Of a stretch of 64,000 nucleotides of DNA, positions 1-64,000 are shown piece by piece. The DNA is from Carboxydothermus hydrogenoformans Z-2901 (GTDB taxonomy: Bacteria > Bacillota > Z-2901 > Carboxydothermales > Carboxydothermaceae): positions 1,648,001 through 1,712,000 of the forward strand of contig NC_007503.1 of assembly GCF_000012865.1 (NCBI RefSeq), read 5' to 3'. A model generated the notes under the pieces. The model had not been told where the DNA came from, made no database searches, and worked only from the letters and a program-made list of their open reading frames with translations. Positions within the stretch are counted from its first letter, which is position 1, and each line of letters opens with the position of its first letter. The translations under genes were made by a program, and so were the position numbers.

Positions 1-302
1 ACCGTTCCAAGGGTCGTTAAAATTCTGGTCTGCTCAGAAGGTGAACCTACATAATTTAATCCACACCTTTTGACTAAGCCCTTAAAAAAGCTAAAGCTCT
101 CCTCTACCACATCTTGTACTTTAAAATAAGGACTGCCTTCTTCTCTTTCTAAAAGCTCGGGATTAAAATCGATACAGCCGGAAGACAAGCTTAAAACCCC
201 CTGACCTTTAGCCACAACCAAAACCTTTTTTTGCTTTCTGGCTCCCGCTCCGGCTGCCATTAAACCGCTCATTCCAGCCCCGATTACAACTAAGTCATAC
301 AT
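1..302 (-). CDS. glpB: Anaerobic glycerol-3-phosphate dehydrogenase subunit B (partial)
   Basis: Only the N-terminal ~100 residues are in the window; the gene runs off the left edge. The protein opens with MYDLVVIGAGMSGLMAAGAG, a dinucleotide-binding (FAD/NAD) glycine-rich motif typical of GlpB. Its ATG at 302-300 overlaps the glpA stop by 8 bases (ATGTATGA), so translation is probably coupled. In the known complex GlpB works with GlpA and the FeS subunit GlpC to pass electrons from glycerol-3-phosphate to the quinone pool; glpC would be expected just left of the window. Assignment rests on the motif plus position directly after glpA. Confidence 0.85.
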   Translation of the reverse strand, partial: MYDLVVIGAGMSGLMAAGAGARKQKKVLVVAKGQGVLSLSSGCIDFNPELLEREEGSPYFKVQDVVEESFSFFKGLVKRCGLNYVGSPSEQTRILTTLGT

Positions 303-1881
303 CGTCCGTACCTCCAAAGAGACTAAAATTACACCCGTATAGACCGGCTAAAAGCTCTGCTTCCCGCAGCTGTTCACCCCAGAGAAGAGGCTTTTGTCCA
401 GCATAGCGGTTTTTAAGAAAATCTTTAAGCTGTTCCAATGGCTCCTGAGGCTTTTCCAGTAACTCCGTAAAAGCAACCCCTAACCCACGGTAGGCACAGT
501 TTAAACCCTGACAGGTGCCCATCCCCAGACGGGTTTTCCGCCGTAAGTCTTCTAAATTATGCGTATCTTTCCACCTGGCCACTTCTTTAACTTCCGCCAC
601 CGTTACTCCTTCACATTCGCAAAGCACCTGCTTTTCTTCAGTAACACCCTTTAACCTTTCTTCAATTTTCGGTGCTCGTACGGTATAACGCCGGGCAATT
701 CTATTCTTCTCTTCCACCGCAAGAGCTGGAGTCAATGGAATTTCTGAAGTCTTACTCTTCCTATCAATCCCTAAAAGCTTTCCTATATAGTCACCGGTTT
801 TTTCGGCCATTAGCCGATAGGTGGTAAGTTTGCCCCCTACGAGACTAATAAGCCCTTTTAAACCTTCATTCCTTTCATGGTCAATGATGACAAAATCCCG
901 GGAAATGCTCCGGCTGTCCTGGCTATTGCTTTCTTCTCCTAAATATAACGGCCGAATCCCCGCAAAAGCTCGCAACATCCTTAGTTCTAAAACATCAGGA
1001 ATTAGCTCCTTCCCAATATCTAAAAGCTTTGTTATCTCTTCGGAAGTCGGTCTTAACATTTCCGGGTTATCCACGTTAACCGAAGTTGTACCCAAAATAG
1101 TTATTGTATGGTGTGGTACCCAGATATCTCCGTCACTGGGTGGCCGCAAGCGGTTAACTACTTCTTGAAAAATCCGCTGGTTAAAAGCAATTAGGGTACC
1201 TTTATTTTGTAAAAGATTCACTTTTACCCCGGCAAGCTTGGCTACCTCCGCCGCCCAGGCACCGGCAGCATTTACCGCTACTTCGAATTCTACAAAAACT
1301 TCCTCGCCGGTAAGGGACGACCGAAGTTTAGCTGCAGTTAACCGCCCTTGTTGCTTTTCAAAACCCACCAACTGGTGATAGGTTAAATATCTGCCGCCAT
1401 ACTCTTCTGCCTGCCAGACATTTGCCCAGCACAGACGAAAGCCGTCAACAGTACCATCGGGAACTTCAAAAACTCTCCTTACTTCTTTTGTTAAAAAGGG
1501 ATATTTTCTTTTTATAAGTTCTGGATCCCTTTCCCGGATTTCTATGCCCGCCGTTCGACACCCATCAAGCCATTTTTCGGTGTAAGCAGGGTCATCGGAA
1601 TTTAATTCGATAAAGTATCCTCCGGTTTCTTCAACACAAGTAGGAGCAATTTTCTTTAAAATTAAATTTTCTTCGATACACTCCCGGGCCGCATTTGGGT
1701 CTTTGACGGCATACCGGGCTCCGCTGTGCAGAAGTCCGTGAAAACGCGAACTTGCCCCGTGAGCAATATCTTTTTGTTCCACTAACAAAACATCTAAACC
1801 CCTTAAAGCTAAGTCCCTTAAAAGTCCAGTGCCGGTAGTACCTCCACCGATGATTAAAACCGTTGTTTTTAGTTTCTGCAT
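295..1881 (-). CDS. glpA: Anaerobic glycerol-3-phosphate dehydrogenase subunit A
   Basis: FAD-dependent oxidoreductase oxidising glycerol-3-phosphate to dihydroxyacetone phosphate. The N-terminus has the FAD motif VLIIGGGTTGTG, followed by a DAO-type domain. The C-terminal ~100 residues carry a Cys-rich BFD-like domain (CECEGVT and GMGTCQGLNC), which separates anaerobic GlpA from aerobic GlpD. Length of 528 residues is normal for the family. A GTG at 1893 could extend it by four residues, but AGGTGGGG lies six bases before the ATG at 1881 and would overlap that GTG, so 1881 is preferred. The gene follows glpK, from which it is separated by a conditional-looking terminator, and overlaps glpB. 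Confidence 0.93.
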   Translation of the reverse strand: MQKLKTTVLIIGGGTTGTGLLRDLALRGLDVLLVEQKDIAHGASSRFHGLLHSGARYAVKDPNAARECIEENLILKKIAPTCVEETGGYFIELNSDDPAYTEKWLDGCRTAGIEIRERDPELIKRKYPFLTKEVRRVFEVPDGTVDGFRLCWANVWQAEEYGGRYLTYHQLVGFEKQQGRLTAAKLRSSLTGEEVFVEFEVAVNAAGAWAAEVAKLAGVKVNLLQNKGTLIAFNQRIFQEVVNRLRPPSDGDIWVPHHTITILGTTSVNVDNPEMLRPTSEEITKLLDIGKELIPDVLELRMLRAFAGIRPLYLGEESNSQDSRSISRDFVIIDHERNEGLKGLISLVGGKLTTYRLMAEKTGDYIGKLLGIDRKSKTSEIPLTPALAVEEKNRIARRYTVRAPKIEERLKGVTEEKQVLCECEGVTVAEVKEVARWKDTHNLEDLRRKTRLGMGTCQGLNCAYRGLGVAFTELLEKPQEPLEQLKDFLKNRYAGQKPLLWGEQLREAELLAGLYGCNFSLFGGTDDV

Positions 1882-1914
1882 CCATATCCCCACCTGTAAT
1901 CTATTTAAAGCTTT

Positions 1915-2066
1915 TTTAATTAGGGACAGGTCCTGCGGCCTAAAATAACCGCCGGCAGGAGCCGGCCCTACAGGAACTGTGGTCAGTAGTCAGTAGAAGT
2001 GATAAGTCGTAAGTGGTAGGTAAAAGAATTAATACAGACCACCCACCACTAACTACTGACCACTAT
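1915..2066. repeat. Intergenic palindromic repeat between glpK terminator and glpA
   Basis: GTGGTCAGTAGT (from about 1979) has its reverse complement ACTACTGACCAC at about 2053-2064, and AGTGGTAGGT pairs imperfectly with ACCCACCACT inside it. The result is a long imperfect hairpin. To its left is a GC-rich inverted segment (CCGGCAGGAGCCGG). The sequence is non-coding and resembles dispersed intergenic repeats of Firmicutes; no mobility gene is present. It lies in the glpA mRNA leader. Confidence 0.5.
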
Positions 2067-2067
2067 T

Positions 2068-2124
2068 AAAAAAGCCGTAAAGCCATCCCGAGGGATGGCA
2101 ATACGGCGCTCAATGTCTCCAGCC
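2068..2124 (-). promoter_or_regulatory. Conditional terminator with putative GlpP box, glpK-glpA junction
   Basis: Read on the minus strand, a 20-nt box GGCTGGAGACATTGAGCGCC (2124-2105) begins 14 nt after the glpK stop. It runs straight into a terminator: GCCGTA..GCCATCC, loop CTCG, GGATGGC..ACGGC, then TTTTTT ending at 2068. The last bases of the box are the 5' arm of the stem. The same box precedes two terminators upstream of glpF. Inference: GlpP bound to the box prevents terminator formation and allows transcription into glpAB. Confidence 0.65.
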
Positions 2125-2137
2125 AGGTTATTTTATT

Positions 2138-3661
<1,524 letters not shown>

Positions 3662-3671
3662 TTATACTTGA

Positions 3672-4382
3672 TTAAAATACCATTTGATATAAAATAGCAC
3701 CAATTAAACCGCCAATGATTGGACCAATAACCGGTACCCAGGAGTAAGCCCAGTCGGAACTTCCTTTACCAGGAATAGGTAAGATTGCGTGAGCAATTCT
3801 GGGGCCTAAATCCCGCGCAGGGTTTATTGCATAGCCTGTAGGTCCACCAAGGGATAAACCTAATGCCCATACCAAAATACCTACCAAAAGGGGAGCTAAA
3901 CCAGATGCAGCAGGTTCTTTATTTACGCCTAAAGCAAGTACCCCGAAAACTAAAGCAGTCGTTCCAATAATCTCTGTTAGAAGGTTTGCAGCATAATTTC
4001 TAATAGCAGGGCCCGTACTAAATACCCCTAATTTTGCTCCTGGATCATCGGTTTCCGCCCAGTGGGGAAGGTATGCTAACCACACAAGGACAGCACCAAT
4101 AAATGCGCCCAATATTTGAGCGACAATGTACATCGGAACTTTAGCCCAGGGAAACTGGCCAAGATAAGCTAAAGCAATGGTTACCGCCGGATTTAAATGG
4201 GCACCGCTTAACTTTCCAGTAGCATAAACCGCAACAGCCACCCCAAAGGCCCAGCCAGCAGTTATAACAATCCAGCCGGAATTTTGACCTTTCGACTTGT
4301 TTAAAACAACGTTTGCAACAACGCCGCCACCAAATAAGATGATAATTGCAGTACCAATCAATTCACCAATAAATGCTGTCAT
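3672..4382 (-). CDS. glpF: Glycerol uptake facilitator (aquaglyceroporin)
   Basis: MIP-family channel of 236 residues with six predicted membrane segments and two half-helices. The two NPA boxes are visible as GAHLNPAVTIAL and GYAINPARDLGPR. The Asp after the second NPA-Arg is the residue that distinguishes glycerol facilitators from strict aquaporins. The ATG at 4382 has AGGAGGGAAGG upstream. It is first in the glpF-glpK unit, behind a strong sigma-A promoter and two tandem terminators. Confidence 0.95.
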   Translation of the reverse strand: MTAFIGELIGTAIIILFGGGVVANVVLNKSKGQNSGWIVITAGWAFGVAVAVYATGKLSGAHLNPAVTIALAYLGQFPWAKVPMYIVAQILGAFIGAVLVWLAYLPHWAETDDPGAKLGVFSTGPAIRNYAANLLTEIIGTTALVFGVLALGVNKEPAASGLAPLLVGILVWALGLSLGGPTGYAINPARDLGPRIAHAILPIPGKGSSDWAYSWVPVIGPIIGGLIGAILYQMVF

Positions 4383-4481
4383 GTTTTTCCTTCCCTCCTG
4401 AAATTTTTGCTTAAAAGTATTTTAAAAAACTGTGTTAGTAGCCCCCTCTTCTCTCTTATCCCCTCCCCCTTCCTTTAATAA

Positions 4482-4547
4482 ATAGAAAAGCCCTCCCTGG
4501 ATACAGTAAGCCTGTACCCAATTGGAGGGCTCTCCATTTCTCCAGCC
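4482..4547 (-). promoter_or_regulatory. glpF leader: second putative GlpP box and terminator
   Basis: Minus strand: box GGCTGGAGAAATGGAGAGCC (4547-4528), then the stem AGCCCTCC..TTGGGTACAG, loop GCTTA, CTGTATCCA..GGGAGGGCT, then TTTT. The box shares 17 of 20 bases with each of the other two glp boxes, and its 3' end forms the base of the terminator stem. Role inferred from position and from the glpP gene just upstream. Confidence 0.7.
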
Positions 4548-4572
4548 CGCATACAGTATCCATTAACATTGG

Positions 4573-4640
4573 CAAAACAAAAAGAGCCTTTAAGTAAAAG
4601 GTACCTCCCTTTACTTAAAAGGCTCTCCTGTTCTCCCGCC
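4573..4640 (-). promoter_or_regulatory. glpF leader: first putative GlpP box and terminator
   Basis: Minus strand: box GGCGGGAGAACAGGAGAGCC (4640-4621) overlaps a terminator whose arms AGAGCCTTTTAAGTAAA and TTTACTTAAAGGCTCT pair around a short loop, followed by TTTTTGTTTT. It lies about 15 nt downstream of the predicted transcription start. Together with the next element it gives two terminators in series before glpF. Confidence 0.7.
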
Positions 4641-4661
4641 ACAAATCTTCATCTGCTATTA

Positions 4662-4690
4662 AGTGTAGTCTAAGGAGAGTAATTTGTCAA
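4662..4690 (-). promoter_or_regulatory. Sigma-A promoter for glpF-glpK
   Basis: Consensus -35 TTGACA (4690-4685), 17-bp spacer, -10 TACACT (4667-4662). The predicted start near 4655 places both terminator elements in the leader RNA. Confidence 0.8.
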
Positions 4691-4729
4691 TATATTTTTA
4701 CAATTCTAAAAATGTTCTTTTTTTCACAA

Positions 4730-5302
4730 TTATAAAACATTATTTAAAAACCAGAGGGCAGTCTTATTGGTACTAATTGCAGAAAATCCTTTAGAAAGAG
4801 CTTCCTTTAAGTCATCCTCCCCTTGAATTAGCCCTCCGCCAATCACCGGAAGGCGGCAAGTTTCTTTAATTTCCCTGACGATTTTTGCAGGAACGGTAGC
4901 CGGTAGGATTTCCACTCCATGAGGTTTTGATTCAGCAAGCTGCTTCAAACCGCTTCTGACCGCTTCCGAATCAATGATAAAAAGCCTTTGAATGGCAACT
5001 ATTCCTTCTTTTTTAGCCTGCCGGGCAATCGAAGTTTTCGTAGTAATTATCCCTTCCACCCCGGCTTTGACCAAATACTTGACCGCTGCTTCATCTTTTC
5101 CCAATCCTTCAATTAAATCAAAGTGGACAATCAACTTTTTCCCAGATGCTCTGGCATGTTTTAAATAATCGCCCAGGGAGTTAATATCCCCAAACAGTAA
5201 AAACATTATTTTTACCGAAGGAATATTTAAAACTTCACGAAAATCTTCAGGATTTCTTAAGGCGGGGATTACCTTTTGCTGGTTTATTAAGTCTATTAGC
5301 AC
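4730..5302 (-). CDS. glpP: Glycerol-3-phosphate responsive antiterminator
   Basis: GlpP family, an RNA-binding antiterminator activated by glycerol-3-phosphate in Bacillus. The 190-residue protein shows family features such as the opening LINQQKVIPALRNPED, the VHFDLIEGLGKDEAAV segment and the C-terminal PVIGGGLIQGEDDL glycine loop of its TIM-barrel-like fold. It starts with GTG at 5302 behind AAGGGAGG. It lies directly upstream of the glpF promoter and its two leader terminators, the expected target. Fit of family and context is strong. Confidence 0.93.
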   Translation of the reverse strand: MLIDLINQQKVIPALRNPEDFREVLNIPSVKIMFLLFGDINSLGDYLKHARASGKKLIVHFDLIEGLGKDEAAVKYLVKAGVEGIITTKTSIARQAKKEGIVAIQRLFIIDSEAVRSGLKQLAESKPHGVEILPATVPAKIVREIKETCRLPVIGGGLIQGEDDLKEALSKGFSAISTNKTALWFLNNVL

Positions 5303-5437
5303 TTTTAATTTTACCTCCCTTAAGAATCATTCTACCATATAAAAGTTTACTACTTTTCGCAGAAAAAACCAAAGTTTTTTTTAACCTTTGCAACTTCACC
5401 TGCCAAAAATTCATCTTTTATTTAAGGGTGAGAAAAA

Positions 5438-6586
5438 ATGCGAAAAAAAGTTATCTTTTTTGCCGTAAATTTTCTTACCTTATGGCTTATATATAACATT
5501 ATTTTAAATAAAGATTTCAGCTATGCGATTTTAAAGGTCAAACCCCAGGAAAAAATTTTAATTGTGGCTCCACATCCCGACGACGAACTTTTAGCCGCTG
5601 GAGGATTACTTACCCAAGCAAAAGAAAAAAGAGCCAAAATAGCGGTTGTTTACCTGACGGCCGGAGATGGTTTTACGCAAGCGGTAGAAGTAAATTATAA
5701 AGTGCTTAAGCCTAAAACCGTTGATTATATTAATTTTGGCCGTTTACGCATAAACGAATCTTTTGAGGTAAAAAAATATTTAAACATTGACCGGATTTAC
5801 CACCTAACCTATCCCGATGGTTACCTAAAAACCGTCTTATTTCAATATTATGATACGCCTTTTACCTCTCCCGACACCGGTTTTAATGCCCAGAGCTATC
5901 CAGAAAGCTATAAACCCGGGCAGCCTTTTACCGGAAAAAATTTAATTGAAAACTTAGAAGAAATCGTTAAAAAAGAACAGCCGGATATAGTTGTTTTCCC
6001 CTCGGTTTTAGACAACCATCCGGACCACAGCTTCGGGGGGTTTGCCACCAGTGTTGCGTTAAGGAAAATAGGTTATCAGGGAAAAACTTATACTTACCTG
6101 GTTCACAGCTACTTTTGGCCCAATTACGGGAAGCAATTTAAGCTCCCCCGGGTTCTAACGGAAAACAAACTAAAGTTCACCGTTATTTCTTTAAATGATT
6201 TTGAACATGCTAAAAAAGCCCAAGCCCTGGCTTTATATCGGTCCCAGCGCAAAGTAATTGGAGCTTTTATGCAGCTTTTTGCCAAAGAAGACGAAGTTTT
6301 TCTTCCCGAAAGCAGTACAGCTAATACTGGCTGGCAGCATGGCTCGAATATTTTACATGTTCAGGTATTTGCAGATAAAGTGTTCCTATCCTTTGCTAAA
6401 AACCAGCAGGATAAGCTTGTGATATCCGGATATAATCTTCAAACCGGGAAAACCTTCAGGATTGTAAAAAATGTCAATGCCACTGAGCAAAACTTCACTT
6501 TTCCTTTAGAGGGTCATGGTATATTTATCATAGAAAGTTTTAAAGGGAAAAAAATAAGCAATAAAACCTTACCTTTTAACTATTAA
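5438..6586 (+). CDS. PIG-L/LmbE family deacetylase, membrane-anchored
   Basis: N-terminal membrane segment (residues ~5-25), then a PIG-L domain with the zinc motif APHPDDELLAAGG and the second metal site DNHPDHSFGG. The family removes acetyl groups from N-acetylglucosaminyl compounds; the substrate here is unknown. About 130 C-terminal residues beyond the catalytic core may be a beta-rich accessory domain. With 382 residues it is longer than simple LmbE proteins. It is divergent from glpP, with a good ribosome site (AAGGGTGAG). BshB-type bacillithiol deacetylases belong to this family and bshC is elsewhere in the window, but the membrane anchor and extra domain argue for a cell-surface sugar substrate. 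Confidence 0.8.
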   Translation: MRKKVIFFAVNFLTLWLIYNIILNKDFSYAILKVKPQEKILIVAPHPDDELLAAGGLLTQAKEKRAKIAVVYLTAGDGFTQAVEVNYKVLKPKTVDYINFGRLRINESFEVKKYLNIDRIYHLTYPDGYLKTVLFQYYDTPFTSPDTGFNAQSYPESYKPGQPFTGKNLIENLEEIVKKEQPDIVVFPSVLDNHPDHSFGGFATSVALRKIGYQGKTYTYLVHSYFWPNYGKQFKLPRVLTENKLKFTVISLNDFEHAKKAQALALYRSQRKVIGAFMQLFAKEDEVFLPESSTANTGWQHGSNILHVQVFADKVFLSFAKNQQDKLVISGYNLQTGKTFRIVKNVNATEQNFTFPLEGHGIFIIESFKGKKISNKTLPFNY

Positions 6587-6655
6587 AAAATTATTAACTG
6601 CAACTTTAGTTAAAAAAATCTCCTCTATATTTTTAGAGAAATGAGTTGAGTGTAG

Positions 6656-7186
6656 ATGGATGTTAAGTTAATCCCGATAATAGTTAAAGCAAAAAATGGT
6701 GATGACCGGGCTTTTGAAATCTTAGTCCACATCTATTACCAAAAAGTTTTAAATTTTTTCAAGGGAAAACTCCAGGACGAAGATATTGCCCTGGACTTAA
6801 CCCAGGAAGTTTTTGTTAAGGTATTATTAAACATCAAAAAGTTAAAGATGGCAGAAAACTTTGAAACCTGGCTTTTTACCATTGCCCGCAATGAACTAAA
6901 TCACTATTTGCGAAAAAAACAAAAAGACAAACATATTTTTCAAAAAATCCTTGATAAGCCTCCTGGCGAAGTAAGCTTCAGTCTTGAAAAGTCCGAGGTA
7001 GAAGAATTACTAAAAGAACTTCCGGAAAAATACCAAACAGCTCTTAAATTATTTTATTTCGAAGCGAAAAGCATCAAAGAAATAAGTTTAATCACTAAAA
7101 ACCCGGAAAACACGGTAAAATCCTGGCTGTACCGGGGACGGGAAATTTTAAAGTCATTATTACTGGGGGGAAATAAAAATGATTGA
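6656..7186 (+). CDS. ECF-type RNA polymerase sigma factor (first)
   Basis: 176 residues with sigma-70 region 2 (DLTQEVFVKVLLNIKKL, then FETWLFTIARNELNHYLRKK) and region 4 (LPEKYQTALKLFYFEAKSIKEISLITKNPENTVKSWLYRGRE). It lacks regions 1 and 3, as ECF factors do. It overlaps the next gene by 8 bases, so the small membrane protein downstream is the likely partner or anti-sigma factor. The start ATG at 6656 has a weak ribosome site. Targets are unknown. Confidence 0.88.
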   Translation: MDVKLIPIIVKAKNGDDRAFEILVHIYYQKVLNFFKGKLQDEDIALDLTQEVFVKVLLNIKKLKMAENFETWLFTIARNELNHYLRKKQKDKHIFQKILDKPPGEVSFSLEKSEVEELLKELPEKYQTALKLFYFEAKSIKEISLITKNPENTVKSWLYRGREILKSLLLGGNKND

Positions 7187-7550
7187 CCCGAATATCGCCC
7201 AAAAAATTATTGAATACGCTTACCAACAAAGGCGTTTAATAATCTACCGTAAATTAAAGTTCTGGCTGTCTTTTTATTTTATGCTTTTAAGTTTTCTTGT
7301 TTTAGAAACTGCCGCCTTCATCCTTCATTTCTTCAAAAGTCGCCTGCACCTTATCTTTTATGCAGCTATAAGAGACGGCGTTTTATTTGGAGAAAAGGTT
7401 GTTTACTATTTTGAAGCTTTAATGGAACGTTTTCCTTTTGAAATTTTCTTCTTAATTCTGTTAACTTTTCTCTTTATCTCCTTTTCCAGTAAACGCTTCA
7501 AGCTTTTTGAAAGCCAGTTAAATTTAGTTCTAATTCAGAAGGAGTTGTAA
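7179..7550 (+). CDS. Small two-TM protein, possible anti-sigma factor
   Basis: 123 residues. A basic N-terminus (AYQQRRLIIYRKLKFW) is followed by two hydrophobic segments, residues ~30-50 and ~86-106. The gene overlaps the upstream sigma factor by 8 bases and has GGGGGG before its ATG. No family was recognised. An anti-sigma role is inferred only from translational coupling and membrane topology; no zinc-binding HxxxCxxC motif is present. Confidence 0.7.
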   Translation: MIDPNIAQKIIEYAYQQRRLIIYRKLKFWLSFYFMLLSFLVLETAAFILHFFKSRLHLIFYAAIRDGVLFGEKVVYYFEALMERFPFEIFFLILLTFLFISFSSKRFKLFESQLNLVLIQKEL

Positions 7551-7552
7551 AA

Positions 7553-7873
7553 ATGAAAAAGTTTTTGAAATTAATCTTTTTGCTGTTACTGGTTTTTGCC
7601 CTTCTTGGTAGCTTTTATAAGTACTACTACGCTAAAACCAATGACACCGTTAGCTTGGTAGGAACTGTAAGATCAGTTGCTAATGACCACATAACTTTGC
7701 AAGAAAAGCACATCCTTAAAAAAATTGAAATCACCCAAAATACCAAAATTTATTTTAATAAGTCTTTAGTCCCCAAAGCTCGGCTTAAACCCAAACAAAG
7801 ATTGGTAGTATTGGGCAAAAGGGAATTTGATGGAGACATTGAGGCACTAATTATCCATTTGATGGATAATTAG
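7553..7873 (+). CDS. Small exported protein with a predicted beta domain
   Basis: 106 residues: an N-terminal signal or anchor (residues ~4-25), then a compact beta-rich domain (VSLVGTVRSVANDHITLQ.., KIEITQNTKIYFNKS.., PKQRLVVLGKREFDGDIEA). The pattern 'effect of X on transition, threshold ion value' resembles DUF5666-type OB-like domains. It starts two bases after the previous stop in the sigma operon. Function unknown. Confidence 0.65.
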   Translation: MKKFLKLIFLLLLVFALLGSFYKYYYAKTNDTVSLVGTVRSVANDHITLQEKHILKKIEITQNTKIYFNKSLVPKARLKPKQRLVVLGKREFDGDIEALIIHLMDN

Positions 7874-7905
7874 ATATTAAATCACAAAAAGAAGGAGGTG
7901 GTAAA

Positions 7906-8145
7906 ATGAAAAGGTTTTTGTCTGTTTTAATTGTTCTCGGCATGTTGTTAACCAGTCCTTTAGCCGTACTGGCTAACACAGCAAAAAAAGCAGCAACCAA
8001 CACCGTTAAAACCGCTAAAGTACAAATTGTTAAAACCAATAAAACAAAAAATGTAGCAAAAAAACAAGCAAGCCAAACTAAAAAAACAAAAGCCACAAAA
8101 GTTACAAAGACTAACAAAAAAACTGCTCCAAAATCAAAAAAATAA
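7906..8145 (+). CDS. Secreted Lys/Thr/Ala-rich low-complexity peptide
   Basis: 79 residues. The signal peptide (MKRFLSVLIVLGMLLTSPLAVLA) is followed by ~55 residues made almost only of Lys, Thr, Ala, Asn and Val, with repeated TKK/TNK/AKK units. Predicted to be very basic and unstructured, so it could bind anionic cell wall or DNA; this is inference. An excellent ribosome site (AAGAAGGAGGTGG) suggests high translation. It ends the sigma operon before a terminator. Confidence 0.75.
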   Translation: MKRFLSVLIVLGMLLTSPLAVLANTAKKAATNTVKTAKVQIVKTNKTKNVAKKQASQTKKTKATKVTKTNKKTAPKSKK

Positions 8146-8186
8146 AGAAGGCTAAGGAAATAACTCCCTAGCCTCCCTCAACCACA

Positions 8187-8214
8187 GGAAGGGGGTAAAA
8201 CCCCTTCCTTTAAG
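8187..8214 (+). terminator. Intrinsic terminator after the Lys-rich peptide gene
   Basis: AGGAAGGGG and CCCCTTCCT pair around GGTAAA and are followed by a short T-rich stretch. A second weaker inverted repeat (GGCTAAGGA / TCCCTAGCC) precedes it at about 8150-8175. Confidence 0.6.
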
Positions 8215-8256
8215 TTAATATTATAGCAAATTAATATTGTTAAAGGAAAGATTTGT

Positions 8257-8943
8257 ATGGTAAACAGGTACAGAAAACTTGTTACGATTATTCTACTTCT
8301 CTTAAGTTTATTCTCGATACCTCACTTTCGGATCCTTGGCAACATGAAAACAGTAACAAAGCCCGCACCACCTAAAAAATATTGTGCCCTGACCTTTGAT
8401 GACGGTCCTGATCCGCGCTTTACACCGCAGGTCTTAAAAATATTAAGAAAAGAAAAGATTCCAGCAACCTTTTTTGTTGTCGGCCAAAACGCTGCCAAAT
8501 ACCCGGATTTAATAAAAGAAATTTATTTTCAGGGCAATGAAATTGAAAACCACACTTATACCCATCCGGTTCTTAATTATTTTACGGACAATACCAATTT
8601 AGATTTAGAAATCAAAAAAACCGATGCAGTGGTATATGCAAAAACTCACTATACTCCTGCATTTTTTCGCCCACCCCGCGGGCGTCGCCCGGTTTACCTT
8701 TATAAAATTTTAGCTCGAAATAAGAAAACCCTGGTAATGTGGGATATTTGCGTCGAAAGTGTAATAGATAAAAAGAAAACAAATTTTTTAGTACCTAAAA
8801 ATAAAGTAATAATTTTAGCCCATGACGGCCGCCTTGACCGCAGTAAAACTATTAAAGCGCTGCCGCAGGTGATTAAACAATATAAAGATGCAGGGTATCA
8901 GTTTGTAACCATAAACCAGCTTCACAGTTTAGGAGTGAAATAA
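8257..8943 (+). CDS. Polysaccharide deacetylase (NodB domain), exported
   Basis: 228 residues with an N-terminal signal segment followed by a NodB homology domain. Motif 1 is ALTFDDGPDPRFTPQ (metal-binding Asp), motif 2 is NEIENHTYTHPVL (two metal-binding His), motif 3 FFRPPRGRRP, and a late IILAHDG provides the final His. All catalytic positions look intact. The family deacetylates peptidoglycan or other GlcNAc polymers outside the membrane. The stop overlaps the next start by one base (TAATG). Confidence 0.87.
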   Translation: MVNRYRKLVTIILLLLSLFSIPHFRILGNMKTVTKPAPPKKYCALTFDDGPDPRFTPQVLKILRKEKIPATFFVVGQNAAKYPDLIKEIYFQGNEIENHTYTHPVLNYFTDNTNLDLEIKKTDAVVYAKTHYTPAFFRPPRGRRPVYLYKILARNKKTLVMWDICVESVIDKKKTNFLVPKNKVIILAHDGRLDRSKTIKALPQVIKQYKDAGYQFVTINQLHSLGVK

Positions 8944-9473
8944 TGGACTATACAATTTTCCAGGCAATCAATAATCTTGCCGGTCATAGTATCGTATTAG
9001 ATAAACTTATGATTTACATTTCCAAATACGGCATATTTTTTTACGGATTAATCCTTTTAGGAATCTTTTTAACCGGTTCAAAAAAAGCAAAAATCGAGGT
9101 ATTTAAGATTGGCTTCACCGGGTTAATTGCCTTAGGTATCGCTGGTATTACCGGCAAAATCTATTATCGCCCCCGTCCTTTTATTAGCCATAAAGTTCAT
9201 TTATTGTATGCCCACCAGCCGGACAGCTCCTTCCCGTCCAACCATGTAACGGGAGGTTTCACTTTAGCCCTTGGCATTTACACCCTTTCCCCTTCTTTAG
9301 GATTGCTGGCAATTGTTTATTCGCTTTTAATGGCCTTTTCCCGGATCTATGTAGGCCACCATTACCCTTCAGATGTAATTGGCGGAATGTTATTAGGAAC
9401 ATTTGTGAACTTTTCAAGGCTCCTTTTAGAGCAATATTATCTATCTGGCAAAAGAAGGGATATCAAATGTTAA
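8943..9473 (+). CDS. PAP2-family membrane phosphatase
   Basis: 176 residues, about five membrane segments. All three PAP2 motifs are present: KIYYRPRPF, PSNHVTGG, and SRIYVGHHYPSDVIGG. Such proteins dephosphorylate lipid phosphates, often undecaprenyl diphosphate, in Gram-positives. Placement between two polysaccharide deacetylases, with overlapping ends on both sides, suggests a role in cell-envelope polymer metabolism. Confidence 0.88.
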   Translation: MDYTIFQAINNLAGHSIVLDKLMIYISKYGIFFYGLILLGIFLTGSKKAKIEVFKIGFTGLIALGIAGITGKIYYRPRPFISHKVHLLYAHQPDSSFPSNHVTGGFTLALGIYTLSPSLGLLAIVYSLLMAFSRIYVGHHYPSDVIGGMLLGTFVNFSRLLLEQYYLSGKRRDIKC

Positions 9474-10393
9474 GAAAAGTTTTTGCCGCATTTTTGCTTT
9501 TCCTTTTTATTTTTATCTTTTCCGGATGCACGCCTTCTTCCTCTTCTTCCAGTATTCTGGTCCTGGAATATCACGGAGTAGTTCCAGATAATGCCTGGGG
9601 TAAAGTTAATCATCTTTACAATATCAGGGTTGAAACCTTTGAAAACCAGATAAAAACTTTATTAAATGCCGGCTACAAACCCATCTCTGCCGAAAAGCTT
9701 ATTGACTTTTACTATAACGGCTATAAACCATCCGGGAAAGAATTTTTAATAACCTTTGATGACGGCTACCGCAACAATTACCTGTATGCTTTCCCTATTC
9801 TAAAAAAATACCGGATTCCGGCCGAAATTAACTTAATTGTTGCCCGTATTGACCAGGCAAAAAACCATAACGATCCCATAAAAGGCTATCTAAACTGGGC
9901 TGAAGTTCGAGAAATGGCCAAGTCCGGTTTAATCTATTTTGGCTCTCATACCTACGATAGCCATAATAAAGTTATTACCGGTAAAAATAAAAAGAAAAAT
10001 TATCCCTTTTTAGGACCAATTTATCTTGCAAATCAAAAAAGAATGGAAACATGGCAGGAAGCTGAAAAAAGGGTAAATAAAGACTTAATGCTCTCCGTTG
10101 AGCACATTTCATATGAAACAGGAATTAGACCAGAAATCTTTTGCTATCCCCACGGCAACTATAATACCTGGTTTATAAGTCGTCTTAAAGAAAATGGATT
10201 TAAAATAGCTTTAGCTGGCAATATTCCGCAAAATAATAACCCCTTTACCGTAAAGCGTATTTTGGTAACCGATTCCCTGCGCGGAAAAATACTTCTAATG
10301 AAATTAAATCTTGTAAAATACTCTAATATTCTGGATTTTATAATTAAAAAGGCTTCTGGTTCTGCCCAGAAGCCTGATTTTTCAAAAACTTAA
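9467..10393 (+). CDS. Polysaccharide deacetylase lipoprotein
   Basis: 308 residues. A lipoprotein signal ends at FSGC (Cys ~22) and is followed by a Ser-rich linker (TPSSSSSS) and a NodB-like domain with FLITFDDGYRNNY, YFGSHTYDSHN and EIFCYPHGNYN. This set matches the PgaB/IcaB-like branch rather than simple NodB. It overlaps the PAP2 gene by 7 bases. The stop overlaps the end of the convergent molybdoenzyme gene by 4 bases, and a terminator hairpin lies inside the last codons. Confidence 0.85.
   Translation: MLRKVFAAFLLFLFIFIFSGCTPSSSSSSILVLEYHGVVPDNAWGKVNHLYNIRVETFENQIKTLLNAGYKPISAEKLIDFYYNGYKPSGKEFLITFDDGYRNNYLYAFPILKKYRIPAEINLIVARIDQAKNHNDPIKGYLNWAEVREMAKSGLIYFGSHTYDSHNKVITGKNKKKNYPFLGPIYLANQKRMETWQEAEKRVNKDLMLSVEHISYETGIRPEIFCYPHGNYNTWFISRLKENGFKIALAGNIPQNNNPFTVKRILVTDSLRGKILLMKLNLVKYSNILDFIIKKASGSAQKPDFSKT
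10351..10379. terminator. Bidirectional terminator inside the end of the deacetylase gene
   Basis: GGCTTCTGG and CCAGAAGCC pair around TTCTGC; T-rich sequence follows on both strands. It serves the convergent deacetylase and molybdoenzyme transcripts. The stem core recurs at 25656-25687 and, with changes, at 19871-19907. Confidence 0.7.
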
Positions 10394-13300
10394 ACCTTGA
10401 TTATTTCCACTCTGGTATCCAATTCACTGGCTCCGCCGCCAATAGGATCGGACAAACAAGCATTTTTCAAGGCCACATCCACTAATTGAACATCATTTAC
10501 CGAAAAACCGGTACCTCTGCCCAACGCAAATCCGGTATCACTAACTCCAGCTACCCATTTTGTATGACCGTAAGGTTGAACGGCAGGTATCTTTTTGCCG
10601 TCAATTATCACCGGTGCTGCGCCATAAGCAAAGTGGCCGTAATTATAACTGCATCCCACTACTCCGGGTTTAATGCCATTAGTTACCAGGGCCTTACCTT
10701 GCACTTCAAAGTTTGGAGATATAATTTTGATGGTATCTCCGGAGTTAATCCCGCGTTTTTTAGCATCTTCCGGATTAATCCAAACGTAATTTTCCGCCTC
10801 AATTTCCCGTAACCAAGCATCGCTAATATTACGGTGAGTTCCGATATGTCTTGCCTTCCAGGTAATTAAAATTAGGGGATAACCCTCATTTTCCACCCTT
10901 TGTCCATTGTAATGGGTGATTTCTTCAATTCGGGGAAGACCATCAAAAGGCTTGCCGGTATAGGAGTGCTTACCTTTAGCCACTTTTTCGGAGTAAAAAT
11001 TAACCTCAGAAGCTAATTTATACTTAAGGTACGGACCATCATATTCATTCCCCTTTTCTTCAAATCTACCTCCCCGATTAAGAACATAGACCACCCGGCG
11101 CCACTCTTCCGGCTTTACCGCCCGTTTCCAGGCCTCCAGATCAAAAAACTTCCCCAACGCTTTTTTCCTTGCCCTTTCAAAGATTAACAGTTCTTTATCA
11201 TCCGCTTCCGGTACCGGCTCCTTTCCATCATAGGCAATATTCGCCACCAGCTTCAGGTAAAAGTCCTCGGCTCTGTCCAGGGAACTGCCGTCCGGAAAAG
11301 CCCCGGCTCCCACCCCCGGCAGCTTTAACTCCTTGGCCAGCTCAATAAAGAAGTCCTCCATCTGCCGGGCTTCAGGATAAACCCGGGTTACCGGCTGTTG
11401 AATATGGGTTTCTTTCAGGGGAAAATTGGGGTAGATGGTTTCAAAGCCCCAGCGTTCCAGATAAGTTAAATCGGGCAAAATATAATCGGCATAAGTAGCT
11501 GTTTCACTGATTACCACATCGGATACCACCAAAAGGGGAATAGCTTTCTGGTCTTTTAAGATCTCTTTATGAGCTTTTCCCACCGGTACCGATAATAAAG
11601 GAGAAATCCGGTGAATGAACAGGGCTTTGATAGGGTATGGATAACCTTCAGCAGCACTGGGTAAGGCCTCCTGAATGTTATTTCCGGAGTACTGAAACCA
11701 GGGACGCTTGGCCGGGTAACCATCCCGCTCAAAAAGAGTTGTCTTTTCATAGGCAACCTTGTTACGTACCAGCGGAATGCCCCAGGCTTTAAATCCTTTC
11801 GGCACTTTTAACAGATCATACCTGCCCTCGAAAGGATTGAACTTCGCTCCGGTGCTCATACTGCCCCCTTTCCAGTCATAGTTGCCGATCAGGTGGTTAA
11901 GGCAGTTAATAGCCCGGAGATTATAGAAGCCATTGGTATGCATCGCCGGACCCCGGTAGGAGGTTATAGCCGCTTTTTTCCCATGGGAAGTAAACTCCCG
12001 GGCCAGTTCGATAATCAGCTGAGGGTCGATTTCGCAAATCTTGGCATATTCCTCAATGGTGTACTCCATAACCCGCTCTTTAAACAGGGTAAACACCGAC
12101 TTGACATGGATACCGTTAATAACAGTATCCACTTCCAATTGTCCTTCGGTAGCCTGGTCATGGGGTACTGGCTTGCCATTCTGGATTACCACAAACTGTT
12201 CTTTAGTTCCAATCCCAAGATCACTGGCCCTTAGCTTTGGCTTTCCTTTTGCGGTCAGATTGACCAAATAAGTTGCATCGGACCAGGTCGGTTCCCCGTC
12301 AGCTTTTGCTGCCTCCTTGTTGGGATTGGTTAAGTATCTTAAGTCATAACGCTTGTTTTCTATAATCCAGCGGGCCATACCCAGAGCTAAAGCCGCGTCG
12401 GTTCCCGGTTTTATCGGTACCCAGATGTGTGCCTTTTCAGCAATCCGGCTCAATCTTGGGTCCACCACCGCCAGCTTCATCCCTCTTTTAAGAGCATTCA
12501 TAATTTTGGGCGCAAGCCAAGTTGGCCCTTTATTGGCCACCAGCGGGTCGGTTCCCCAGACAATGAGAAACTCAGCATTATCCACATCGGCGTACATGCG
12601 CTTTTTCGGTTTTTCTGTGTTAAAAGACTGTACATTTCCGATTACACCGTTAACACCACAAATTCCACCATGATCAAGGCTATTAATGCTGCCAAGGGTT
12701 TGGCTCCAGAAACGTTCTTTGAAAAAATCCCGCCGGTCTCCAAAAAAACCTACAATTTGATTGGCCTTGGGGCCCAAATCCGGATGTTTAGTATCGATAA
12801 GCACATCTTTATATTTCGCATCAAATTCTTCCTGGGACATCTCTCCTTTTTTCACTTTTTCCCAATCGGCCATTACCTTCTCTTCGGGAACAAAGGCCCA
12901 GATGCTCTTTAGCCCTGGAGTTCCCAGATCGGGGCTGCCATAGACAATTTCCTTTAACGCTTGTTCCCAGCTAATACTTTGCCATTGACCGCTTCCCCGG
13001 GGGCCAACCCTTTTTAGAGGCTTTTGCACTCGCAAAGCATCATAAGCAGTTTGGATACCGGCCTGGCCTTTAAGACAGGTCCGTCCACCCCTAAAGCCTC
13101 TTCCCTCCTTGGCTATATCACCGCTACCTTTTGCTGCTTCATCCACAGGAGTATTGTACGGAATCTGACCAAAAGGTTGCATGTTAAGCGGACTATAAGG
13201 GTTGCCGGCTATCTTTCTGATATAAGAAGTAGGACCGTTTCCTTTAGCAGGGGTTATAACCGCTTTTATAGTACAATGGGTATTACACTGTTCGCAGGTG

Positions 13301-13497
13301 GTATAAATAACATCTTCGGCACCGTAATCCAGGACATCTTGGCCCGTCCCGTGAGGATCATCTAAAAACCAGGATTCAACCGCCGACTGCTCAGACCCCA
13401 AGGCTGCGGGAGCTACCAAACCTACTCCCGCCAGAACAGCGCTGGTTTTAAGAAAACTTCTTCGGCTGATTTTAACCGGCTTCTTTTGTTGATCCAT
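10390..13497 (-). CDS. Molybdopterin oxidoreductase catalytic subunit, tetrathionate-reductase-like
   Basis: 1035 residues. A Tat signal (SRRSFLK at 11-17) shows export as a folded enzyme. A [4Fe-4S] site is formed by Cys68, Cys71, Cys75 and Cys141 (CEQCNTHC, GGRTCLKG), followed by molybdopterin oxidoreductase and dinucleotide-binding domains. HGGICGVNG is a candidate region for the Mo ligand Cys. Size and the B-C-A gene order match TtrA better than the ~760-residue PhsA/PsrA enzymes, but the substrate (tetrathionate, another sulfur oxyanion, arsenate or other) cannot be read from the sequence. It follows the NrfD gene with one base between stop and ATG. Confidence 0.85.
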   Translation of the reverse strand: MDQQKKPVKISRRSFLKTSAVLAGVGLVAPAALGSEQSAVESWFLDDPHGTGQDVLDYGAEDVIYTTCEQCNTHCTIKAVITPAKGNGPTSYIRKIAGNPYSPLNMQPFGQIPYNTPVDEAAKGSGDIAKEGRGFRGGRTCLKGQAGIQTAYDALRVQKPLKRVGPRGSGQWQSISWEQALKEIVYGSPDLGTPGLKSIWAFVPEEKVMADWEKVKKGEMSQEEFDAKYKDVLIDTKHPDLGPKANQIVGFFGDRRDFFKERFWSQTLGSINSLDHGGICGVNGVIGNVQSFNTEKPKKRMYADVDNAEFLIVWGTDPLVANKGPTWLAPKIMNALKRGMKLAVVDPRLSRIAEKAHIWVPIKPGTDAALALGMARWIIENKRYDLRYLTNPNKEAAKADGEPTWSDATYLVNLTAKGKPKLRASDLGIGTKEQFVVIQNGKPVPHDQATEGQLEVDTVINGIHVKSVFTLFKERVMEYTIEEYAKICEIDPQLIIELAREFTSHGKKAAITSYRGPAMHTNGFYNLRAINCLNHLIGNYDWKGGSMSTGAKFNPFEGRYDLLKVPKGFKAWGIPLVRNKVAYEKTTLFERDGYPAKRPWFQYSGNNIQEALPSAAEGYPYPIKALFIHRISPLLSVPVGKAHKEILKDQKAIPLLVVSDVVISETATYADYILPDLTYLERWGFETIYPNFPLKETHIQQPVTRVYPEARQMEDFFIELAKELKLPGVGAGAFPDGSSLDRAEDFYLKLVANIAYDGKEPVPEADDKELLIFERARKKALGKFFDLEAWKRAVKPEEWRRVVYVLNRGGRFEEKGNEYDGPYLKYKLASEVNFYSEKVAKGKHSYTGKPFDGLPRIEEITHYNGQRVENEGYPLILITWKARHIGTHRNISDAWLREIEAENYVWINPEDAKKRGINSGDTIKIISPNFEVQGKALVTNGIKPGVVGCSYNYGHFAYGAAPVIIDGKKIPAVQPYGHTKWVAGVSDTGFALGRGTGFSVNDVQLVDVALKNACLSDPIGGGASELDTRVEIIKV

Positions 13498-13498
13498 A

Positions 13499-14731
13499 TT
13501 ATTTTCCCTCCCTTAATTCTTCAACGGTATCTATTGGTAATGCTTTAATTGCCACTGTATATAAAAACAGACCGAAAGCCACTATTCCTAAACTACTAAG
13601 CCATTCAACAAGCGTAGGATAATAATAACCCCAGGGCAATCCCGGCAACACCGGGACAATTAAAGCGGGTACCACAATATTAAACCGTACGCCTAAAATG
13701 CCGATTACCACCAAAATAGCCGCCAGGGCAATAGCATTTACCGATTCTTTCAGCCTGGGGTGAAAGAAAATAAACAGTGGAACAACTACTCCCAGAAACA
13801 GCTGTATCCACCAGAACGACCAGGAAAACGGACTCCGAAAAATAGTTTCGATGGTAGCCAGTTCCGTATATTGGAGTCCATAGGCGCCCACAAAAAATTC
13901 GTAAAATTCCAAGCCTAAATCGATAAATAGAAAAAGGGTTAAGAGTCCCGCCAGGGACTTAACCATTTCCTTATCTACCTCACGCCCCACCACTTTGCTC
14001 CGGATCACATAAATTGCCAGTAATAACGCGGTTCCCGAAACCAAAGCCGAAACCACAAAGATTACCGGAAAAAGCCCGCTATTCCAAAAAGGTCGAGCCT
14101 TGGCTACTGCGAAAAGCGTTCCCGTTCCGCCGTGGACTCCAAAAATAGCAACGGGAATTCCTATTGAACCTAATATTTTCAACAAACGATGGTCCCGCTG
14201 TTTGGAAGCAGCGGTCAGGTCGGTACTGCCAAAGGTAAGAAAACGGGCTAAAGCTGCTTGCCACCCACTGCCTTGAGCAACCCGAATTAAATCCTGTCGC
14301 ATGGAAAAATAAAGTTCAGCCATTAATAAACCAATATAAACTACATAAAACCGAACTTCCCAGGCCAGGATACTGGTGAAATTCCAGTAACGTAAAGCAT
14401 GCCAGAAGCGCTCCATTCTTCCCAAATCTATCAAAATAAAACACATAGCTAAAACCATGCTGAGAATGGCAACCAGCAAAGCATCCCGACCAATTTTCTC
14501 ATATTGTTCCATTTTAAACACAAAAATCATAGTCGAGAGAAGAAAAGAACCGGCACTTAAACCCACAAAAAAGATATAAAAGGCTACCCAGGCTCCCCAG
14601 GGCGTAGTACTGGTCAAATTAGTAACGGCCAAACCGCCTCGAATTCGTTCGATAATCGCCCAGCCACCGAGCGCCATTAATATAACGAGTACCCCATACC
14701 AGGCTTTAGTCAATCGTATGCTGCTTTTCAC
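13499..14731 (-). CDS. NrfD/PsrC-type polytopic membrane subunit
   Basis: 410 residues with about ten hydrophobic segments, typical of NrfD-family quinol-interacting subunits (opening TKAWYGVLVILMALGGWAII, internal FYIFFVGLSAGSFLLSTM). It should anchor the exported catalytic and FeS subunits and exchange electrons with menaquinol. GTG start at 14731 with GAGGGAGGATGAGGG upstream. It lies 27 bases after the FeS gene. The position matches TtrC in ttrBCA. Confidence 0.87.
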   Translation of the reverse strand: MKSSIRLTKAWYGVLVILMALGGWAIIERIRGGLAVTNLTSTTPWGAWVAFYIFFVGLSAGSFLLSTMIFVFKMEQYEKIGRDALLVAILSMVLAMCFILIDLGRMERFWHALRYWNFTSILAWEVRFYVVYIGLLMAELYFSMRQDLIRVAQGSGWQAALARFLTFGSTDLTAASKQRDHRLLKILGSIGIPVAIFGVHGGTGTLFAVAKARPFWNSGLFPVIFVVSALVSGTALLLAIYVIRSKVVGREVDKEMVKSLAGLLTLFLFIDLGLEFYEFFVGAYGLQYTELATIETIFRSPFSWSFWWIQLFLGVVVPLFIFFHPRLKESVNAIALAAILVVIGILGVRFNIVVPALIVPVLPGLPWGYYYPTLVEWLSSLGIVAFGLFLYTVAIKALPIDTVEELREGK

Positions 14732-14758
14732 CGCACCCTCATCCTCCCTCTTTTTAAT

Positions 14759-15400
14759 TTATTTCAGATAAATGACCCTTGGTTTGGTTCCCATTTCTTC
14801 CTGAAGAACGAAGGCCCTGGGGCTTGCAGCTAATTTGGATACCACACTTTCCGGATCGTTAAGATCGCCAAAATAACGGGCATCTCCCAAACAAACCTCA
14901 ACACAGGCCGGTTCTTCTCCTCGCTGTAACCGGTGGTAGCAAAACATACATTTGCGAACATTCCCTATTGGCGATTTACCTTTCTCCCGTTTGCCGCGGT
15001 AGATACCGTATTCCGGCGCCTGCACTTCGTTGTAGCCAATCATCTCCCGGCTGTAATCCTCACCAAAATCAAAAGACCTGGCTCCGTAAGGACAGCTTAC
15101 AACACAATAGCGGCAACCAATACAGCGGTCATAGTCGATGGCAACAATTCCGTTTTCCATTTTATAGGTTGCTTTTACCGGACAAACTTGAACACAAGCA
15201 GGTCGGTCACATTGCATACACGGTCTTGGAATATGAATTTTAGTAACATTGGGGAAAATCCCCTTCTCCTCTTCAATGACAACATTGTACGATATTCCCG
15301 GTGGCGTACGGTTTTCGGCTTTGCAGGCCACCGTACAGGTATCACAGCCAATACATTTTTGCAAATCAATTACCATTGCCCATTTCTTGTCTGAGCTCAC
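14759..15400 (-). CDS. Four-cluster ferredoxin-type electron transfer subunit
   Basis: 213 residues with four [4Fe-4S] binding sets: CIGCDTCTVACKAEN, CMQCDRPACVQVCP, CIGCRYCVVSCP and CMFCYHRL..CVEVC. This is the classic pattern of the DmsB/PhsB/TtrB family, which wires the membrane subunit to the molybdoenzyme. No own signal peptide, so it probably travels with the Tat-exported catalytic subunit. GTG start at 15400 behind AAAGGAG. It is the first gene downstream of the sigma-54 promoter. Confidence 0.9.
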   Translation of the reverse strand: MSSDKKWAMVIDLQKCIGCDTCTVACKAENRTPPGISYNVVIEEEKGIFPNVTKIHIPRPCMQCDRPACVQVCPVKATYKMENGIVAIDYDRCIGCRYCVVSCPYGARSFDFGEDYSREMIGYNEVQAPEYGIYRGKREKGKSPIGNVRKCMFCYHRLQRGEEPACVEVCLGDARYFGDLNDPESVVSKLAASPRAFVLQEEMGTKPRVIYLK

Positions 15401-15523
15401 TGCTTATTCTCCTTTCCAAACAACTAAATAGGTTGTAAAATTTAATCGTAAAAGACCGGTGTTACTTGAACAATATCTCACAAATATCCCTCTCCGGAGA
15501 GTTTAATTTTTCATAAACTTTTT

Positions 15524-15542
15524 AAGCAAAAACTATACCAAT
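15524..15542 (-). promoter_or_regulatory. Sigma-54 promoter for the molybdoenzyme operon
   Basis: Minus strand TTGGTATAGTTTTTGCTT: the invariant GG and GC are separated by exactly 10 bases, with the TTGC -12 block intact and a degenerate -24 block. It lies ~125 bases before the FeS gene and downstream of an NtrC-type regulator gene, the expected context. Confidence 0.75.
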
Positions 15543-15583
15543 CCCAAAAGGCTCAAAAATCGGGATAGAGATAAAAAAAATCC

Positions 15584-15620
15584 ATGACAATTTGTCATTT
15601 GCTGTGACAAAATGTCATGG
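15584..15620. promoter_or_regulatory. Tandem palindromes, probable enhancer sites for the NtrC-type regulator
   Basis: Two inverted repeats with the same half-site TGACA: ATGACAATTTGTCAT (15584-15598) and TGACAAAATGTCA (15605-15617), centres 20 bp apart. The pair is itself framed by CCATGACA and TGTCATGG. They sit about 75-95 bp upstream of the predicted start of the sigma-54 promoter and just after the regulator's stop. Confidence 0.7.
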
Positions 15621-15640
15621 ATGGCAAGTCACGTTTTAAG

Positions 15641-16972
15641 TTATTTCTTTAATTGGTATTCCTCAATTTTACGATAAAGATTGCGGACGCTAATTCCTAA
15701 AAGTTCGGCGGCCTTGGTTTTATTCCATTGAACCGCCTCTAAAACCTGTTTAATATATCTTTTTTCCATTTCTTCCAGAGTATAAATCTTCTTCGGTGCC
15801 TCTTCCCGGGGAAGACAGCCAAAAAGGTCTTCCTTTTGGATTTTATCCCCGGTGCTGAGCAACAGCCCCCGTTCCAGGATATTGAAAAGTTCCCGAACAT
15901 TCCCGGGATAATCGTAACTCATAAGTGCCTGCAAAGCCTCCGGAGTAAGTTCCTTTTTTACCCCGTTACCCGCCTTTTGCAAAAAGTACTCAACCAGTAA
16001 GGGAATATCTTCTTTTCGCTCCCGCAGAGGCGGAACCCGTATCTTAATAACATTCAGCCGGTAATATAAATCTTCCCGGAAATTACCTTTCGCCACTTCT
16101 TCCTCCAGATTCCGGTTGGTAGCCGCTATTACCCGAACATCCACTTTGCGTAAGCGTATATCACCAACTCGCCGGAATTCACCGGTTTCCAGAAACCGCA
16201 AAAGTTTTACCTGTAATCCCAGTTCCATTTCCCCGATTTCATCTAAAAACAGAGTCCCGCGGTGAGCGCTTTCAATTAAACCGATTTTTGTAGTTATGGC
16301 TCCGGTAAAAGCCCCTTTTTCATAACCGAAGAGCTCGCTTTCCAGAAGTTGGGCCGGTAGGGCTCCGGAGTTGATAGCTATTAACGGTTGTTGGGCTCTA
16401 CTACTCCACTGGTGAATCGCATTGACAATTAATTCCTTACCGGTACCGCTTTCTCCCTCAATCAGCACCGGTGAGTCGGAAGCCGCCACCTTTTTCGCTA
16501 ACTCCAGCACCCTGGTAATGGCTTTACTTTTACCTACAATTACTTTGGAACTTCTATCCCTTAGCAAAACTTCTTTCATCCCCAAATTTTCTTCCAGTAA
16601 CTGCCTTTTCTCGTAAGCTTTTTGCAGGGTAATTTCCAGCTCTGCCAGATTACAGGGTTTGGTTAAATAATCATACGCCCCAAGCTTCATCGCTCCAATA
16701 GCCGATTCTATGGTACCGTGCCCGGTAAGGATAATCACCTGAAGATTTTCATCTAATTGCCTGGCCCGTTGCAGCAGTTCTATTCCATCAATTCCCGGCA
16801 TCTTAATATCAAAAATTGCTAAATGAAAAGTTTCTTCCTTTAAAAATTGGAGAGCCTCTTCACCGGTTGCCGCTCCCTTAACTTCATAGCCTTTCCGGGT
16901 TAACCGTTGAATAAGCAAATCCCGAAAATTTTCCTCATCATCAACTACCAGAACTTTAATTGTTTCCTTCAT
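15641..16972 (-). CDS. Sigma-54-dependent response regulator (NtrC family)
   Basis: 443 residues: a receiver domain ([10 protein letters not shown], phospho-acceptor in FDIKMPG), an AAA+ domain (Walker A GESGTGKE, the sigma-54 contact loop GAFTGA, Walker [10 protein letters not shown]), and a C-terminal Fis-type helix-turn-helix ([20 protein letters not shown]). ATG at 16972 is preferred over an upstream GTG because AAGAAGGTGA lies five bases before it. It overlaps the kinase gene by 17 bases. It should activate the sigma-54 promoter just downstream. Confidence 0.93.
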
Positions 16973-18764
16973 CTTTCTCACCTTCTTTCCGCTCCATCGG
17001 CAAAATAATAGTTACCGTTGTTCCCTTACCTAAACTGCTGCTAATTTGGATATCCCCCTTCATTTCTTTAACAATACCGTAACAAATGGATAGTCCCAGT
17101 CCGGTACCTTTACCCAACGGTTTTGTAGTATAGAAAGGATCAAAAACTCTCTTCAGCTCCTCCTGGGCAATGCCTGTTCCGGTGTCGATTATTTTAATTA
17201 CTAAATCTTTTTCTCTTTTTTCAGTAACCAGTTTAAGCCGTCCTCCTGTTGTTTCCATAGCATCCAGAGCATTACCGATAATATTGAGCAAAACCTGTTG
17301 TAGCTGGGAGAGGTCCCCTTTAACCACAGGCAAATCTACATTAAATTCCTTCTCAACCTGAATGCCAAGTTGTTTAATCCGGTGATTAACCAGGGCCAAA
17401 GTATCTTCCAGCAATTCGTTAAGATTTATGTCAATCATATGACCGGCAGGTTGTCTGGCAAAATTTAACAAACTTCCGGTAATTTTTTTACACCTTTCGA
17501 TCTGTTTACCGATTACCTGTAAGTATCTCGCCAATTCCCCGGAGCGGTGAAGCTCCCTTACATCTTCTTCAGCAATCCTCTCCAACAGGTCTTCAGCATA
17601 AGCCGAAACAGTAGCTAAAGGGTTATTAATTTCATGGGCTACTCCGGCAGCCAGTAACCCTAAAGCCGCCATTTTTTCCGTTTGAATAAGTTCTGCAGAT
17701 TTTTGTTTTATCTGTTGCGTCATAAAGTTAAAAGCATCTACCAATTGCCCGATTTCATCATCGGTAGTTTTGGGTAAAACAAAGTTCAGGTCTCCGGCAG
17801 CCACCCGCCTGGCTCCCTGTTCTAAAACTTCAATAGGTTTCGTAAAACGCAAAGCAAAAAGAATACTGGTTATCACAACCAACACTACCACAAAAAATGT
17901 TATTATTAGAAACTTAAACTTCAAAGCAGTAATGGGTTTGTAAGCTTCACGAACCGGGATTTCCATAACCGCTGCCCACCCTAATTTTTTTATAGGTGCA
18001 TAAACCCCCAATACTTTCTCGCCGTTAAAAGAAACATATCTTAAAGGCAACGTACCTTCATATTCCTTTCCTTCCATAAAACGGCGGACAGCAAGGCTGG
18101 AGTTTACCGGAGTTTGTCTTAAAACCTGACTGAAATCTTCATGGGCAATTAATTTCCCATCATTATTAACCACAAAAATGTCGCCGTCTTGGTTACCGTA
18201 CTTGGCCAGGACGGTATTCATAACAGGCCTTAAATTAACCTGAACATAAAAACCACCTTTAATTTCCCGGGTCAACAAACTTTTCACCGGGATAATTAAA
18301 CTGACCATGGTTCGCCGGTCAGCAGTCTGATAGCTTTTGACCATTCCTTCTTTGCTTAAGAGTTCCGGATCTACTTGGGACAGTTTTTGGGGAGTAATTA
18401 CTTCCCGTTTGGAAACCCGGGCAACTTCTCTTCCCCGCTCGTCCAGAAGACTAATATCTTCAACGGCCGGTATATCCCGTAAAAAGATATAAAGGAATTT
18501 TTCCTGGCTTTCCCGGTTCTGCTGCAAAAGCGCTTCCCCGAAAACATTACCGGCAGCGGAAATTTTATCTTCTATTTCGGAAATCAACTGACCGATATCC
18601 ATAGCTATTCCTTTTACCAGATCAGTATTCCGCTGCTGAATGGATACCAGTAAATCCTTTTCGGCTGCCCGAACATTTAGATAGGCCAGTGACACCAGAG
18701 GTATAATGGACATAAGAATACCAAAGGCTAAAACCTTAATTTTTATCCTTTTCCAAAATTTCAT
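16956..18764 (-). CDS. Membrane sensor histidine kinase
   Basis: 602 residues from the ATG at 18764 (a TTG five codons upstream is less likely given GAGGCG spacing). Two membrane segments (~10-28 and ~275-300) flank a ~250-residue extracytoplasmic Cache-like domain. HAMP, HisKA with phospho-His in AAGVAHEINNPLA, and HATPase with GNALDAME, DTGTGIA and GKGTGLGLS follow. It overlaps the regulator gene and lies three bases after the binding lipoprotein, so the three form one sensory operon. Confidence 0.92.
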   Translation of the reverse strand: MKFWKRIKIKVLAFGILMSIIPLVSLAYLNVRAAEKDLLVSIQQRNTDLVKGIAMDIGQLISEIEDKISAAGNVFGEALLQQNRESQEKFLYIFLRDIPAVEDISLLDERGREVARVSKREVITPQKLSQVDPELLSKEGMVKSYQTADRRTMVSLIIPVKSLLTREIKGGFYVQVNLRPVMNTVLAKYGNQDGDIFVVNNDGKLIAHEDFSQVLRQTPVNSSLAVRRFMEGKEYEGTLPLRYVSFNGEKVLGVYAPIKKLGWAAVMEIPVREAYKPITALKFKFLIITFFVVVLVVITSILFALRFTKPIEVLEQGARRVAAGDLNFVLPKTTDDEIGQLVDAFNFMTQQIKQKSAELIQTEKMAALGLLAAGVAHEINNPLATVSAYAEDLLERIAEEDVRELHRSGELARYLQVIGKQIERCKKITGSLLNFARQPAGHMIDINLNELLEDTLALVNHRIKQLGIQVEKEFNVDLPVVKGDLSQLQQVLLNIIGNALDAMETTGGRLKLVTEKREKDLVIKIIDTGTGIAQEELKRVFDPFYTTKPLGKGTGLGLSICYGIVKEMKGDIQISSSLGKGTTVTIILPMERKEGEKDEGNN

Positions 18765-18781
18765 CGCAAATCGCCTCAATT

Positions 18782-19768
18782 TTACTTAATTACAGTTTTA
18801 GCAAAACTCAATCCGGTTGCATTAAGCTTAAGTCCTAACTTCTTTGCTGTACGCAGATTTACCACCAATTCCAGATTATCCGGTGTTTCTACAGGAATCT
18901 GTTCCGGTTGCTGGCCCTGGAGTACTTTGGCTACAATCCTGGCTCCCTGATACCCCTGGTTGTACATGGAAACTCCATAAGCGGCAAAATAACCCCGGTC
19001 CGCCTCCTGCTCAAAAATACCCATAACCGGAATCTTATATTGCAGAGAAAGGTTTAATAAATCCTGGGTTAAAGTTTCCAGCAAAAAACTGGATAAAGGA
19101 AGAATAGCATCAAATCCTTTTAGGGAATGTTGGTTCAATTTCGTTTTAAATTCAGCCCGTGAACTTACTGCTATGGTTTTTATTTCTATTCCCAAATCTT
19201 TTGCTGTATCTTTAACAATTTTCAAACTGGTATAACTGGGAGGTACCTTAGGGTCATAAAGAACGATAACCTTGTTCACCGACGGCAGCAACTTCTTCAA
19301 CAACTCCAGCCTTTTTCCGGCCAGCTCCGCATGATAATTATCCACCCCGGTAATTTGTCCTCCCGGTTCGATAAAGCTTTTTACCAGACCACCTTCTACC
19401 GAAGAAGCAGCTCCGATAAAAACAATGGGAGTGTCTTGATCCTTAGCTGCTCTTTTCAGGGCATCCGCTTCCACACCTCCGGTGGCGACCAGCACATCCG
19501 GCTTCTCCTGGACTAACTTTCGGGCTAAAGGCAACAGCTGTTCCCGCTCACCTTCGGCATTTAAAATAATATAGTTAATATCTTTTCCCTCGATAATCCC
19601 TAAATCCGCTAAACCTTGCTTAAGACCCACGATTTTTTCCGCCTTTATACCGCTGGCAGCTAAGATCCCTACAGTCCATTTGGCTTTCTCCGGTTGGGCA
19701 CCGACCTCGCAGCCTGCTATAAAAATTATTCCGATTATTAATCCTAAAAAGGTAATTTTTTTCACCAT
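18782..19768 (-). CDS. TrpX-type substrate-binding lipoprotein
   Basis: 328 residues, lipoprotein signal ending at IFIAGC, then an ABC_sub_bind (PF04392-like) two-lobed binding domain (GLKQGLADLGIIEGKDINY, PDVLVATGGVEADALK, IPVMGIFEQEADRGYFAAYG). No permease or ATPase gene is nearby; instead the next genes are a sensor kinase and regulator. It may therefore deliver a signal, perhaps the electron acceptor, to the kinase's external domain. Promoter not clear. Confidence 0.85.
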   Translation of the reverse strand: MVKKITFLGLIIGIIFIAGCEVGAQPEKAKWTVGILAASGIKAEKIVGLKQGLADLGIIEGKDINYIILNAEGEREQLLPLARKLVQEKPDVLVATGGVEADALKRAAKDQDTPIVFIGAASSVEGGLVKSFIEPGGQITGVDNYHAELAGKRLELLKKLLPSVNKVIVLYDPKVPPSYTSLKIVKDTAKDLGIEIKTIAVSSRAEFKTKLNQHSLKGFDAILPLSSFLLETLTQDLLNLSLQYKIPVMGIFEQEADRGYFAAYGVSMYNQGYQGARIVAKVLQGQQPEQIPVETPDNLELVVNLRTAKKLGLKLNATGLSFAKTVIK

Positions 19769-19870
19769 GCTAAAACACCTCTTTCTAACAACAGTTCTTG
19801 CTCTTATAATAGCACAGAATACGCAAAAAGGGCTGTCCCCACAGTACTACAAAACCATTAACACCTAAGA

Positions 19871-19907
19871 AAAAAAGAGGCTCCTGGTTTCCCTGAAGCC
19901 TCTTTTT
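19871..19907 (-). terminator. Terminator after the diguanylate cyclase gene
   Basis: Minus strand: AAAAAGAGGCTTCAGGG, short loop, CCAGGAGCCTCTTTTTTT. The stem resembles the hairpins at 10351 and 25656. Confidence 0.7.
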
Positions 19908-19933
19908 ATTTACAAAATCATTTAATCTTGGCC

Positions 19934-20587
19934 TTAAGTGCTTACTGTAATTAATTTCTTTTTTCCTTTGGCTAAATAAAGCGCCTCATCAGCAGTTTTA
20001 AAAAGCTGGTCTTTATCGTTTAAGTCGCTTTCCTGCATTGAAGCAATACCAATACTTACGGAAATTCTAACACGACTTTGCCCAAAAACAAAATCATAAT
20101 TTTCTATCTGGGTTTTAATGCGTTGGGCAATATTTAAAGCTTCCTGTTCTGTAGTTTCCCAAAGCACAACCGCAAATTCATCTCCACCCCAGCGCACGAT
20201 AATATCTACTTTTCTGGTAACATTTTTTAGAATCTCGGCAACCTTTTGCAATACTGTATCTCCTGCAAGGTGCCCGTAAAGGTCGTTTATATTTTTAAAA
20301 TTATCAAGGTCGAGTAAAATTAAGGAAATTGGACCTTTGGTTTTTATATTGTATAACTTCTCATTAAAATAATTTCGATTAAATAGCCCGGTAAGCGCGT
20401 CGGTATTTGCTTGAACGCTTACTTCTTTAAAAAGCAAACTAAGCCCTATGGCCCAAATTACCTGAAACATTAAAAAAAAGTTCCAGATCAAATCTCCATC
20501 CTTTTTTAAAAAATATAATATAAATGTTAAAAGCAATCCTCCGATTAATAATAAATTAAAGGCCAAGCTCTTTCTTCCCGCTCGCAC
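19934..20587 (-). CDS. Membrane diguanylate cyclase (GGDEF)
   Basis: 217 residues. Two short hydrophobic segments (~9-27 and ~33-53) are followed by one GGDEF domain with intact active site RWGGDEFAVVLW. An RKVD product-inhibition site lies five residues before GGDEF, so feedback by c-di-GMP is expected. No other sensory domain. A 32-bp repeat shared with the divergent spo0E/XRE promoter region lies ~70 bases upstream (20655-20686). Confidence 0.92.
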   Translation of the reverse strand: MRAGRKSLAFNLLLIGGLLLTFILYFLKKDGDLIWNFFLMFQVIWAIGLSLLFKEVSVQANTDALTGLFNRNYFNEKLYNIKTKGPISLILLDLDNFKNINDLYGHLAGDTVLQKVAEILKNVTRKVDIIVRWGGDEFAVVLWETTEQEALNIAQRIKTQIENYDFVFGQSRVRISVSIGIASMQESDLNDKDQLFKTADEALYLAKGKKKLITVST

Positions 20588-20654
20588 TTCCTTTTTGCCC
20601 CCAACTTAGCAAAATTACCCTCAGATATTTTTATTTTAATACATAAAAAGCTTT

Positions 20655-20686
20655 TTGCAAATAATATCTTTATGCTATTTGCCAAT
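20655..20686. promoter_or_regulatory. Putative XRE operator upstream of the diguanylate cyclase
   Basis: 32-bp repeat, 28/32 identical to 20908-20939, with TTGC(A/C)AAT at both ends and TTTATGCTA inside. It overlaps the end of the Spo0E-like gene and precedes the GGDEF gene. Operator role inferred from the repeat and the adjacent XRE regulator. Confidence 0.55.
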
Positions 20687-20863
20687 CTGCTCTTTTCCCA
20701 AAATGTCTTTTTGACTTCTGTTTTTGTTAAAATGTTCCACTATGTACTGATCTATTTTTTGACTAATTTTTAGGATAATTTCTTTATTCATGTTCATTCT
20801 GGCGGCGTTATATAAGATATTTCTGGCAACTTCAATTTTATCCACTTTACCCACCCTGCTCAC
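20675..20863 (-). CDS. Spo0E-like sporulation regulatory phosphatase
   Basis: 62 residues. The helical hairpin with the signature SQKIDQYIVEHF matches the Spo0E family motif SQxLD, whose Asp is catalytic in dephosphorylating Spo0A~P. Starts are ambiguous: GTG at 20863 has its purine-rich site too close, while GTG at 20845 has AGGGTGGG well placed and would give a 56-residue protein, typical of the family. It is divergent from the XRE regulator, with operator-like repeats between. Confidence 0.8.
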   Translation of the reverse strand: MSRVGKVDKIEVARNILYNAARMNMNKEIILKISQKIDQYIVEHFNKNRSQKDILGKEQIGK

Positions 20864-20896
20864 TCCCGATATATTTTTTTACATCATTTTACATAA

Positions 20897-20939
20897 TTTT
20901 ATGCTAATTGCCAATAATATTTTTATGCTAATTGCAAAT
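20897..20939. promoter_or_regulatory. Tandem putative operators between spo0E-like gene and XRE regulator
   Basis: TTTTATGCTAATTGCCAAT (20897-20915) is repeated as TTTTATGCTAATTGCAAAT (20921-20939), 24 bp apart. The second half of this block matches 20655-20686. The 24-bp period places copies on nearly the same DNA face. Confidence 0.6.
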
Positions 20940-20991
20940 TTTTCTTTATAAAGAATTCCGATAAAGTTATATCCACAGGGAGTGAGCAAAC

Positions 20992-21375
20992 TTGGAAATC
21001 AATACTAAAGCTATCGGGCAAAGAATTCGGGAAGAAAGGGAAAAGCTTGAGCTTTCCCGGGAAGAATTTGCCGAAATTCTCGGGCTTTCGGATTATTACG
21101 TAGGACAATTAGAACGGGGAGAGCGGCAAATGAGCCTTCCCGTCTTAGTTAACATCGCCCAGTGCTTGCATGTATCTTTAGATTACCTTATCTTTGGAAG
21201 TACCCCTTTTGAACCGTCCGGAGTTCAGGAAAATATTTCATTTTATAATTTTTTGCAAAATCTTGATCCAGAATTGCTAAGCTTGCTTTCTAAATGCTCC
21301 CATGATGAATTGGAATTGTTCAAAAAGCTTATCAAAACCATCCTCCCTTATCTGGGTAAAAAGCCGGTCCCTTAA
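20992..21375 (+). CDS. XRE-family transcriptional regulator (first)
   Basis: 127 residues: an N-terminal helix-turn-helix (IGQRIREEREKLELSREEFA, then DYYVGQLERGERQMSLPVL) of the Cro/SinR type and a ~60-residue helical C-terminus that may mediate oligomerisation. TTG start at 20992 behind AGGGAGTGAG. Divergent from a Spo0E-like gene and near a diguanylate cyclase, both with the same repeat in their control regions; a role in the motility/biofilm/sporulation decision is plausible but inferred. Confidence 0.85.
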   Translation: MEINTKAIGQRIREEREKLELSREEFAEILGLSDYYVGQLERGERQMSLPVLVNIAQCLHVSLDYLIFGSTPFEPSGVQENISFYNFLQNLDPELLSLLSKCSHDELELFKKLIKTILPYLGKKPVP

Positions 21376-21388
21376 GAGACCGGCTTTT
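21361..21388. terminator. Terminator after the XRE gene
   Basis: AAGCCGGTC and GACCGGCTT pair around CCTTAAGA, followed by TTCT; the stop codon of the regulator lies in the loop. T/A-rich flanks on both sides suggest it also ends the convergent efflux operon. Confidence 0.75.
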
Positions 21389-21392
21389 CTAC

Positions 21393-22478
21393 TTATTTTT
21401 TAATTTTAACCGTTACCGAAAGCCCCGGAATAAGCCCTTCCGGCTTTTCCAAAAGCTTAATTTTTACCGGTATCCGTTGACTTACCTTCGTAAAGCTTCC
21501 GGTAAAACTGTCAGCGGAAAAGAGGTTAAAGGTCGATTGGGTTGCCCGGCCTATAGATTCAACCTTGCCGGATAAGACTTTCCCCCCCAAAGCATCCACG
21601 TAAATTTTAACCGAAGCTCCAACCTTAACTCCGCTTATCTCTTTCTCCAGGATGTTAGCGGTAACGTAGAGGTTATTAAAGTCCGCCAGGGATACGGCAG
21701 CCTGGCCTGGAGCCAAAATTTCCCCGGGCTTTACCCAGACTTTGACTACCTCACCTTTTACCGGTGCTTTTACCTCGGTCGCATCCAGGTTTAATTTGGC
21801 AAGTTTTAAAGCTGCTTCCTGGGCTTTAACTTGAGCTTCTACCGCTTTGACGTCTTCGAGCTGGGCACCGTTTAGGGCCAGATCAAGTTTACTTTTAGCA
21901 GCTTTTACGCCGGCTTGCGCGGTATTCATTTGGGTCTTGGCCGCTAACTGCTGGTACTTTAACTGGGCAATTTGCTTTAAAAGTTCATTGGCCTGGTCTT
22001 TTACCTCCTGGGGGGTAGCTGGATTTGCCAGTAAGGGCTTTACAGCATCATATTTTTTCTGAAGGTCATCTATGTCTTTACTTAGCTGCTCGTATGATTC
22101 CTTGGCCCCATTATAGCCAGCCAGCGCTTGTTCATATAAAGCCCTGGCTGCGTTTACATCCTCAACCCTGGCTCCTTTTAACACCTTTTTTAACTGCATC
22201 TGAGCTGCACTTAATCCCGCCTGGGCCTGCTCTAACTGAGCTTTAGCTAAATCATCCTCAAATTTTACTAAAAGCTCACCTGCTTTTACCTCATCACCTT
22301 CCTGAACTTTCACTTCCTTTACTTTACCGCCGGTTTTGCCGCCAATACTGTAAATATCGGCAGTCACCTTGGCATCATCGGTAGTAACGTAATTTTTACT
22401 GTCAAGGTAAGCATAAATTCCATAACCAGCTCCTAAAAGCACAATAACCAAAACTATTGCTAAAAACTTTTTCTTCAA
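21393..22478 (-). CDS. HlyD/EmrA-type membrane fusion protein
   Basis: About 361 residues: N-terminal membrane anchor (KKKFLAIVLVIVLLGAGYG), a biotinyl-lipoyl-like half (GGKTGGKVKEVKVQEGDEVKAG), a long coiled coil rich in Ala, Gln and Lys (~70-225), the second lipoyl half and a beta-barrel. The TTG at 22478 is preferred over the GTG at 22487 because AAGGGAGG would overlap the latter. Follows the MFS exporter gene; together they form an EmrAB-like efflux pair, here in a single-membrane cell. Confidence 0.88.
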   Translation of the reverse strand: MKKKFLAIVLVIVLLGAGYGIYAYLDSKNYVTTDDAKVTADIYSIGGKTGGKVKEVKVQEGDEVKAGELLVKFEDDLAKAQLEQAQAGLSAAQMQLKKVLKGARVEDVNAARALYEQALAGYNGAKESYEQLSKDIDDLQKKYDAVKPLLANPATPQEVKDQANELLKQIAQLKYQQLAAKTQMNTAQAGVKAAKSKLDLALNGAQLEDVKAVEAQVKAQEAALKLAKLNLDATEVKAPVKGEVVKVWVKPGEILAPGQAAVSLADFNNLYVTANILEKEISGVKVGASVKIYVDALGGKVLSGKVESIGRATQSTFNLFSADSFTGSFTKVSQRIPVKIKLLEKPEGLIPGLSVTVKIKK

Positions 22479-22493
22479 TTCCGGCACCTCCCT

Positions 22494-24059
22494 TTAAAAT
22501 TCCGCCACAGGTAATTTTTCTTTTTCTTCCTGGTTTTTTCTTTCCTCTTTCAAAAAGAAAGTAAGGATAACCCCAAAAACCATAATAAAAGCCGTTACCA
22601 AGATCGCATCGGTAATCGCTTTGGCATACGCTACCTGATAAAGTCGCATAGCAATTACCCCCATAGCTCCTTTGACCGAAACAAGAGGTGAAACACCCAT
22701 AAAGCTCAAGCCACTTTTAAGGAAATTAACGGTATTCTGAAATACCGGAGAAGCCTGATTCAAGCCTTCCACCATACGGGCAGTGTGAAAAGCCACCCGT
22801 TGCTGGGTAATTGTGGTGATAATCGCCACCCCCAGAGAACTACTTACCTGACGTAAGGTATTATTGATGGCCGATGCCCTCCCCACCTGATAATTAGGCA
22901 GAGCATTCATGCCAGCAGTATTTACCGGCATCATCGAAAAACCAATCCCCATCGCCCGGATGATTAATAAAGTTTGCAACCACCAGAGTTCGGTATTAAT
23001 GTGCGTAAGAGATAGGCCATAGGAACTTATAATCGCCAGGGTTAATCCAAATAGCACTACCGGCTTTGCCCCAAAACGGTCAAAAAGACGTCCCGCAATA
23101 GGCATCACCAAACCCGAAGCCAACGCCGCCGGAAGCATAATGAGCCCCGTATCCATCGGCGGATAACCCCGCAAATTTTCAAAGAAAATAGGAAAAAGAA
23201 AAAGGCCACCAAAAAGTCCCATGGTATTAATCATGGTAATGACAAGACTCATTGCAAAGGTTGGATTTTTTAAAACGCTTAAATCCAAAAGGGGCTCCGG
23301 GCTTTTAAGTTCAAAATAAGTAAAAAGTGTCAGCGATAAAGCAGAAAGCCAGAAAAGGAACAGTATTTTGGCCGAACTCCAGCCCCAATCGGTCCCTTTA
23401 CTCAGCGCTAAAAGGAGGGCAAAAAATCCCACCGATGAGGTGATAAAACCTGGTAAATCAAAGGTAGCATGGGGCCGGCGCACCGATTCTTTTAAAAACA
23501 GAAGCGCCATGACCATGCCAAAAAGACCGATGGGAATGTTAATGGTAAAAATTAGCCGCCAGTTAAAATACTCCACTAAATAGCCGCTTAAGGTCGGACC
23601 AATGGCCGGGGCTACCATCACCGATATCCCCCAGATCCCCAACGCCATCCCCCGCTCTTCCTTGGGAAAGGTATTGAAAATAATCGTCATGGACGCAGGC
23701 ATCATCATCCCGCCGCCTATGGCCTGAACTACCCGGGCAGCAATCATCGAGTTATTGCTCCAGGCAAAACCACATAAAGCAGAGCCCAAGGTAAAGAAAA
23801 AGAGGGCAGCAATGTACAATCTTTTATAACCGTAAGTATCGCCCAGGTAGCCGGTAACGGGAATGACCACACCCATCACTAACATATAACCGGTTAAAAC
23901 CCACTGAATTTCTTCGGTACCCACCGCAAAGACCTGCATCATCTTGGGAATGGCAATATTGACGATGGAGGTGTCGAGGATAGCCATGAAAGTGCCTATA
24001 ACCACCACAAACATGGTAAGCCATTTATTTTCCCCAAAATTATGCCGCTGGTGCTCCAA
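22494..24059 (-). CDS. DHA2-family (EmrB/QacA) drug exporter
   Basis: About 521 residues with 14 predicted membrane segments. Family motifs seen are LDTSIVNIAIPKM (motif D1), GYLGDTYGYKRLY (motif A) and the motif C region GIWGISVMVAPAIGPTLSGYL. Uses the proton gradient to expel drugs. Start TTG at 24059 with GAGGGTGAGAGC before it is preferred over TTG 24083, which lies inside the regulator gene. Lies between the TrmB regulator and the fusion protein gene. Confidence 0.9.
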   Translation of the reverse strand: MEHQRHNFGENKWLTMFVVVIGTFMAILDTSIVNIAIPKMMQVFAVGTEEIQWVLTGYMLVMGVVIPVTGYLGDTYGYKRLYIAALFFFTLGSALCGFAWSNNSMIAARVVQAIGGGMMMPASMTIIFNTFPKEERGMALGIWGISVMVAPAIGPTLSGYLVEYFNWRLIFTINIPIGLFGMVMALLFLKESVRRPHATFDLPGFITSSVGFFALLLALSKGTDWGWSSAKILFLFWLSALSLTLFTYFELKSPEPLLDLSVLKNPTFAMSLVITMINTMGLFGGLFLFPIFFENLRGYPPMDTGLIMLPAALASGLVMPIAGRLFDRFGAKPVVLFGLTLAIISSYGLSLTHINTELWWLQTLLIIRAMGIGFSMMPVNTAGMNALPNYQVGRASAINNTLRQVSSSLGVAIITTITQQRVAFHTARMVEGLNQASPVFQNTVNFLKSGLSFMGVSPLVSVKGAMGVIAMRLYQVAYAKAITDAILVTAFIMVFGVILTFFLKEERKNQEEKEKLPVAEF

Positions 24060-24072
24060 GCTCTCACCCTCT

Positions 24073-24867
24073 TTACAGTTCAAGTTTTTGTTGTAGCTCC
24101 TTAATCTTTTTCCAGTAGTGTTCCTTAACCTCTGGTTCTATCTCACTGAGAAAAGCATTAAAAAGTTTGGGCAAGTCATGATGATGGAAAAAATGGTGTT
24201 CTGCTAAATGGACTACTACCGGATGCCTGGTCCATATACCAATAGTCTCATTTTCCCCTCCTTCTTCAGCTAAAAGAAGCTCATCATCATCAATAATCAG
24301 CTGAAACCCCAAGCTTCCTCTTTTTTTTAAAACCGTTTTTTCCGGTGTTAAGATTACAGGATCAAATTCCTGTAATTCTTCCCCCTTTCCAATCAATGTT
24401 AACTCGACAGCCACCTGCCTTTGCCTGGCGTTTTCCAGCAGCTCCTGGTAGGGTAAAACCATTGCCATTGAAGCCAGTAATTTAATATTTTTCGTTGCTT
24501 TCTGGAGCATTTCCCGAATTCTTCCGGCTATTTGTTCACCATTTAAATGGATTACCCTTTCTTTCGCACCTGGGGGAGTTAAGGCTTCTAAAGCTTTTTT
24601 CGCTTCGCTAATTTTTAAGGAAAACTCCTCTTTTAACCGCTCCAAATATTCCGGTGGCGGTTCAGCCAGATACTTTACCGGTTCACCTTGAATTTTCTGC
24701 ACCGCACCTTTTTCTATAAGCTTATTCAAGGTCTGGTATATCATTGACCGGGGAATCCCGGAGTTTTTGGCCACCTCGTAGCCGGTAGCTTCCCCCAAGT
24801 TTAGTAAAGCAAGGTAAGCTTTTGCCTCATACTCACTAAAGCCCAAAGCCTTTAACTTTTCTAACAA
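24073..24867 (-). CDS. TrmB-family transcriptional regulator
   Basis: 264 residues. The N-terminal winged helix (LKALGFSEYEAKAYLALLNLGEATGYEVAKNSGIPRSMIYQTLNKLIEKG) is the TrmB signature; a short coiled region and a C-terminal ligand-binding TrmB_C-like domain (phospholipase-D-like fold) follow. TTG start at 24867 behind GGAGGGAG. It is first in the operon with the exporter and fusion protein, and a perfect palindrome lies right before its ribosome site, suggesting autoregulation and control of efflux. Confidence 0.88.
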   Translation of the reverse strand: MLEKLKALGFSEYEAKAYLALLNLGEATGYEVAKNSGIPRSMIYQTLNKLIEKGAVQKIQGEPVKYLAEPPPEYLERLKEEFSLKISEAKKALEALTPPGAKERVIHLNGEQIAGRIREMLQKATKNIKLLASMAMVLPYQELLENARQRQVAVELTLIGKGEELQEFDPVILTPEKTVLKKRGSLGFQLIIDDDELLLAEEGGENETIGIWTRHPVVVHLAEHHFFHHHDLPKLFNAFLSEIEPEVKEHYWKKIKELQQKLEL

Positions 24868-24883
24868 TAAAATCTCCCTCCAT

Positions 24884-24905
24884 AGTAGTTATATGTATAA
24901 CTACT
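24884..24905. promoter_or_regulatory. Perfect 22-bp palindrome, probable TrmB operator
   Basis: AGTAGTTATA-TG-TATAACTACT: 10-bp arms, perfect. Located 17 bases before the regulator's start, so a bound protein would block transcription of the efflux operon. Confidence 0.75.
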
Positions 24906-25089
24906 TTAAAATTTTAGCTACTATTCGGAAAAAAGGCAAGAAAAATCTTGTTTCAAGTTAAAAAAACTTTCCCAGTAATTCTTGACAACTCCTTAACACT
25001 TTCCTGAAAGGTTCACAACACCTTACGGCTATTATTTAAGTAAGCTCCAAACGTGGGGCAAATACAAAAAATTTATGGAGGTAGATATC

Positions 25090-25635
25090 ATGAAAAAACA
25101 AAATTGGTTCAAAAGGTTAGCGGCAGGTTTAGTAATTGGAGGAGTTTTACTGGCAACAGTCCCCGCCACCATTTTTGCCGCTGAGACAACTACAACTACT
25201 CCTGCAGTAGTTCAAACCATGAAGGGGTACGGGGCAAGGCTTGGTCAAACTTTCGGCAGCATGCTGGATTCCATCGCTAAATTCTTGGGAATTGACACTA
25301 CTACTTTAATAACGGAACGGCAAAGCGGTAAATCCCTGGCCCAGATAGCCAAAGAAAAGGGTAAAAGCGAAACTGACCTGGTAAACTTCATCGTCAAAGA
25401 AAGAACCGCTCAATTAGAACAACTTGTCAAAGACGGGAAAATAACTCAAGCTCAAGCGGATTTAGCAAAATCCCAGATGGTTGAGCGGGTAAAAGCCAAC
25501 ATCAACAAAACCACTGTCGGAGGCAACGGTTATGGCAAGGGAAGAGGTATGGGACAAGGTAAAGGCCAGTTTAGAGGCCAGGGCCGGGGACAGGCCGGTA
25601 ACTGCATCTATACAACCCCCAGCACTACAAACTAA
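25090..25635 (+). CDS. Secreted DUF2680-like protein
   Basis: 181 residues from the ATG at 25090; an ATG at 25075 overlaps the ribosome site GGAGGT and is rejected. A signal peptide ends near FAAET; then a Thr-rich linker and a DUF2680-like helical region (FLGIDTTTLITERQSGKSLAQIAKEKGKS; DGKITQAQADLAKSQMVERV). The C-terminus is Gly/Gln/Lys-rich (GKGRGMGQGKGQFRGQGRGQ). Function unknown; such proteins are common and abundant in thermophilic Clostridia. Confidence 0.8.
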   Translation: MKKQNWFKRLAAGLVIGGVLLATVPATIFAAETTTTTPAVVQTMKGYGARLGQTFGSMLDSIAKFLGIDTTTLITERQSGKSLAQIAKEKGKSETDLVNFIVKERTAQLEQLVKDGKITQAQADLAKSQMVERVKANINKTTVGGNGYGKGRGMGQGKGQFRGQGRGQAGNCIYTTPSTTN

Positions 25636-25655
25636 ATAAAAAAGCACCTTAAAGC

Positions 25656-25687
25656 AAAGAGGCTTCTGGTTTCCCAGAAGCCTCTTT
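25656..25687. terminator. Bidirectional terminator between DUF2680 and EamA genes
   Basis: AAAGAGGCTTCTGG and CCAGAAGCCTCTTT pair around TTTC, flanked by A/T-rich runs. Confidence 0.8.
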
Positions 25688-25699
25688 AATTATTTAAAG

Positions 25700-26611
25700 T
25701 TATTTTTCTAAAGTCCGCAACTTTTCACAAGTCGCACCATCGTTAACCTGTCCGGCCCATTGGACTATATATATTCCTAAAAGAATAACCATCGTTCCAG
25801 CAATAAACTCAAAAGTTATCTTTTCTCCTAATATTGCCCAAGCAAAAAAGCTTGCCAATACCGGTTTTATAAAAAACACCATCGATCCATTCCCTGCACT
25901 AATGTTAGTTAAACCCAAAAAATACGTGTAATAGGCTAAACCTGTAACAAAAAAAGTCAAATAAGCCATTGGTAAAATTGCTTTAGGCTGAAGGGAAAAA
26001 AGTGGGTAGTGTTTTAGTAAGATTATAGGTAGTAAGAATACACTTCCCAAGATAAAGGAAAAAGAATTCATTATTACACTGTCGGTTTTTTGCGAAAACC
26101 TTTTACCCAAAACCGTGTAAAGCCCATAGGTTACCGCAGCTAAAATTAGCATCAGAATTCCATAAACATGGGAAATTCCTAATTCTAAATCTTTATAAAA
26201 GACAATTACTACCCCAACGATTCCAATAAAAAGCCCCAAGATTTTTTGGAAGTTCAATTTTTCATCCAAGATTAAATAAGCAAAAAGCACCACAAAGAGC
26301 GGATTTGAGCTAAAAATCGCCGCTGCCAAACTTGCTTTAGTCATATTAATACCTATTTGCAAAAATGACATACTTAGAACCACATTTAACAGACCAATCA
26401 AAAATGCAAACAAAAAATCACTGCCCGTAAGTTTTACATTTTTTCGCTTTATATTACTTAGAGCCACAGGCAAAAGGACAAATCCTCCAAAGAAAAATCT
26501 TAAAAAATTTAATTGAAAAGGATTAACCAGTCCTGCTAATGCTCTGCCTACTACTTCATACGTACTAAACAACACTACCGTAATTCCTAAATAAAGATAA
26601 CTTTTATTCAC
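25700..26611 (-). CDS. EamA/DMT-family transporter
   Basis: 303 residues with ten predicted membrane segments in two repeated EamA halves (LRFFFGGFVLLPVAL.. and the late ASFFAWAILGEKITFEFIAGTMVILLGIYI). The family exports or imports metabolites such as amino acids; substrate unknown. GTG start at 26611 with AGGAGG upstream. Transcribed alone, convergent with the DUF2680 gene. Confidence 0.85.
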   Translation of the reverse strand: MNKSYLYLGITVVLFSTYEVVGRALAGLVNPFQLNFLRFFFGGFVLLPVALSNIKRKNVKLTGSDFLFAFLIGLLNVVLSMSFLQIGINMTKASLAAAIFSSNPLFVVLFAYLILDEKLNFQKILGLFIGIVGVVIVFYKDLELGISHVYGILMLILAAVTYGLYTVLGKRFSQKTDSVIMNSFSFILGSVFLLPIILLKHYPLFSLQPKAILPMAYLTFFVTGLAYYTYFLGLTNISAGNGSMVFFIKPVLASFFAWAILGEKITFEFIAGTMVILLGIYIVQWAGQVNDGATCEKLRTLEK

Positions 26612-26732
26612 TGCAAATTTCCTCCTACAATTTTTACTTAAAAATAGAAATTATAATATGAAATAACATGAATTATCTTAATATTTTTTATTGTTAAAAA
26701 ACCGCCCATTAAATGCTTAACAGGTTTTATTA

Positions 26733-26880
26733 TACCATAAATAACAGTATTTGTGACTTATGGTACATAATTATATTTTTAATTTTTTGTTAAAGATAAG
26801 TAGCGATTAACAATTAACTAATCCTTTTTTCAATTGAAACTAAAAAATAAACCCTGCAAATAATAAAACCTGCAGGGTTT
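26733..26880. other. Intergenic inverted repeats between EamA and second ECF sigma gene
   Basis: TACCATAA (26733-26740) and TTATGGTA (26758-26765) form an 8-bp inverted repeat. AAACCCTGCA (26849-26858) and TGCAGGGTTT (26871-26880) form a hairpin which on the minus strand is followed by ATTTTTT, as a terminator would be. No gene is seen in 26612-27309; the rest holds only the leader described separately. Confidence 0.45.
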
Positions 26881-27152
26881 CTCAAAATTTAAAGGTTTGT
26901 AAAATATTTCCATCATTCATTTTTTCGACAAAAACATTAATTTCCTTTAACGAACAATTCTAACTTTTTAACCTGTAGGTCAGTTTTTCCGGCTTAGGTT
27001 TGCTGAAATATCTATTCTTTTTCTAACCAGCCTAACCCGATTTAACTTTCTATTAAAAATTGTTTTTATTAAAAAACTTTAATATAATTTCCATGAAAAT
27101 ACATCTGACTGAGATAGATGATGGTTTAAATTTAAAGATGAAACGTTTACAT

Positions 27153-27247
27153 AAGACCGCAATACCATGAGCAATTGGAGCAAATATGTTTTATAACTTT
27201 AGCTATTGCCATGCAGGAGATTGGTCTTAAACATTCTCCTGCTTTTT
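27153..27247 (+). promoter_or_regulatory. Structured leader with terminator before the second ECF sigma gene
   Basis: GCAGGAGA (27213-27220) and TCTCCTGC (27235-27242) form a stem followed by TTTTT, an intrinsic terminator ~65 bases before the gene. Upstream AAGACC-GCAATA (27153-27164) can pair with TATTGC (27204-27209) plus GGTCTT (27223-27228), and GGTCTT lies in the terminator loop. The two folds compete, as in an attenuator. No known riboswitch class was recognised. Confidence 0.5.
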
Positions 27248-27309
27248 GTTTACTTTTCTCTTGCTTGCACGTCTTTATAAGTGAGAATGGCTTTAAGGAG
27301 GAGGGGTTA

Positions 27310-27774
27310 ATGTGGCAGGAATTGTACCGAATTGTCTATTACTATTTACTTAAACTTGGGTTATCCCATGCCGATGCGGAAGATATAGCACAAGAAGTCC
27401 TATTGTCTACATACTTACATTTAGACAGTATCCAAGATGGAAATTTGAAATTTTATGTTTTGGCCACGGCAAAAAATAAGTACATTGACTTTTTTAGAAA
27501 GAATAAAAGGGAATTCACTGTACCATCTCTTGGTGATTTTGATGTAAACAACTTCTCAGAAATCCATCAAATCGAAAATAAAGAAGTACTAAAAAAAGCA
27601 ATTAATAAGCTTAATCTTACCGAACAGAAACTTTTTTACTTGAAGTACTATTTAGGAATGACAAATCCTGAAATTTCATCTTTGCTTAAAATTAGTCCAG
27701 CTTCAGTTAAGACAATGCTGTGGAGACTAAGAAAAAAGGTAAAGGAATATTTAGAAAAGGAGGATGAAAATTAA
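27310..27774 (+). CDS. ECF-type RNA polymerase sigma factor (second)
   Basis: 154 residues from the ATG at 27310, which follows AAGGAGGAGGGG; the frame is open further upstream but that part holds the leader terminator and is not conserved-looking. Region 2 (SHADAEDIAQEVLLSTYLHL) and region 4 (LNLTEQKLFYLKYYLGMTNPEISSLLKISPASVKTMLWRLRKK) are clear. The anti-sigma gene follows immediately. Confidence 0.88.
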   Translation: MWQELYRIVYYYLLKLGLSHADAEDIAQEVLLSTYLHLDSIQDGNLKFYVLATAKNKYIDFFRKNKREFTVPSLGDFDVNNFSEIHQIENKEVLKKAINKLNLTEQKLFYLKYYLGMTNPEISSLLKISPASVKTMLWRLRKKVKEYLEKEDEN

Positions 27775-28692
27775 ATGGCTGAAAATGAAAATTTTGAAAA
27801 TGTTAATAATAAGATAAGTTTTGATGAAAAAGCTTTTTTACGTAAAGCTCGTTTTATAAGCATTCTTCGTATTACATTGATTTCTTTAGGAGTGGCTATT
27901 GGTATATTTGTATTGTCCTTTGTAATCCCCGAAATAATGCTGCAGAATCAAGAAAACCGCATCGATAGTATCTATCCAGAACTTATTAAATTCAGCGAAC
28001 CCAACACCTTTGTCCTTTCAGGAGAAAGCTACAATGTTAGATTGTTTGGTCGCCAAAAGAAGTATTACCTATTAAGATTGATAGGCAATAAACCTTATCC
28101 GGCCGGAGCATTAACTGTTGATTTTGATGTTTGGGGTGGAGAACAAATTAAGGGAAACCAAGCCTTTACTCTCCCAGAGGGAGAAAAAGAATATCTTGCG
28201 CCCTATGCTGTACCCAAATTAAAATTTTACCACCCAGCTGCAAATTACGAAAAAATTAATATAGAATTTAATATCCTAAAAAATATACCCAAAGATTATT
28301 ATGTGGAAATGGCCCTCTCATTCAGGAAGCCTTTAACACTTGATGAAATGAAAACCATTATGCCTGGTGATTTAAAGTTAATGTGGGGGGCTGTATGTGT
28401 TTTTTCAGAAAAAGATTATGCGAAAAACAGTTATCTTTCCGAAAGATTGGTTGGAAATCCTTACCTTGATAAAACCAATGGAGAAAAACAATTACTTAAA
28501 GAACTTGAATGGCTTAGTAATGTTCCGAGTCATCATGCGAAGAATCTAAAAAGAACCGTAAGCTACTTGAAAGAAAATGGTATTAAATATTATGGGGTAG
28601 TTGTAGTAGGAAATCCAGATACCCTTGCAAAATTATCTTCCAATCCAATGATAAGAGCTGCGGTTTTAGGAATAGTTACAAGACCAGAATAG
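27775..28692 (+). CDS. Membrane anti-sigma factor (Sigma_reg_N/Sigma_reg_C type)
   Basis: 305 residues. A ~35-residue cytoplasmic segment (FDEKAFLRKARFISILRITL) leads into one membrane helix (~42-65), then a large external domain with features of the Firmicutes sigma-factor regulator family (KTIMPGDLKLMWGAVCVFSEKDY). Start abuts the sigma factor stop (TAA-ATG), so they are co-translated. Inferred to hold the sigma factor at the membrane until an external signal. Confidence 0.78.
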   Translation: MAENENFENVNNKISFDEKAFLRKARFISILRITLISLGVAIGIFVLSFVIPEIMLQNQENRIDSIYPELIKFSEPNTFVLSGESYNVRLFGRQKKYYLLRLIGNKPYPAGALTVDFDVWGGEQIKGNQAFTLPEGEKEYLAPYAVPKLKFYHPAANYEKINIEFNILKNIPKDYYVEMALSFRKPLTLDEMKTIMPGDLKLMWGAVCVFSEKDYAKNSYLSERLVGNPYLDKTNGEKQLLKELEWLSNVPSHHAKNLKRTVSYLKENGIKYYGVVVVGNPDTLAKLSSNPMIRAAVLGIVTRPE

Positions 28693-28788
28693 GATAATAA
28701 TTAGCGCAGGAGCAACCCTTTTCCTTAAACCCTTTCTTGCCAAACGTATAAACATTGTATAAACTTAAATCAAAAATGAGGTGATCCT

Positions 28789-28968
28789 ATGTATTCTACC
28801 ATTCAAAAGTGAGGCAACAGGCATGCCCTTAGGATTCCTAAGGCTATTTTAGAAAAAGTTTCCATTCAAGAAAACGATAAAGTCGAAATAATTGTAGACC
28901 AAGATGCAATCCTCATCCGTAAAGCCAAACCTAAATATAAAAATCTCGATGAACTTTTTGCTAACTAA
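28789..28968 (+). pseudogene. MazE/AbrB-type antitoxin gene interrupted by in-frame TGA
   Basis: ATG at 28789 has AGGTGAT upstream. The reading MYSTIQK-stop-GNRHALRIPKAILEKV, then an acidic segment to TAA at 28966, matches a MazE swapped-hairpin antitoxin. The TGA at 28810-28812 sits where the family has the nearly invariant Trp of QKWGN, so a single TGG to TGA change explains it. No mazF-like toxin follows. Inactive remnant is the simplest reading; readthrough is not excluded. Confidence 0.75.
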
Positions 28969-29005
28969 TCTAACGCTTTCTAAAAAGTATTTAGGTAAAG
29001 TATAA

Positions 29006-29482
29006 TTATTCCAATATTTTTTCAAACTCGATTTCATGCAAAATAGGTATGCCGTCAAACCCGTATAATGGAATTTCCGGTTTTAATTTTCTTGCTTTTT
29101 TTACCGCATTTAAATAAAGAGCCGCCATGTTAAATCCCCGTTTCTGGTAAAAACGAATCGCCTTTAGATTATCATTGGTGGTAATAAGCCAAACTCTTTT
29201 ACATCCTTGTTTTTTTGCCTCACTTAGCACACAATCAATTAGTTTACTGCCTATACCCTGATTTTCTTTTAAACTATCAAGGGATACTATTTCACATTCC
29301 CCGTCTTCTATATGATAAGTTAGTAATCCCACTATTCTTCCCTCATCTAAAGCTACAAAACCCGGAAGTTTATCTACATAGTGCACCTTACCTTTAGCAA
29401 CCATTATCGGCGCACCCCAGTGCTCGGTAAAAAAATTAAAAACTTCTTTTCTTATGGTTTCATCAATGGGTATTATTTTCAA
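29006..29482 (-). CDS. GNAT-family N-acetyltransferase
   Basis: 158 residues with the acetyl-CoA pyrophosphate loop in KENQGIGSKLIDCVLSEAKK and the following KAIRFYQKRGFN. The substrate is unknown. TTG start at 29482 behind GAAGGTGAG. Single gene between the antitoxin remnant and the HD hydrolase gene. Confidence 0.87.
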   Translation of the reverse strand: MKIIPIDETIRKEVFNFFTEHWGAPIMVAKGKVHYVDKLPGFVALDEGRIVGLLTYHIEDGECEIVSLDSLKENQGIGSKLIDCVLSEAKKQGCKRVWLITTNDNLKAIRFYQKRGFNMAALYLNAVKKARKLKPEIPLYGFDGIPILHEIEFEKILE

Positions 29483-29553
29483 TGCTTCTCACCTTCTTAA
29501 AAGCTATTCTGTTTTTTATTTCGGTAATATTTTCTTTTAGTTCCTATTATTTC

Positions 29554-30135
29554 CTACACATCCCCCTTTAGTCCAATAACATCTGCTACTTTCCGCATAC
29601 CTTTAATAGTTTCTTCGATTAATTTGTCTAATTCCATCCCCAGCATTTTTGCTCCCTCTTCAATAACCTCTCTATTTACTCCTGCGGCAAAACCCTTTTG
29701 CTTCCATTTTTTCTTTACCGATTTTACCTCGAGATCCAGGATGCTTTTACTTGGTCGCATAAGAGCAGTAGCGGTAATCAATCCCGTTAATTCGTCAATT
29801 GCATATAGTACTTTTTCCATCCTTTCCACCGGTTCAACATCAGTACAAATCTTCCAGCCATGGCTTTCTATTGCCCGAATGTAATCTTCCGGCCAGTTTC
29901 TTTCGGTCAATATTTCTCTTACTTTCTTACAATGTTCATCAGGATACATTTCATAATCAAGGTCATGAATTAAACCGATAATTCCCCATTTTTCCTTATC
30001 TTCTTCGCCAAAAAGTTCGGCAAAGTGCAGCATTACCGCTTCAACCGCCAGGGCATGTTTAATTAAGCTTTCACTTTTGTTAAACTCTTTAAAAAGTTTA
30101 AATGCTTCTTCCCTATTGGGAACAATTTTTTCCAT
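29554..30135 (-). CDS. HD-domain hydrolase
   Basis: 193 residues. HD motif residues are seen in IKHALAVEAVM (first His), GLIHDLDYEMYPD (HD pair) and ESHGWKI, with a late Asp in YAIDELTGLI. This is the small stand-alone HD phosphohydrolase type often annotated as YfbR/HDIG-like. Substrate not predictable. ATG at 30135 behind AGAGGGTGG. Confidence 0.82.
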   Translation of the reverse strand: MEKIVPNREEAFKLFKEFNKSESLIKHALAVEAVMLHFAELFGEEDKEKWGIIGLIHDLDYEMYPDEHCKKVREILTERNWPEDYIRAIESHGWKICTDVEPVERMEKVLYAIDELTGLITATALMRPSKSILDLEVKSVKKKWKQKGFAAGVNREVIEEGAKMLGMELDKLIEETIKGMRKVADVIGLKGDV

Positions 30136-30320
30136 TACCCGCCACCCTCTTTCCGGCTAAAATTATTTTGGTAATTGTTAAGCCTTGGATATCCTGAACC
30201 TAAATTATATTAAATCTTCATCTTAAGTTTCTTCGACAAAAAACAGGAAATTCCTTCCTTAGCCGGGCTTTGAAAATGGTAGTTAATTACGAGTTACGCA
30301 AAACTTTAATGTAATAAATT

Positions 30321-30344
30321 ATAAAAGCGCACCTTTTGGTGCGC
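30321..30344 (-). terminator. Terminator after efp
   Basis: GCGCACC-AAAA-GGTGCGC on the minus strand, followed by TTTTATAATTT. Confidence 0.8.
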
Positions 30345-30351
30345 CTGTAAG

Positions 30352-30909
30352 TTAAACTCTTTTAATATACTGGCCGGTACGGGTGTCAATTTGCAGTACA
30401 TCGCCAACTTCCACAAAGAACGGAACCTGAACCACGTAGCCGGTTTCTAAAGTTGCAGGTTTGCTGCCACCGGAAGCAGTATCTCCTTTAATTCCCGGAG
30501 GGGTGTCGATTACTTTCAGTTCGACAAAGTTGGGTAATTCTACCCCGATAACCTTGTCTTTGAAAAACAGTACCCAGAGGTTGGTGTTTTCTTTAACGTA
30601 ATTAATGGCATCGCCAAACTGCTCTTTGGTCAACGGAAACTGGTCATAGGTTTCCATATCCATGCAGTAGAAGTTATCGCCATCATTGTAGAGATACTGC
30701 ACTTCCCGACGGTCTACGTGGGCTTTGGGAACTTTTTCACCGGCGTTAAAAGTTTTTTCAATTACGGCACCGGTCATTAAGTTCCGAAGCTTGGACCTGA
30801 CAAAAGGGCTACCTTTTCCGGGCTTAACATGCTGAAATTCAATTACCTGATATACCTCTCCATCCAATTCAATGGTAAGCCCGGTGCGAAAATCGTTGGT
30901 TGAAATCAT
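30352..30909 (-). CDS. efp: Elongation factor P
   Basis: 185 residues with KOW-like N-domain and two OB domains. The loop [16 protein letters not shown] carries the conserved Lys at its tip, and the C-terminal [27 protein letters not shown] is the EF-P signature. It relieves ribosome stalling at proline runs. ATG at 30909 follows AAGGAGG. Last gene of the aroQ-pepP-efp cluster, a common Firmicutes arrangement. Confidence 0.97.
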
Positions 30910-30948
30910 CCCAGAACCTCCTTAATTCTAATTTTTATTTGAGAAATC

Positions 30949-32013
30949 TTAGAGTATAATTAAATTTTTGGGAGAACGGGTTAAAACTTCAAAGCCGCTT
31001 TCGGTAACCAATACCGTATCTTCTATCCGTACCCCCCCGCTACCGGGGAGATAAATACCCGGCTCGATAGTTACCACCATCCCCGGCTGTAAAACCGCCT
31101 TCCCTTTAGGAGAAAGGCGTGGACCTTCATGGATATTTAAGCCTACCCCGTGGCCTAAACCGTGGCCAAAATACTCGGCATATCCTGCTTTGGCGATAAT
31201 ATCCCGGGCCACCCGGTCCACATCTACCGCCAGCGCTCCCGGACGAACGGCTTGTAAAGCCGCTTCCTGAGCTTCCAAAACTACATCATATATTTCAAGC
31301 ATTTTTTCCGAAGGTTCCCCTATCGCCACCGTCCGGGTAATGTCGGAATGATACCCCTGGTATTTTGCCCCAAAATCCAGAGTAACCATTTCTCCAGAAA
31401 CAATTTTTTTCTCCGATGCCACTCCGTGGGGCAGGGCGCCACGCTCTCCGGACGCAACAATGGTTTCAAAGGCTATATCTTCCGCTCCCGCTTCCCGCAT
31501 AAACTTCTCTAACTCCCAGGCCACTTCCTTTTCGCTCATACCCGGAGTTAACTTTTTTAAAAGGTGGTTAAAGGCCGCATCGGCAATGGCACAGGCTTTT
31601 TTAATAACTTCCACTTCACCTTTATCCTTAATTTCCCGGAGTTCATCCACTATTTCCGGTAAACTTACCAGATTCACCCCTGAAGCTTTTTCGGAAAGTT
31701 CCCGGTAGTCTTTAAAGCTCAGGGCATCTCCTTCAAAATACAAAGTATCGATTTTTAATCCCTTTAAAAGCTCGGCTACCCGGGAATAAATCGTGTCTTC
31801 GTGTTTTTCTATGATAAATCCCGGGCATTGCTTGGTCGCCTGTTCCACATAGCGAAAATCGGTTATAAAATAATTTTTCTCGGGAGTAATCAACACCGCA
31901 CCGGAACTTCCGGTAAAGCCTGCTATGTAGCGCACATTTTCTCTTTTGGTGATAAAATAGGCGTTAATTCCTTCTTTTAAAAGCTTTTTTTTAAGCTTTT
32001 CCACTCGCTCCAT
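30949..32013 (-). CDS. Xaa-Pro peptidase (M24 family)
   Basis: 354 residues: creatinase-like N-domain, then a pita-bread fold with the metal ligands in TLDFGAKYQGYHSDITRTV (two Asp), GHGLGHGVGLNIHEGP (His), TIEPGIYLPG (Glu) and GVRIEDTVLV (Glu). Cytoplasmic Xaa-Pro dipeptidase or aminopeptidase. Start overlaps the aroQ end by 23 bases, indicating coupling. Confidence 0.93.
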   Translation of the reverse strand: MERVEKLKKKLLKEGINAYFITKRENVRYIAGFTGSSGAVLITPEKNYFITDFRYVEQATKQCPGFIIEKHEDTIYSRVAELLKGLKIDTLYFEGDALSFKDYRELSEKASGVNLVSLPEIVDELREIKDKGEVEVIKKACAIADAAFNHLLKKLTPGMSEKEVAWELEKFMREAGAEDIAFETIVASGERGALPHGVASEKKIVSGEMVTLDFGAKYQGYHSDITRTVAIGEPSEKMLEIYDVVLEAQEAALQAVRPGALAVDVDRVARDIIAKAGYAEYFGHGLGHGVGLNIHEGPRLSPKGKAVLQPGMVVTIEPGIYLPGSGGVRIEDTVLVTESGFEVLTRSPKNLIIL

Positions 32014-32455
32014 CGTTATCCCGCCTTTTTAGATAATCAATTAACGCTATTAAGCCAAGACGATAGCTATCCACCCCGAAGCCGGCAATGTAGCCGATAC
32101 AAGCACCAGCGGTAACCGAATGTTGCCGGAACTCTTCCCTTTTATAAAGATTGGAAAGGTGGACCTCCACCGCCGGCTTTCCTACCGCCAGCAAAGCATC
32201 CCTTAAAGCAATGCTGTAATGGGTATAAGCACCGGGATTTATTAAAATCCCGTCTATTTCCCGGTAATACCGGTGAATAAGATCTATTAACTCCCCCTCA
32301 CCGTTTTTCTGGTAAAAAATAATTTCCACCCCTTGATTTTCGGCAAAACCGGTAAGGTCCTTTTCTATTTCTTCTAAACTTACCTTGCCGTAAATTTCCG
32401 GTTCCCTAATTCCCAGAAGATTTAAATTCGGCCCGTTTAAAACCAGTATTTTCAT
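31991..32455 (-). CDS. aroQ: Type II 3-dehydroquinate dehydratase
   Basis: 154 residues. Signature NGPNLNLLGIREPEIYG, with the catalytic Tyr near residue 22 and Arg in the preceding loop, INPGAYTHYSIALRDAL and EVHLSNLYKREEFR. Third step of the shikimate pathway. ATG at 32455 follows GGGGTGG. Length slightly over the usual ~145. Confidence 0.96.
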   Translation of the reverse strand: MKILVLNGPNLNLLGIREPEIYGKVSLEEIEKDLTGFAENQGVEIIFYQKNGEGELIDLIHRYYREIDGILINPGAYTHYSIALRDALLAVGKPAVEVHLSNLYKREEFRQHSVTAGACIGYIAGFGVDSYRLGLIALIDYLKRRDNDGASGKA

Positions 32456-32494
32456 TTTTCCACCCCAATCCTTGAAAATTGTATCATAATTTTA

Positions 32495-32530
32495 AATAAA
32501 AAAAAAGCCCGGTTAACCGGTTTGCCGGGC
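32495..32530 (-). terminator. Terminator at the end of the GGDEF/HD-GYP gene
   Basis: GCCCGG and CCGGGC pair around CAAACCGGTTAA, followed by TTTTTTTTT; the stem starts inside the last codons. Confidence 0.8.
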
Positions 32531-34393
32531 ATGATCACCCAAAAGGCGTTCACGTTTTAAGTACTTAACAAATACTTTCGTAAGTTCAGGGTCAAACTGG
32601 GTTCCCGCACAACGCTGTAATTCCTCAATTGCTTCATCAAGAGTTTTACCTTTTTTATATGGCCGGTCGGTAGTCATGGCATCAAAAGAATCGGCCAGGG
32701 TCAATATTCTGACCCCTAAAGGTATTTCTTCTCCTTTTAAACCATAGGGATAACCTTTGCCATCATAACGCTCATGATGGTATAAAATATACGGCAAATA
32801 TTTATCATAAATTTTTAAAGGCTGGATCAACTCCACCCCAAAAACCGGATGCTGCTTTAAAAGCTCCCATTCTTCGCCCGTTAAAGGTGTCTTTTTTCTT
32901 AACACCTCCCCGGGAATTTCTATTTTACCAACATCATGGAAAAATGCTCCCAGCTTAATCTCCTCGACCTTTTCCGGTGGAAGGCCCAGTTCCAGAGCCA
33001 GCGCCTCAGCATACTCGGCCACCCTTTCGGTATGCCCGTAAGTGTACTTATCCCGGGAGTTAATTATGGAAATAATGGTTTTTAAAGACACAATAATTTC
33101 CTCGTTAACTACACCGCTTTTACGTGAAAGCTCTTCTAAAACGGAAAAATAGCTTTTGGTAATGTTCTTCCCAAACTGCTTGGCCTGATACAGAGCATCT
33201 TTGGCTTTATTCATCAACTCTTCTGCTGTCTTACCATTTTCAGGATAAAAGGCAATGCCAAGGGAAGCAGCAATTACTCCTTTAGGAAATACTTCCCTTC
33301 CGGGAAAATCTATTTCACTTAAAAGCTTCTGGACCTTTTCCGCAAAGGAAAAAGCCTCCTCAATATTATTATAATCGGGAATTAAAAAAGCAAATTCATC
33401 TCCCCCCAGCCTTGCCAGGAAAGCCCTAAGTGGCTTTATCTCATTCAATTTTTCAGCAATTACACAAAGTAGCTCATCTCCAGCTTTTATACCGAAAGCA
33501 TCGTTATACCGGCCAAATTCATCCAAATCGAGAAGGATTAAAGCAATCTTATTCCCATATTTTTCGGCAAATTTCAGGGATACTTCTAACTGCTCCATGA
33601 GGTAGCTGTAATTATAAAGTTTGGTAAGGGGATCTTTAACCACCATCCCTTCCAGTTCGGCAATCGTTGCTTTCAGCTTTTCTTCTAATTCAATCATCCT
33701 GGTAATATCCCGGGCAATTAAAAACATTTCTCGCCCTTTCCCTGGAAAGTCATAAAACTGGACATCAACCAAAAAAGAATATTTTTTCCCGTTTAACTTA
33801 ATATTAATTGTTTCGTTCATAATAGGAGATCCGGTAGCTAAAGCTTTTCTTACCACCTCTAAACGTCTTAAAACCGCATGGGAAAGGTTGTTAAGGTTCT
33901 CATTAAGGTACTTTTCCGCTTCCGGGCCAATAACTTCCATAGCTTTTTTGTTCAAGTAAATGATATTGCCCTTTTCATCAAAAATTATCACGACATTTGG
34001 CGATTGCGCTACGGTTTTGAAAAAATAGAGGTAATTTTGCCGGTATTTTTCAAGGTAAAGAAGGTAGGTAAAAGCACCGGAAAACAGTGAAATCATCTCT
34101 AAAAAAGTATGAAACTCTACTCCCACATTCCCGGAAAGATGTGCTGCAACATAAACAACAATAAGGTAACCTACGTATAACCAGAATCCACTCCACCCAA
34201 GGTAGAGCGGTAATAAAAACATGGGAATTAACAAAAAAACCCAAAGGGGTAACTCTACCCCCAAACGCGCTGGAAACAGGATAAAAGCGGCAATGGTAAA
34301 AATAACGTTTATTAAAAAAACAATTTTTGCACTCAGGGGAAAACCCATCTGGTCTTTGGGTTTTGTTATTAATTTCCCACTCCTTTTCTTCAT
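32513..34393 (-). CDS. Membrane PAS-GGDEF-HD-GYP c-di-GMP protein
   Basis: 626 residues. An N-terminal membrane region (~20-110, four or so helices), a PAS domain (~120-235), a GGDEF domain with RLGGDEFAFLIP, and a C-terminal HD-GYP domain with GAFFHDVGKIEIP, HHERYDGKGYPYGLKG and DSFDAMTTDRPYK. Both catalytic signatures look intact, so synthesis and hydrolysis of c-di-GMP could be combined in one protein, balanced by the PAS input. Transcribed alone. Confidence 0.93.
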   Translation of the reverse strand: MKKRSGKLITKPKDQMGFPLSAKIVFLINVIFTIAAFILFPARLGVELPLWVFLLIPMFLLPLYLGWSGFWLYVGYLIVVYVAAHLSGNVGVEFHTFLEMISLFSGAFTYLLYLEKYRQNYLYFFKTVAQSPNVVIIFDEKGNIIYLNKKAMEVIGPEAEKYLNENLNNLSHAVLRRLEVVRKALATGSPIMNETINIKLNGKKYSFLVDVQFYDFPGKGREMFLIARDITRMIELEEKLKATIAELEGMVVKDPLTKLYNYSYLMEQLEVSLKFAEKYGNKIALILLDLDEFGRYNDAFGIKAGDELLCVIAEKLNEIKPLRAFLARLGGDEFAFLIPDYNNIEEAFSFAEKVQKLLSEIDFPGREVFPKGVIAASLGIAFYPENGKTAEELMNKAKDALYQAKQFGKNITKSYFSVLEELSRKSGVVNEEIIVSLKTIISIINSRDKYTYGHTERVAEYAEALALELGLPPEKVEEIKLGAFFHDVGKIEIPGEVLRKKTPLTGEEWELLKQHPVFGVELIQPLKIYDKYLPYILYHHERYDGKGYPYGLKGEEIPLGVRILTLADSFDAMTTDRPYKKGKTLDEAIEELQRCAGTQFDPELTKVFVKYLKRERLLGDHARQTG

Positions 34394-34553
34394 ATAATTA
34401 CCTCTTTTTCTTTTTTTAAGTATTTTACAATTATTTCAAAAAAGTTGCAATATTGCGAAATGTTATTATTATCACATGTTCCTACTGGTATTAGTAATTA
34501 ATAATTTAATAATTATCTAATATTACTTTACGAAAATTTTCTACCCAAATTTA

Positions 34554-34585
34554 TTAAAAAAACCTATCCCCGAAAAGATAGGTTT
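34554..34585 (-). terminator. Terminator after the 34665-35773 gene pair
   Basis: AACCTATC-TTTTCGGG-GATAGGTT on the minus strand followed by TTTTTTT. Confidence 0.75.
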
Positions 34586-34664
34586 ATACTCAAAACTAAT
34601 CGGCATAATTAAGCCACTTAAGTACTCCCGGGCAGATTTACCGGTAAGTGCTACGGTATCTGAT

Positions 34665-35213
34665 TTAGTTTTTAAAATAACGACTAACTGCCGCGCTGAA
34701 TTCCTCCCAGCTAAATTGATCCTGGGTTGGGAATTGGGCTTTTTTGATTTTTTCCTTAAATTTTTTTATTTCTTCCTTATCCACTGGTAATCCTTTAGAG
34801 CGATTATTAATATAATCGGAAAAATCAAACAGCCTTTGACGTAAATCCTCTCTAAACACTTCAAAACGTGTTTTACTAAGGATGTCAACAGTTTCATTTT
34901 TTAATAAGGGATTCAGGTTTAAAATGCCCTGGGCCATAAGTTCCGCATCTTTTAAAGCTAAATAAATTCCCCATAAATCATTAACATCAGCAAAATTTTT
35001 CTTTTCCGCTCGCTCTAAAAGCTCAACCAAACCAATCATATCCCCGGACAGCATTTTGGCATAACCTGTTGCTAAATTTTCACTTATAGATTGACATTTA
35101 TTATTTTGTAAAGCTAAATTATAAACAAATACTGAAAAGGTTAAAATAATTAGTAAAGTAGTAATTATTAACAAGGTTTTTAATATTTTAAAATTATCCA
35201 TTATACTTAGCAT
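34665..35213 (-). CDS. Hypothetical membrane-anchored protein
   Basis: About 182 residues. An N-terminal membrane segment (ILKTLLIITTLLIILTFSVFVY) is followed by a helical external domain. No family recognised. A GTG at 35225 overlaps the previous gene's stop, but ATG 35213 with AGTGAGGTG just before it is preferred. Paired with the lipoprotein upstream, to which it looks similar in size and helical character. Confidence 0.7.
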   Translation of the reverse strand: MLSIMDNFKILKTLLIITTLLIILTFSVFVYNLALQNNKCQSISENLATGYAKMLSGDMIGLVELLERAEKKNFADVNDLWGIYLALKDAELMAQGILNLNPLLKNETVDILSKTRFEVFREDLRQRLFDFSDYINNRSKGLPVDKEEIKKFKEKIKKAQFPTQDQFSWEEFSAAVSRYFKN

Positions 35214-35221
35214 AGAACACC

Positions 35222-35773
35222 TCACTTTTTCATGATTTCTTCCATTTTGTTAATAGTAGCTAAAAACCTTTCTTTATCTTGCGAATTTTGATACCCGTTA
35301 TCATTTATTTTTCTCTCAAGCTGGTATAATTCCTTAAATTCTTCCCGCAACTGGCTTAATTTTTGCAAATCTTTTTCCTCTACGATTTTGTAGAGGCTAC
35401 TTATATAAAATTCCAGGTCATTTAAAAGGTTAAAAATTGGCTGCTGTAATTCCGGAATTATTATTTTATCCAGGTATCTTTTGTCAATCGAAACTATTTC
35501 CCCAAAGCTACCGGGTCTTCCCATTAAAAAAGCATCAATTCTTCCTTTTAAGTAGTCTAAATCCCTTTCATTCTTAATCTCCGAAGCCTTTTTTACTATC
35601 TGACCAAACTCAAAAAGCCTTGTAGAATAGTCATGGTTAAATGTCCCAAAAACATATCCATAATAAGCTGAATCAAGGGTAAATTCAGCTTCCGAGGAAA
35701 CGTCTTTGGCTGAACAGCCAATTACAATTAAAAAAATTGACATTATCAAGATAAGGTACACTAAGTTACGCAC
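35222..35773 (-). CDS. Hypothetical helical lipoprotein
   Basis: 183 residues. The lipoprotein signal ends at LIVIGCSAKD; the mature part is mainly helical and charged, with a possible coiled coil near the C-terminus (LQKLSQLREEFKELYQLERK). GTG start at 35773 behind GGGAGGAGG. Function unknown; forms a two-gene unit with the membrane protein downstream. Confidence 0.75.
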   Translation of the reverse strand: MRNLVYLILIMSIFLIVIGCSAKDVSSEAEFTLDSAYYGYVFGTFNHDYSTRLFEFGQIVKKASEIKNERDLDYLKGRIDAFLMGRPGSFGEIVSIDKRYLDKIIIPELQQPIFNLLNDLEFYISSLYKIVEEKDLQKLSQLREEFKELYQLERKINDNGYQNSQDKERFLATINKMEEIMKK

Positions 35774-35940
35774 TAAAAATTACCTCCTCCCCTGCTCATT
35801 ACTCCCAAAGCCACGCAATTTGCCACACTCCATTAACTTTTTCAACCCGCCCCAAATTCTTACATCTTTACTTATGTAAATTTATAATATTTTATAAATT
35901 TTTACAACATTTTGCAAAAATTTTCTTGGTAAAATTTTAA

Positions 35941-35973
35941 AGCCCCTGGTCTTAAATTTAAACCGGGGGCTTT
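35941..35973 (-). terminator. Terminator after folD
   Basis: GCCCCCGGT and ACCAGGGGC pair around TTAAATTTAAG on the minus strand, followed by TTTAAAATTTT. Confidence 0.75.
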
Positions 35974-35991
35974 GTACACAACTTTTTAGTT

Positions 35992-36855
35992 TTAAACCAG
36001 GCCATTTAAAATTTCGCAGGCTTTAACGGTGTGCTTGCACAATACCGCCGTCGTGACCGAACCCACTCCACCAGGAACCGGGGTAATCTTGTCAACAATC
36101 GGCTCTACTTTGTCAAAATCCACATCGCCGCAGTACTTGCCGGGATTGTCCGGGTCTTCATTGATGCCTACATCTATAACTACCATCCCGGGCTTAACAT
36201 AATCTTCTTTTACCATCTTGGCCCGGCCCACTGCCGCCACCAAAATATCCGCTTCCCGGCATACGTCCGGTAGATTCTTGGTGCGGGAATGACAGATGGT
36301 GACGGTAGCATTTTCCCGCAGAAGAAGAATAGCCGCAGGTTTGCCCACCACCAGAGAACGACCAAGGACAACCGCTCTCTTACCCTCCAAAGGTATGTTG
36401 TAATATTTAAGTATTTCCATGACCGCCGTAGGCGTACAGGGCGGAAAGCCGGTAGGGTCATCGGCAAAAACTTTCCCGGCACTGCCTAAAGTAAGGGAAT
36501 CCACGTCCTTTTCCACGGGAATCAGGGAGCGGATTTTCCGCTCGTTTAAATGTTTGGGCAGCGGGCTAAACATGAGAATACCGTGGATATCCTTCTTTGC
36601 TCCAATTTCGATAATGGCTTTTTCAAAGGACTCCTGATCGATATCTTGGGGATATTCAAACACCTCGTAATCCATGCCGATAGATTCACAGGTTTTCTTG
36701 GCGCCACCCTCATAGTAGAGGTCATCGGGCCGGGCTCCAACCCGGACAATGCCAAGTTTCGGCACAATCCCCTTAGCCTTTAAATCGGCTACCCTTCCTT
36801 TTAACTCCTCTTTAATTGCATCGGCCACCGGTTTACCGGTAAGTCTTTCTGCCAT
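35992..36855 (-). CDS. folD: Methylene-THF dehydrogenase/methenyl-THF cyclohydrolase
   Basis: 287 residues. [11 protein letters not shown] and [10 protein letters not shown] are substrate-region motifs, [13 protein letters not shown] the NAD(P) loop, and [14 protein letters not shown] the C-terminal signature. The catalytic Lys lies in [14 protein letters not shown]; the usual Tyr-x3-Lys spacing is kept. Interconverts C1-folates; in CO- or H2-using Clostridia it serves the methyl branch of the Wood-Ljungdahl pathway. Follows fchA. Confidence 0.95.
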
Positions 36856-36902
36856 TTTTTCTCCCCCTTTGCTACTGATTCCCCCAAAAAATTAATAATG
36901 AT

Positions 36903-37535
36903 TTATTTTTTAATTTGATTTATCACTAACTCCAGAGTCTCATCGGCAATTTTGCTGCCTTCATTTAATAACTGCTCCATCTCCGCTTTTGTTTTTTCCA
37001 CAAATTCCTGGTCCTTGATGGTGTTCAGGTTAATTAAAACATTGAGCATACCGCTAATAAGGGCCGATTTAAGGAATACCACCCCGCAGCCTACATCGGA
37101 AATGGCCAGTTTGGAGCCAATCTGCCCCATACGCTGGTGAATTTTAATCCCTTCAAAAGCTTTGCGCATAATTTCCATGGGAACCGAACAGGCATCCTTG
37201 GAACACTTCTCCAGGGTTTCTTCTTTGATTTTTTTCTGCTCTTCCGTTTCCGCCGGAAGGCCATAGGCCTTGGATAGAGGCTCAAACACCTCGGCATCTT
37301 TGTCAACCAGGCTCTTTAGCTCTTCAATAATTTGGCTTCCCCGGGCGATAAGTTCCTTTACTTCGTCCTCCACATCGGCGTACTTCTTTTTGCCCACCGT
37401 TAAGTTCCCCACCATGTTGGAAAGAGCCATACCAATCGCTCCACCGAGAGCAGCCGCTCCACCGCCACCGGGCACAGGAGCTTTAGATGCTAAAGCTTCT
37501 AAAAATTCGTTACAGGTTTTGTCTAACATAGACAT
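36903..37535 (-). CDS. fchA: Methenyltetrahydrofolate cyclohydrolase
   Basis: 210 residues of the FTCD_C/FchA family: APVPGGGGAAALGGAIGMALSNMV is the glycine-rich opening signature. Hydrolyses 5,10-methenyl-THF to 10-formyl-THF. Lying next to folD it apparently duplicates FolD's cyclohydrolase step, as seen in several acetogen-type genomes where FolD may act mainly as dehydrogenase. ATG at 37535 behind AAGGAGG. Confidence 0.93.
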   Translation of the reverse strand: MSMLDKTCNEFLEALASKAPVPGGGGAAALGGAIGMALSNMVGNLTVGKKKYADVEDEVKELIARGSQIIEELKSLVDKDAEVFEPLSKAYGLPAETEEQKKIKEETLEKCSKDACSVPMEIMRKAFEGIKIHQRMGQIGSKLAISDVGCGVVFLKSALISGMLNVLINLNTIKDQEFVEKTKAEMEQLLNEGSKIADETLELVINQIKK

Positions 37536-37559
37536 AAATAAATACCTCCTTAAAACTTT

Positions 37560-37814
37560 TTATTTCCCTGTTTTTAAGATGCACTTAGCCACCAAAAGAA
37601 AAACCTTTTTACTATCTACCGCTTCCTCCCCCCTTAACCATTGGCTTAATTTTCTTAAAATGTATTTCTTTTGAATATTTGTAATCTTTCCAAAATATAA
37701 TTTAAACCGTTCCCCTTTTATTTTCCCGGAGTTACATCGGTAACAGTGTTTTATTTCGGCAGGTTTTCTTTTTTTCCTGCCCAATCGGTCATAAAAAACC
37801 TTAATGTTTGCCAA
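37560..37814 (-). CDS. Possible small Cys-containing basic protein
   Basis: 84 codons from a TTG with no good ribosome site. Contains KHCYRCNSGKIKGE, a CxxC pair, and a basic helical C-terminus. It ends just upstream of the fchA ribosome site. No family recognised; may be spurious or the remnant of a longer gene. Confidence 0.35.
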   Translation of the reverse strand: MANIKVFYDRLGRKKRKPAEIKHCYRCNSGKIKGERFKLYFGKITNIQKKYILRKLSQWLRGEEAVDSKKVFLLVAKCILKTGK

Positions 37815-37837
37815 TAGTTTTATCGTTAAAACAAAAG

Positions 37838-37948
37838 CCCACCCGGTTTACCGGATGGGCTTAAATCTCTACCAGTATGCAGTAAACAAAAAAGCTCCCA
37901 CTTATGGGAGCCTTTACTTTCAATGGTCGGGCTGGCGGGATTTGAACC
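37838..37948. repeat. Left island boundary: duplicated tRNA-Pro 3' end plus terminators
   Basis: 111 bp, 109 identical to 52590-52700. On the minus strand it starts at the T-arm of tRNA-Pro (GGTTCAAATCCCGCC), continues through the acceptor and CCA, then two terminator hairpins (GCTCCC..GGGAGC and GCCCATCCGG..CCGGGTGGGC). The other tRNA parts are absent. Looks like an attachment-site copy made by integration into tRNA-Pro. Confidence 0.8.
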
Positions 37949-37964
37949 ACACTTGTCAGATGGC

Positions 37965-39079
37965 TTAACCCTTTGATTTAATTTTTTCTAAATCAATAAT
38001 ATATATGGTTGTAGTCAGATCTATCTCATCAAATGTTGCCACAAGCTTTCCATTACATTCAATAATTGAATCAACTCTTATTTCAAGCGGTATCCATTCC
38101 AGTTTATCCATAGAATACAATTCTAAATCACTTTGACTGTCCATTACCAGTATATATTTTTTCCCTATCCTAAACCTGGTTATGTGACCCGTAATATTTG
38201 TGTATGTATTATTTTTAATATCATACTCTTCAAATTTATGAGAAGTCCAGTCTCTAATGTTATTAAAATTTAGGGAATAAATTTTATTCCCGGCAAATTC
38301 CGCATATCCCGGGTATAAATATTTCGACTCATAGGTTTTTATCTTGTTTGTTTTTAAATCATAAAACTTATAATATCCTTTACCATCGTACGAGTCAGTC
38401 CAAAGTATTTTGTTGTCATTAATGTAAACAAAATTGTTATATAATTCAAGTTGTCTAATTGTACCAACAACTTTTGTTTTGTGGTTATTTAAATTATATA
38501 ACACTACTTTTCCGTTAAAATACTTGCCATCGTAACGGGTGGGTTCAACCCAGGCAATAAAATCCTTATACAAAAAAGGTGAAATTGGGGTAAGTCCCTT
38601 AAAGGCCAATTTTGCAATTAATTTTATTTTTCCTGTTTTTAAATCCTTTACGTAAATTCGGTGAAGTAACCCGTCTGCAGTTGAGTCGGTCCAGATAAGC
38701 CAGTTGTCATTAATCATAAGATTTTGCACCGAAGGATCATCAAACTCCGAGGTAAATATTTTTTCCGTTTGCTTGGTTTGTAAATTATATTTAATGATAT
38801 TTTTTGCAAATTCTGTATTATCACTTACACACATATACAAATCATTACCCACTAAAACTACATCTCCGATTCTTCCAAAAGGAGGTTTTAGTGATATAAT
38901 CGCATCAGCATAAGGATTTTTGTTTTCTTCTATGGTTTCGTTGTCTTCTATATTAGATTCTCCTGTTGCCTCATTAGATGGAGGATTTTGGTTCACCACT
39001 TCGTTTTGAGAGCATCCGCTCCCTAAAAAGAAAATATAATTAATAGAAAAACTACTATTATTAGAAATCTTTTTTTCAA
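37965..39079 (-). CDS. Beta-propeller-like lipoprotein, copy 1, with frameshifted signal peptide
   Basis: The mature part (~350 residues, after GSGCSQNE) has repeated strands with WTDS/YNL/YDLKTNKIK patterns suggesting a beta-propeller. TTG at 39079, six bases after GGGGTGG, opens a typical signal (KKRFLIIVVFLLIIFSF) that hits TAG. One extra T in the T5 run (39025-39029 on the plus strand, A5) would join it to FLGSGC and the mature part. The in-frame alternative, GTG 39089, gives a poor signal peptide. Nearly identical to 48126-49240, including the frameshift. Function unknown; may be decayed or switchable. Confidence 0.7.
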
Positions 39080-39268
39080 ATTTATCCACCCCAAAAATTT
39101 ATAACATCGCTTGACGTGCAATTGATTGAGCCCAAGCTTTTGAGCTGTTAAAACCACAATAGCTGAACTTTCTTTTTTAAGTCGGCCGGAGCAAGGTTTA
39201 TCGTTATCCTGGTGATGGGAAAATCAAACCCAGAATTATTTGGAATATTTTTGAAAATTTTTGTTTAA

Positions 39269-39291
39269 TACCACTAAAATTCTGGTATAAT
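39269..39291 (+). promoter_or_regulatory. Promoter with inverted repeat for MNT gene, copy 1
   Basis: TACCA-CTAAAATTC-TGGTA overlaps a -10 TATAAT (39286-39291). The inverted repeat could be the operator for autoregulation by the MNT/HepT pair. The -35 is poor (TTGTTT at 19 bp). Confidence 0.5.
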
Positions 39292-39342
39292 AAAAAGAAA
39301 ATCTGGTGGTTTACTCTTTCACTTTAATTACAGGTGATTTAG

Positions 39343-39768
39343 ATGAAAAGGAATTTGAATGATATTAAAGGGCAAATTGAAGAATTAAAAAAATACTGTG
39401 AACAAAATAAAAACATTTTAGCACTATATATATTTGGATCTTATGGCACCGAGCTTGAACGTATTACCAGCGATATTGATTTTGCAATGTTATTTAGAAA
39501 TAGCCCTTCACTTTTTGAAGAACTTGAGATTGAATCTGACATCAGCCAGATTTTCGGACGGGATAACATTGATCTTGTCAACTTAAACAAAACCCCATTA
39601 GATATTTGTCATCAAGTATTATATACAGGAGACCTTTTATATTGTACTGATGAAATAGCCCTTGCAGATTTTAAGGAGAAAGTTTTTAATGCCTACGGAG
39701 ATTATGGAATTACATTAAAAAAATTTTATGATGATTATATGAAAGGATTGAGAGATAAATATGCCTGA
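39343..39768 (+). CDS. MNT-domain nucleotidyltransferase antitoxin, copy 1
   Basis: 141 residues with the minimal nucleotidyltransferase signature GS-x10-DxD (GSYGTELERITSDID). MntA antitoxins neutralise HEPN toxins by adding AMP to them. ATG 39343, weak site (AGGTGATTTAG). It overlaps the broken HepT gene by 8 bases (ATGCCTGA). Copy 2 is at 50148-50573 and is nearly identical. Confidence 0.88.
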   Translation: MKRNLNDIKGQIEELKKYCEQNKNILALYIFGSYGTELERITSDIDFAMLFRNSPSLFEELEIESDISQIFGRDNIDLVNLNKTPLDICHQVLYTGDLLYCTDEIALADFKEKVFNAYGDYGITLKKFYDDYMKGLRDKYA

Positions 39769-40034
39769 AATTGATAAAAAAAGGGTTCTTGATAAAATCC
39801 GAGTAATTGAAAACAGCTTATCCAAATTAAAAACCCTTGCTCAGCTCCCGGTAAATGAATTTATATCTAAAGGTGGAATATGACGCTAACATATATAAGT
39901 TAATGGCTAAATTTCGAAATCGCATAGTTCATTTCTATGATGAAGTTGATGACATCGAAGTTTACAGAATCTTACAGAGCAATCTTGGAGATTTTGATTC
40001 ATTTATCCTGCAAATAAACAATTTGCATAATTAA
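39761..40034 (+). pseudogene. HepT (HEPN) toxin gene, internally deleted, copy 1
   Basis: N-terminal part MPEIDKKRVLDKIRVIENSL runs to TGA after ISKGGI; the C-terminal part resumes in another frame with KLMAKFRNRIVHFYDEVDD, which contains the HEPN R-x4-H motif. The middle ~70 residues expected in HepT are missing. Total is ~90 codons versus ~135. The same break exists in copy 2, so the deletion predates the duplication. Confidence 0.8.
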
Positions 40035-40037
40035 TTT

Positions 40038-40115
40038 TCATCCCTGGAAGCCCGCGACCTCCACTATTTCCCCATTAATGCCGTTTAAAGTAACGGTATG
40101 TACTTTGGCAAGCAT
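40038..40115 (-). pseudogene. Truncated 5' end of a comM/yifB-like gene, copy 1
   Basis: ATG at 40115 follows AAAGGAGAAGATAA. MLAKVHTVTLNGINGEIVEV matches the N-terminus of ComM/YifB Mg-chelatase-like proteins, then stops after 25 residues next to the HepT stop. The counterpart at 50843 reads ..VTLNGINDEKVEVEVD. It is a fragment, not a functional gene. Confidence 0.65.
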
Positions 40116-40180
40116 TTATCTTCTCCTTTAGCCATTTTTAAATCTTATTAGGCATAGATCCCAAAATTCCTCTAAAAAGA

Positions 40181-40204
40181 AAAAACCTGCTTGAAAAAGC
40201 AGGT
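40181..40204 (-). terminator. Terminator after the small membrane gene
   Basis: ACCTGCTT-TTTC-AAGCAGGT on the minus strand followed by TTTTTTC. Confidence 0.65.
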
Positions 40205-40223
40205 AAAAAGCAGATTTAAAGAA

Positions 40224-40567
40224 CTATTGTAATCCAAAAAAATGATAAATTTTCCTCATAGGCAAGAATAGCCAGTAATCGTCAATCATTAGAATTGATA
40301 CAAACCACATGGCTAAACCCAAAAAGGATGCTAGGACGCTTTTTTTGAGCTGGTAATTAAACCCAAGGAATGACCAAATGTTAATGAAAGTGAAATCCAT
40401 ACAAAGCTTAAAAATAGCCACCATAACGAAAATCCTGTTAAATAGCTGACGTTGTAAAAAGCAAGAATTGATAGCCAGTACCAGCGAAAGTTTATGTGAA
40501 TTCCCAAAATTATACCAATTATCCCCACAATAATACTGGCGTAAGCTAAAAAACTTAGGAACTTCAT
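40224..40567 (-). pseudogene. Small polytopic membrane protein, frameshifted at an A7 run
   Basis: ATG at 40567 has TGAGGTGAT in place. The first frame gives 78 residues (AYASIIVGIIGIILGI.., FSLWWLFLSFVWISLSL) and stops at 40331. Inserting one A in the A7 run (40340-40346) continues into SVLASFLGLAMWFVSILMID and on to a stop at 40224, giving ~114 residues with about four helices. Function unknown. Confidence 0.6.
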
Positions 40568-40743
40568 TGTATATCACCTCAAAAAAAGAAAGGTAGTATT
40601 ATAAAAAAATATTACTTTGTAACTATCCAAAAACTTATTATTTATTTAAGGAAAATATATTTCACCATGAAGATTACCTTTAGCTTCTCCAAAATGATCT
40701 ATGTCCCACATTTATTTCTTTCCATTTTTAATTCTCCTTTTTT

Positions 40744-40971
40744 ATGTTATCTCTCGAACTACTATTCAATGAAATATCAGACTATTACGAGAAAAATAGC
40801 ATCATAATTACATCAAACCTGGAATTTAATAACTGGGACACTGTTTTTCTTGATGACCGGCTGGCAGCAGCCGCGATAAACCACCTTATTCACCATGCTC
40901 ATATCCTGGTGTTTAAAGGTGCAAGTAATAGATTTCAAATTGCACTCTCAAACTTAAATTTTACCTCTTAA
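40744..40971 (+). pseudogene. IS21-family IstB ATPase fragment
   Basis: 75 codons match the C-terminal part of IstB transposition helpers: NSIIITSNLEFNNWDTVF, LDDRLAAAAINHLIHHAHI, LVFKG. The Walker A and B regions and the istA partner are absent. Transposition relic inside the island. Confidence 0.75.
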
Positions 40972-41105
40972 GTATCTTTTTACGCTGGCAATGGCCAATA
41001 TTTTTCCGCATTTTTCATTGCCGTTTTAATGCATTTTTATATTGCCAATCATAATCAATAGTTTTGTTTTCGTATAAAACATATTAATTTGCATTTTTTT
41101 AAAAT

Positions 41106-41303
41106 TTAATAATGTGCTATTGTAGCAATAGCAATAGCAATAAATAGTAATCCTACAGTTGCTAACAATGTATTTAATCCTGTATTCATATTATTATTAT
41201 GAATTTTCTTTAAAATTATAACCATATTAATAACAAATAAAGCACACGAAACAGGTAAGAAATAAACTAAAAAAATTAAAAAATTTTTAATAAAACTATT
41301 CAT
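41106..41303 (-). CDS. Small two-TM protein
   Basis: 65 residues from ATG 41303, preceded by AAAGGGGAG. Two hydrophobic segments (FLIFLVYFLPVSCALFVINM and LLATVGLLFIAIAIATIA) with a short polar loop. No family recognised. Confidence 0.55.
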   Translation of the reverse strand: MNSFIKNFLIFLVYFLPVSCALFVINMVIILKKIHNNNMNTGLNTLLATVGLLFIAIAIATIAHY

Positions 41304-41426
41304 CACCAAACTCCCCTTTAATAACATGTTATATCACTTTAATTTGACTTTTACAAGTAAATTATACCATTTAACTTTTTAAAAAATAAATTGTTTTTAA
41401 TTGCAACCTTATAACATTTATTAAAA

Positions 41427-41456
41427 ATAATAGGAGCCAGTTAGGCTCCTATTATT
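41427..41456 (-). terminator. Terminator after the 297-residue secreted protein gene
   Basis: AATAATAGGAGCC and GGCTCCTATTATT pair around a four-base loop; TTTTTAAT follows on the minus strand. The stem overlaps the stop codon. Confidence 0.8.
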
Positions 41457-42345
41457 TAATGTAAAATTGAACATCAGTATCCGGAGCTTGATCAAAAGCA
41501 AAAGATGGAGAGACCGACATTGAACCGCTAAAAAGGTCAATACCAAATAAAAGCGCTACTTGCTGATGGGCATAGTGGCCAAAAGCATTTGAATAACCAA
41601 TAAAATTAGAAGGTGTAGCATTTACTTTATATACCATATAACCACGATTATTTTCAACTACATAACCACCATCACTTCCTAAAAGGTCAAAAACAAAAGC
41701 ATAACCATTTACATTTTTTGCATAAGCTTTATAATATGTTTTTGTTATAGTATCTACTTGCCATAAAGGAATACCATCATCATAAAACCATCGGTCATAT
41801 ATATATTTTAAATATTCTGAACCTGAAATAGTACTTGTAGAACTACTATGAGTTATAGCAACAACATCATTTAATGTCCAAATTGGTTCCGTTAACCATG
41901 TAAAAGAATTTTTAAATAAAAACTGTTTATTCCCTAAGTCTGTTACAGTGGTAGTTTGTGTCATCCATGAACAAGAATTTGTGTCAGTTCCACCACTAAG
42001 AATACTAATACTACTTAAACTAATTTTATTATTATCATTCTTTTTTATTCTTTTTTTCTCACGATAGTTAAATACTTCTTTGATTGCTTGATTTTTTGAA
42101 ATTTCTACAAAACCTTCTTTAGGAGTAACTCTGTAAAATTTTTGAACAGATGAAATAACTTTTCCGTTTAATTTCGAATATTCTTGATATTCTCTATCAT
42201 CAAAATTTGCTATCTCATCTTCGGTAAACCCCAATTCCTTAAAATGTTCTATTTCATTTTTAGTATAACTTTTTGCAAAAGCCACCCCTGAAAACAAAAA
42301 TGTTATACAAAAAATTATTGTAAATACAGTAATAAACTTTCTCAT
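41452..42345 (-). CDS. Secreted protein of unknown function
   Basis: 297 residues from ATG 42345 (GGAGGTG six bases before); an upstream open stretch is not used. Signal peptide (RKFITVFTIIFCITFLFSGVAFA), a charged ~90-residue propeptide-like region (FTEDEIANFDDREYQEYSKL), then a Ser/Thr/Tyr-rich domain. The organisation suggests an exported proprotein; no catalytic motif recognised. Transcribed from promoter cassette R1 with a ~250-nt leader. Confidence 0.72.
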   Translation of the reverse strand: MRKFITVFTIIFCITFLFSGVAFAKSYTKNEIEHFKELGFTEDEIANFDDREYQEYSKLNGKVISSVQKFYRVTPKEGFVEISKNQAIKEVFNYREKKRIKKNDNNKISLSSISILSGGTDTNSCSWMTQTTTVTDLGNKQFLFKNSFTWLTEPIWTLNDVVAITHSSSTSTISGSEYLKYIYDRWFYDDGIPLWQVDTITKTYYKAYAKNVNGYAFVFDLLGSDGGYVVENNRGYMVYKVNATPSNFIGYSNAFGHYAHQQVALLFGIDLFSGSMSVSPSFAFDQAPDTDVQFYIK

Positions 42346-42590
42346 ATAAACACCTCCTCTGGAGCCCATGTGTATTTTACCTAAAGCTAAGCTATCGGCG
42401 AAACGCACTCTTGTCAAACCAAAGCCGATGAAATGGTATGCTGGCTTGTCGAGGGCTACTTTTCTCTGTCCTTTTATCCGCAGTCGACTTCTTCGTCACC
42501 CCTAACCAACCATGTTCTTGCAAATGAAAATTAGGTAAACCAAGGAAAGCAGAATTTATTTTTTTGTCACTCCTTTACTTGCCATTTTCA

Positions 42591-42642
42591 GGAATGCATT
42601 CCCCTTATTTACTATACTGCACTTTTTTTTTTTTTTTGTCAA
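42591..42642 (-). promoter_or_regulatory. Promoter cassette R1 with A15 spacer and palindrome
   Basis: Minus strand: TTGACA (42642-42637), 20-bp spacer that includes most of an A15 run, TATAGT (42616-42611), then the palindrome GGAATGCATTCC (42602-42591) at the predicted start. The same cassette occurs at 44571-44628 and 52411-52463. Confidence 0.6.
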
Positions 42643-42792
42643 GACAATTTTTAAAATTTTTTGTTATTTATGTTAAGATTTTTCTTATATCTAAGCTTTA
42701 GATGTGCTCACTTTAACATGGCATTACAAAAGCTGATTATTCCAATCCCATGAAAAATATTAATTACACACAAAACAAGTACCGTTTTTCTG

Positions 42793-42917
42793 TTATATCC
42801 ATTCTTCTATACCGGACAGAATTAATTCTCTTATAAGTGTTGTTGTTGGTATGTTTAATTTTTTTGACCAGCTTTCTAATTTTTATAAAGCCTATCTTCA
42901 ACGCTGAATGTTTTCAT
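42793..42917 (-). pseudogene. Ribbon-helix-helix (CopG-like) protein, frameshifted at an A5 run
   Basis: MKTFSVEDRLYK, then in the next frame KLESWSKKLNIPTTTLIREL and ILSGIEEWI-stop. One extra A in the run at 42880-42884 joins them into a 41-residue RHH protein of antitoxin/CopG type. Upstream at ~43010-43090 a Cys-containing stretch in broken frames (FVCPVC, KSGCKAYD) may be another remnant. No partner toxin seen. Confidence 0.55.
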
Positions 42918-43261
42918 AGCGTTTAATACTACCCTGATTCCCGTGGATTTTTTACCGTATAGCTTAATTCTTTTTTGCTTACTATTTAAAAATCAAGATG
43001 CCTTCAGGTTTTTTCTCCGTATCGTAAGCTTTACAACCCGATTTGCACATACGGGACAAACAAATGTACCGCATTTTTGAAAGTCGTTTTAAATATCTAA
43101 CTGTTTTTCAAGATTTAATTCTTTATAAGGCGTGTATAAACCCATGCTGGTAGCGTTGTTTAAAACATTCATCTTCTAAGCATGATCCATGCTTGGACGC
43201 AACAAATATAAGGCTGTAGACAAAGGTCAATAGTCTTATGTGAATAGATTTTCTTTTTAAT

Positions 43262-43465
43262 TTAAAAACCATGTTCTTTTTTGTAAAAAATATAATAAAT
43301 TAAGCCAAATGGAGGAAAACAAAATGCAGCAAAAAATCCCCAAAATAGAGCGGTCAAAAAACTCCAATTATGTTTACGACAATCGATAAATACCAATATT
43401 CCTATGATGGCTATCAGTCCAATAACCATGATACTGAATAGACTTTTAATAAGATCATAGTTCAT
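43262..43465 (-). CDS. Small two-TM protein
   Basis: 67 residues: helix ~9-28 (SIMVIGLIAIIGILVFI), a CRKHNWSFL loop, helix ~40-60 with a PPFGLIYYIFYKK ending, resembling the PLDc_N/superinfection-type small membrane module. ATG 43465. Lies 33 bases after the secreted protein gene, probably the same transcript. Confidence 0.6.
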   Translation of the reverse strand: MNYDLIKSLFSIMVIGLIAIIGILVFIDCRKHNWSFLTALFWGFFAAFCFPPFGLIYYIFYKKEHGF

Positions 43466-43498
43466 ACAATCAACACGATCCTTTCCAACTCTTAAAAG

Positions 43499-44329
43499 TT
43501 AAATGAAATCTACAGTTACTTTATCCATATATATACCAGAATTGGTGTCATCCCAAAAATCAGAAATAACCATTTGTGGAGAATAATTTGATACGCTGGT
43601 ACTTAAATGATATCTCAAACAGTAGGTGTGTCCAGCCTGAAGCACTACATATATTGAAAGGTTAATAGGAACATTGGTGAATTGGGAACCGATGCCTATA
43701 GAATCATTCACCAAAAGGATAGTAGAACTTCCAATCTGACTGCCGGCAGTAACATCATAAACTGTAACTTTCACCTCTGCTCCAGCAATACCTCCCAAGA
43801 AGCCAGGCACAGTTGAACCGCTGTAACTCCCTTTGAAACGGATATAAGCACCTTTAGAACCCGCTCCAGACACATAAATGGTTTTGCCTATATAGGCCCA
43901 TGACGAAGCACTCCCTAGACCAGTAGTCCAAGTATGGGAATCAATAGTATAAGAAGAATAACGTTCTGAAGCACCTGCTATCCCAAACGTACTATGTCCT
44001 TTGTTACCCATATCAGCAACGTAGAATGTGGCATCCGAACCAAGATAAACAGTATTTGCACTCATGGCCGAAACCGTGTTTCCAGTGTTATAAGCTTCAG
44101 CTGCATTCATCTCTTTATCTGCCTGGGACAAGAGATAAATAACATCCATCTTTGCTCTTTTGGTTAGTCGATCTGGATCCTTTTTTAGTTGTTTAATTTG
44201 TTCCGCTGTCAAGTCCCTAGTTCCCAACTCAACTGACATAGGGTTTTGGTCAGCAAAAGACACAGAAGCAAATAATATTAAAATTAAAAATATAGTAAGT
44301 AACAATATTACCAGAATTCGTTTTTTCAT
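43499..44329 (-). CDS. Secreted protein with Ser/Thr/Gly-rich beta domain
   Basis: 276 residues. Signal peptide (KKRILVILLLTIFLILILFASVSFA), a charged segment (TAEQIKQLKKDPDRLTKRAK), then a beta-rich C-terminal ~190 residues (YIGKTIYVSGAGSKGAYIRF; AGAEVKVTVYDVTAGSQIG). No enzyme motif seen; could be a surface or extracellular-matrix protein. ATG 44329 after AAGGGGTGAT. Driven by promoter cassette R2. Confidence 0.75.
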   Translation of the reverse strand: MKKRILVILLLTIFLILILFASVSFADQNPMSVELGTRDLTAEQIKQLKKDPDRLTKRAKMDVIYLLSQADKEMNAAEAYNTGNTVSAMSANTVYLGSDATFYVADMGNKGHSTFGIAGASERYSSYTIDSHTWTTGLGSASSWAYIGKTIYVSGAGSKGAYIRFKGSYSGSTVPGFLGGIAGAEVKVTVYDVTAGSQIGSSTILLVNDSIGIGSQFTNVPINLSIYVVLQAGHTYCLRYHLSTSVSNYSPQMVISDFWDDTNSGIYMDKVTVDFI

Positions 44330-44570
44330 TTTTCTTTATCACCCCTTGAAATCAATTTTTATTTTATCCTTTTTAATTTTAATCCTTTTTTCTTCTGACT
44401 TTTCTAAATACCATTTAAAAGAATTCGGTCATACCCAAGCATTTTCAATTAATGTCCATTTTTCTTCCTGTTCCTTAGTCCAACGCTAAAAAAAAGATTT
44501 TAATTTCCGATTGAAAGATCCTCATTACCTGCCCGTTTTAATTATAACCCCTTCCTATATTCCATTTTCA

Positions 44571-44628
44571 GGAATGCATTCCCTTTTATTACTATACTGT
44601 ACATTTTTTTTTTTTTTTTTTTGGTCAA
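44571..44628 (-). promoter_or_regulatory. Promoter cassette R2 with A19 spacer and palindrome
   Basis: TTGACC (44628-44623), 26-bp spacer with A19, TATAGT (44596-44591), palindrome GGAATGCATTCC (44582-44571). The ~110 bp upstream (44640-44755) also match 52470-52580. Between here and the gene at 44329 nothing else is seen. Confidence 0.6.
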
Positions 44629-44782
44629 TGCAATTTTTAAACTTTTTTGTCAATTGAGAAAAATCTCTTTCCTCTGCACTAACGGCTACTGCTACCTTCG
44701 CCGTTCGGGATTTTTAATCGTGAGGCTGCAACCATGCCGGGAACACGAAAAAACCCACCCGGATATCCGGATGGGTTTTAAA

Positions 44783-44807
44783 TGGTCGGAGCGGCGGGAT
44801 TTGAACC
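44783..44807 (-). repeat. tRNA-Pro-like 3' end in mid-island
   Basis: GGTTCAAATCCCGCCGCTCCGACCA, 22 of 25 identical to the 3' end of tRNA-Pro(GGG); the CTCCGACCA ending fits a second Pro isoacceptor. A terminator hairpin (AACCCATCCGG..CCGGGTGGGTT) follows at 44751-44779. No complete tRNA can be folded upstream. Probable internal attachment-site scar. Confidence 0.6.
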
Positions 44808-44892
44808 ACCAAAGTAGTCTAAAACACCCCAAGAACTTTTTCAATCTATTTTCCAAACATAATTAACCGTTAAAACTTGCCAAGATCTATTT

Positions 44893-45930
44893 TTATTTCA
44901 AAGTTATTTTAAATAAATTTTTATAACTAAAAATATAGAGATTATTGGGATTTTCGCTGTCGAAAATAATTTCTTCCAAAATTCGCTCACTGTGTTCTAA
45001 CGATGCTACAATCTTGGCTTTATTCTCATAAATTTGATATAAACTAATTTCATAATGTGATTTGTTTATTTCCTTTAAAGTTAACACAAAAATTTTTTTA
45101 GTATCATCTCTTCCAATAATACCCAAAATTTCTTCTTCTTGATGTATTGCAGGAAGTTTTACTTCTTCAATTTTTCCTTCTCTCAAGCGATATAAACCTC
45201 TACCATCGATAAAATAAAGATTTTTTAAATCTACTGGATCAAAAGCAATGCCCCGGGGCTCACCATCTAAAAAAACATTTTGCCAATGTTTCCCTCCATC
45301 TAAGCTTTCCCAAAGCCCATTACGTGCTGTAATATAAATTTGTTTTTCGTTTAGGGGATTAATAAATAATTGGGTAGCATAAAAAATTTCCTGCACAGAA
45401 AATTTGAAATTCCAATGTTCTCCACCGTCTCGGCTAATATAAACTTTAACCCCTATAGGCTCTTTATTTTGAATAAGATAATAAGTATCAGGGCTTTTGG
45501 GGTCAAAAATTATTTTTTCAACTTTGCCTTGAAAAATTTTATGCCATTTTCCCCCATCTTTACTTTTATAAACTCCTTGTTCTCCGGTGTAAGAAATAAA
45601 ATAAATCTCCTTGTTATTTTTTGGGTTAATAAAAAACTGACCAAATTGATTTGGAAATTGTACCACCAAGTTATAATTCTTTAAATCCTTACTTTCGTAA
45701 AGGGATATGAACTTTTTCGGGTAATCCTGCCCTTGCTGTGCAAAAACCGTAGTTCCTCCTATCCAAAGAGGACGAAAAAACCCTTCAGGTAAAGGATATT
45801 GAGTTATCTTTACCTGAAAATTATCAATACGGAATAAGTTTTTCTTGTTTCGCTCCACATTCGGCCAACAACCACTTAAAATAATGGTAATTATAAAAAA
45901 AATCATCGTTTTCTTTAAAATTGACCACAT
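44893..45930 (-). CDS. Lipoprotein with BNR/Asp-box repeats
   Basis: 345 residues. Lipobox ILSGC (Cys ~21). Three Asp-box repeats (SKDGGKW, SRDGGEHW, SLDGGKHW) indicate a sialidase/Vps10-like beta-propeller. Asp boxes are structural; no sialidase active-site Arg triad can be claimed. ATG 45930 after AAAGGGG. Next to two other propeller-like exported proteins. Confidence 0.82.
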   Translation of the reverse strand: MWSILKKTMIFFIITIILSGCWPNVERNKKNLFRIDNFQVKITQYPLPEGFFRPLWIGGTTVFAQQGQDYPKKFISLYESKDLKNYNLVVQFPNQFGQFFINPKNNKEIYFISYTGEQGVYKSKDGGKWHKIFQGKVEKIIFDPKSPDTYYLIQNKEPIGVKVYISRDGGEHWNFKFSVQEIFYATQLFINPLNEKQIYITARNGLWESLDGGKHWQNVFLDGEPRGIAFDPVDLKNLYFIDGRGLYRLREGKIEEVKLPAIHQEEEILGIIGRDDTKKIFVLTLKEINKSHYEISLYQIYENKAKIVASLEHSERILEEIIFDSENPNNLYIFSYKNLFKITLK

Positions 45931-45999
45931 TTATATTTACCCCTTTACGGCATTCGCACCTGTTCTTACTGCTGCTGGTGCTGTTTACTTTAATTAATT

Positions 46000-47106
46000 C
46001 TACTTTTCAATATATAAAATAGAATCTCCATATCTTATTCCGAATTTTCCCTTATGTCCTTTATCTAAGACAAAAGGTTTTGAATCCATCGAGGTCATTT
46101 GCAAAAGCTTTGCCAACCTATTTGTCTTAATATTATAAATGAAGGCATTATGACTTGTTGAATCAATAAGGAGAATTCTGTCCCCTTGGATTTTATATGA
46201 AAAAAGATTTTTTACATATTTCGAAAAATCAATTTTATAAAATTTCCCATTCTTTTTATTAAGTATGAATAGCTCCTGATTAAAATATTTCCCTCTAAAT
46301 ATCACAAATTGTTGATTTCCCTCTACGCTAAAGGGTTCAAATTCCTCCGGTATTTTTATCGATAATGTATCTTTTTTATTACCTAAGCCCTCACTATGGA
46401 GATAAATATTACCGGCAGCATCTTTTTGAAGATAGGTTAAGTAATCTTCATTAATAATTGCCCGCAAATACGTATGTGGTATATAAATGTTGTTCCTTTC
46501 TTCCGTTGTATTATCATTGAAGTTATAAATCTTTAGTATTAATCCAGAAGTGTTTCTCTTATCTGGTTCAAACCATGTTAACAAATTATTATTAGCTTCA
46601 ATAAGTAATGGAGCAAAATTTATTTCGTAAATTTTTTCAAACTGTTTTTTGGTCAGGTCATACTTTATTATTCTGGTATAATTACCCTCTTCTTCCCAAA
46701 ATAAATAGTTTCCTGAAACCGAGAGTTCCGCAAGACCATGTAGCCCTTCCTTAGTTTCATACAAAACATTATATTGATGATTTTTTAAATTATAGTTAAT
46801 AACTTGTGTTTTTTTTACTTCACCAAAATTTCCATAGAAATCTACGGATACATAAACATTGTCACCATCAAAACAGTAATCTCCCATCGATGTATTGTTA
46901 GGCAGGTTAAGATCATTCAACGTTATCTTATTAAAATGATCAAGGACTGTACCTTTAGATAATTTTGGAGTTACCAAAATGAGATCATTCAGATTAAATT
47001 CGTATTTTCCATCTACATTTTTTGTTTTATGATTAGATAGCAATATAAAGAAAAAAAAGAACAATATTATTATACTGGTAAAAACAATTATAAGTTTTTT
47101 CGTCAT
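46000..47106 (-). CDS. Membrane-anchored beta-propeller-like protein
   Basis: 368 residues. N-terminal anchor (KKLIIVFTSIIILFFFFFILL) followed by repeated strand motifs (VINYNLKNHQYNVLYETKEG, FWEEEG, LLTWFEPDK, FIYNIKTNRLAKLL) similar in style to the duplicated lipoprotein genes at 37965 and 48126. Probably a distant paralogue. Function unknown. Confidence 0.72.
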   Translation of the reverse strand: MTKKLIIVFTSIIILFFFFFILLSNHKTKNVDGKYEFNLNDLILVTPKLSKGTVLDHFNKITLNDLNLPNNTSMGDYCFDGDNVYVSVDFYGNFGEVKKTQVINYNLKNHQYNVLYETKEGLHGLAELSVSGNYLFWEEEGNYTRIIKYDLTKKQFEKIYEINFAPLLIEANNNLLTWFEPDKRNTSGLILKIYNFNDNTTEERNNIYIPHTYLRAIINEDYLTYLQKDAAGNIYLHSEGLGNKKDTLSIKIPEEFEPFSVEGNQQFVIFRGKYFNQELFILNKKNGKFYKIDFSKYVKNLFSYKIQGDRILLIDSTSHNAFIYNIKTNRLAKLLQMTSMDSKPFVLDKGHKGKFGIRYGDSILYIEK

Positions 47107-47294
47107 TTCTTTAATTCTCCTTTTTTATGTTATTTAACAAATTATCTTCTCTGAAATTGCCAAAAATTTTTCAAAGTAAAGCTGCATGCTGAGGTGGTTA
47201 GGTTAGCAGCTCAGGATGCTGGTTTCTAATCGTGCCCGGTAGCACTTATTCGGCCGGTTTTCTTTTTGGCATTATTACTTATAATTTAATTATA

Positions 47295-47816
47295 TTAATA
47301 TTTTTCAGCTTTAATCTTAAAGGTCTGGTCGTTTCCAGTAGCAATCATGGAAATAGTATAATAAAATTGTTCTTTTGTTTTTTCATTAATTATAGGAATA
47401 ATTATTCCTTTTATCTGGCCTTCCTCTTCTTTAAATGTTATCTGTAATGGTTCTTTAAATATAAAATAGGGTTTATCGGCAGCTACATCTATTGCATAAA
47501 TGCCTCTTTTGCCAACGTACGCAACATTTGATCTTTTCCCTGTCTTTTTATCTTCATAGAGTACTATCAAATCAAAATTTTTATCATTATCGAAATCAAT
47601 TATTTTAGTATATAATATATTGCTATCTGGCCAAAAAGATTTAAAATCGCTTAAATATTTTTCTTCAAGTTTTCCATAATCTATGGCTAATACTGTTTGT
47701 TTTTGCTTATTTACAATTTCATTGTATGAAGGTTCTTTTTTAATATTATCTTTACATCCTGTTAAGAATAGGATTAAAATAACAATAAAAATTAACTTTC
47801 CTCTCAATTTAATCAC
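47295..47816 (-). CDS. Lipoprotein with calcium-loop-like motif
   Basis: 173 residues. Lipobox FLTGC; mature part contains IIDFDNDKNFDLIVLY, an FG-GAP/EF-hand-like Asp-rich loop found in secreted proteins, then beta strands. Follows a small membrane ORF by 15 bases. Function unknown. Confidence 0.7.
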   Translation of the reverse strand: MIKLRGKLIFIVILILFLTGCKDNIKKEPSYNEIVNKQKQTVLAIDYGKLEEKYLSDFKSFWPDSNILYTKIIDFDNDKNFDLIVLYEDKKTGKRSNVAYVGKRGIYAIDVAADKPYFIFKEPLQITFKEEEGQIKGIIIPIINEKTKEQFYYTISMIATGNDQTFKIKAEKY

Positions 47817-47831
47817 CTCAAAATACGGCTT

Positions 47832-47984
47832 CTATTTGTTAAATATATTAAGAATTAGATAATATCGTGGGAAAAATAATGCAACCTTTACACTTTCATC
47901 AAATCGGTATTTAATAATTAAGATACTTATAAGAAGTAAGGTTATTAAAATTAATAGTAGACCATGGCTTTTATTTAATTTCAT
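47832..47984 (-). CDS. 50-residue single-TM protein
   Basis: ATG at 47984 preceded by AGTGGTGAAATA. One membrane helix (LLLILITLLLISILIIK) with basic and aromatic tails. Lies just upstream of the lipoprotein gene at 47816, probably the same operon. Shorter than usual gene-calling limits. Confidence 0.5.
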   Translation of the reverse strand: MKLNKSHGLLLILITLLLISILIIKYRFDESVKVALFFPRYYLILNIFNK

Positions 47985-48125
47985 TATTTCACCACTATTT
48001 TAATTTTTTATGCTATGTTTTGAAACAATTAATCTGCATACCCATCGGATGATTGGATAGAATAGAAAAATTTATCCGAACCAAAATTAATTTTTTGTAT
48101 AAATCCATGCTACTTATCAGACGGC

Positions 48126-49240
48126 TTAACCCTTTGATTTTATTTTTTCTAAATCAATAATATATATGGTTGTAGTCAGATCTATCTCATCAAATGTTGC
48201 CACAAGCTTACCATTACATTCAATAATTGAATCAACTCTTATTTCAAGCGGTATCCATTCCAGTTTATCCATAGAATACAATTCTAAATCACTTTGACTG
48301 TCCATTACCAGTATATATTTTTTCCCTATCCTAAACCTGGTTATGTGACCCGTAATATTTGTGTATGTATTATTTTTAATATCATACTCTTCAAATTTAT
48401 GAGAAGTCCAGTCTCTAATGTTATTAAAATTTAGGGAATAAATTTTATTCCCGGCAAATTCCGCATATCCCGGGTATAAATATTTCGACTCATAGGTTTT
48501 TATCTTGTTTGTTTTTAAATCATAAAACTTATAATATCCTTTACCATCGTACGAGTCCGTCCAAAGTATTTTGTTGTCATTAATGTAAATAAAATTGTTA
48601 TATAAACCAAGTTGTCTAATTTTACTAACAACCTTTGTTTTGTGGTTATTTAAATTATATAACACTACTTTTCCGTTAAAATACTTGCCATCGTAACGGG
48701 TGGGTTCAACCCAGGCAATAAAATCCTCATACAAAAATGGTGAAATTGGGGTAAGTCCCTTAAAGGCCAATTTTGCAATTAATTTTATTTTTCCTGTTTT
48801 TAAATCCTTTGCGTAAATTCGGTGAAGTAACCCGTCTGCAGTTGAGTCGGTCCAGATAAGCCAGTTGTCATTAATCATAAGATTTTGCACCGAAGGATCA
48901 TCAAACTCCGAGGTAAATATTTTTTCCGTTTGCTTGGTTTGTAAATTATATTTAATGATATTTTTTGCAAATTCTGTATTATCACTTACACACATATACA
49001 AATCATTACCCACTAAAACTACATCTCCGATTCTTCCAAAAGGAGGTTTTAGTGATATAATCGCATCAGCATAAGGATTTTTGTTTTCTTCTATGGTTTC
49101 GTTGTCTTCTATATTAGATTCTCCTGTTGCCTCATTAGATGGAGGATTTTGGTTCACCACTTCGTTTTGAGAGCATCCGCTCCCTAAAAAGAAAATATAA
49201 TTAATAGAAAAACTACTATTATTAGAAATCTTTTTTTCAA
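48126..49240 (-). CDS. Beta-propeller-like lipoprotein, copy 2, with frameshifted signal peptide
   Basis: Differs from copy 1 (37965-39079) at only a few residues, for example a Val/Ala near residue 145, GTI versus SKI, and E versus G near residue 214. The TTG start (49240), ribosome site and the short T5 run (49186-49190) that puts the signal out of frame are identical. Identity extends upstream to about 49316 and then stops abruptly. Confidence 0.7.
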
Positions 49241-49440
49241 ATTTATCCACCCCAAAAATTTATAACATCGCTTGACGTGCAATTGATTGAGCCCAAGCTT
49301 TTGAGCTGTTAAAACCAGGGTTTTGCATAACTAATTATCTCCTTAGTGGTAACATTTACCGCATAAAAAACTTAAACATTTTTAAACTTTAGAATATCAA
49401 GGAAGGTCTCCAATATTTGTGGGTTAACACATCTCTTTCT

Positions 49441-49938
49441 TCATGCATCCCTTAGAACTTTTGTTATAAACCATTTATCACCTATTTTTTTGAAACAAAT
49501 ATGCTCATAATATATTGTTGAAGTTGGAGCACCAGGTGCAATAGAAGCCACGGCTACTATAATCTCTTTCTCTTCTTTTATATTGCTTTTTTGGAATTTA
49601 AAAGAAACTATTTTTTCAAATTTATGTTCCTTAAAAAGCTTCAGTTCTCCACTTATAACTTCTTTATAAGCATTTTCTTTAGTAATTTTAAGTAAGGTCT
49701 TTTCATCACCTTTATACTTAGCCAATATATATTTTGTCGCCAACTCTTTTAAGTTTTTTTCTAAGTCACTTAATTCTGGACTTTCCGATTTATCAGCTTT
49801 ATATACTTTGTTTTTAACCGTTCTATTACGGGTAACCGTCTTTTTTGTAGTATTTTCGGTTTCAGTACAACCGGTAATAAGGCTTAGTAAAATTAATGCT
49901 ACAAAGAAATAATATGCTCTTTTTTCAATAACCCACAT
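49441..49938 (-). CDS. Small lipoprotein
   Basis: 165 residues. Lipobox LITGC (Cys ~24), a Thr/Lys-rich linker, then a mixed domain with repeated strands ending in YYEHICFKKIGDKWFITKVL, reminiscent of NTF2-like/DUF4878 lipoproteins. It is present only in the second duplicate block; copy 1 lacks the ~650 bp that hold it. Confidence 0.7.
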   Translation of the reverse strand: MWVIEKRAYYFFVALILLSLITGCTETENTTKKTVTRNRTVKNKVYKADKSESPELSDLEKNLKELATKYILAKYKGDEKTLLKITKENAYKEVISGELKLFKEHKFEKIVSFKFQKSNIKEEKEIIVAVASIAPGAPTSTIYYEHICFKKIGDKWFITKVLRDA

Positions 49939-50074
49939 TTTTATTCCACTCCCCCAATAAACTTCCCCTGAATCCTTCGTTCTACCTGCTCTGGAGATGA
50001 AATATAAGAAATGCTCACTTTAATGGACTCAAACCTAAAATTATTTGGAATATTTTTGAAAATTTTTGTTTAAT

Positions 50075-50097
50075 ACCACTAAAATTCTGGTATAATA
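50075..50097 (+). promoter_or_regulatory. Promoter with inverted repeat for MNT gene, copy 2
   Basis: Same TACCA-N9-TGGTA and overlapping TATAAT as at 39269-39291. Confidence 0.5.
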
Positions 50098-50147
50098 AAA
50101 AGGAAATCTGGTGGTTTATTCTTTCACTTTAATTACAGGTGATTTAG

Positions 50148-50573
50148 ATGAAAAGGAATTTGAATGATATTAAAGGGCAAATTGAAGAATTAAAAAAATA
50201 CTGTGAACAAAATAAAAACATTTTAGCACTATATATATTTGGATCTTATGGCACCGAGCTTGAACGTATTACCAGCGATATTGATTTAGCAATGTTATTC
50301 AGAAATAGCCCTTCACTTTTTGAAGAACTCGAGATTGAATCTGACATCAGCCAGATTTTTGGACGGGATAACATTGATCTTGTCAACTTAAACAAAGCCC
50401 CATTAGATATTTGTCATCAAGTATTATATACAGGAGACCTTTTATATTGTACTGATGAAATAGCCCTTGCAGATTTTAAGGAGAAAGTTTTTAATGCCTA
50501 CGGAGATTATGGAATTACATTAAAAAAATTTTATGATGATTATATGAAAGGATTGAGAGATAAATATGCCTGA
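50148..50573 (+). CDS. MNT-domain nucleotidyltransferase antitoxin, copy 2
   Basis: 141 residues, differing from copy 1 at two positions seen (SDIDL versus SDIDF; NKAPL versus NKTPL). Signature GS-x10-DxD intact. Retained in frame in both modules although its toxin partner is broken in both. Confidence 0.88.
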   Translation: MKRNLNDIKGQIEELKKYCEQNKNILALYIFGSYGTELERITSDIDLAMLFRNSPSLFEELEIESDISQIFGRDNIDLVNLNKAPLDICHQVLYTGDLLYCTDEIALADFKEKVFNAYGDYGITLKKFYDDYMKGLRDKYA

Positions 50574-50839
50574 AATTGATAAAAAAAGGGTTCTTGATAA
50601 AATCCGAGTAATTGAAAACAGCTTATCCAAATTAAAAACCCTTGCTCAGCTCCCGGTAAATGAATTTATATCTAAAGGTGGAATATGACGCTAACATATA
50701 TAAGTTAATGGCTAAATTTCGAAATCGCATAGTTCATTTCTATGATGAAGTTGATGACATCGAAGTTTACAGAATCTTACAAAACAATCTTGGAGATTTT
50801 GATTCATTTATCCGGCAGATAAACAAATTGATAAATTAA
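50566..50839 (+). pseudogene. HepT (HEPN) toxin gene, internally deleted, copy 2
   Basis: Same structure as copy 1: an N-terminal piece, TGA after SKGGI, then a frame-changed C-terminal piece with RNRIVHFYDEVDD. The deletion junction is identical, with small drift near the 3' end. Confidence 0.8.
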
Positions 50840-50842
50840 TTT

Positions 50843-50942
50843 TCATCCCCGGAAGCCCACGGTTTTGTCCACCTCCACCTCTACTTTTTCGTCATTAATG
50901 CCGTTTAAAGTAACCGTATTTACTTTAGAATCGTTTATTTTC
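50843..50942 (-). pseudogene. Truncated 5' end of a comM/yifB-like gene, copy 2
   Basis: Minus-strand reading SKVNTVTLNGINDEKVEVEV, then D and a short tail to TGA, parallels the ComM N-terminus (..NGI..VEVEVDI..G). The start codon position has ACG in place of the ATG of copy 1. The frame stays open upstream to an ATG at 50974 (43 codons), which could be an accidental small ORF. Confidence 0.55.
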
Positions 50943-51087
50943 TTCTTTTGCCATTTTTGTTTCTTATTCGGCATATTTACCAAGCAGGAAAAAAGGATTC
51001 GCCTAGTAAAGCAATCAGAGACAGCTAAAAACGTCACCAACTAATGTAAACTAAATATAGTTATTTAGCATTAGCAGTAACCCATTA

Positions 51088-51594
51088 TTATTCAAATAAA
51101 CTTTCTGCCACTTTAGTTAAATCGTCAACCGATATATTTAGTCCTCCCACAAGGTAGTAGCAATTATCTTTCCAGAACATGATTTTTACTGGTTCTCCTT
51201 CACTTTCATAAAGCAACCAAGCATCAGTTCCTGCAATCTTTATTTTTTTTGCATCGTTAATTTCATTTGGCTTTGTATTTCCGTTATCATTTGATTGTAT
51301 AATTACCAAAAATCTCCTTTCATTTTTTATATCTTGCCACCCTTGAATTACTGCTTTAAGAGCACCAACATTTTCAACCGTTTTTTTCTTGAAAACAAGT
51401 CCTCTGGGTAAATATTTAGGTATTTTTAAATTGTACGGTAAAGACACTTCATTATTATTAGAATTTATACTAGAATAATTACTATTTAATCTTGCACTAA
51501 CTTTATTATTATTTTCAGCTAAAGCATAAAGATAACCTGAAAAGATTAATATCAGTATAAAACTTATTAAAAACCACATTTTAAGATATTTCAT
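51088..51594 (-). CDS. Exported DUF4367-like protein
   Basis: 168 residues from ATG 51594 (GGAAGGTG upstream; GTG 51606 overlaps it). Signal peptide (YLKMWFLISFILILIFSGYLYALA), Asn/Ser-rich linker, then a domain with IPKYLPRGLVF and a C-terminal VGGLNISVDDLTKVAESL, the pattern of DUF4367 domains found on anti-sigma and sporulation-linked lipoproteins. Follows the peptidoglycan-binding protein gene. Confidence 0.75.
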   Translation of the reverse strand: MKYLKMWFLISFILILIFSGYLYALAENNNKVSARLNSNYSSINSNNNEVSLPYNLKIPKYLPRGLVFKKKTVENVGALKAVIQGWQDIKNERRFLVIIQSNDNGNTKPNEINDAKKIKIAGTDAWLLYESEGEPVKIMFWKDNCYYLVGGLNISVDDLTKVAESLFE

Positions 51595-51612
51595 AGTATT
51601 ACGCACCTTCCT

Positions 51613-52119
51613 TTATAAACAAATAACCGTTAATTTTTCAAAGTCATGATCTACATGCCAGTAATCATTTTGATTTGTTAAACTACAATCAATGTACCAC
51701 CCTGAACAAGCATCCCTAAAGTACTTTGCAGGATACTGATCAGAAAAACTATAAATAAAGGCATAGAATTGTCCTGAACCACCATTGGTTCCAAGATAAA
51801 ATCTATAGTCTTGAAATTCTCCCCACGTAACTTTTCCAACAATTCCATCAACTTGAATTTTTTCACTACGTTGAAAATCTTCTATACCTTTTTGGGTTAA
51901 AGAACCATAATATCCATCAACACTACTATATCCATATGGTGTATCTTTTAACATCCGTTGGATTGCAAGAACATACCCACCAGAAGTTACATATCCGTAA
52001 CCTACATAGTCATTATTATACCAATTGTCTTGCATTGGATGTGCTAAAACTATTTCAGGTAGAGAAATTACGAAAATAGTCATTATTATAGCTGTCATAA
52101 TTTTCTTTCCTATTTTCAT
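51613..52119 (-). CDS. Secreted peptidoglycan-binding-domain protein
   Basis: 168 residues. Signal peptide (KIMTAIIMTIFVISLPEIVLA) and one PG_binding_1 domain (VLAIQRMLKDTPYGYSSVDG, YYGSLTQKGIEDFQRSEK, QVDGIVGKVTWGEF), then ~60 residues without clear homology. Expected to bind the cell wall. Driven by promoter cassette R3 with a ~300-nt leader (52120-52410) where nothing else is seen. Confidence 0.82.
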   Translation of the reverse strand: MKIGKKIMTAIIMTIFVISLPEIVLAHPMQDNWYNNDYVGYGYVTSGGYVLAIQRMLKDTPYGYSSVDGYYGSLTQKGIEDFQRSEKIQVDGIVGKVTWGEFQDYRFYLGTNGGSGQFYAFIYSFSDQYPAKYFRDACSGWYIDCSLTNQNDYWHVDHDFEKLTVICL

Positions 52120-52410
52120 AATATCCCCCCTTTAAATGTACATTCAAGGATTTCATTAATTAAAAAGTAGGATAATCACTTAAAAGCACCTTTCAAGTGA
52201 TTTAATGTAGCGATGAGTATCCCAGAGTACCACATCTTCAAAAATTATTTTGCTTTCAGTCGTGTAACTTTTTACATTCTATTGGAGGTTTTTATATTTT
52301 ACCAACCATTATTTTTTAGTAAGCTTTTTGCGTAAATTTTCCTTTTCTTTAATCTATTAACTCATTAATTTACTACCTTTAATTATACCACCCCTTATTT
52401 CCCATTATCA

Positions 52411-52463
52411 GGAATGTATTCCCTTTTCTTACTATACTCACACATTTTTTTATTTTTTGTCAA
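52411..52463 (-). promoter_or_regulatory. Promoter cassette R3 with A/T-tract spacer and near-palindrome
   Basis: TTGACA (52463-52458), 21-bp spacer (A6 T A7 tract), TATAGT (52436-52431), GGAATACATTCC (52422-52411). The tract is interrupted by one T, unlike R1 and R2. Confidence 0.6.
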
Positions 52464-52589
52464 TATAATTTTTAAATTTTTTTGTCAATTAAGAAAAATC
52501 TCTTTCCTCTGCACTAACGGCTACTACTACCTTCGCCGTTCGGGACTTTTACCCGTGAGTCTGTACCCATGCCGAGCGCACACAAAAAA

Positions 52590-52700
52590 CCCACCCGGTT
52601 TACCGGATGGGCTTAAATCTCTACCAGTATGCAGTAAACAAAAAAGCTCCCACTTACGGGAGCTTTTACTTTCAATGGTCGGGCTGGCGGGATTTGAACC
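52590..52700. repeat. Right island boundary: 111-bp repeat shared with 37838-37948
   Basis: Covers the 3' 25 nt of the intact tRNA-Pro gene and its two downstream terminators (GCTCCCGTAAGTGGGAGC followed by TTTTTTG; CCCATCCGGTAAACCGGGTGGG followed by TTTTTTG). 109 of 111 bases match the left copy. Confidence 0.85.
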
Positions 52701-52752
52701 CACGGCCCCTACCACCCCAAGGTAGTGCGCTACCAAGCTGCGCCACAGCCCG
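52676..52752 (-). tRNA. tRNA-Pro(GGG)
   Basis: 77 nt including encoded CCA. Acceptor CGGGCTG pairs fully with CAGCCCG, discriminator A. D-loop GCGCAGCTTGGTAGCGC, anticodon stem CTACC/GGTAG with loop TTGGGGT (anticodon GGG), T-arm with GGTTCAAATCC. The 3' end is duplicated at the far side of the island. Confidence 0.95.
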
Positions 52753-52774
52753 ACATTCATCGGAGACATCTTAT

Positions 52775-52803
52775 ATTTTAAAGAGAAAACAGCTTCATGT
52801 CAA
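52775..52803 (-). promoter_or_regulatory. Sigma-A promoter for tRNA-Pro
   Basis: TTGACA (52803-52798), 17-bp spacer, TAAAAT (52780-52775), 22 bp before the mature tRNA 5' end. Confidence 0.75.
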
Positions 52804-52822
52804 GTACACAGAACCTTTTATC

Positions 52823-54430
52823 TTATTCCAGGTATAGCAAATAATGCTTCCCGGGATTAAAGGGAATTCCCAGAAGTTTTTCTATTAAAGCAAATCCGTA
52901 TTTGGCAAGGTAGTAAAAAACATTATACACCCGCTCCTGCCATTCGTTCTCCGGCAGGAAGTTTGTTTTTAAATACCATAATTTTTCAATGTATTTACTG
53001 TTCTTTTCTCGATGGTATTTTTGGGCCCGCTCCTCCAGGTACTTCACCTGGGCCATAACCCTTCCTAAGTTTTCTCCGGTAAGTTTTTGAAAATCCGCCC
53101 CCAGTGGGGCAAGTTTTTCCTGCAAGTTCTTATAAGCCGAATTGATACTTTCTTTTAAGGCTTTAAAGGTATCGTCAATTCCAAGGTTGTCCAATCGCTC
53201 CAATACCCGGTGAAATACTCCGTCGTAATCTTGATAAATTTCCTGCGGTAAAAGGGCAAATTCTTTTAAAGCTTTCTCCACCCGCGGCTCAATTAAAGTT
53301 GCCGTAAACCTGGGAAGGATTACCGGCATCTGGGTACCCATTATTTCATACACTTCTTTTAACATTCCGTAGTAACCGATTTCTCCAGGGCCAGCCACAT
53401 AAGCCAGTACCGGAAAAACCAGCGACTGGATGGAAGTCCTGACTACCAGGTTCGGACTTAACTTTTCCGGGTATCTTTCCATAAACTCCAAAAACTCTTC
53501 CCGGGTAAAGCTTACTTCCCCATCCCGGCTTACCACCTTTTCCCCGGCCACTTCCAAAGCAATTCTTTCGTCGTTTTTAAAGATAAACATGTTGCAGTGG
53601 TTAGGACAGGGGTCAAGCTGTGGCTCAATTCCAAGACTTTGCTGCTCGGTATATACTTTAAATAAAGCCTTTTCAATAGCGTCCCTCTTTAAAAAAGCAT
53701 TTTTAAGATAGCCTTTGGTAACCCTTTTAAATTCCGGATTTAGGCCATCATAAACTAAAAGGCCGAATTTACCAAAAAGCTTTAACATTAAGCGGGCAAA
53801 GGCCTGGCCTAAATTGGCCGAATGGTAAGCTTTTTTAATTTCCGTAAAAACTTCTTCTTTGTAATCAAAATTTGGTAATAGGCCCTCGAACTTTTCAATG
53901 GCTTCAACAGTTTCAGGTTCTGCTGGCCTCAGTCCAGCCGGGATTTTTCGCAGGTCAGTAAATTCTATTTTTATTTCCTGGGGCCCCTCCTTTCCAGGGA
54001 AGTAGAGAAAATTTACCTCCTCCACATCGTGGTCTTCACTGCCAATCCAAAAGAGGGGCACAACTTCGTGATTTAGCAATTCGCTTAGTCGTTTTGCTTC
54101 AATAATTGCATGAACTGCTTTATATATGGTATACAAGGGTCCCGTTAAAAAGCCCGGCTGCTGCCCGGTTAAGACGATAAATGCTCCCTTTTTGATTTTG
54201 TCGAGATTTTCCACAACCTTTTGGTCAAGTGCAAAATCTTTCAGGTAAAAGCTTAATAAATTATAGAGAGCTTCCGGATTACTCTTATCTTTTAAATAAT
54301 CTGCCCTATCATAAAAGCTTCGGGTATTCCAGGGGTTGTAATGGTAAAACTTGGCTACTCTGTCGTACCCGGTTAAATAATACCTGACCAGATTTTTTTC
54401 GTAACCTAAATTTATTTCCTCGTACCGCAT
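52823..54430 (-). CDS. bshC: Putative cysteine ligase of bacillithiol synthesis
   Basis: 535 residues, BshC family: IVLTGQQPGFLTGPLYTIYKA (nucleotide-loop signature), PLFWIGSEDHDVEEVN (HIGH-like region), YVAGPGEIGYYGMLKEVY. Adds Cys to GlcN-malate in bacillithiol synthesis. bshA and bshB are not next to it. ATG 54430 after GAGGAGCAGG. Lies just outside the island, upstream of tRNA-Pro on the same strand. Confidence 0.92.
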   Translation of the reverse strand: MRYEEINLGYEKNLVRYYLTGYDRVAKFYHYNPWNTRSFYDRADYLKDKSNPEALYNLLSFYLKDFALDQKVVENLDKIKKGAFIVLTGQQPGFLTGPLYTIYKAVHAIIEAKRLSELLNHEVVPLFWIGSEDHDVEEVNFLYFPGKEGPQEIKIEFTDLRKIPAGLRPAEPETVEAIEKFEGLLPNFDYKEEVFTEIKKAYHSANLGQAFARLMLKLFGKFGLLVYDGLNPEFKRVTKGYLKNAFLKRDAIEKALFKVYTEQQSLGIEPQLDPCPNHCNMFIFKNDERIALEVAGEKVVSRDGEVSFTREEFLEFMERYPEKLSPNLVVRTSIQSLVFPVLAYVAGPGEIGYYGMLKEVYEIMGTQMPVILPRFTATLIEPRVEKALKEFALLPQEIYQDYDGVFHRVLERLDNLGIDDTFKALKESINSAYKNLQEKLAPLGADFQKLTGENLGRVMAQVKYLEERAQKYHREKNSKYIEKLWYLKTNFLPENEWQERVYNVFYYLAKYGFALIEKLLGIPFNPGKHYLLYLE

Positions 54431-54472
54431 TGCCTGCTCCTCTGTTTTTCTTTTATCTTACCATAGTTTTCT

Positions 54473-55612
54473 TTAAAAGTTAATTGTCGCCCTCCGGCCA
54501 GCCACATACTCCAAAAAGTTACTTAAGATTGGCGCCATTTTGGAAAACTCAATTAAAAAAGCATCGTGGCCGTGAGGAGAGGAAAGTTCCCAGTAATAAG
54601 CCTCTTTTTTGGCTTCCTTCAATGCTTCTACAATTTCCTTTTGCTGATAGGTTGGGTAAAGAAAATCGGTGTCAATGCCAATAGCTAACAGGGGCGTTTT
54701 CAGTTCCTTTAAAATTTCCCGGTAGCGACCCCTTCCGCGGCTTATGTCATGCAAATCCATAGCCTTTAAGAGATACAAATAAGTATTGGCATCAAACCGC
54801 TTTACTAATTTATCCCCTTGATAGTAAAGGTAATTTTCAATTTCAAAGCGGGAAGTATGACTGAAAAGCTCCTGGTCCGTTTCATAAGTGTGGGTTCGCC
54901 CAAAACGGTACTGCCAGGAAATATCGCTTTTGTAGGTAATGATGCCAATCATCCTAGCCAAAGCCAATCCTCTTTTTGGGCCCTCAAACCCGTAATAATT
55001 TCCACCACGCCACTCGGGGTCGGTCATGATGGCTTCCCGGCCAACCGCATTAAATGCTATACCAAAGGGGGAAAGCCTGGCGCTGGTAGCAATGGCCACC
55101 ACGCTTTTTAACATCTCGGGATACATGTAAGCCCACTCTAAGGCCTGCATGCCCCCCATGGAGCCGCCCACCGCCGCCAGGATTTTCGTAATCCCTAAGT
55201 GACGCACCAGCTTGTACTGAAGATTAACCATGTCTCTAATGGTGATAATGGGAAAGCTCATGCCCCAGGGCCTCCCGGTAGCGGGGTTAATTGAAGAAGG
55301 CCCGGTAGTCCCGTAGCATCCCCCTAAAACGTTGGAGCAAACAATAAAGTATTTATTGGTGTCAAAAGGCCTTCCCGGTCCCACCATGGGGTCCCACCAG
55401 CCGGCCACTTTGTCTTCCGGCCGGTGTTTTCCCGCTACATGGGCATCTCCTGTTAGAGCATGTAAAATCAAAATCGCGTTATCTCCCCGCTCGTTCAGTT
55501 CGCCGTAAGTCTCATAGGCTACCGTTACCGGAGCAATTTTTTCGCCGCATTCTAAAGTTATTTCCGGAAAAGTAACCTTCTTGGTTTCCACAATACCAAC
55601 CGAGCCGTTCAT
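54473..55612 (-). CDS. metX: Homoserine O-acetyltransferase
   Basis: 379 residues, alpha/beta-hydrolase fold. Nucleophile Ser in VGGSMGGMQALEW, Asp in IGIDTDFLYP, His in SPHGHDAFLIEF; LNILHALTGDAHVAG-type oxyanion region is present as ILILHALTGDAHVAG. Activates homoserine for methionine synthesis. It follows metY by 8 bases, under the same SAM-I riboswitch. Some MetX-type proteins use succinyl-CoA; the acyl donor is not provable here. Confidence 0.93.
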   Translation of the reverse strand: MNGSVGIVETKKVTFPEITLECGEKIAPVTVAYETYGELNERGDNAILILHALTGDAHVAGKHRPEDKVAGWWDPMVGPGRPFDTNKYFIVCSNVLGGCYGTTGPSSINPATGRPWGMSFPIITIRDMVNLQYKLVRHLGITKILAAVGGSMGGMQALEWAYMYPEMLKSVVAIATSARLSPFGIAFNAVGREAIMTDPEWRGGNYYGFEGPKRGLALARMIGIITYKSDISWQYRFGRTHTYETDQELFSHTSRFEIENYLYYQGDKLVKRFDANTYLYLLKAMDLHDISRGRGRYREILKELKTPLLAIGIDTDFLYPTYQQKEIVEALKEAKKEAYYWELSSPHGHDAFLIEFSKMAPILSNFLEYVAGRRATINF

Positions 55613-55620
55613 TTTTCCTC

Positions 55621-56886
55621 CTACACCTGTGCTAAAGCATTATCTAAATCCTGGATTAAATCATCCACGTCTTCAATGCCAATGGACAAACGAATTAAAT
55701 CTTCTGTTACTCCGGCCTTTAAAAGTTCTTCACTGTTTAACTGGCTGTGGGTAGTAGATGCCGGATGGATGATTAATGATTTAGCATCCCCCACATTGGC
55801 GAGATGGGAGAAAATTTTTACCCCTTCTATTACTTTTTTCCCGGCTTCGCGTCCACCTTTTACTCCAAAAGTAAGCATTGCTCCAAATCCGTTTTTAAAG
55901 TATTTCTGAGCCCGGTTATAGTGAGGGTGGTCGCTAAGGCCCGGGTAGTTGACAAAGGTAACTTTCGGGTGCCCTTTTAAATACTCAGCAATTTTAAGGG
56001 CATTTTCCGAATGTTTCTTCATTCTGAGCTCCAAAGTTTCTACTCCAAGTAGTATCAAAAACGCATTAAAAGGAGAAAGGGATGCGCCAATATCCCGCAA
56101 AAACTGAGTGCGGGCCCTGGCAATGTACGCCGCGGCCCCAAACTTTTCGGTATAAATCATGCCGTGATAGGCGGGATCAGGAGTGGTAAACTGAGTAAAA
56201 CCCCCTGCTTCCCAGTCAAAATTTCCGCCATCGACAATGATGCCGCCTATCGCCACCCCGTGACCGCCAATAAATTTGGTAAGGGAGTGAATAACTATGT
56301 TAGCCCCATGTTCAAGAGGCCGAAAGAGGTAAGGGGTAGCAAAGGTATTGTCCACCACCAACGGTATTTTATAGCTCTGGGCAAGCTTGGATAGAGCTTC
56401 AAAGTCAGGAATAGTAAGTCCGGGATTGCCGATGGTTTCCACATAAAGGGCCCGGGTTTTAGGGGTGATTAATTTTTCAAAGGATTCCACTTCAACATTT
56501 TCGGTAAACTTGACATTTATGCCAAAGGATTTAAAAGTATTGGCTAACAAGGTATAAGTTCCACCGTAAAGATTGGAAGAAGCAACAATTTCATCCCCGG
56601 CAGAAGCAAGATTCAAAAGGGCAAAGGTGATTGCCGCCTGACCGGAAGCAACCGCTAAAGCTCCAATACCTCCTTCCAAAGCAGCAATGCGGTTTTCCAA
56701 AACTTCGGTGGTCGGGTTGTCAATGCGGGTATAAATGTAACCGCCACCTTCCAAATTAAATAATGCTGCAGCATGCTCGGTGCTTTCAAATACGTAAGAG
56801 GTAGTTTGATAGATGGGAACCGCCCGAGCTCTGGTTTCCCTGTCCGGTTTTTGTCCGGCGTGAAGCGCTTTTGTCGCAAATTTCAC
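55621..56886 (-). CDS. metY: O-acetylhomoserine sulfhydrylase
   Basis: 421 residues from GTG 56886 (AAAGGAGAG upstream); the frame is open further up but that part overlaps the riboswitch expression platform. PLP enzyme of the Cys/Met metabolism family: [32 protein letters not shown], and the PLP Lys in [12 protein letters not shown]. Makes homocysteine from O-acetylhomoserine and sulfide, fitting a sulfide-rich anaerobe. Confidence 0.94.
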
Positions 56887-56983
56887 TACAATCTCTCCTT
56901 TCTTTCCGGCTACTTTAGGGACGGGTCTGATATTTGCGTCTAAACGCCTAAAAAAAGAACCTCCCTGATTTTGGTGTTTAAAT

Positions 56984-57127
56984 AAAAAAACCTCTTCCGA
57001 CAAGAAGAGGCTTTGGTTTCCTCCTCTTATCTCTCAGGATTATCCTCCTGCAGGATTTGGCACCTTTGCCAAAAAGGCCGGTTGCCGGGCTTCATAGGGC
57101 CAGTCCCTCCGCCGCTCTCGATAAGAG
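56984..57127 (-). ncRNA. SAM-I riboswitch (S box) with terminator, upstream of metYX
   Basis: Minus strand from 57127: CTCTTATCGAGAGCGGCGGA, GGGACTGGCCCTATGAAGCC, CGGCAACCGGCC, AAGGTGCCAAATCCTGCAGG, ATAATCCTGAGAGATAAGAG closing P1 at 57024. The terminator GCCTCTTC-TTGTC-GGAAGAGG plus TTTTTTT follows (57011-56984). All canonical S-box blocks are present. High SAM should favour termination and lower metYX expression. Confidence 0.95.
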
Positions 57128-57158
57128 TGTTTCGCTATTCGCTATTTACTTGAAATTA

Positions 57159-57187
57159 ATTCTATAAAGGATAAAACTATTTGTCAA
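57159..57187 (-). promoter_or_regulatory. Sigma-A promoter for metYX
   Basis: TTGACA (57187-57182), 17-bp spacer, TAGAAT (57164-57159), about 30 bp before the riboswitch. Confidence 0.8.
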
Positions 57188-57260
57188 TTACTTAGCTCAA
57201 ATTTTTTGTAGATAGGCCAGAGAATAGCTCTCGATATTGTGACCTTTTTGTAAAGGTCAG

Positions 57261-58511
57261 TTATCCTTCCTCAGTTTCCAGAACCTTTTGCATCCGAGTA
57301 ATAATCTCCGGATAACTATCCAAAAGTATTTTAACACACTCTCGGTCAATTCTGTTGGCCCGAACTTCGTTAAGTAAAATCTCTTTAACCTCCCGGTATT
57401 CTAACCCCTTCCGGTAGGGGCGGTCTTCAGTTAGAGCTACAAACATGTCAACTACACCTAAAAGCCGTTCTTGTAGAGAAATTTCTTCGCCTTTTTTCTT
57501 AAAAGGATAACCACTACCATCAAGCTTCTCGTGATGAAAAGCAGCGGTGCGGACAATCTCCTCAGGAAAAACGTCTATCAACCAATAGTAGGTATAAAAA
57601 GTATGCTGTTTTATTACGCTAAACTCTTCCCGACTAAGGGCCGCAGGTTTTTCCAGTATTTCTTCGGGCACCGTAAGTTTTCCCAAATCATGTAAAAGTC
57701 CAGCTACTTCTAAAGCTTTTCTCTCTTCCAAGTTAAAGCCAAAAATCTCTCCGGCAAACTTTGCCACTTCCGCTATAAGCTGTGAATGGTAAAATGTGAA
57801 GTGAGATTTATGGTCGATGATTTTAGCAAAAAGTTGCGCAATATTTATCACTTCATCAAGCTCCAGCCACCTGTGCTGGCCTGGATGTATATTTAAGCAT
57901 TGATTTAGAATATCCCCATCCCCTAAAGTAAGCCAAAAGTCCTCAGTTTCTGCAACCACTAAAAACACATCTACTATCTCTGGGTCGAAAAGAATATTCT
58001 TACCAGAAACTATTTTTTCCACTACCTTATCTTTCACCAGTAAGGGATGCATGTTATCCTGAAAGAAAAACGCTACCCGGTCAGCAAGATAAATTATCCG
58101 GCTAAACAGCGGAATTTCCTTACCAGCAAGCCCGGTTTTATTTTTCCCTTTAAAATGATCGTGATGGCTTAAAATAACGGGAGCATATTGATCAAAATAC
58201 GTGTTTTTAAGAAAGTTATAACCCCGCAGGCAATGTTCAAACTCCTCTTCCTCAAAAAAGTTAATAAGCTGCTCGTCCTTGCCCCAAGGCAAAACTCCAA
58301 TATCATGAATCATTCCTAAATATATAAGGTCGTTTTTTTCAAACTCTGTAAGTCCTAATTTATCACCAAGCAAGTAGGAAACATAGGCAACTTTCCAATG
58401 ATGTTTGTTAAGGCCTAATTCGTTAGCATCAAAAGCTGAAAACATATTTTTTATTAAGTTAAAAAAGTTAAAAAAGTTAACCTTAATGGTCAAAACTAAT
58501 ACTCCTTTCAA
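57261..58511 (-). CDS. Tandem HD / HD-GYP domain protein
   Basis: 416 residues. The N-terminal half is an HD domain (HHWKVAYVSYLL, LGMIHDIGVLPWG, ILSHHDHFKGKNKTG, IYLADRVAFFF). The C-terminal half is a fuller HD-GYP domain (GLLHDLGKLTVPEEIL, HHEKLDGSGYPFKKKG, DMFVALTEDRPYRKG). No membrane segment or sensor domain. Likely a c-di-GMP phosphodiesterase with a divergent first copy. Next to a GGDEF-EAL gene transcribed in the same direction 38 bases upstream. Confidence 0.87.
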   Translation of the reverse strand: MKGVLVLTIKVNFFNFFNLIKNMFSAFDANELGLNKHHWKVAYVSYLLGDKLGLTEFEKNDLIYLGMIHDIGVLPWGKDEQLINFFEEEEFEHCLRGYNFLKNTYFDQYAPVILSHHDHFKGKNKTGLAGKEIPLFSRIIYLADRVAFFFQDNMHPLLVKDKVVEKIVSGKNILFDPEIVDVFLVVAETEDFWLTLGDGDILNQCLNIHPGQHRWLELDEVINIAQLFAKIIDHKSHFTFYHSQLIAEVAKFAGEIFGFNLEERKALEVAGLLHDLGKLTVPEEILEKPAALSREEFSVIKQHTFYTYYWLIDVFPEEIVRTAAFHHEKLDGSGYPFKKKGEEISLQERLLGVVDMFVALTEDRPYRKGLEYREVKEILLNEVRANRIDRECVKILLDSYPEIITRMQKVLETEEG

Positions 58512-58549
58512 TAAAATTAAGTAGTTTTACCTTGGACCTCATCCTGGCA

Positions 58550-60859
58550 CTACTTTTGTGTGTTATGAGAAATCAAGAAACATTGGTCCCCTTTTTGAAC
58601 CAGATGAATAACCTCGTCTGGAGGCAATGGTTTGCTAAAATAAAAACCTTGAACTTTATCGCACCCGCTCTCTATTAGACACTCAAGCTGCTCTCTGGTT
58701 TCTACCCCTTCAGCAGTTACAGGTAGTTTCAGCCTGTGTCCCAATAAAATAATCGCATCTATTATAGCCTTATTTACATCTATCTTAATACCATTCACAA
58801 ACGACCTGTCAATTTTTAAACCATCAACCGTAAATTTTTGCATATATCTAAAAGAACTGTTTTCAGTGCCAAAATCATCTATTATTATTTTAACCCCAGC
58901 TTTTTTCAAGTGATAAAGGTTTTCAACCACCGTTTCCACCGCTTCTATAAGGACGGTTTCAGTAATCTCCAGTTCCAGGTATCTCGGTTCAAGTTCAATT
59001 TCTTTTAGGATATCACACACAACCTTCGCGAAATTAGGCTGCTCCAACTGATGCACAGAAACATTTACCGAAACGCTGAAACCCGAATACCCCATACCGA
59101 GCCATTCTTTCATTTGTCTACAAGCTGTCCTTAACACCCACTCACCTATAGATATTATCTGCCGGGTCTCTTCAGCAATAGGAATAAAGTGAAAAGGGCT
59201 AATCATTCCTTTTTTAGGATGTTGCCACCTCAAAAGTGCCTCCATACTCGCTATTTTACCTGTCTTTAGGTCAATAAGGGGCTGATAATATAAAATGAAC
59301 TGATTTTTTTCCAAAGCCAACCTTAAATCTCTTTTAACTGTATTAGCAAATTCTACCTCGCTCTTCATTGCTATGTCAAAATATTGGAAACCATTTTTTC
59401 CTTTTCTTTTAGCCGTGTACATAGCTATATCCGCATTCTTCAGTATAGCTCTTTCACTTTTTCCATGATCGGGATAGATGGCAATACCAATACTAATAGT
59501 AACGGGCAATTCATAATTATTGAGTTTTATTGGTTGGTCAAATAATTCCAATATTCTTTTTGCAACCTTATCCGTATCCTCAATACTATTTACATCAGGC
59601 AGTAAAATGATAAATTCATCACCGCCAACCCTGGATATTGTATCTGTTTCCCGCACACACTTTGTTAATTCCTTGGCAATCTTCTTCAATAGCCTGTCTC
59701 CCGTATGATGACCCAAAGAGTCGTTGATAATTTTGAAATTATCAAGATCAACAAAAAACACTGCAAGTTTCTTCCCATTCCTTCTGGCATCTGCCATGGC
59801 AACTTTGAGCCTCTCCAGAAAAACATCCCGACGCGGTAGGTTAGTCAGAGGGTCATGGAATGCCATGTATTCTAATTTGCTTTCCATTTGTTTTCTTTGA
59901 GTAATATCCGTGTGCGATCCCGCCATTCTTATGGCTTTGCCCTCTTTATTCCATAAAGCCTTTCCTCTGCTTAAAATCCATATATATTTTCCGTCCTTTG
60001 TTTTGATTCTATATTCGCATAAGTAAAATGGCGTCTTTTTCTCTAAATGATTACGTAAATTATTAATTACTGCTTTCACATCTCTGGGATGGATAAATTT
60101 AATCCATGTTTCACAGTAGTTATTTATTACTTCTTTATCAAAACCAATAAGATCTCTCCACCTTTCGGAGATGTAGGCAGTATCCGTTTCCAAATCCCAG
60201 TCCCATAACCCATCACTTGCTCCTTCAACTACCAATCTGTAACGTTCTTCACTTTTTTTCAATTCATCCTGCTGCCTTTGTATTTCAATTAAGTTCTGTC
60301 TCACTTCTTCTTCTCGAGCCATAAGTTCTTCATTCATTGCCGACAGCTCTTCCTGCTGAGCCAATAATTCCTCGTTTAAAGCAAGAAGGTTTCTATTTGC
60401 TTCTTCAAATCTCTTTTCGGTTTTCTTTAATTCTGTAACGTCTATCCCGGTAGAAACAATGTACTTATGCCCTTCCTCATCGCTGAAAATACTATTATGC
60501 CACATAATATAAATTTCTCTACCGTTCTTTAAAACCATCGGTTTTTCGTCTATGTAACGAAAACTTCTCTCTCCAGTATCATCCAATTGTTCTTTTAGGT
60601 AACTAATTAAATTTTCCGGAATGATTAAACTTACATCTATCTTTTCTAATTGTTCCTCTATCGCTATATCAAATAAATTCTGAGTATATCTATTGAACCA
60701 AACTACTCCACTTTCCAGCGTCCAAACCACTATTAACAACTGCTCGTTTTCCAGAATTTTACTTAGAAATTCTTCTTTTTGCTTAAGATAGGTGATTGAT
60801 TTCTGGGATTCTTCCATAAAATTTCCCTTTTTTCTGGGATGAAATTCCCTGTCATTCAT
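58550..60859 (-). CDS. PAS-PAS-GGDEF-EAL c-di-GMP protein
   Basis: 769 residues: a PAS domain (~30-150), a coiled coil rich in Glu (ALNEELLAQQEELSAMNEEL), a second PAS/PAC (~205-325, IWILSRGKALWNKEG), GGDEF with RVGGDEFIILLP, and EAL with SMEALLRWQHP plus ELEITETVLIE and IDDFGTENSSF. Both catalytic signatures look intact. Cytoplasmic. ATG 60859 is used; an ATG 14 codons later with AAGGGA before it is an alternative. Confidence 0.92.
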   Translation of the reverse strand: MNDREFHPRKKGNFMEESQKSITYLKQKEEFLSKILENEQLLIVVWTLESGVVWFNRYTQNLFDIAIEEQLEKIDVSLIIPENLISYLKEQLDDTGERSFRYIDEKPMVLKNGREIYIMWHNSIFSDEEGHKYIVSTGIDVTELKKTEKRFEEANRNLLALNEELLAQQEELSAMNEELMAREEEVRQNLIEIQRQQDELKKSEERYRLVVEGASDGLWDWDLETDTAYISERWRDLIGFDKEVINNYCETWIKFIHPRDVKAVINNLRNHLEKKTPFYLCEYRIKTKDGKYIWILSRGKALWNKEGKAIRMAGSHTDITQRKQMESKLEYMAFHDPLTNLPRRDVFLERLKVAMADARRNGKKLAVFFVDLDNFKIINDSLGHHTGDRLLKKIAKELTKCVRETDTISRVGGDEFIILLPDVNSIEDTDKVAKRILELFDQPIKLNNYELPVTISIGIAIYPDHGKSERAILKNADIAMYTAKRKGKNGFQYFDIAMKSEVEFANTVKRDLRLALEKNQFILYYQPLIDLKTGKIASMEALLRWQHPKKGMISPFHFIPIAEETRQIISIGEWVLRTACRQMKEWLGMGYSGFSVSVNVSVHQLEQPNFAKVVCDILKEIELEPRYLELEITETVLIEAVETVVENLYHLKKAGVKIIIDDFGTENSSFRYMQKFTVDGLKIDRSFVNGIKIDVNKAIIDAIILLGHRLKLPVTAEGVETREQLECLIESGCDKVQGFYFSKPLPPDEVIHLVQKGDQCFLISHNTQK

Positions 60860-61482
60860 TGTTAGATTTCCTTCCTCCTCTGTGTCTTAACTAATATTGT
60901 AAGTATCCAAAATTTTGTGCAGTCCTTTTTGGGCCTAAACAGATTTTTATAGTTTCGGATATTCTACACAAAGTTTCTACCGGTTTTGTCCTGTCTGGCC
61001 GCTTTAATGAGACTTTTCAGACCAACCAGTAACTCCTGGCTTTCTTTCATGAAATCAAAAAATACCTTCGACCCTCGAACTTGAGATAATATTTTACACG
61101 TATAAAAAGAATGACTTCATTGTAATGATTATTTCTTACAAAATTATTACTCTCTAAAACCTTCCCTGAATGGGAGCATCAGGTACCAAAAAATAACTGT
61201 AGACGAAAATTGTTTATTTTAATTGTACTCACTGTCCAACATTTTTCAACCACTTTACTATGTTTTTTGGGTTGCAATTTTTTAGTCCTTAAAGCTTTTA
61301 GATAAATTAGTGTTTTTTTATTTTCTTTTTTACTTTTAAAAGAATATAAAAATAAATTGGACATTATGTCCATTTATTGCCAAAGAAAAGCACTTACGTT
61401 AAAATATTTAAAAAATAAATTTTTTTAATTTATAATATTTTTGCATCAAATAAAAATTTTAATGAAAAGAGATGCCGGGTTG
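60860..61482. other. Gene-poor AT-rich region
   Basis: No convincing gene. A short minus-strand reading near 60950-61050 (MKESQELLVGLKSLIKAARQ) lacks a ribosome site and may be a remnant. TATAAT at 61431-61436 could be the -10 of the XRE gene. Nothing else recognised. Confidence 0.4.
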
Positions 61483-61812
61483 ATGATTATGAGCGGTATA
61501 AACAAGATAAAAAAACTTCGGGAAGAAAGGAAAATGAGCAGGAAAGAACTAGCAGATAAGCTTCAGATTTCCTACTGGGCTTTAAGTAAATATGAAAATA
61601 ACGAACGCACCCCTGATATTACCCTTTTACGGAAAATTGCTCAAGAATTTGGAGTAAGTATTGAATACCTTGCAGGACTTTCCGACGAAAACCTTCTCCC
61701 TTCAACTTCCCCAGTAATCCAAAAAATCCTTCAACTTCCACCTGAAGCTTTAAACGAAATCGATCTTTTTGTTGATTTTTTAAATTATAAATATAAGTTA
61801 AAAGCAAAATAA
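61483..61812 (+). CDS. XRE-family transcriptional regulator (second)
   Basis: About 109 residues; HTH in IKKLREERKMSRKELADKLQ, then YWALSKYENNERTPDITLLRK, and a helical C-terminus similar in plan to the regulator at 20992. Several in-frame starts (ATG 61462, TTG 61480, ATG 61483, ATG 61489) lack a strong ribosome site; 61483 is chosen provisionally. Convergent with lysC. Targets unknown. Confidence 0.85.
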   Translation: MIMSGINKIKKLREERKMSRKELADKLQISYWALSKYENNERTPDITLLRKIAQEFGVSIEYLAGLSDENLLPSTSPVIQKILQLPPEALNEIDLFVDFLNYKYKLKAK

Positions 61813-61818
61813 ACCCAA

Positions 61819-61851
61819 AAAAAGCACTGCAATTTAGGCGCAGTGCTTTTT
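61819..61851. terminator. Bidirectional terminator between XRE gene and lysC
   Basis: AAAAAGCACTGC and GCAGTGCTTTTT pair around a nine-base loop, with A and T runs on both sides. Confidence 0.85.
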
Positions 61852-61863
61852 GTAGCTTTTAAC

Positions 61864-63084
61864 TTATACCCCATTACCGAGTTCAAATTTTTTATGGATG
61901 GCATTTACCGCTCTTTCCACCGCATCTTCCGCAATAATGCAGGAAACCTTTATTTCGGAAGTGCTGATCATCTGAATATTGATATTTTCTTCATAAAGGG
62001 CTTCAAACATCTTAGCCGCTACCCCGGGATAGGTAACCATACCAGCGCCAACAATCGACACCTTGGCCACCTTTTCATCATAAGTATACCCTCTGGCGGA
62101 AAGCTTTTTGACTACATCTTCCAAAATTTCCACAGTTTTTGCCAGGTCATTTTTTCCTATAGTAAAAGATATATCGTTTTGTCCTTCTTCTTTTCCTGCA
62201 CTCTGGATAATCATATCAACGTTAATGTTATGGGCAGCCAATTCGGAAAACAAGCGATATGCCACCCCGGGCTGATCGGGAACACCAAAAACCCCGATTT
62301 TAACCACATTTTTATCATGGGCAACTCCCGTAACAACACCCTTTTTCTCCAAATCTCTTTCCTCCTTTAAAACCGTACCTTCGTTATAATTAAAGCTTGA
62401 CCTTACATGGACTTCAACTTTATAATTCCGGGCAAAATCGACCGAGCGGGGTTGCAAAACCACCGCCCCTAAACTTGCCAGTTCTAACATTTCCTCGTAG
62501 GATATCTCTTTAATTTTCCGGGCATCGGGCACGATCCGGGGATCTGCCGTATAAACCCCGTCCACGTCGGTATAAATCTCGCAAATATCGGCCTTCAGGG
62601 CCGCCGCCAGCGCCACCGCCGTGGTGTCGCTTCCTCCACGGCCGAGGGTGGTAATATCGCCCTCTCGATTTACTCCCTGAAAGCCGGCCACCACAGCTAC
62701 CTTACCGGAATTTAAACAAGCGATAACCCTTTCCGGTTTAATTTCGGTAATCCGCGCTTTGGTGTGTACTTCATCGGTATAAATACCGGCCTGCAACCCG
62801 GTAAAAGACCGGGCGGGTACCCCCAGTTCGTGTAAAGCCATAGCCAAGAGAGCAACGGAAACCTGTTCCCCCGTAGATAAAAGCATATCGATTTCCCGGG
62901 CCGGAGGGTTTGGACTTATTTCTCCCATAAGATCTAAAAGTTCGTCGGTGGTATCCCCCATGGCAGAAACCACCACCGCCACCCGGTGCCCTGCCCGATA
63001 GTATTCGGCAACCCTTCGCGCCACATTTTTTATTCTTTCAGGATTTGCCACGGAACTGCCGCCGTATTTCTGAACTACTAACAA
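61864..63084 (-). CDS. lysC: Aspartate kinase
   Basis: 406 residues. Opening [46 protein letters not shown] (kinase signatures), then two C-terminal ACT domains for feedback control. First step to lysine, threonine and methionine. TTG start at 63084 with AAGGGGG inside the end of thrB; it overlaps the thrB stop by seven bases. No lysine riboswitch is visible within the window. Confidence 0.94.
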
Positions 63085-63992
63085 TCTCCTTCCCCCTTGT
63101 AATTTATTAAATCAATAGCTCCCCGCTCTTCCGGACGGGTATAGATAATTTCAGCTTCCACACCAAAATTTAAAAACGTTTCTTCAATCGCTCTGCCTAC
63201 CGCCTTACCCTCTCTGGCCAGAGCAATTACCGTAGGCCCGCTTCCGCTTAAAGCTACTCCGTAAGCTCCGGCTTTTTTAGCTTCCTCTACTACCTGATAA
63301 AAGCCAGGTATCAGTTGACTGCGGTAGGGTTGATGCAAATAATCTTCCATACCTATTTGTAAATATTCATACTTTTTTAAGCAAAAAGCAGCAATTAAAA
63401 AGGAAACCCGATTAACATTTAGCACCGCTTGGGAAAAGGGAATTTCCGCCGGCAGTATCTGCCGGGAATCGGCAGTTTTTAACTGAAACTTGGGTATAGC
63501 AACCACTACCTCTACCTCGGGAACGGGAAGTTTCAGGTATTTTACCTTATCCCGGTCGAACCCGGAAACCACCACACCCCCGAGAAGAGCCGGTGCTACA
63601 TTATCGGGATGGCCTTCTAACTCGGTAGCCAGGCGTAAAAGTTCATCCTTCGGCAGCGGATTTCCCAGGTAAGCGTTCGCTGCAACCAGACCACCAACAA
63701 TAGCAGCAGCACTGCTGCCAAGCCCCCGGGCTAACGGTACGCGATTTTTCAGGGTTAACTTTAAGTTTCGGGGCGTTTTTCCTAACCTCTCAAATATTTT
63801 AGTTATAGCAACGTAAACAAGATTATTTTTATCCCTGGAAATTAATTCAGCCCCATCGCCAAAAACTTCTATTTCCAGTTCCTTTGGCGATGGCCCAAGG
63901 CTTACTTCATTGTAAAAGGAAAGAGCCATCCCCACCGCATCAAAGCCAGGACCCAAATTTGCCGAAGTTGCTGGAATAAGTACGCAAACCAT
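63078..63992 (-). CDS. thrB: Homoserine kinase
   Basis: About 304 residues, GHMP kinase family: [19 protein letters not shown] at the N-terminus, ATP loop [16 protein letters not shown], and [14 protein letters not shown] at the C-terminus. Converts homoserine to O-phosphohomoserine for threonine. The start is near the window edge; ATG 63992 is chosen, GTG 63998 is possible, and the ribosome site lies outside. Confidence 0.92.
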
Positions 63993-64000
63993 AACCACAC

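Follow-up and report, generated by a model that had tools for sequence, protein, structure and literature searches.

Two TGACA-N3-TGTCA palindromes ahead of a respiratory molybdoenzyme (Mo-enzyme) operon are very probably the landing site from which a phosphorylated NtrC-type regulator switches the operon on through sigma-54, and the same DNA appears to serve as the terminator of the regulator gene. As a whole, this account of an enhancer pair, sigma-54 activation of the operon and a regulator terminator built from the same nucleotides strikes us as likely. From sequence and comparison we regard the locus as a genuine sigma-54 enhancer and promoter, a circuit of a known kind with a new class of target, the respiratory Mo enzyme; its unusual part is the recurrent fusion of enhancer and terminator. 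An earlier note on this DNA had proposed that the adjacent NtrC-type regulator controls the operon through the palindromes and sigma-54, a proposal that the comparative evidence strongly supports, and had missed the hairpin and T8 tract that the palindrome pair forms.

Results

The window is a stretch of 64,000 nt in a genome consisting of a single contig of 2,401,520 bases; loci fetched for comparison carry L codes. On the minus strand of the window the genes run in the order lipoprotein, histidine kinase, response regulator, a 240-bp intergenic region, FeS subunit, NrfD and Mo subunit. The putative lipoprotein (18782..19768) belongs to the ABC_sub_bind (TrpX-like) family (Pfam PF04392), is found together with the Mo operon in relatives and is likely the extracytoplasmic third component of the sensor. 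It is followed by a sensor histidine kinase of dCache-HAMP-HisKA-HATPase architecture (16956..18779, Pfam) and by the NtrC-family response regulator (15641..16981), in which Pfam identifies a receiver, a sigma-54 AAA+ domain with GAFTGA and a Fis-type HTH, the GAFTGA motif and the receiver aspartate being visible in the sequence itself. This gene adjoins the operon on the upstream side, as had been claimed, the FeS gene beginning at 15400. The operon encodes a 4Fe-4S subunit (TtrB/SrdB/DsrO-like by profile matches; 14759..15400), an NrfD-type membrane anchor (13499..14731, Pfam) and a TAT-exported molybdopterin catalytic subunit that is distantly TtrA/SrdA-like by profile and sequence comparison (10390..13497).

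The predicted sigma-54 (-24/-12) promoter TGGTATAGTTTTTGCT, read on the minus strand from 15540 to 15525, has exactly the GG-N10-GC geometry described earlier, when set against the TGGCAc-N5-TTGCw context of such promoters, and its -24/-12 elements are kept in relatives. At -24 it has the common but weaker TGGTA in place of the consensus TGGCA, and by itself the match is not significant, with 29 sigma-54 matches of at most two mismatches in the window versus 22.7 expected. Across the genome, a pattern search found TGGYAN6TTGCW enriched (43 matches versus 12 for the reversed control), and the promoters of relatives match the consensus better than that of the window (TGGCACCTGTTTTGCT in L176, TGGCACGGACCTTGCT in L177 and TGGCATAAGTTTTGCA in L005). 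No sigma-70-like site scoring 9/12 or more occurs in the intergenic region on the minus strand, and transcription of the operon would be expected to start near 15513. The absence of rpoN had been named as an observation that would overturn the proposal; the gene is present and complete, with activator-interacting, core-binding and DNA-binding domains. About 10 true sigma-54 activators are encoded in the genome, and a scan of genome contigs returned mostly generic NtrC relatives.

Between promoter and regulator gene lie the two predicted upstream activating sites, the proximal TGACAATTTGTCA (15585-15597) and the distal TGACAAAATGTCA (15605-15617), centred at about -78 and about -98 from the expected start. 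Both are exact palindromes spaced 20 bp start to start, as first described, and the suggested search for further copies showed that the 2.40-Mb genome contains TGACANNNTGTCA at these two places and nowhere else. When the intergenic region was shuffled 1000 times with dinucleotides preserved, no equally good pair arose. As tandem dyads upstream of a promoter, kept together with regulator and target, the palindromes have the properties of an enhancer (UAS). Compared with Rfam, the intergenic region matched no family, hairpin-like miRNA models giving weak matches far below their cut-offs.

Both palindromes and their outer flanks also combine into a single inverted repeat (15580-15622; 18-nt arms, 94%, 7-nt loop), directly followed on the minus strand by a T8 tract (15573-15580) and beginning about 18 nt past the regulator stop codon. 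The hairpin folds with -22.4 kcal/mol (z -5.5) and at 70 C retains -7.4 kcal/mol, similar to two other terminators in the window; a simple scan had omitted it on account of a stem mismatch. With a stable hairpin and a U tract behind a gene, and with the covariation described below, the element at 15573..15622 on the minus strand is predicted to be a canonical intrinsic terminator of the response-regulator gene. Because such a hairpin is a textbook terminator, the palindromes could have been a terminator alone, and we used relatives to decide.

Orthologues of the regulator occur in about 18 genera, and the module of lipoprotein, kinase and regulator with the FeS-NrfD-Mo operon recurs at most orthologue loci. 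A palindrome pair with 19-22 bp spacing and a strong -24/-12 site lie between regulator and operon in the window, L170-L172, L175-L178, L181, L184, L186, L192 and L005, and in L174 they precede an operon truncated where the contig ends; at each of these loci an equally good pair was found in 0 of 1000 dinucleotide shuffles. L200 is an additional locus with pair and promoter. If L170 and L171 are assigned to the genus of the window, the combination of pair, promoter and operon is known from at least 12 genera. In L183 the only sites are degenerate, and L185 lacks them altogether; after the regulator gene of L185, about six copies of CGCCAATAAA occupy the place where the palindrome pair would be.

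At the window, L170, L171, L172, L174 and L181 the pair runs straight into a T6-T8 tract. A separate hairpin with a T tract, next to a pair that has none, is present in L175, L177, L178, L183, L184, L192, L005 and L200, and a separate terminator was also seen by eye in L186 and L176. Most fused loci have no other terminator and most unfused loci have one. L172 carries a second terminator-like hairpin, so fusion is not always the replacement of a separate terminator. The outer flanks of the sites change together between species (ATCCA/TGGAT, CCCC/GGGG, AACCA/TGGTT), and in L176, which has no T tract, the flank pair GCAG/CTGC preserves the stem. In alignment A1, comprising seven sequences of which five come from one module clade, three stem pairs changed on both sides, giving 7 cells, a value reached in 0 of 500 shuffles, whereas slid controls gave 1-3 cells. 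The flank positions concerned pair one site with the other, and a single site would be a dyad without them; the hairpin itself is therefore most simply read as being under selection. In L189 (GGACAATTTGTC...GACAAATTGTCC, T7) and L193 (GGCCAATTTGTC...GACAAATTGGCC, T6) the compensatory change departs from the binding consensus. At least three changes are needed to place the fusion on a tree of the regulators; the Carboxydothermus group, L181 and the pair L189/L193 have it, and it seems to come and go.

These observations bear on the possibility that the palindromes are enhancer sites only, the hairpin being a by-product of their identity and the T tract chance. An inverted repeat always results from two equal palindromes, and the L184 pair indeed folds (-15 kcal/mol) without a T tract. 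Such a by-product would not, however, be expected to extend its stem 4-5 bp into flanks that lie beyond the sites and covary, to be followed directly by T6-T8, or to coincide with the uneven distribution of other terminators between fused and unfused loci, and we consider this explanation rather unlikely.

The converse explanation, that the palindromes do nothing but terminate the regulator gene and that the sigma-54 match is incidental, any palindrome duplicate resembling tandem sites, accounts for the strong hairpin with T8 right behind that gene and for the covarying flanks. It is at odds with the near-constant spacing of 19-22 bp and with the pairs that stand without a T tract in L175, L177, L178, L184, L186, L192, L005 and L200, most of them accompanied by a separate terminator. 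It is further contradicted by loci where the target operon stands away from the regulator gene. A stretch of about 6 kb with transposase-like repeats separates the regulator gene of L191 from the FeS operon, yet TGACAAAATGACA and TGACAAAGTGTCA, 35 bp apart, together with TGGCACGGTCCTTGCA are found just upstream of the operon. Sites and promoter in L190 and L196 precede the target there, a distant Mo operon located on the upstream side of the sensor genes, and in L188, L189 and L193 the sites stand before the sigma-54 promoter of a PF03601 (YeiH-type) transporter. At such loci the putative sites accompany the target promoter and not the regulator 3' end, and this placement in L188-L191, L193 and L196 rules out a pure regulator-terminator reading of the group; for the window we judge it very improbable.

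The recognition helix ISVRNLYRK is common to nearly all site-bearing orthologues, with small variants including ISLRN, ISVRQ and VSVRT. A point against the main account is that some regulators having this helix carry no pair beside their gene, though several of these have one elsewhere in the cluster. In L194 and L197 it is IGLKTLYRKV, and the palindromes of L194 differ as well (GTCAAAATGAC / GTCATTTTGAC, beside their own -24/-12 site), which looks like a natural switch of specificity. Binding of the sites by some other regulator, for which the genome offers about 10 true sigma-54 activators, is highly improbable given that the sites co-occur with orthologues of the adjacent regulator across genera and that helix and site differ together in L194. 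The L194 cluster is a paralogous sensor/regulator with a distant Mo operon; its palindromes (about 9300-9414, minus strand) are 18 bp apart and form a hairpin before TGGCAAGCTTTTTGCA.

Discussion

We propose that the sensor kinase, aided by the binding lipoprotein, would respond to a signal outside the cytoplasm, probably the Mo enzyme's own acceptor in its oxidised form, by phosphorylating the NtrC-type regulator, which would bind both TGACA-N3-TGTCA palindromes, assemble on them and remodel sigma-54 RNA polymerase at 15540-15525, so that the FeS-NrfD-Mo genes are transcribed. The palindrome pair of this lineage, with its complementary flanks and T8, would in addition end the regulator transcript and so keep read-through from the regulator gene out of a tightly controlled operon. 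A doubtful extension is that the bound phosphorylated regulator alters termination of its own transcript, by roadblock or hairpin interference, giving feedback on regulator dose, and that the arrangement evolves repeatedly where the regulator gene lies directly upstream of its target.

The locus shares with the NtrBC, AtoSC and ZraSR systems a sensor kinase, a receiver/AAA+/Fis-HTH regulator, a tandem palindromic enhancer and a -24/-12 promoter; it differs from them in having a respiratory Mo enzyme as target, an ABC_sub_bind lipoprotein in the sensor and an enhancer that also forms a terminator. The NtrC site is TGCAC...GTGCA, unlike the TGACA-N3-TGTCA site found here. Among the 39 sigma-54 regulons in Clostridiales of Nie et al. 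2019, as the main text of that study presents them, there is no respiratory Mo-enzyme operon, and the same main text mentions neither Carboxydothermus nor terminators (PMC6615313). It does contain XptB, a predicted sigma-54 activator of sulT in Desulfitobacterium and Desulfosporosinus (PMC6615313), and from that description XptB and sulT would probably be the YeiH-linked branch of the regulator group analysed here (compare L188, L189, L193 and L004).

The nearest parallel to this double use is the co-option of DNA uptake sequences, arranged as inverted pairs, into intrinsic terminators (Kingsford et al. 2007, PMC1852404), likewise a short element with another job reused as terminator. The uptake element is a genome-wide uptake signal, whereas the element here is a sigma-54 enhancer at a single locus. 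A literature search that covered few subscription journals turned up no description of an enhancer overlapping a terminator, nor of a sigma-54 enhancer pair that acts as one, which does not prove that none exists. An enhancer pair lends itself to such reuse because a duplicated palindrome is a hairpin to begin with, and natural variants, fused and unfused, are available. Our results tie regulator, site and target together for a widespread and hitherto unassigned group of NtrC-type regulators of anaerobic Bacillota and would add respiratory Mo reductases, linked with YeiH-type transporters, to the sigma-54 repertoire.

As to the enzyme, the FeS-NrfD-Mo (B-C-A) gene order is that of Salmonella ttrRSBCA and Bacillus selenatarsenatis srdBCA, whose catalytic subunits belong to the TtrA/SrdA clade, a clade spanning enzymes for sulfur oxyanions, selenate and arsenate (review PMC10100899). 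With SrdA the putative likeness is one of gene order and clade. The earlier parallel with Salmonella ttr stands for the gene order but does not extend to fixing the substrate: the Mo subunit scores 522 bits against the curated cut-off of 1750 for tetrathionate reductase TtrA (NF011567) and is about 33% identical to its enterobacterial relatives, and tetrathionate as substrate is not established. TtrR of Salmonella, moreover, is a LuxR-type regulator that works without sigma-54. By sequence comparison the Mo subunit appears to form a distinct branch, closer to haloarchaeal relatives than to enterobacterial TtrA. The nearest named plasmid relatives of the subunit (10390-13497) are haloarchaeal, with about 50% identity, the same FeS-NrfD-Mo order and a TorD-type chaperone.

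YeiH gives sulfite resistance in Salmonella (PMC12880088), and the association of one regulator type with YeiH-type transporters as well as with an enzyme of the TtrA/SrdA clade suggests a sulfur oxyanion as the signal; selenate or arsenate would also be possible. In RNA-seq of C. pertinax, a three-gene Mo cluster, which we do not equate with the window operon, was up under N2 versus CO, thiosulfate being in both media (PMC6557876).

Other overlaps of site and terminator may exist. Close to a sigma-54 promoter of L196 (near 19737-19920, minus strand), a long-arm palindrome, GAGCCC-TGACAAAATGTCA-GGGCTC, runs into TTATTTTTT, and this single palindrome would be another form of the overlap. In the same genome as the window and outside it, L153 (about 1370-1516 of the locus; 702 kb) has a sigma-54-like TGGCAAGAATTTTGCA before a formate-dehydrogenase-like gene, whose frame is broken by a stop, possibly selenocysteine; of two TGTCTA...TAGACA palindromes upstream, one lies inside a terminator-like hairpin with T6, possibly making this a second enhancer-terminator overlap in this genome. 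L159, also in this genome (about 1118.4 kb), has a long palindrome, AACCATTGTTGCATTTTGCAACAATGGTTTTATTTTTT, before TGGCATGACCTTTGCT and directly after another sigma-54 activator gene, and this palindrome may combine activator site and terminator.

In L172 and L173 the first gene of the operon encodes a 335-aa multi-4Fe-4S protein (10581-11588 in L172). A decayed ferredoxin gene in the leader of the window, suspected from L172, was not borne out, 186 of 500 shuffles scoring as well. The leader upstream of the FeS gene in L171 resembles a decayed copy of the 335-aa protein, with a score reached by 1 of 500 shuffles, and only there is a decayed ferredoxin gene plausible.

Follow-up and report, generated by a model that had tools for sequence, protein, structure and literature searches.

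The window analysed here is a 64,000-nucleotide stretch of DNA from Carboxydothermus hydrogenoformans Z-2901. It contains two copies of a lipoprotein gene, referred to as A and B, both on the minus strand. The two copies have the same layout. The ribosome site GGGGTGG was located immediately 5' of a TTG start (39079 in copy A, 49240 in copy B), which opened an 18-codon hydrophobic signal peptide, LKKRFLIIVVFLLIIFSF, identical in both. This signal frame terminated at a TAG (39025-39023 in A, 49186-49184 in B). The GSGC lipobox and the mature domain lay in the neighbouring frame, with the same offset in A and B, and in neither Z-2901 copy were the n-region, the h-region and the lipobox Cys found in one frame. 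The first-pass annotation, which had described the ribosome site, the TTG, the signal running into TAG, the T5 tracts and the out-of-frame lipobox, was correct on all of these for both copies. When the rest of the genome was searched for the junction, no near match was found besides copies A and B. The features of the two copies are as follows.

37951..39156, minus: copy A of the duplicated lipoprotein unit, with 98.8% identity to 48112-49317
48112..49317, minus: copy B of the duplicated lipoprotein unit
39023..39079, minus: copy A signal-peptide frame, LKKRFLIIVVFLLIIFSF and stop, from TTG start to TAG end
37965..39022, minus: mature lipoprotein frame of copy A, with the GSGC lipobox (Cys at 39014-39012) followed by the predicted beta-propeller domain; one base out of the signal frame
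49184..49240, minus: copy B signal-peptide frame, TTG start, TAG at 49186-49184, identical to A
48126..49183, minus: mature lipoprotein frame of copy B, which is in synteny with the one gene of C. islandicus
39025..39029, minus: T5 tract, copy A; C. islandicus has TTTGTA at the same place
49186..49190, minus: T5 tract, copy B
39031..39032, minus: best-supported position of the missing base, copy A; gap between these two bases relative to C. islandicus
49192..49193, minus: missing base, copy B; the one-base gap against C. islandicus is the same as in copy A

Surroundings of the two copies
The copies lie in a 14.7-kb block whose genes are small and encode secreted proteins and lipoproteins. The block was flanked by a 116-bp direct repeat (37833-37948 and 52585-52700, 97% identity) consisting of the 3' end of tRNA-Pro and the downstream terminators. 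The repeats resemble the attachment sites of an integrase-less island. The corresponding interval in C. islandicus measured about 8 kb, with a single occurrence of the tRNA end. A TTTCAGGAATGCATTCCC...poly-T element was found in three dispersed copies (42582-42669, 44562-44655 and 52402-52490). It recurs in congeners and may be a small repeat that is mobile or regulatory.

Predicted fold of the mature domain
The mature domain was modelled with AlphaFold2. The model was almost entirely beta, with a mean pLDDT of 78 and a pTM of 0.78. Foldseek matched it to beta-propellers with E-values down to 1e-12, of which the designed protein Tako8 was the best, and the list also included BamB lipoproteins and 3s25. 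The mature part is thus predicted to fold as a beta-propeller, that is, as circularly repeated small beta-sheets. Sequence searches with the lipoprotein gave no Pfam or NCBIfam family above cut-off, no match among PDB sequences and no relative in viral contigs. A distant paralogue with about 26% identity is located at 46000-47106 and is intact in Z-2901. In C. islandicus and in other genomes, relatives of the propeller family (L034, L027, L028 and L032) were located directly behind a C39-peptidase-like gene, and no relative of the C. islandicus C39-peptidase-like protein was found in the Z-2901 genome. The propeller and the C39-peptidase-like gene are perhaps a conserved pair whose partner was lost in Z-2901.

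The orthologue in C. islandicus is in one frame
Within the genus, the comparison was made with one congener that carries the gene. C. islandicus had a single, syntenic orthologue between folD and tRNA-Pro, and the order of its neighbours was that of copy B. The orthologue reads LKKRFLIIVVFLFIIFIFVGSGCSQKE in one uninterrupted frame, with n-region, h-region and lipobox Cys together. Its lipobox satisfied PROSITE PS51257 and failed the stricter G+LPP pattern, and the description of the Z-2901 signal as "ideal" was therefore overstated. The leaders of Z-2901 and C. islandicus were 96% identical at the nucleotide level. With a single-frame orthologue and this leader identity, the frame-split arrangement is not a product of chance. 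Measured against the in-frame C. islandicus gene, the one-base gap is a disabling lesion in the Z-2901 copies.

The position of the gap was then read from the leader alignment. The best alignment with one gap was ATTT-TCTTTTTAGGG against ATTTATCTTTGTAGGG, with 2 mismatches. When the gap was placed inside the T5 tract instead, at least 4 mismatches resulted. The T5 tract itself was absent from the C. islandicus leader (TTTATCTTTGTA). The lost base had been assigned to T5 in the first-pass annotation, and the alignment favours TTT(A)TC, upstream of T5.

More distant relatives were found in two other genera (genomes G176 and G226). Two relatives in G226 had in-frame N-terminal signals that were lipobox-like and ended in YGC or PGC, and the relative in G176 had an in-frame membrane anchor. 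Because these distant relatives have in-frame signals or anchors, export is the normal state of the family. The homologues were thus in frame and not, as had been envisaged as a refutation, all in the out-of-frame state. The lesion is derived in the Z-2901 lineage, because the C. islandicus orthologue is intact and T5-free and the distant relatives are in frame.

Divergence between the copies
Copies A and B were 98.8% identical over 1206 bp. The coding differences amounted to 12 nucleotides, seven nonsynonymous and five synonymous. These were unevenly placed. The 5' 506 bp contained no difference (P about 0.0004 under random placement), and seven differences fell within 76 bp (P about 0.0006). 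Such clustering is consistent with gene conversion, recombination or a very recent duplication. When the changes were polarised with C. islandicus, the derived state was in copy A for 9 of the 11 differing codons. At the site of copy A, C. pertinax had no lipoprotein gene, but both the nucleotidyltransferase and an upstream piece of 55 bp were present.

No stop, no indel and no further lesion was found in the mature frames of A and B. This preservation had been regarded as unusual for dead genes. However, in neutral simulations with 12 substitutions the frame stayed free of stops in 54% of runs. The two open frames are also not independent witnesses, since the 5' 506 bp are identical. The dN/dS ratio between the copies, which had been suggested as a check, was 0.29 on only 12 changes and equalled the between-species value of 0.29, which would also fit continued constraint; however, the ratio of seven to five could not be distinguished from the neutral expectation of 77% nonsynonymous changes (P = 0.13). 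Because just over half of the neutral simulations were stop-free and the changes are too few, the open mature frames are uninformative. They neither support nor exclude function and are too young to show selection.

The neighbouring hepT genes carry a second shared lesion
An MntA-type nucleotidyltransferase gene and a broken hepT toxin gene lie beside each lipoprotein copy.

39343..39768, plus: MntA-type nucleotidyltransferase (antitoxin) gene beside copy A
39761..40034, plus: broken hepT A, with deletions of 138 bp and 11 bp when compared with the intact hepT of C. pertinax
50148..50573, plus: MntA-type nucleotidyltransferase gene beside copy B
50566..50839, plus: broken hepT B, in which both deletions match those of hepT A exactly

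The hepT of C. pertinax was intact, and both Z-2901 genes carried these identical deletions. Since the toxin genes are broken behind both MntA copies, the antitoxins are orphans in Z-2901. Since hepT is broken alike in both copies, shared lesions are a property of the duplicated block. Given hepT next door, the shared lesion of the lipoprotein genes needs no special explanation.

Origin of the frame split
These results suggested that a gene for an exported propeller lipoprotein very probably suffered a recent one-base frameshift, which was doubled by duplication or gene conversion. The starting state would have been a normal lipoprotein gene with a beta-propeller mature part. After the split from C. 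islandicus, one base was lost close to where the signal-peptide region ends. Ribosomes that start at the TTG would then halt at the TAG immediately ahead of the lipobox, and export of the mature domain would cease. For the lesion to be in both copies, the inactivation may have preceded the duplication of the block, or gene conversion may have spread it. The mature frames would still be open since the event was recent. Recent shared inactivation had been the third option of the first-pass annotation, and the intact C. islandicus gene and the shared hepT lesion support it. Counting against it, neither mature frame has so far acquired a stop or an indel, and the dN/dS between A and B equal to the interspecies value would also be expected under continued constraint.

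A programmed or leaky -1 slip at U UUU UAG, which would return some ribosomes to the mature frame and yield the lipoprotein, is very unlikely. The P-site UUU could slip back onto UUU with the stop in the A site, a normal lipoprotein would result, and a 6-bp stem directly follows the slip site in the predicted fold. However, this stem begins within the stop codon, without the usual spacer, is made of the lipobox codons and is also present in C. islandicus, where a frameshift is unnecessary and the slip site is missing. The RNA fold of the junction was unremarkable (z = -0.96). No canonical X XXY YYZ heptamer was present in the signal frame; the zero frame reads UUU UCU UUU UAG and leaves room for no more than one slip, in the P site on U UUU. 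The programmed frameshift proposed earlier therefore has no in-frame heptamer and no spaced stimulator, and its site is not conserved. A leaky, unselected trickle of frameshifting is possible. It seems quite unlikely that the two copies continue to yield some full-length lipoprotein through a leaky U UUU UAG, with the gene tuned down and not knocked out; if true, this would explain the preserved mature frames.

Phase variation would mean that slippage in T5, or in the neighbouring T4, toggles the lipoprotein and that the sequenced cells were off at both copies. As in contingency loci, the signal of an exported-protein gene is out of frame, and a single-base change in length would restore it. 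However, a T5 tract is short and commonplace: the 64-kb window has 456 A/T runs of exactly 5, and a further 297 exceed that length. The C. islandicus leader is tract-free and the missing base aligns outside T5. For both copies to be off, one shared event is simpler. A screen in Bordetella demanded A/T tracts longer than 7, shorter ones being relatively stable (PMC1891110). In Listeria, the A6 tract of inlA reverted at a rate that exceeded that of point mutation about 1,000-fold (PMC2831843), so rare reversion may be possible at the Z-2901 copies too. Without a long hypermutable repeat and with a tract not conserved in C. islandicus, the phase variation suggested in the first-pass annotation is highly improbable. 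Slippage in the upstream A7 tract was also considered and rejected, as it would swap the hydrophobic core of the signal for polar sequence.

An error in the reference sequence or assembly is just as improbable. It might be suspected from a one-base difference in an AT-rich stretch, with a single genome of the species compared. However, the error would have to happen twice, as the loci differ elsewhere and unique sequence lies about 130 bp away, and the larger shared hepT deletions cannot be sequencing errors and show that shared lesions exist in the block. Least probable of all is a functional cytoplasmic or unconventionally exported protein translated in the mature frame from GTG 39089/49250: the frame is open from there for 374 aa and automatic annotation would probably pick that start, but this GTG overlaps with the ribosome site, whose spacing suits the TTG, no signal is present in the resulting N-terminus MDKFEKKISNNSSFSINYIFF, where hydropathy over 12 residues peaks at 1.17 compared with 3.9 in the real signal, and in C. 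islandicus the GTG frame never reaches the mature domain, so the start is not conserved.

Recent inactivation shared by both copies thus remained the preferred reading. It meant that a single lesion common to two paralogues can look like a regulated switch of frame. For annotation, both loci should be treated as frameshifted lipoprotein genes and not as GTG-started 374-aa proteins.

Comparison with known systems
The Z-2901 genes resemble frameshift pseudogenes of bacterial lipoprotein genes in the single-base deletion, the intact orthologue in a sister species, the open downstream frame and the decaying neighbours. They differ in that the lesion occurs twice, because the block was duplicated or underwent gene conversion. 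In the case of genes with a programmed -1 frameshift, such as dnaX and the IS3-family transposases, the likeness is that two frames could be joined by a -1 slip at a U-rich stretch; however, the in-frame slippery heptamer, the spaced stimulator and the conservation are absent in Z-2901. Contingency loci, the phase-variable genes of surface proteins, have in common with the Z-2901 copies that the reading frame of a surface-protein gene changes close to its 5' end. In contrast to these, the Z-2901 copies have no long tract, and their orthologue is tract-free. The likeness to beta-propeller proteins lies in the predicted propeller fold and in the signal or lipobox of the relatives, whereas the Z-2901 protein is about 8-16% identical to solved propellers.
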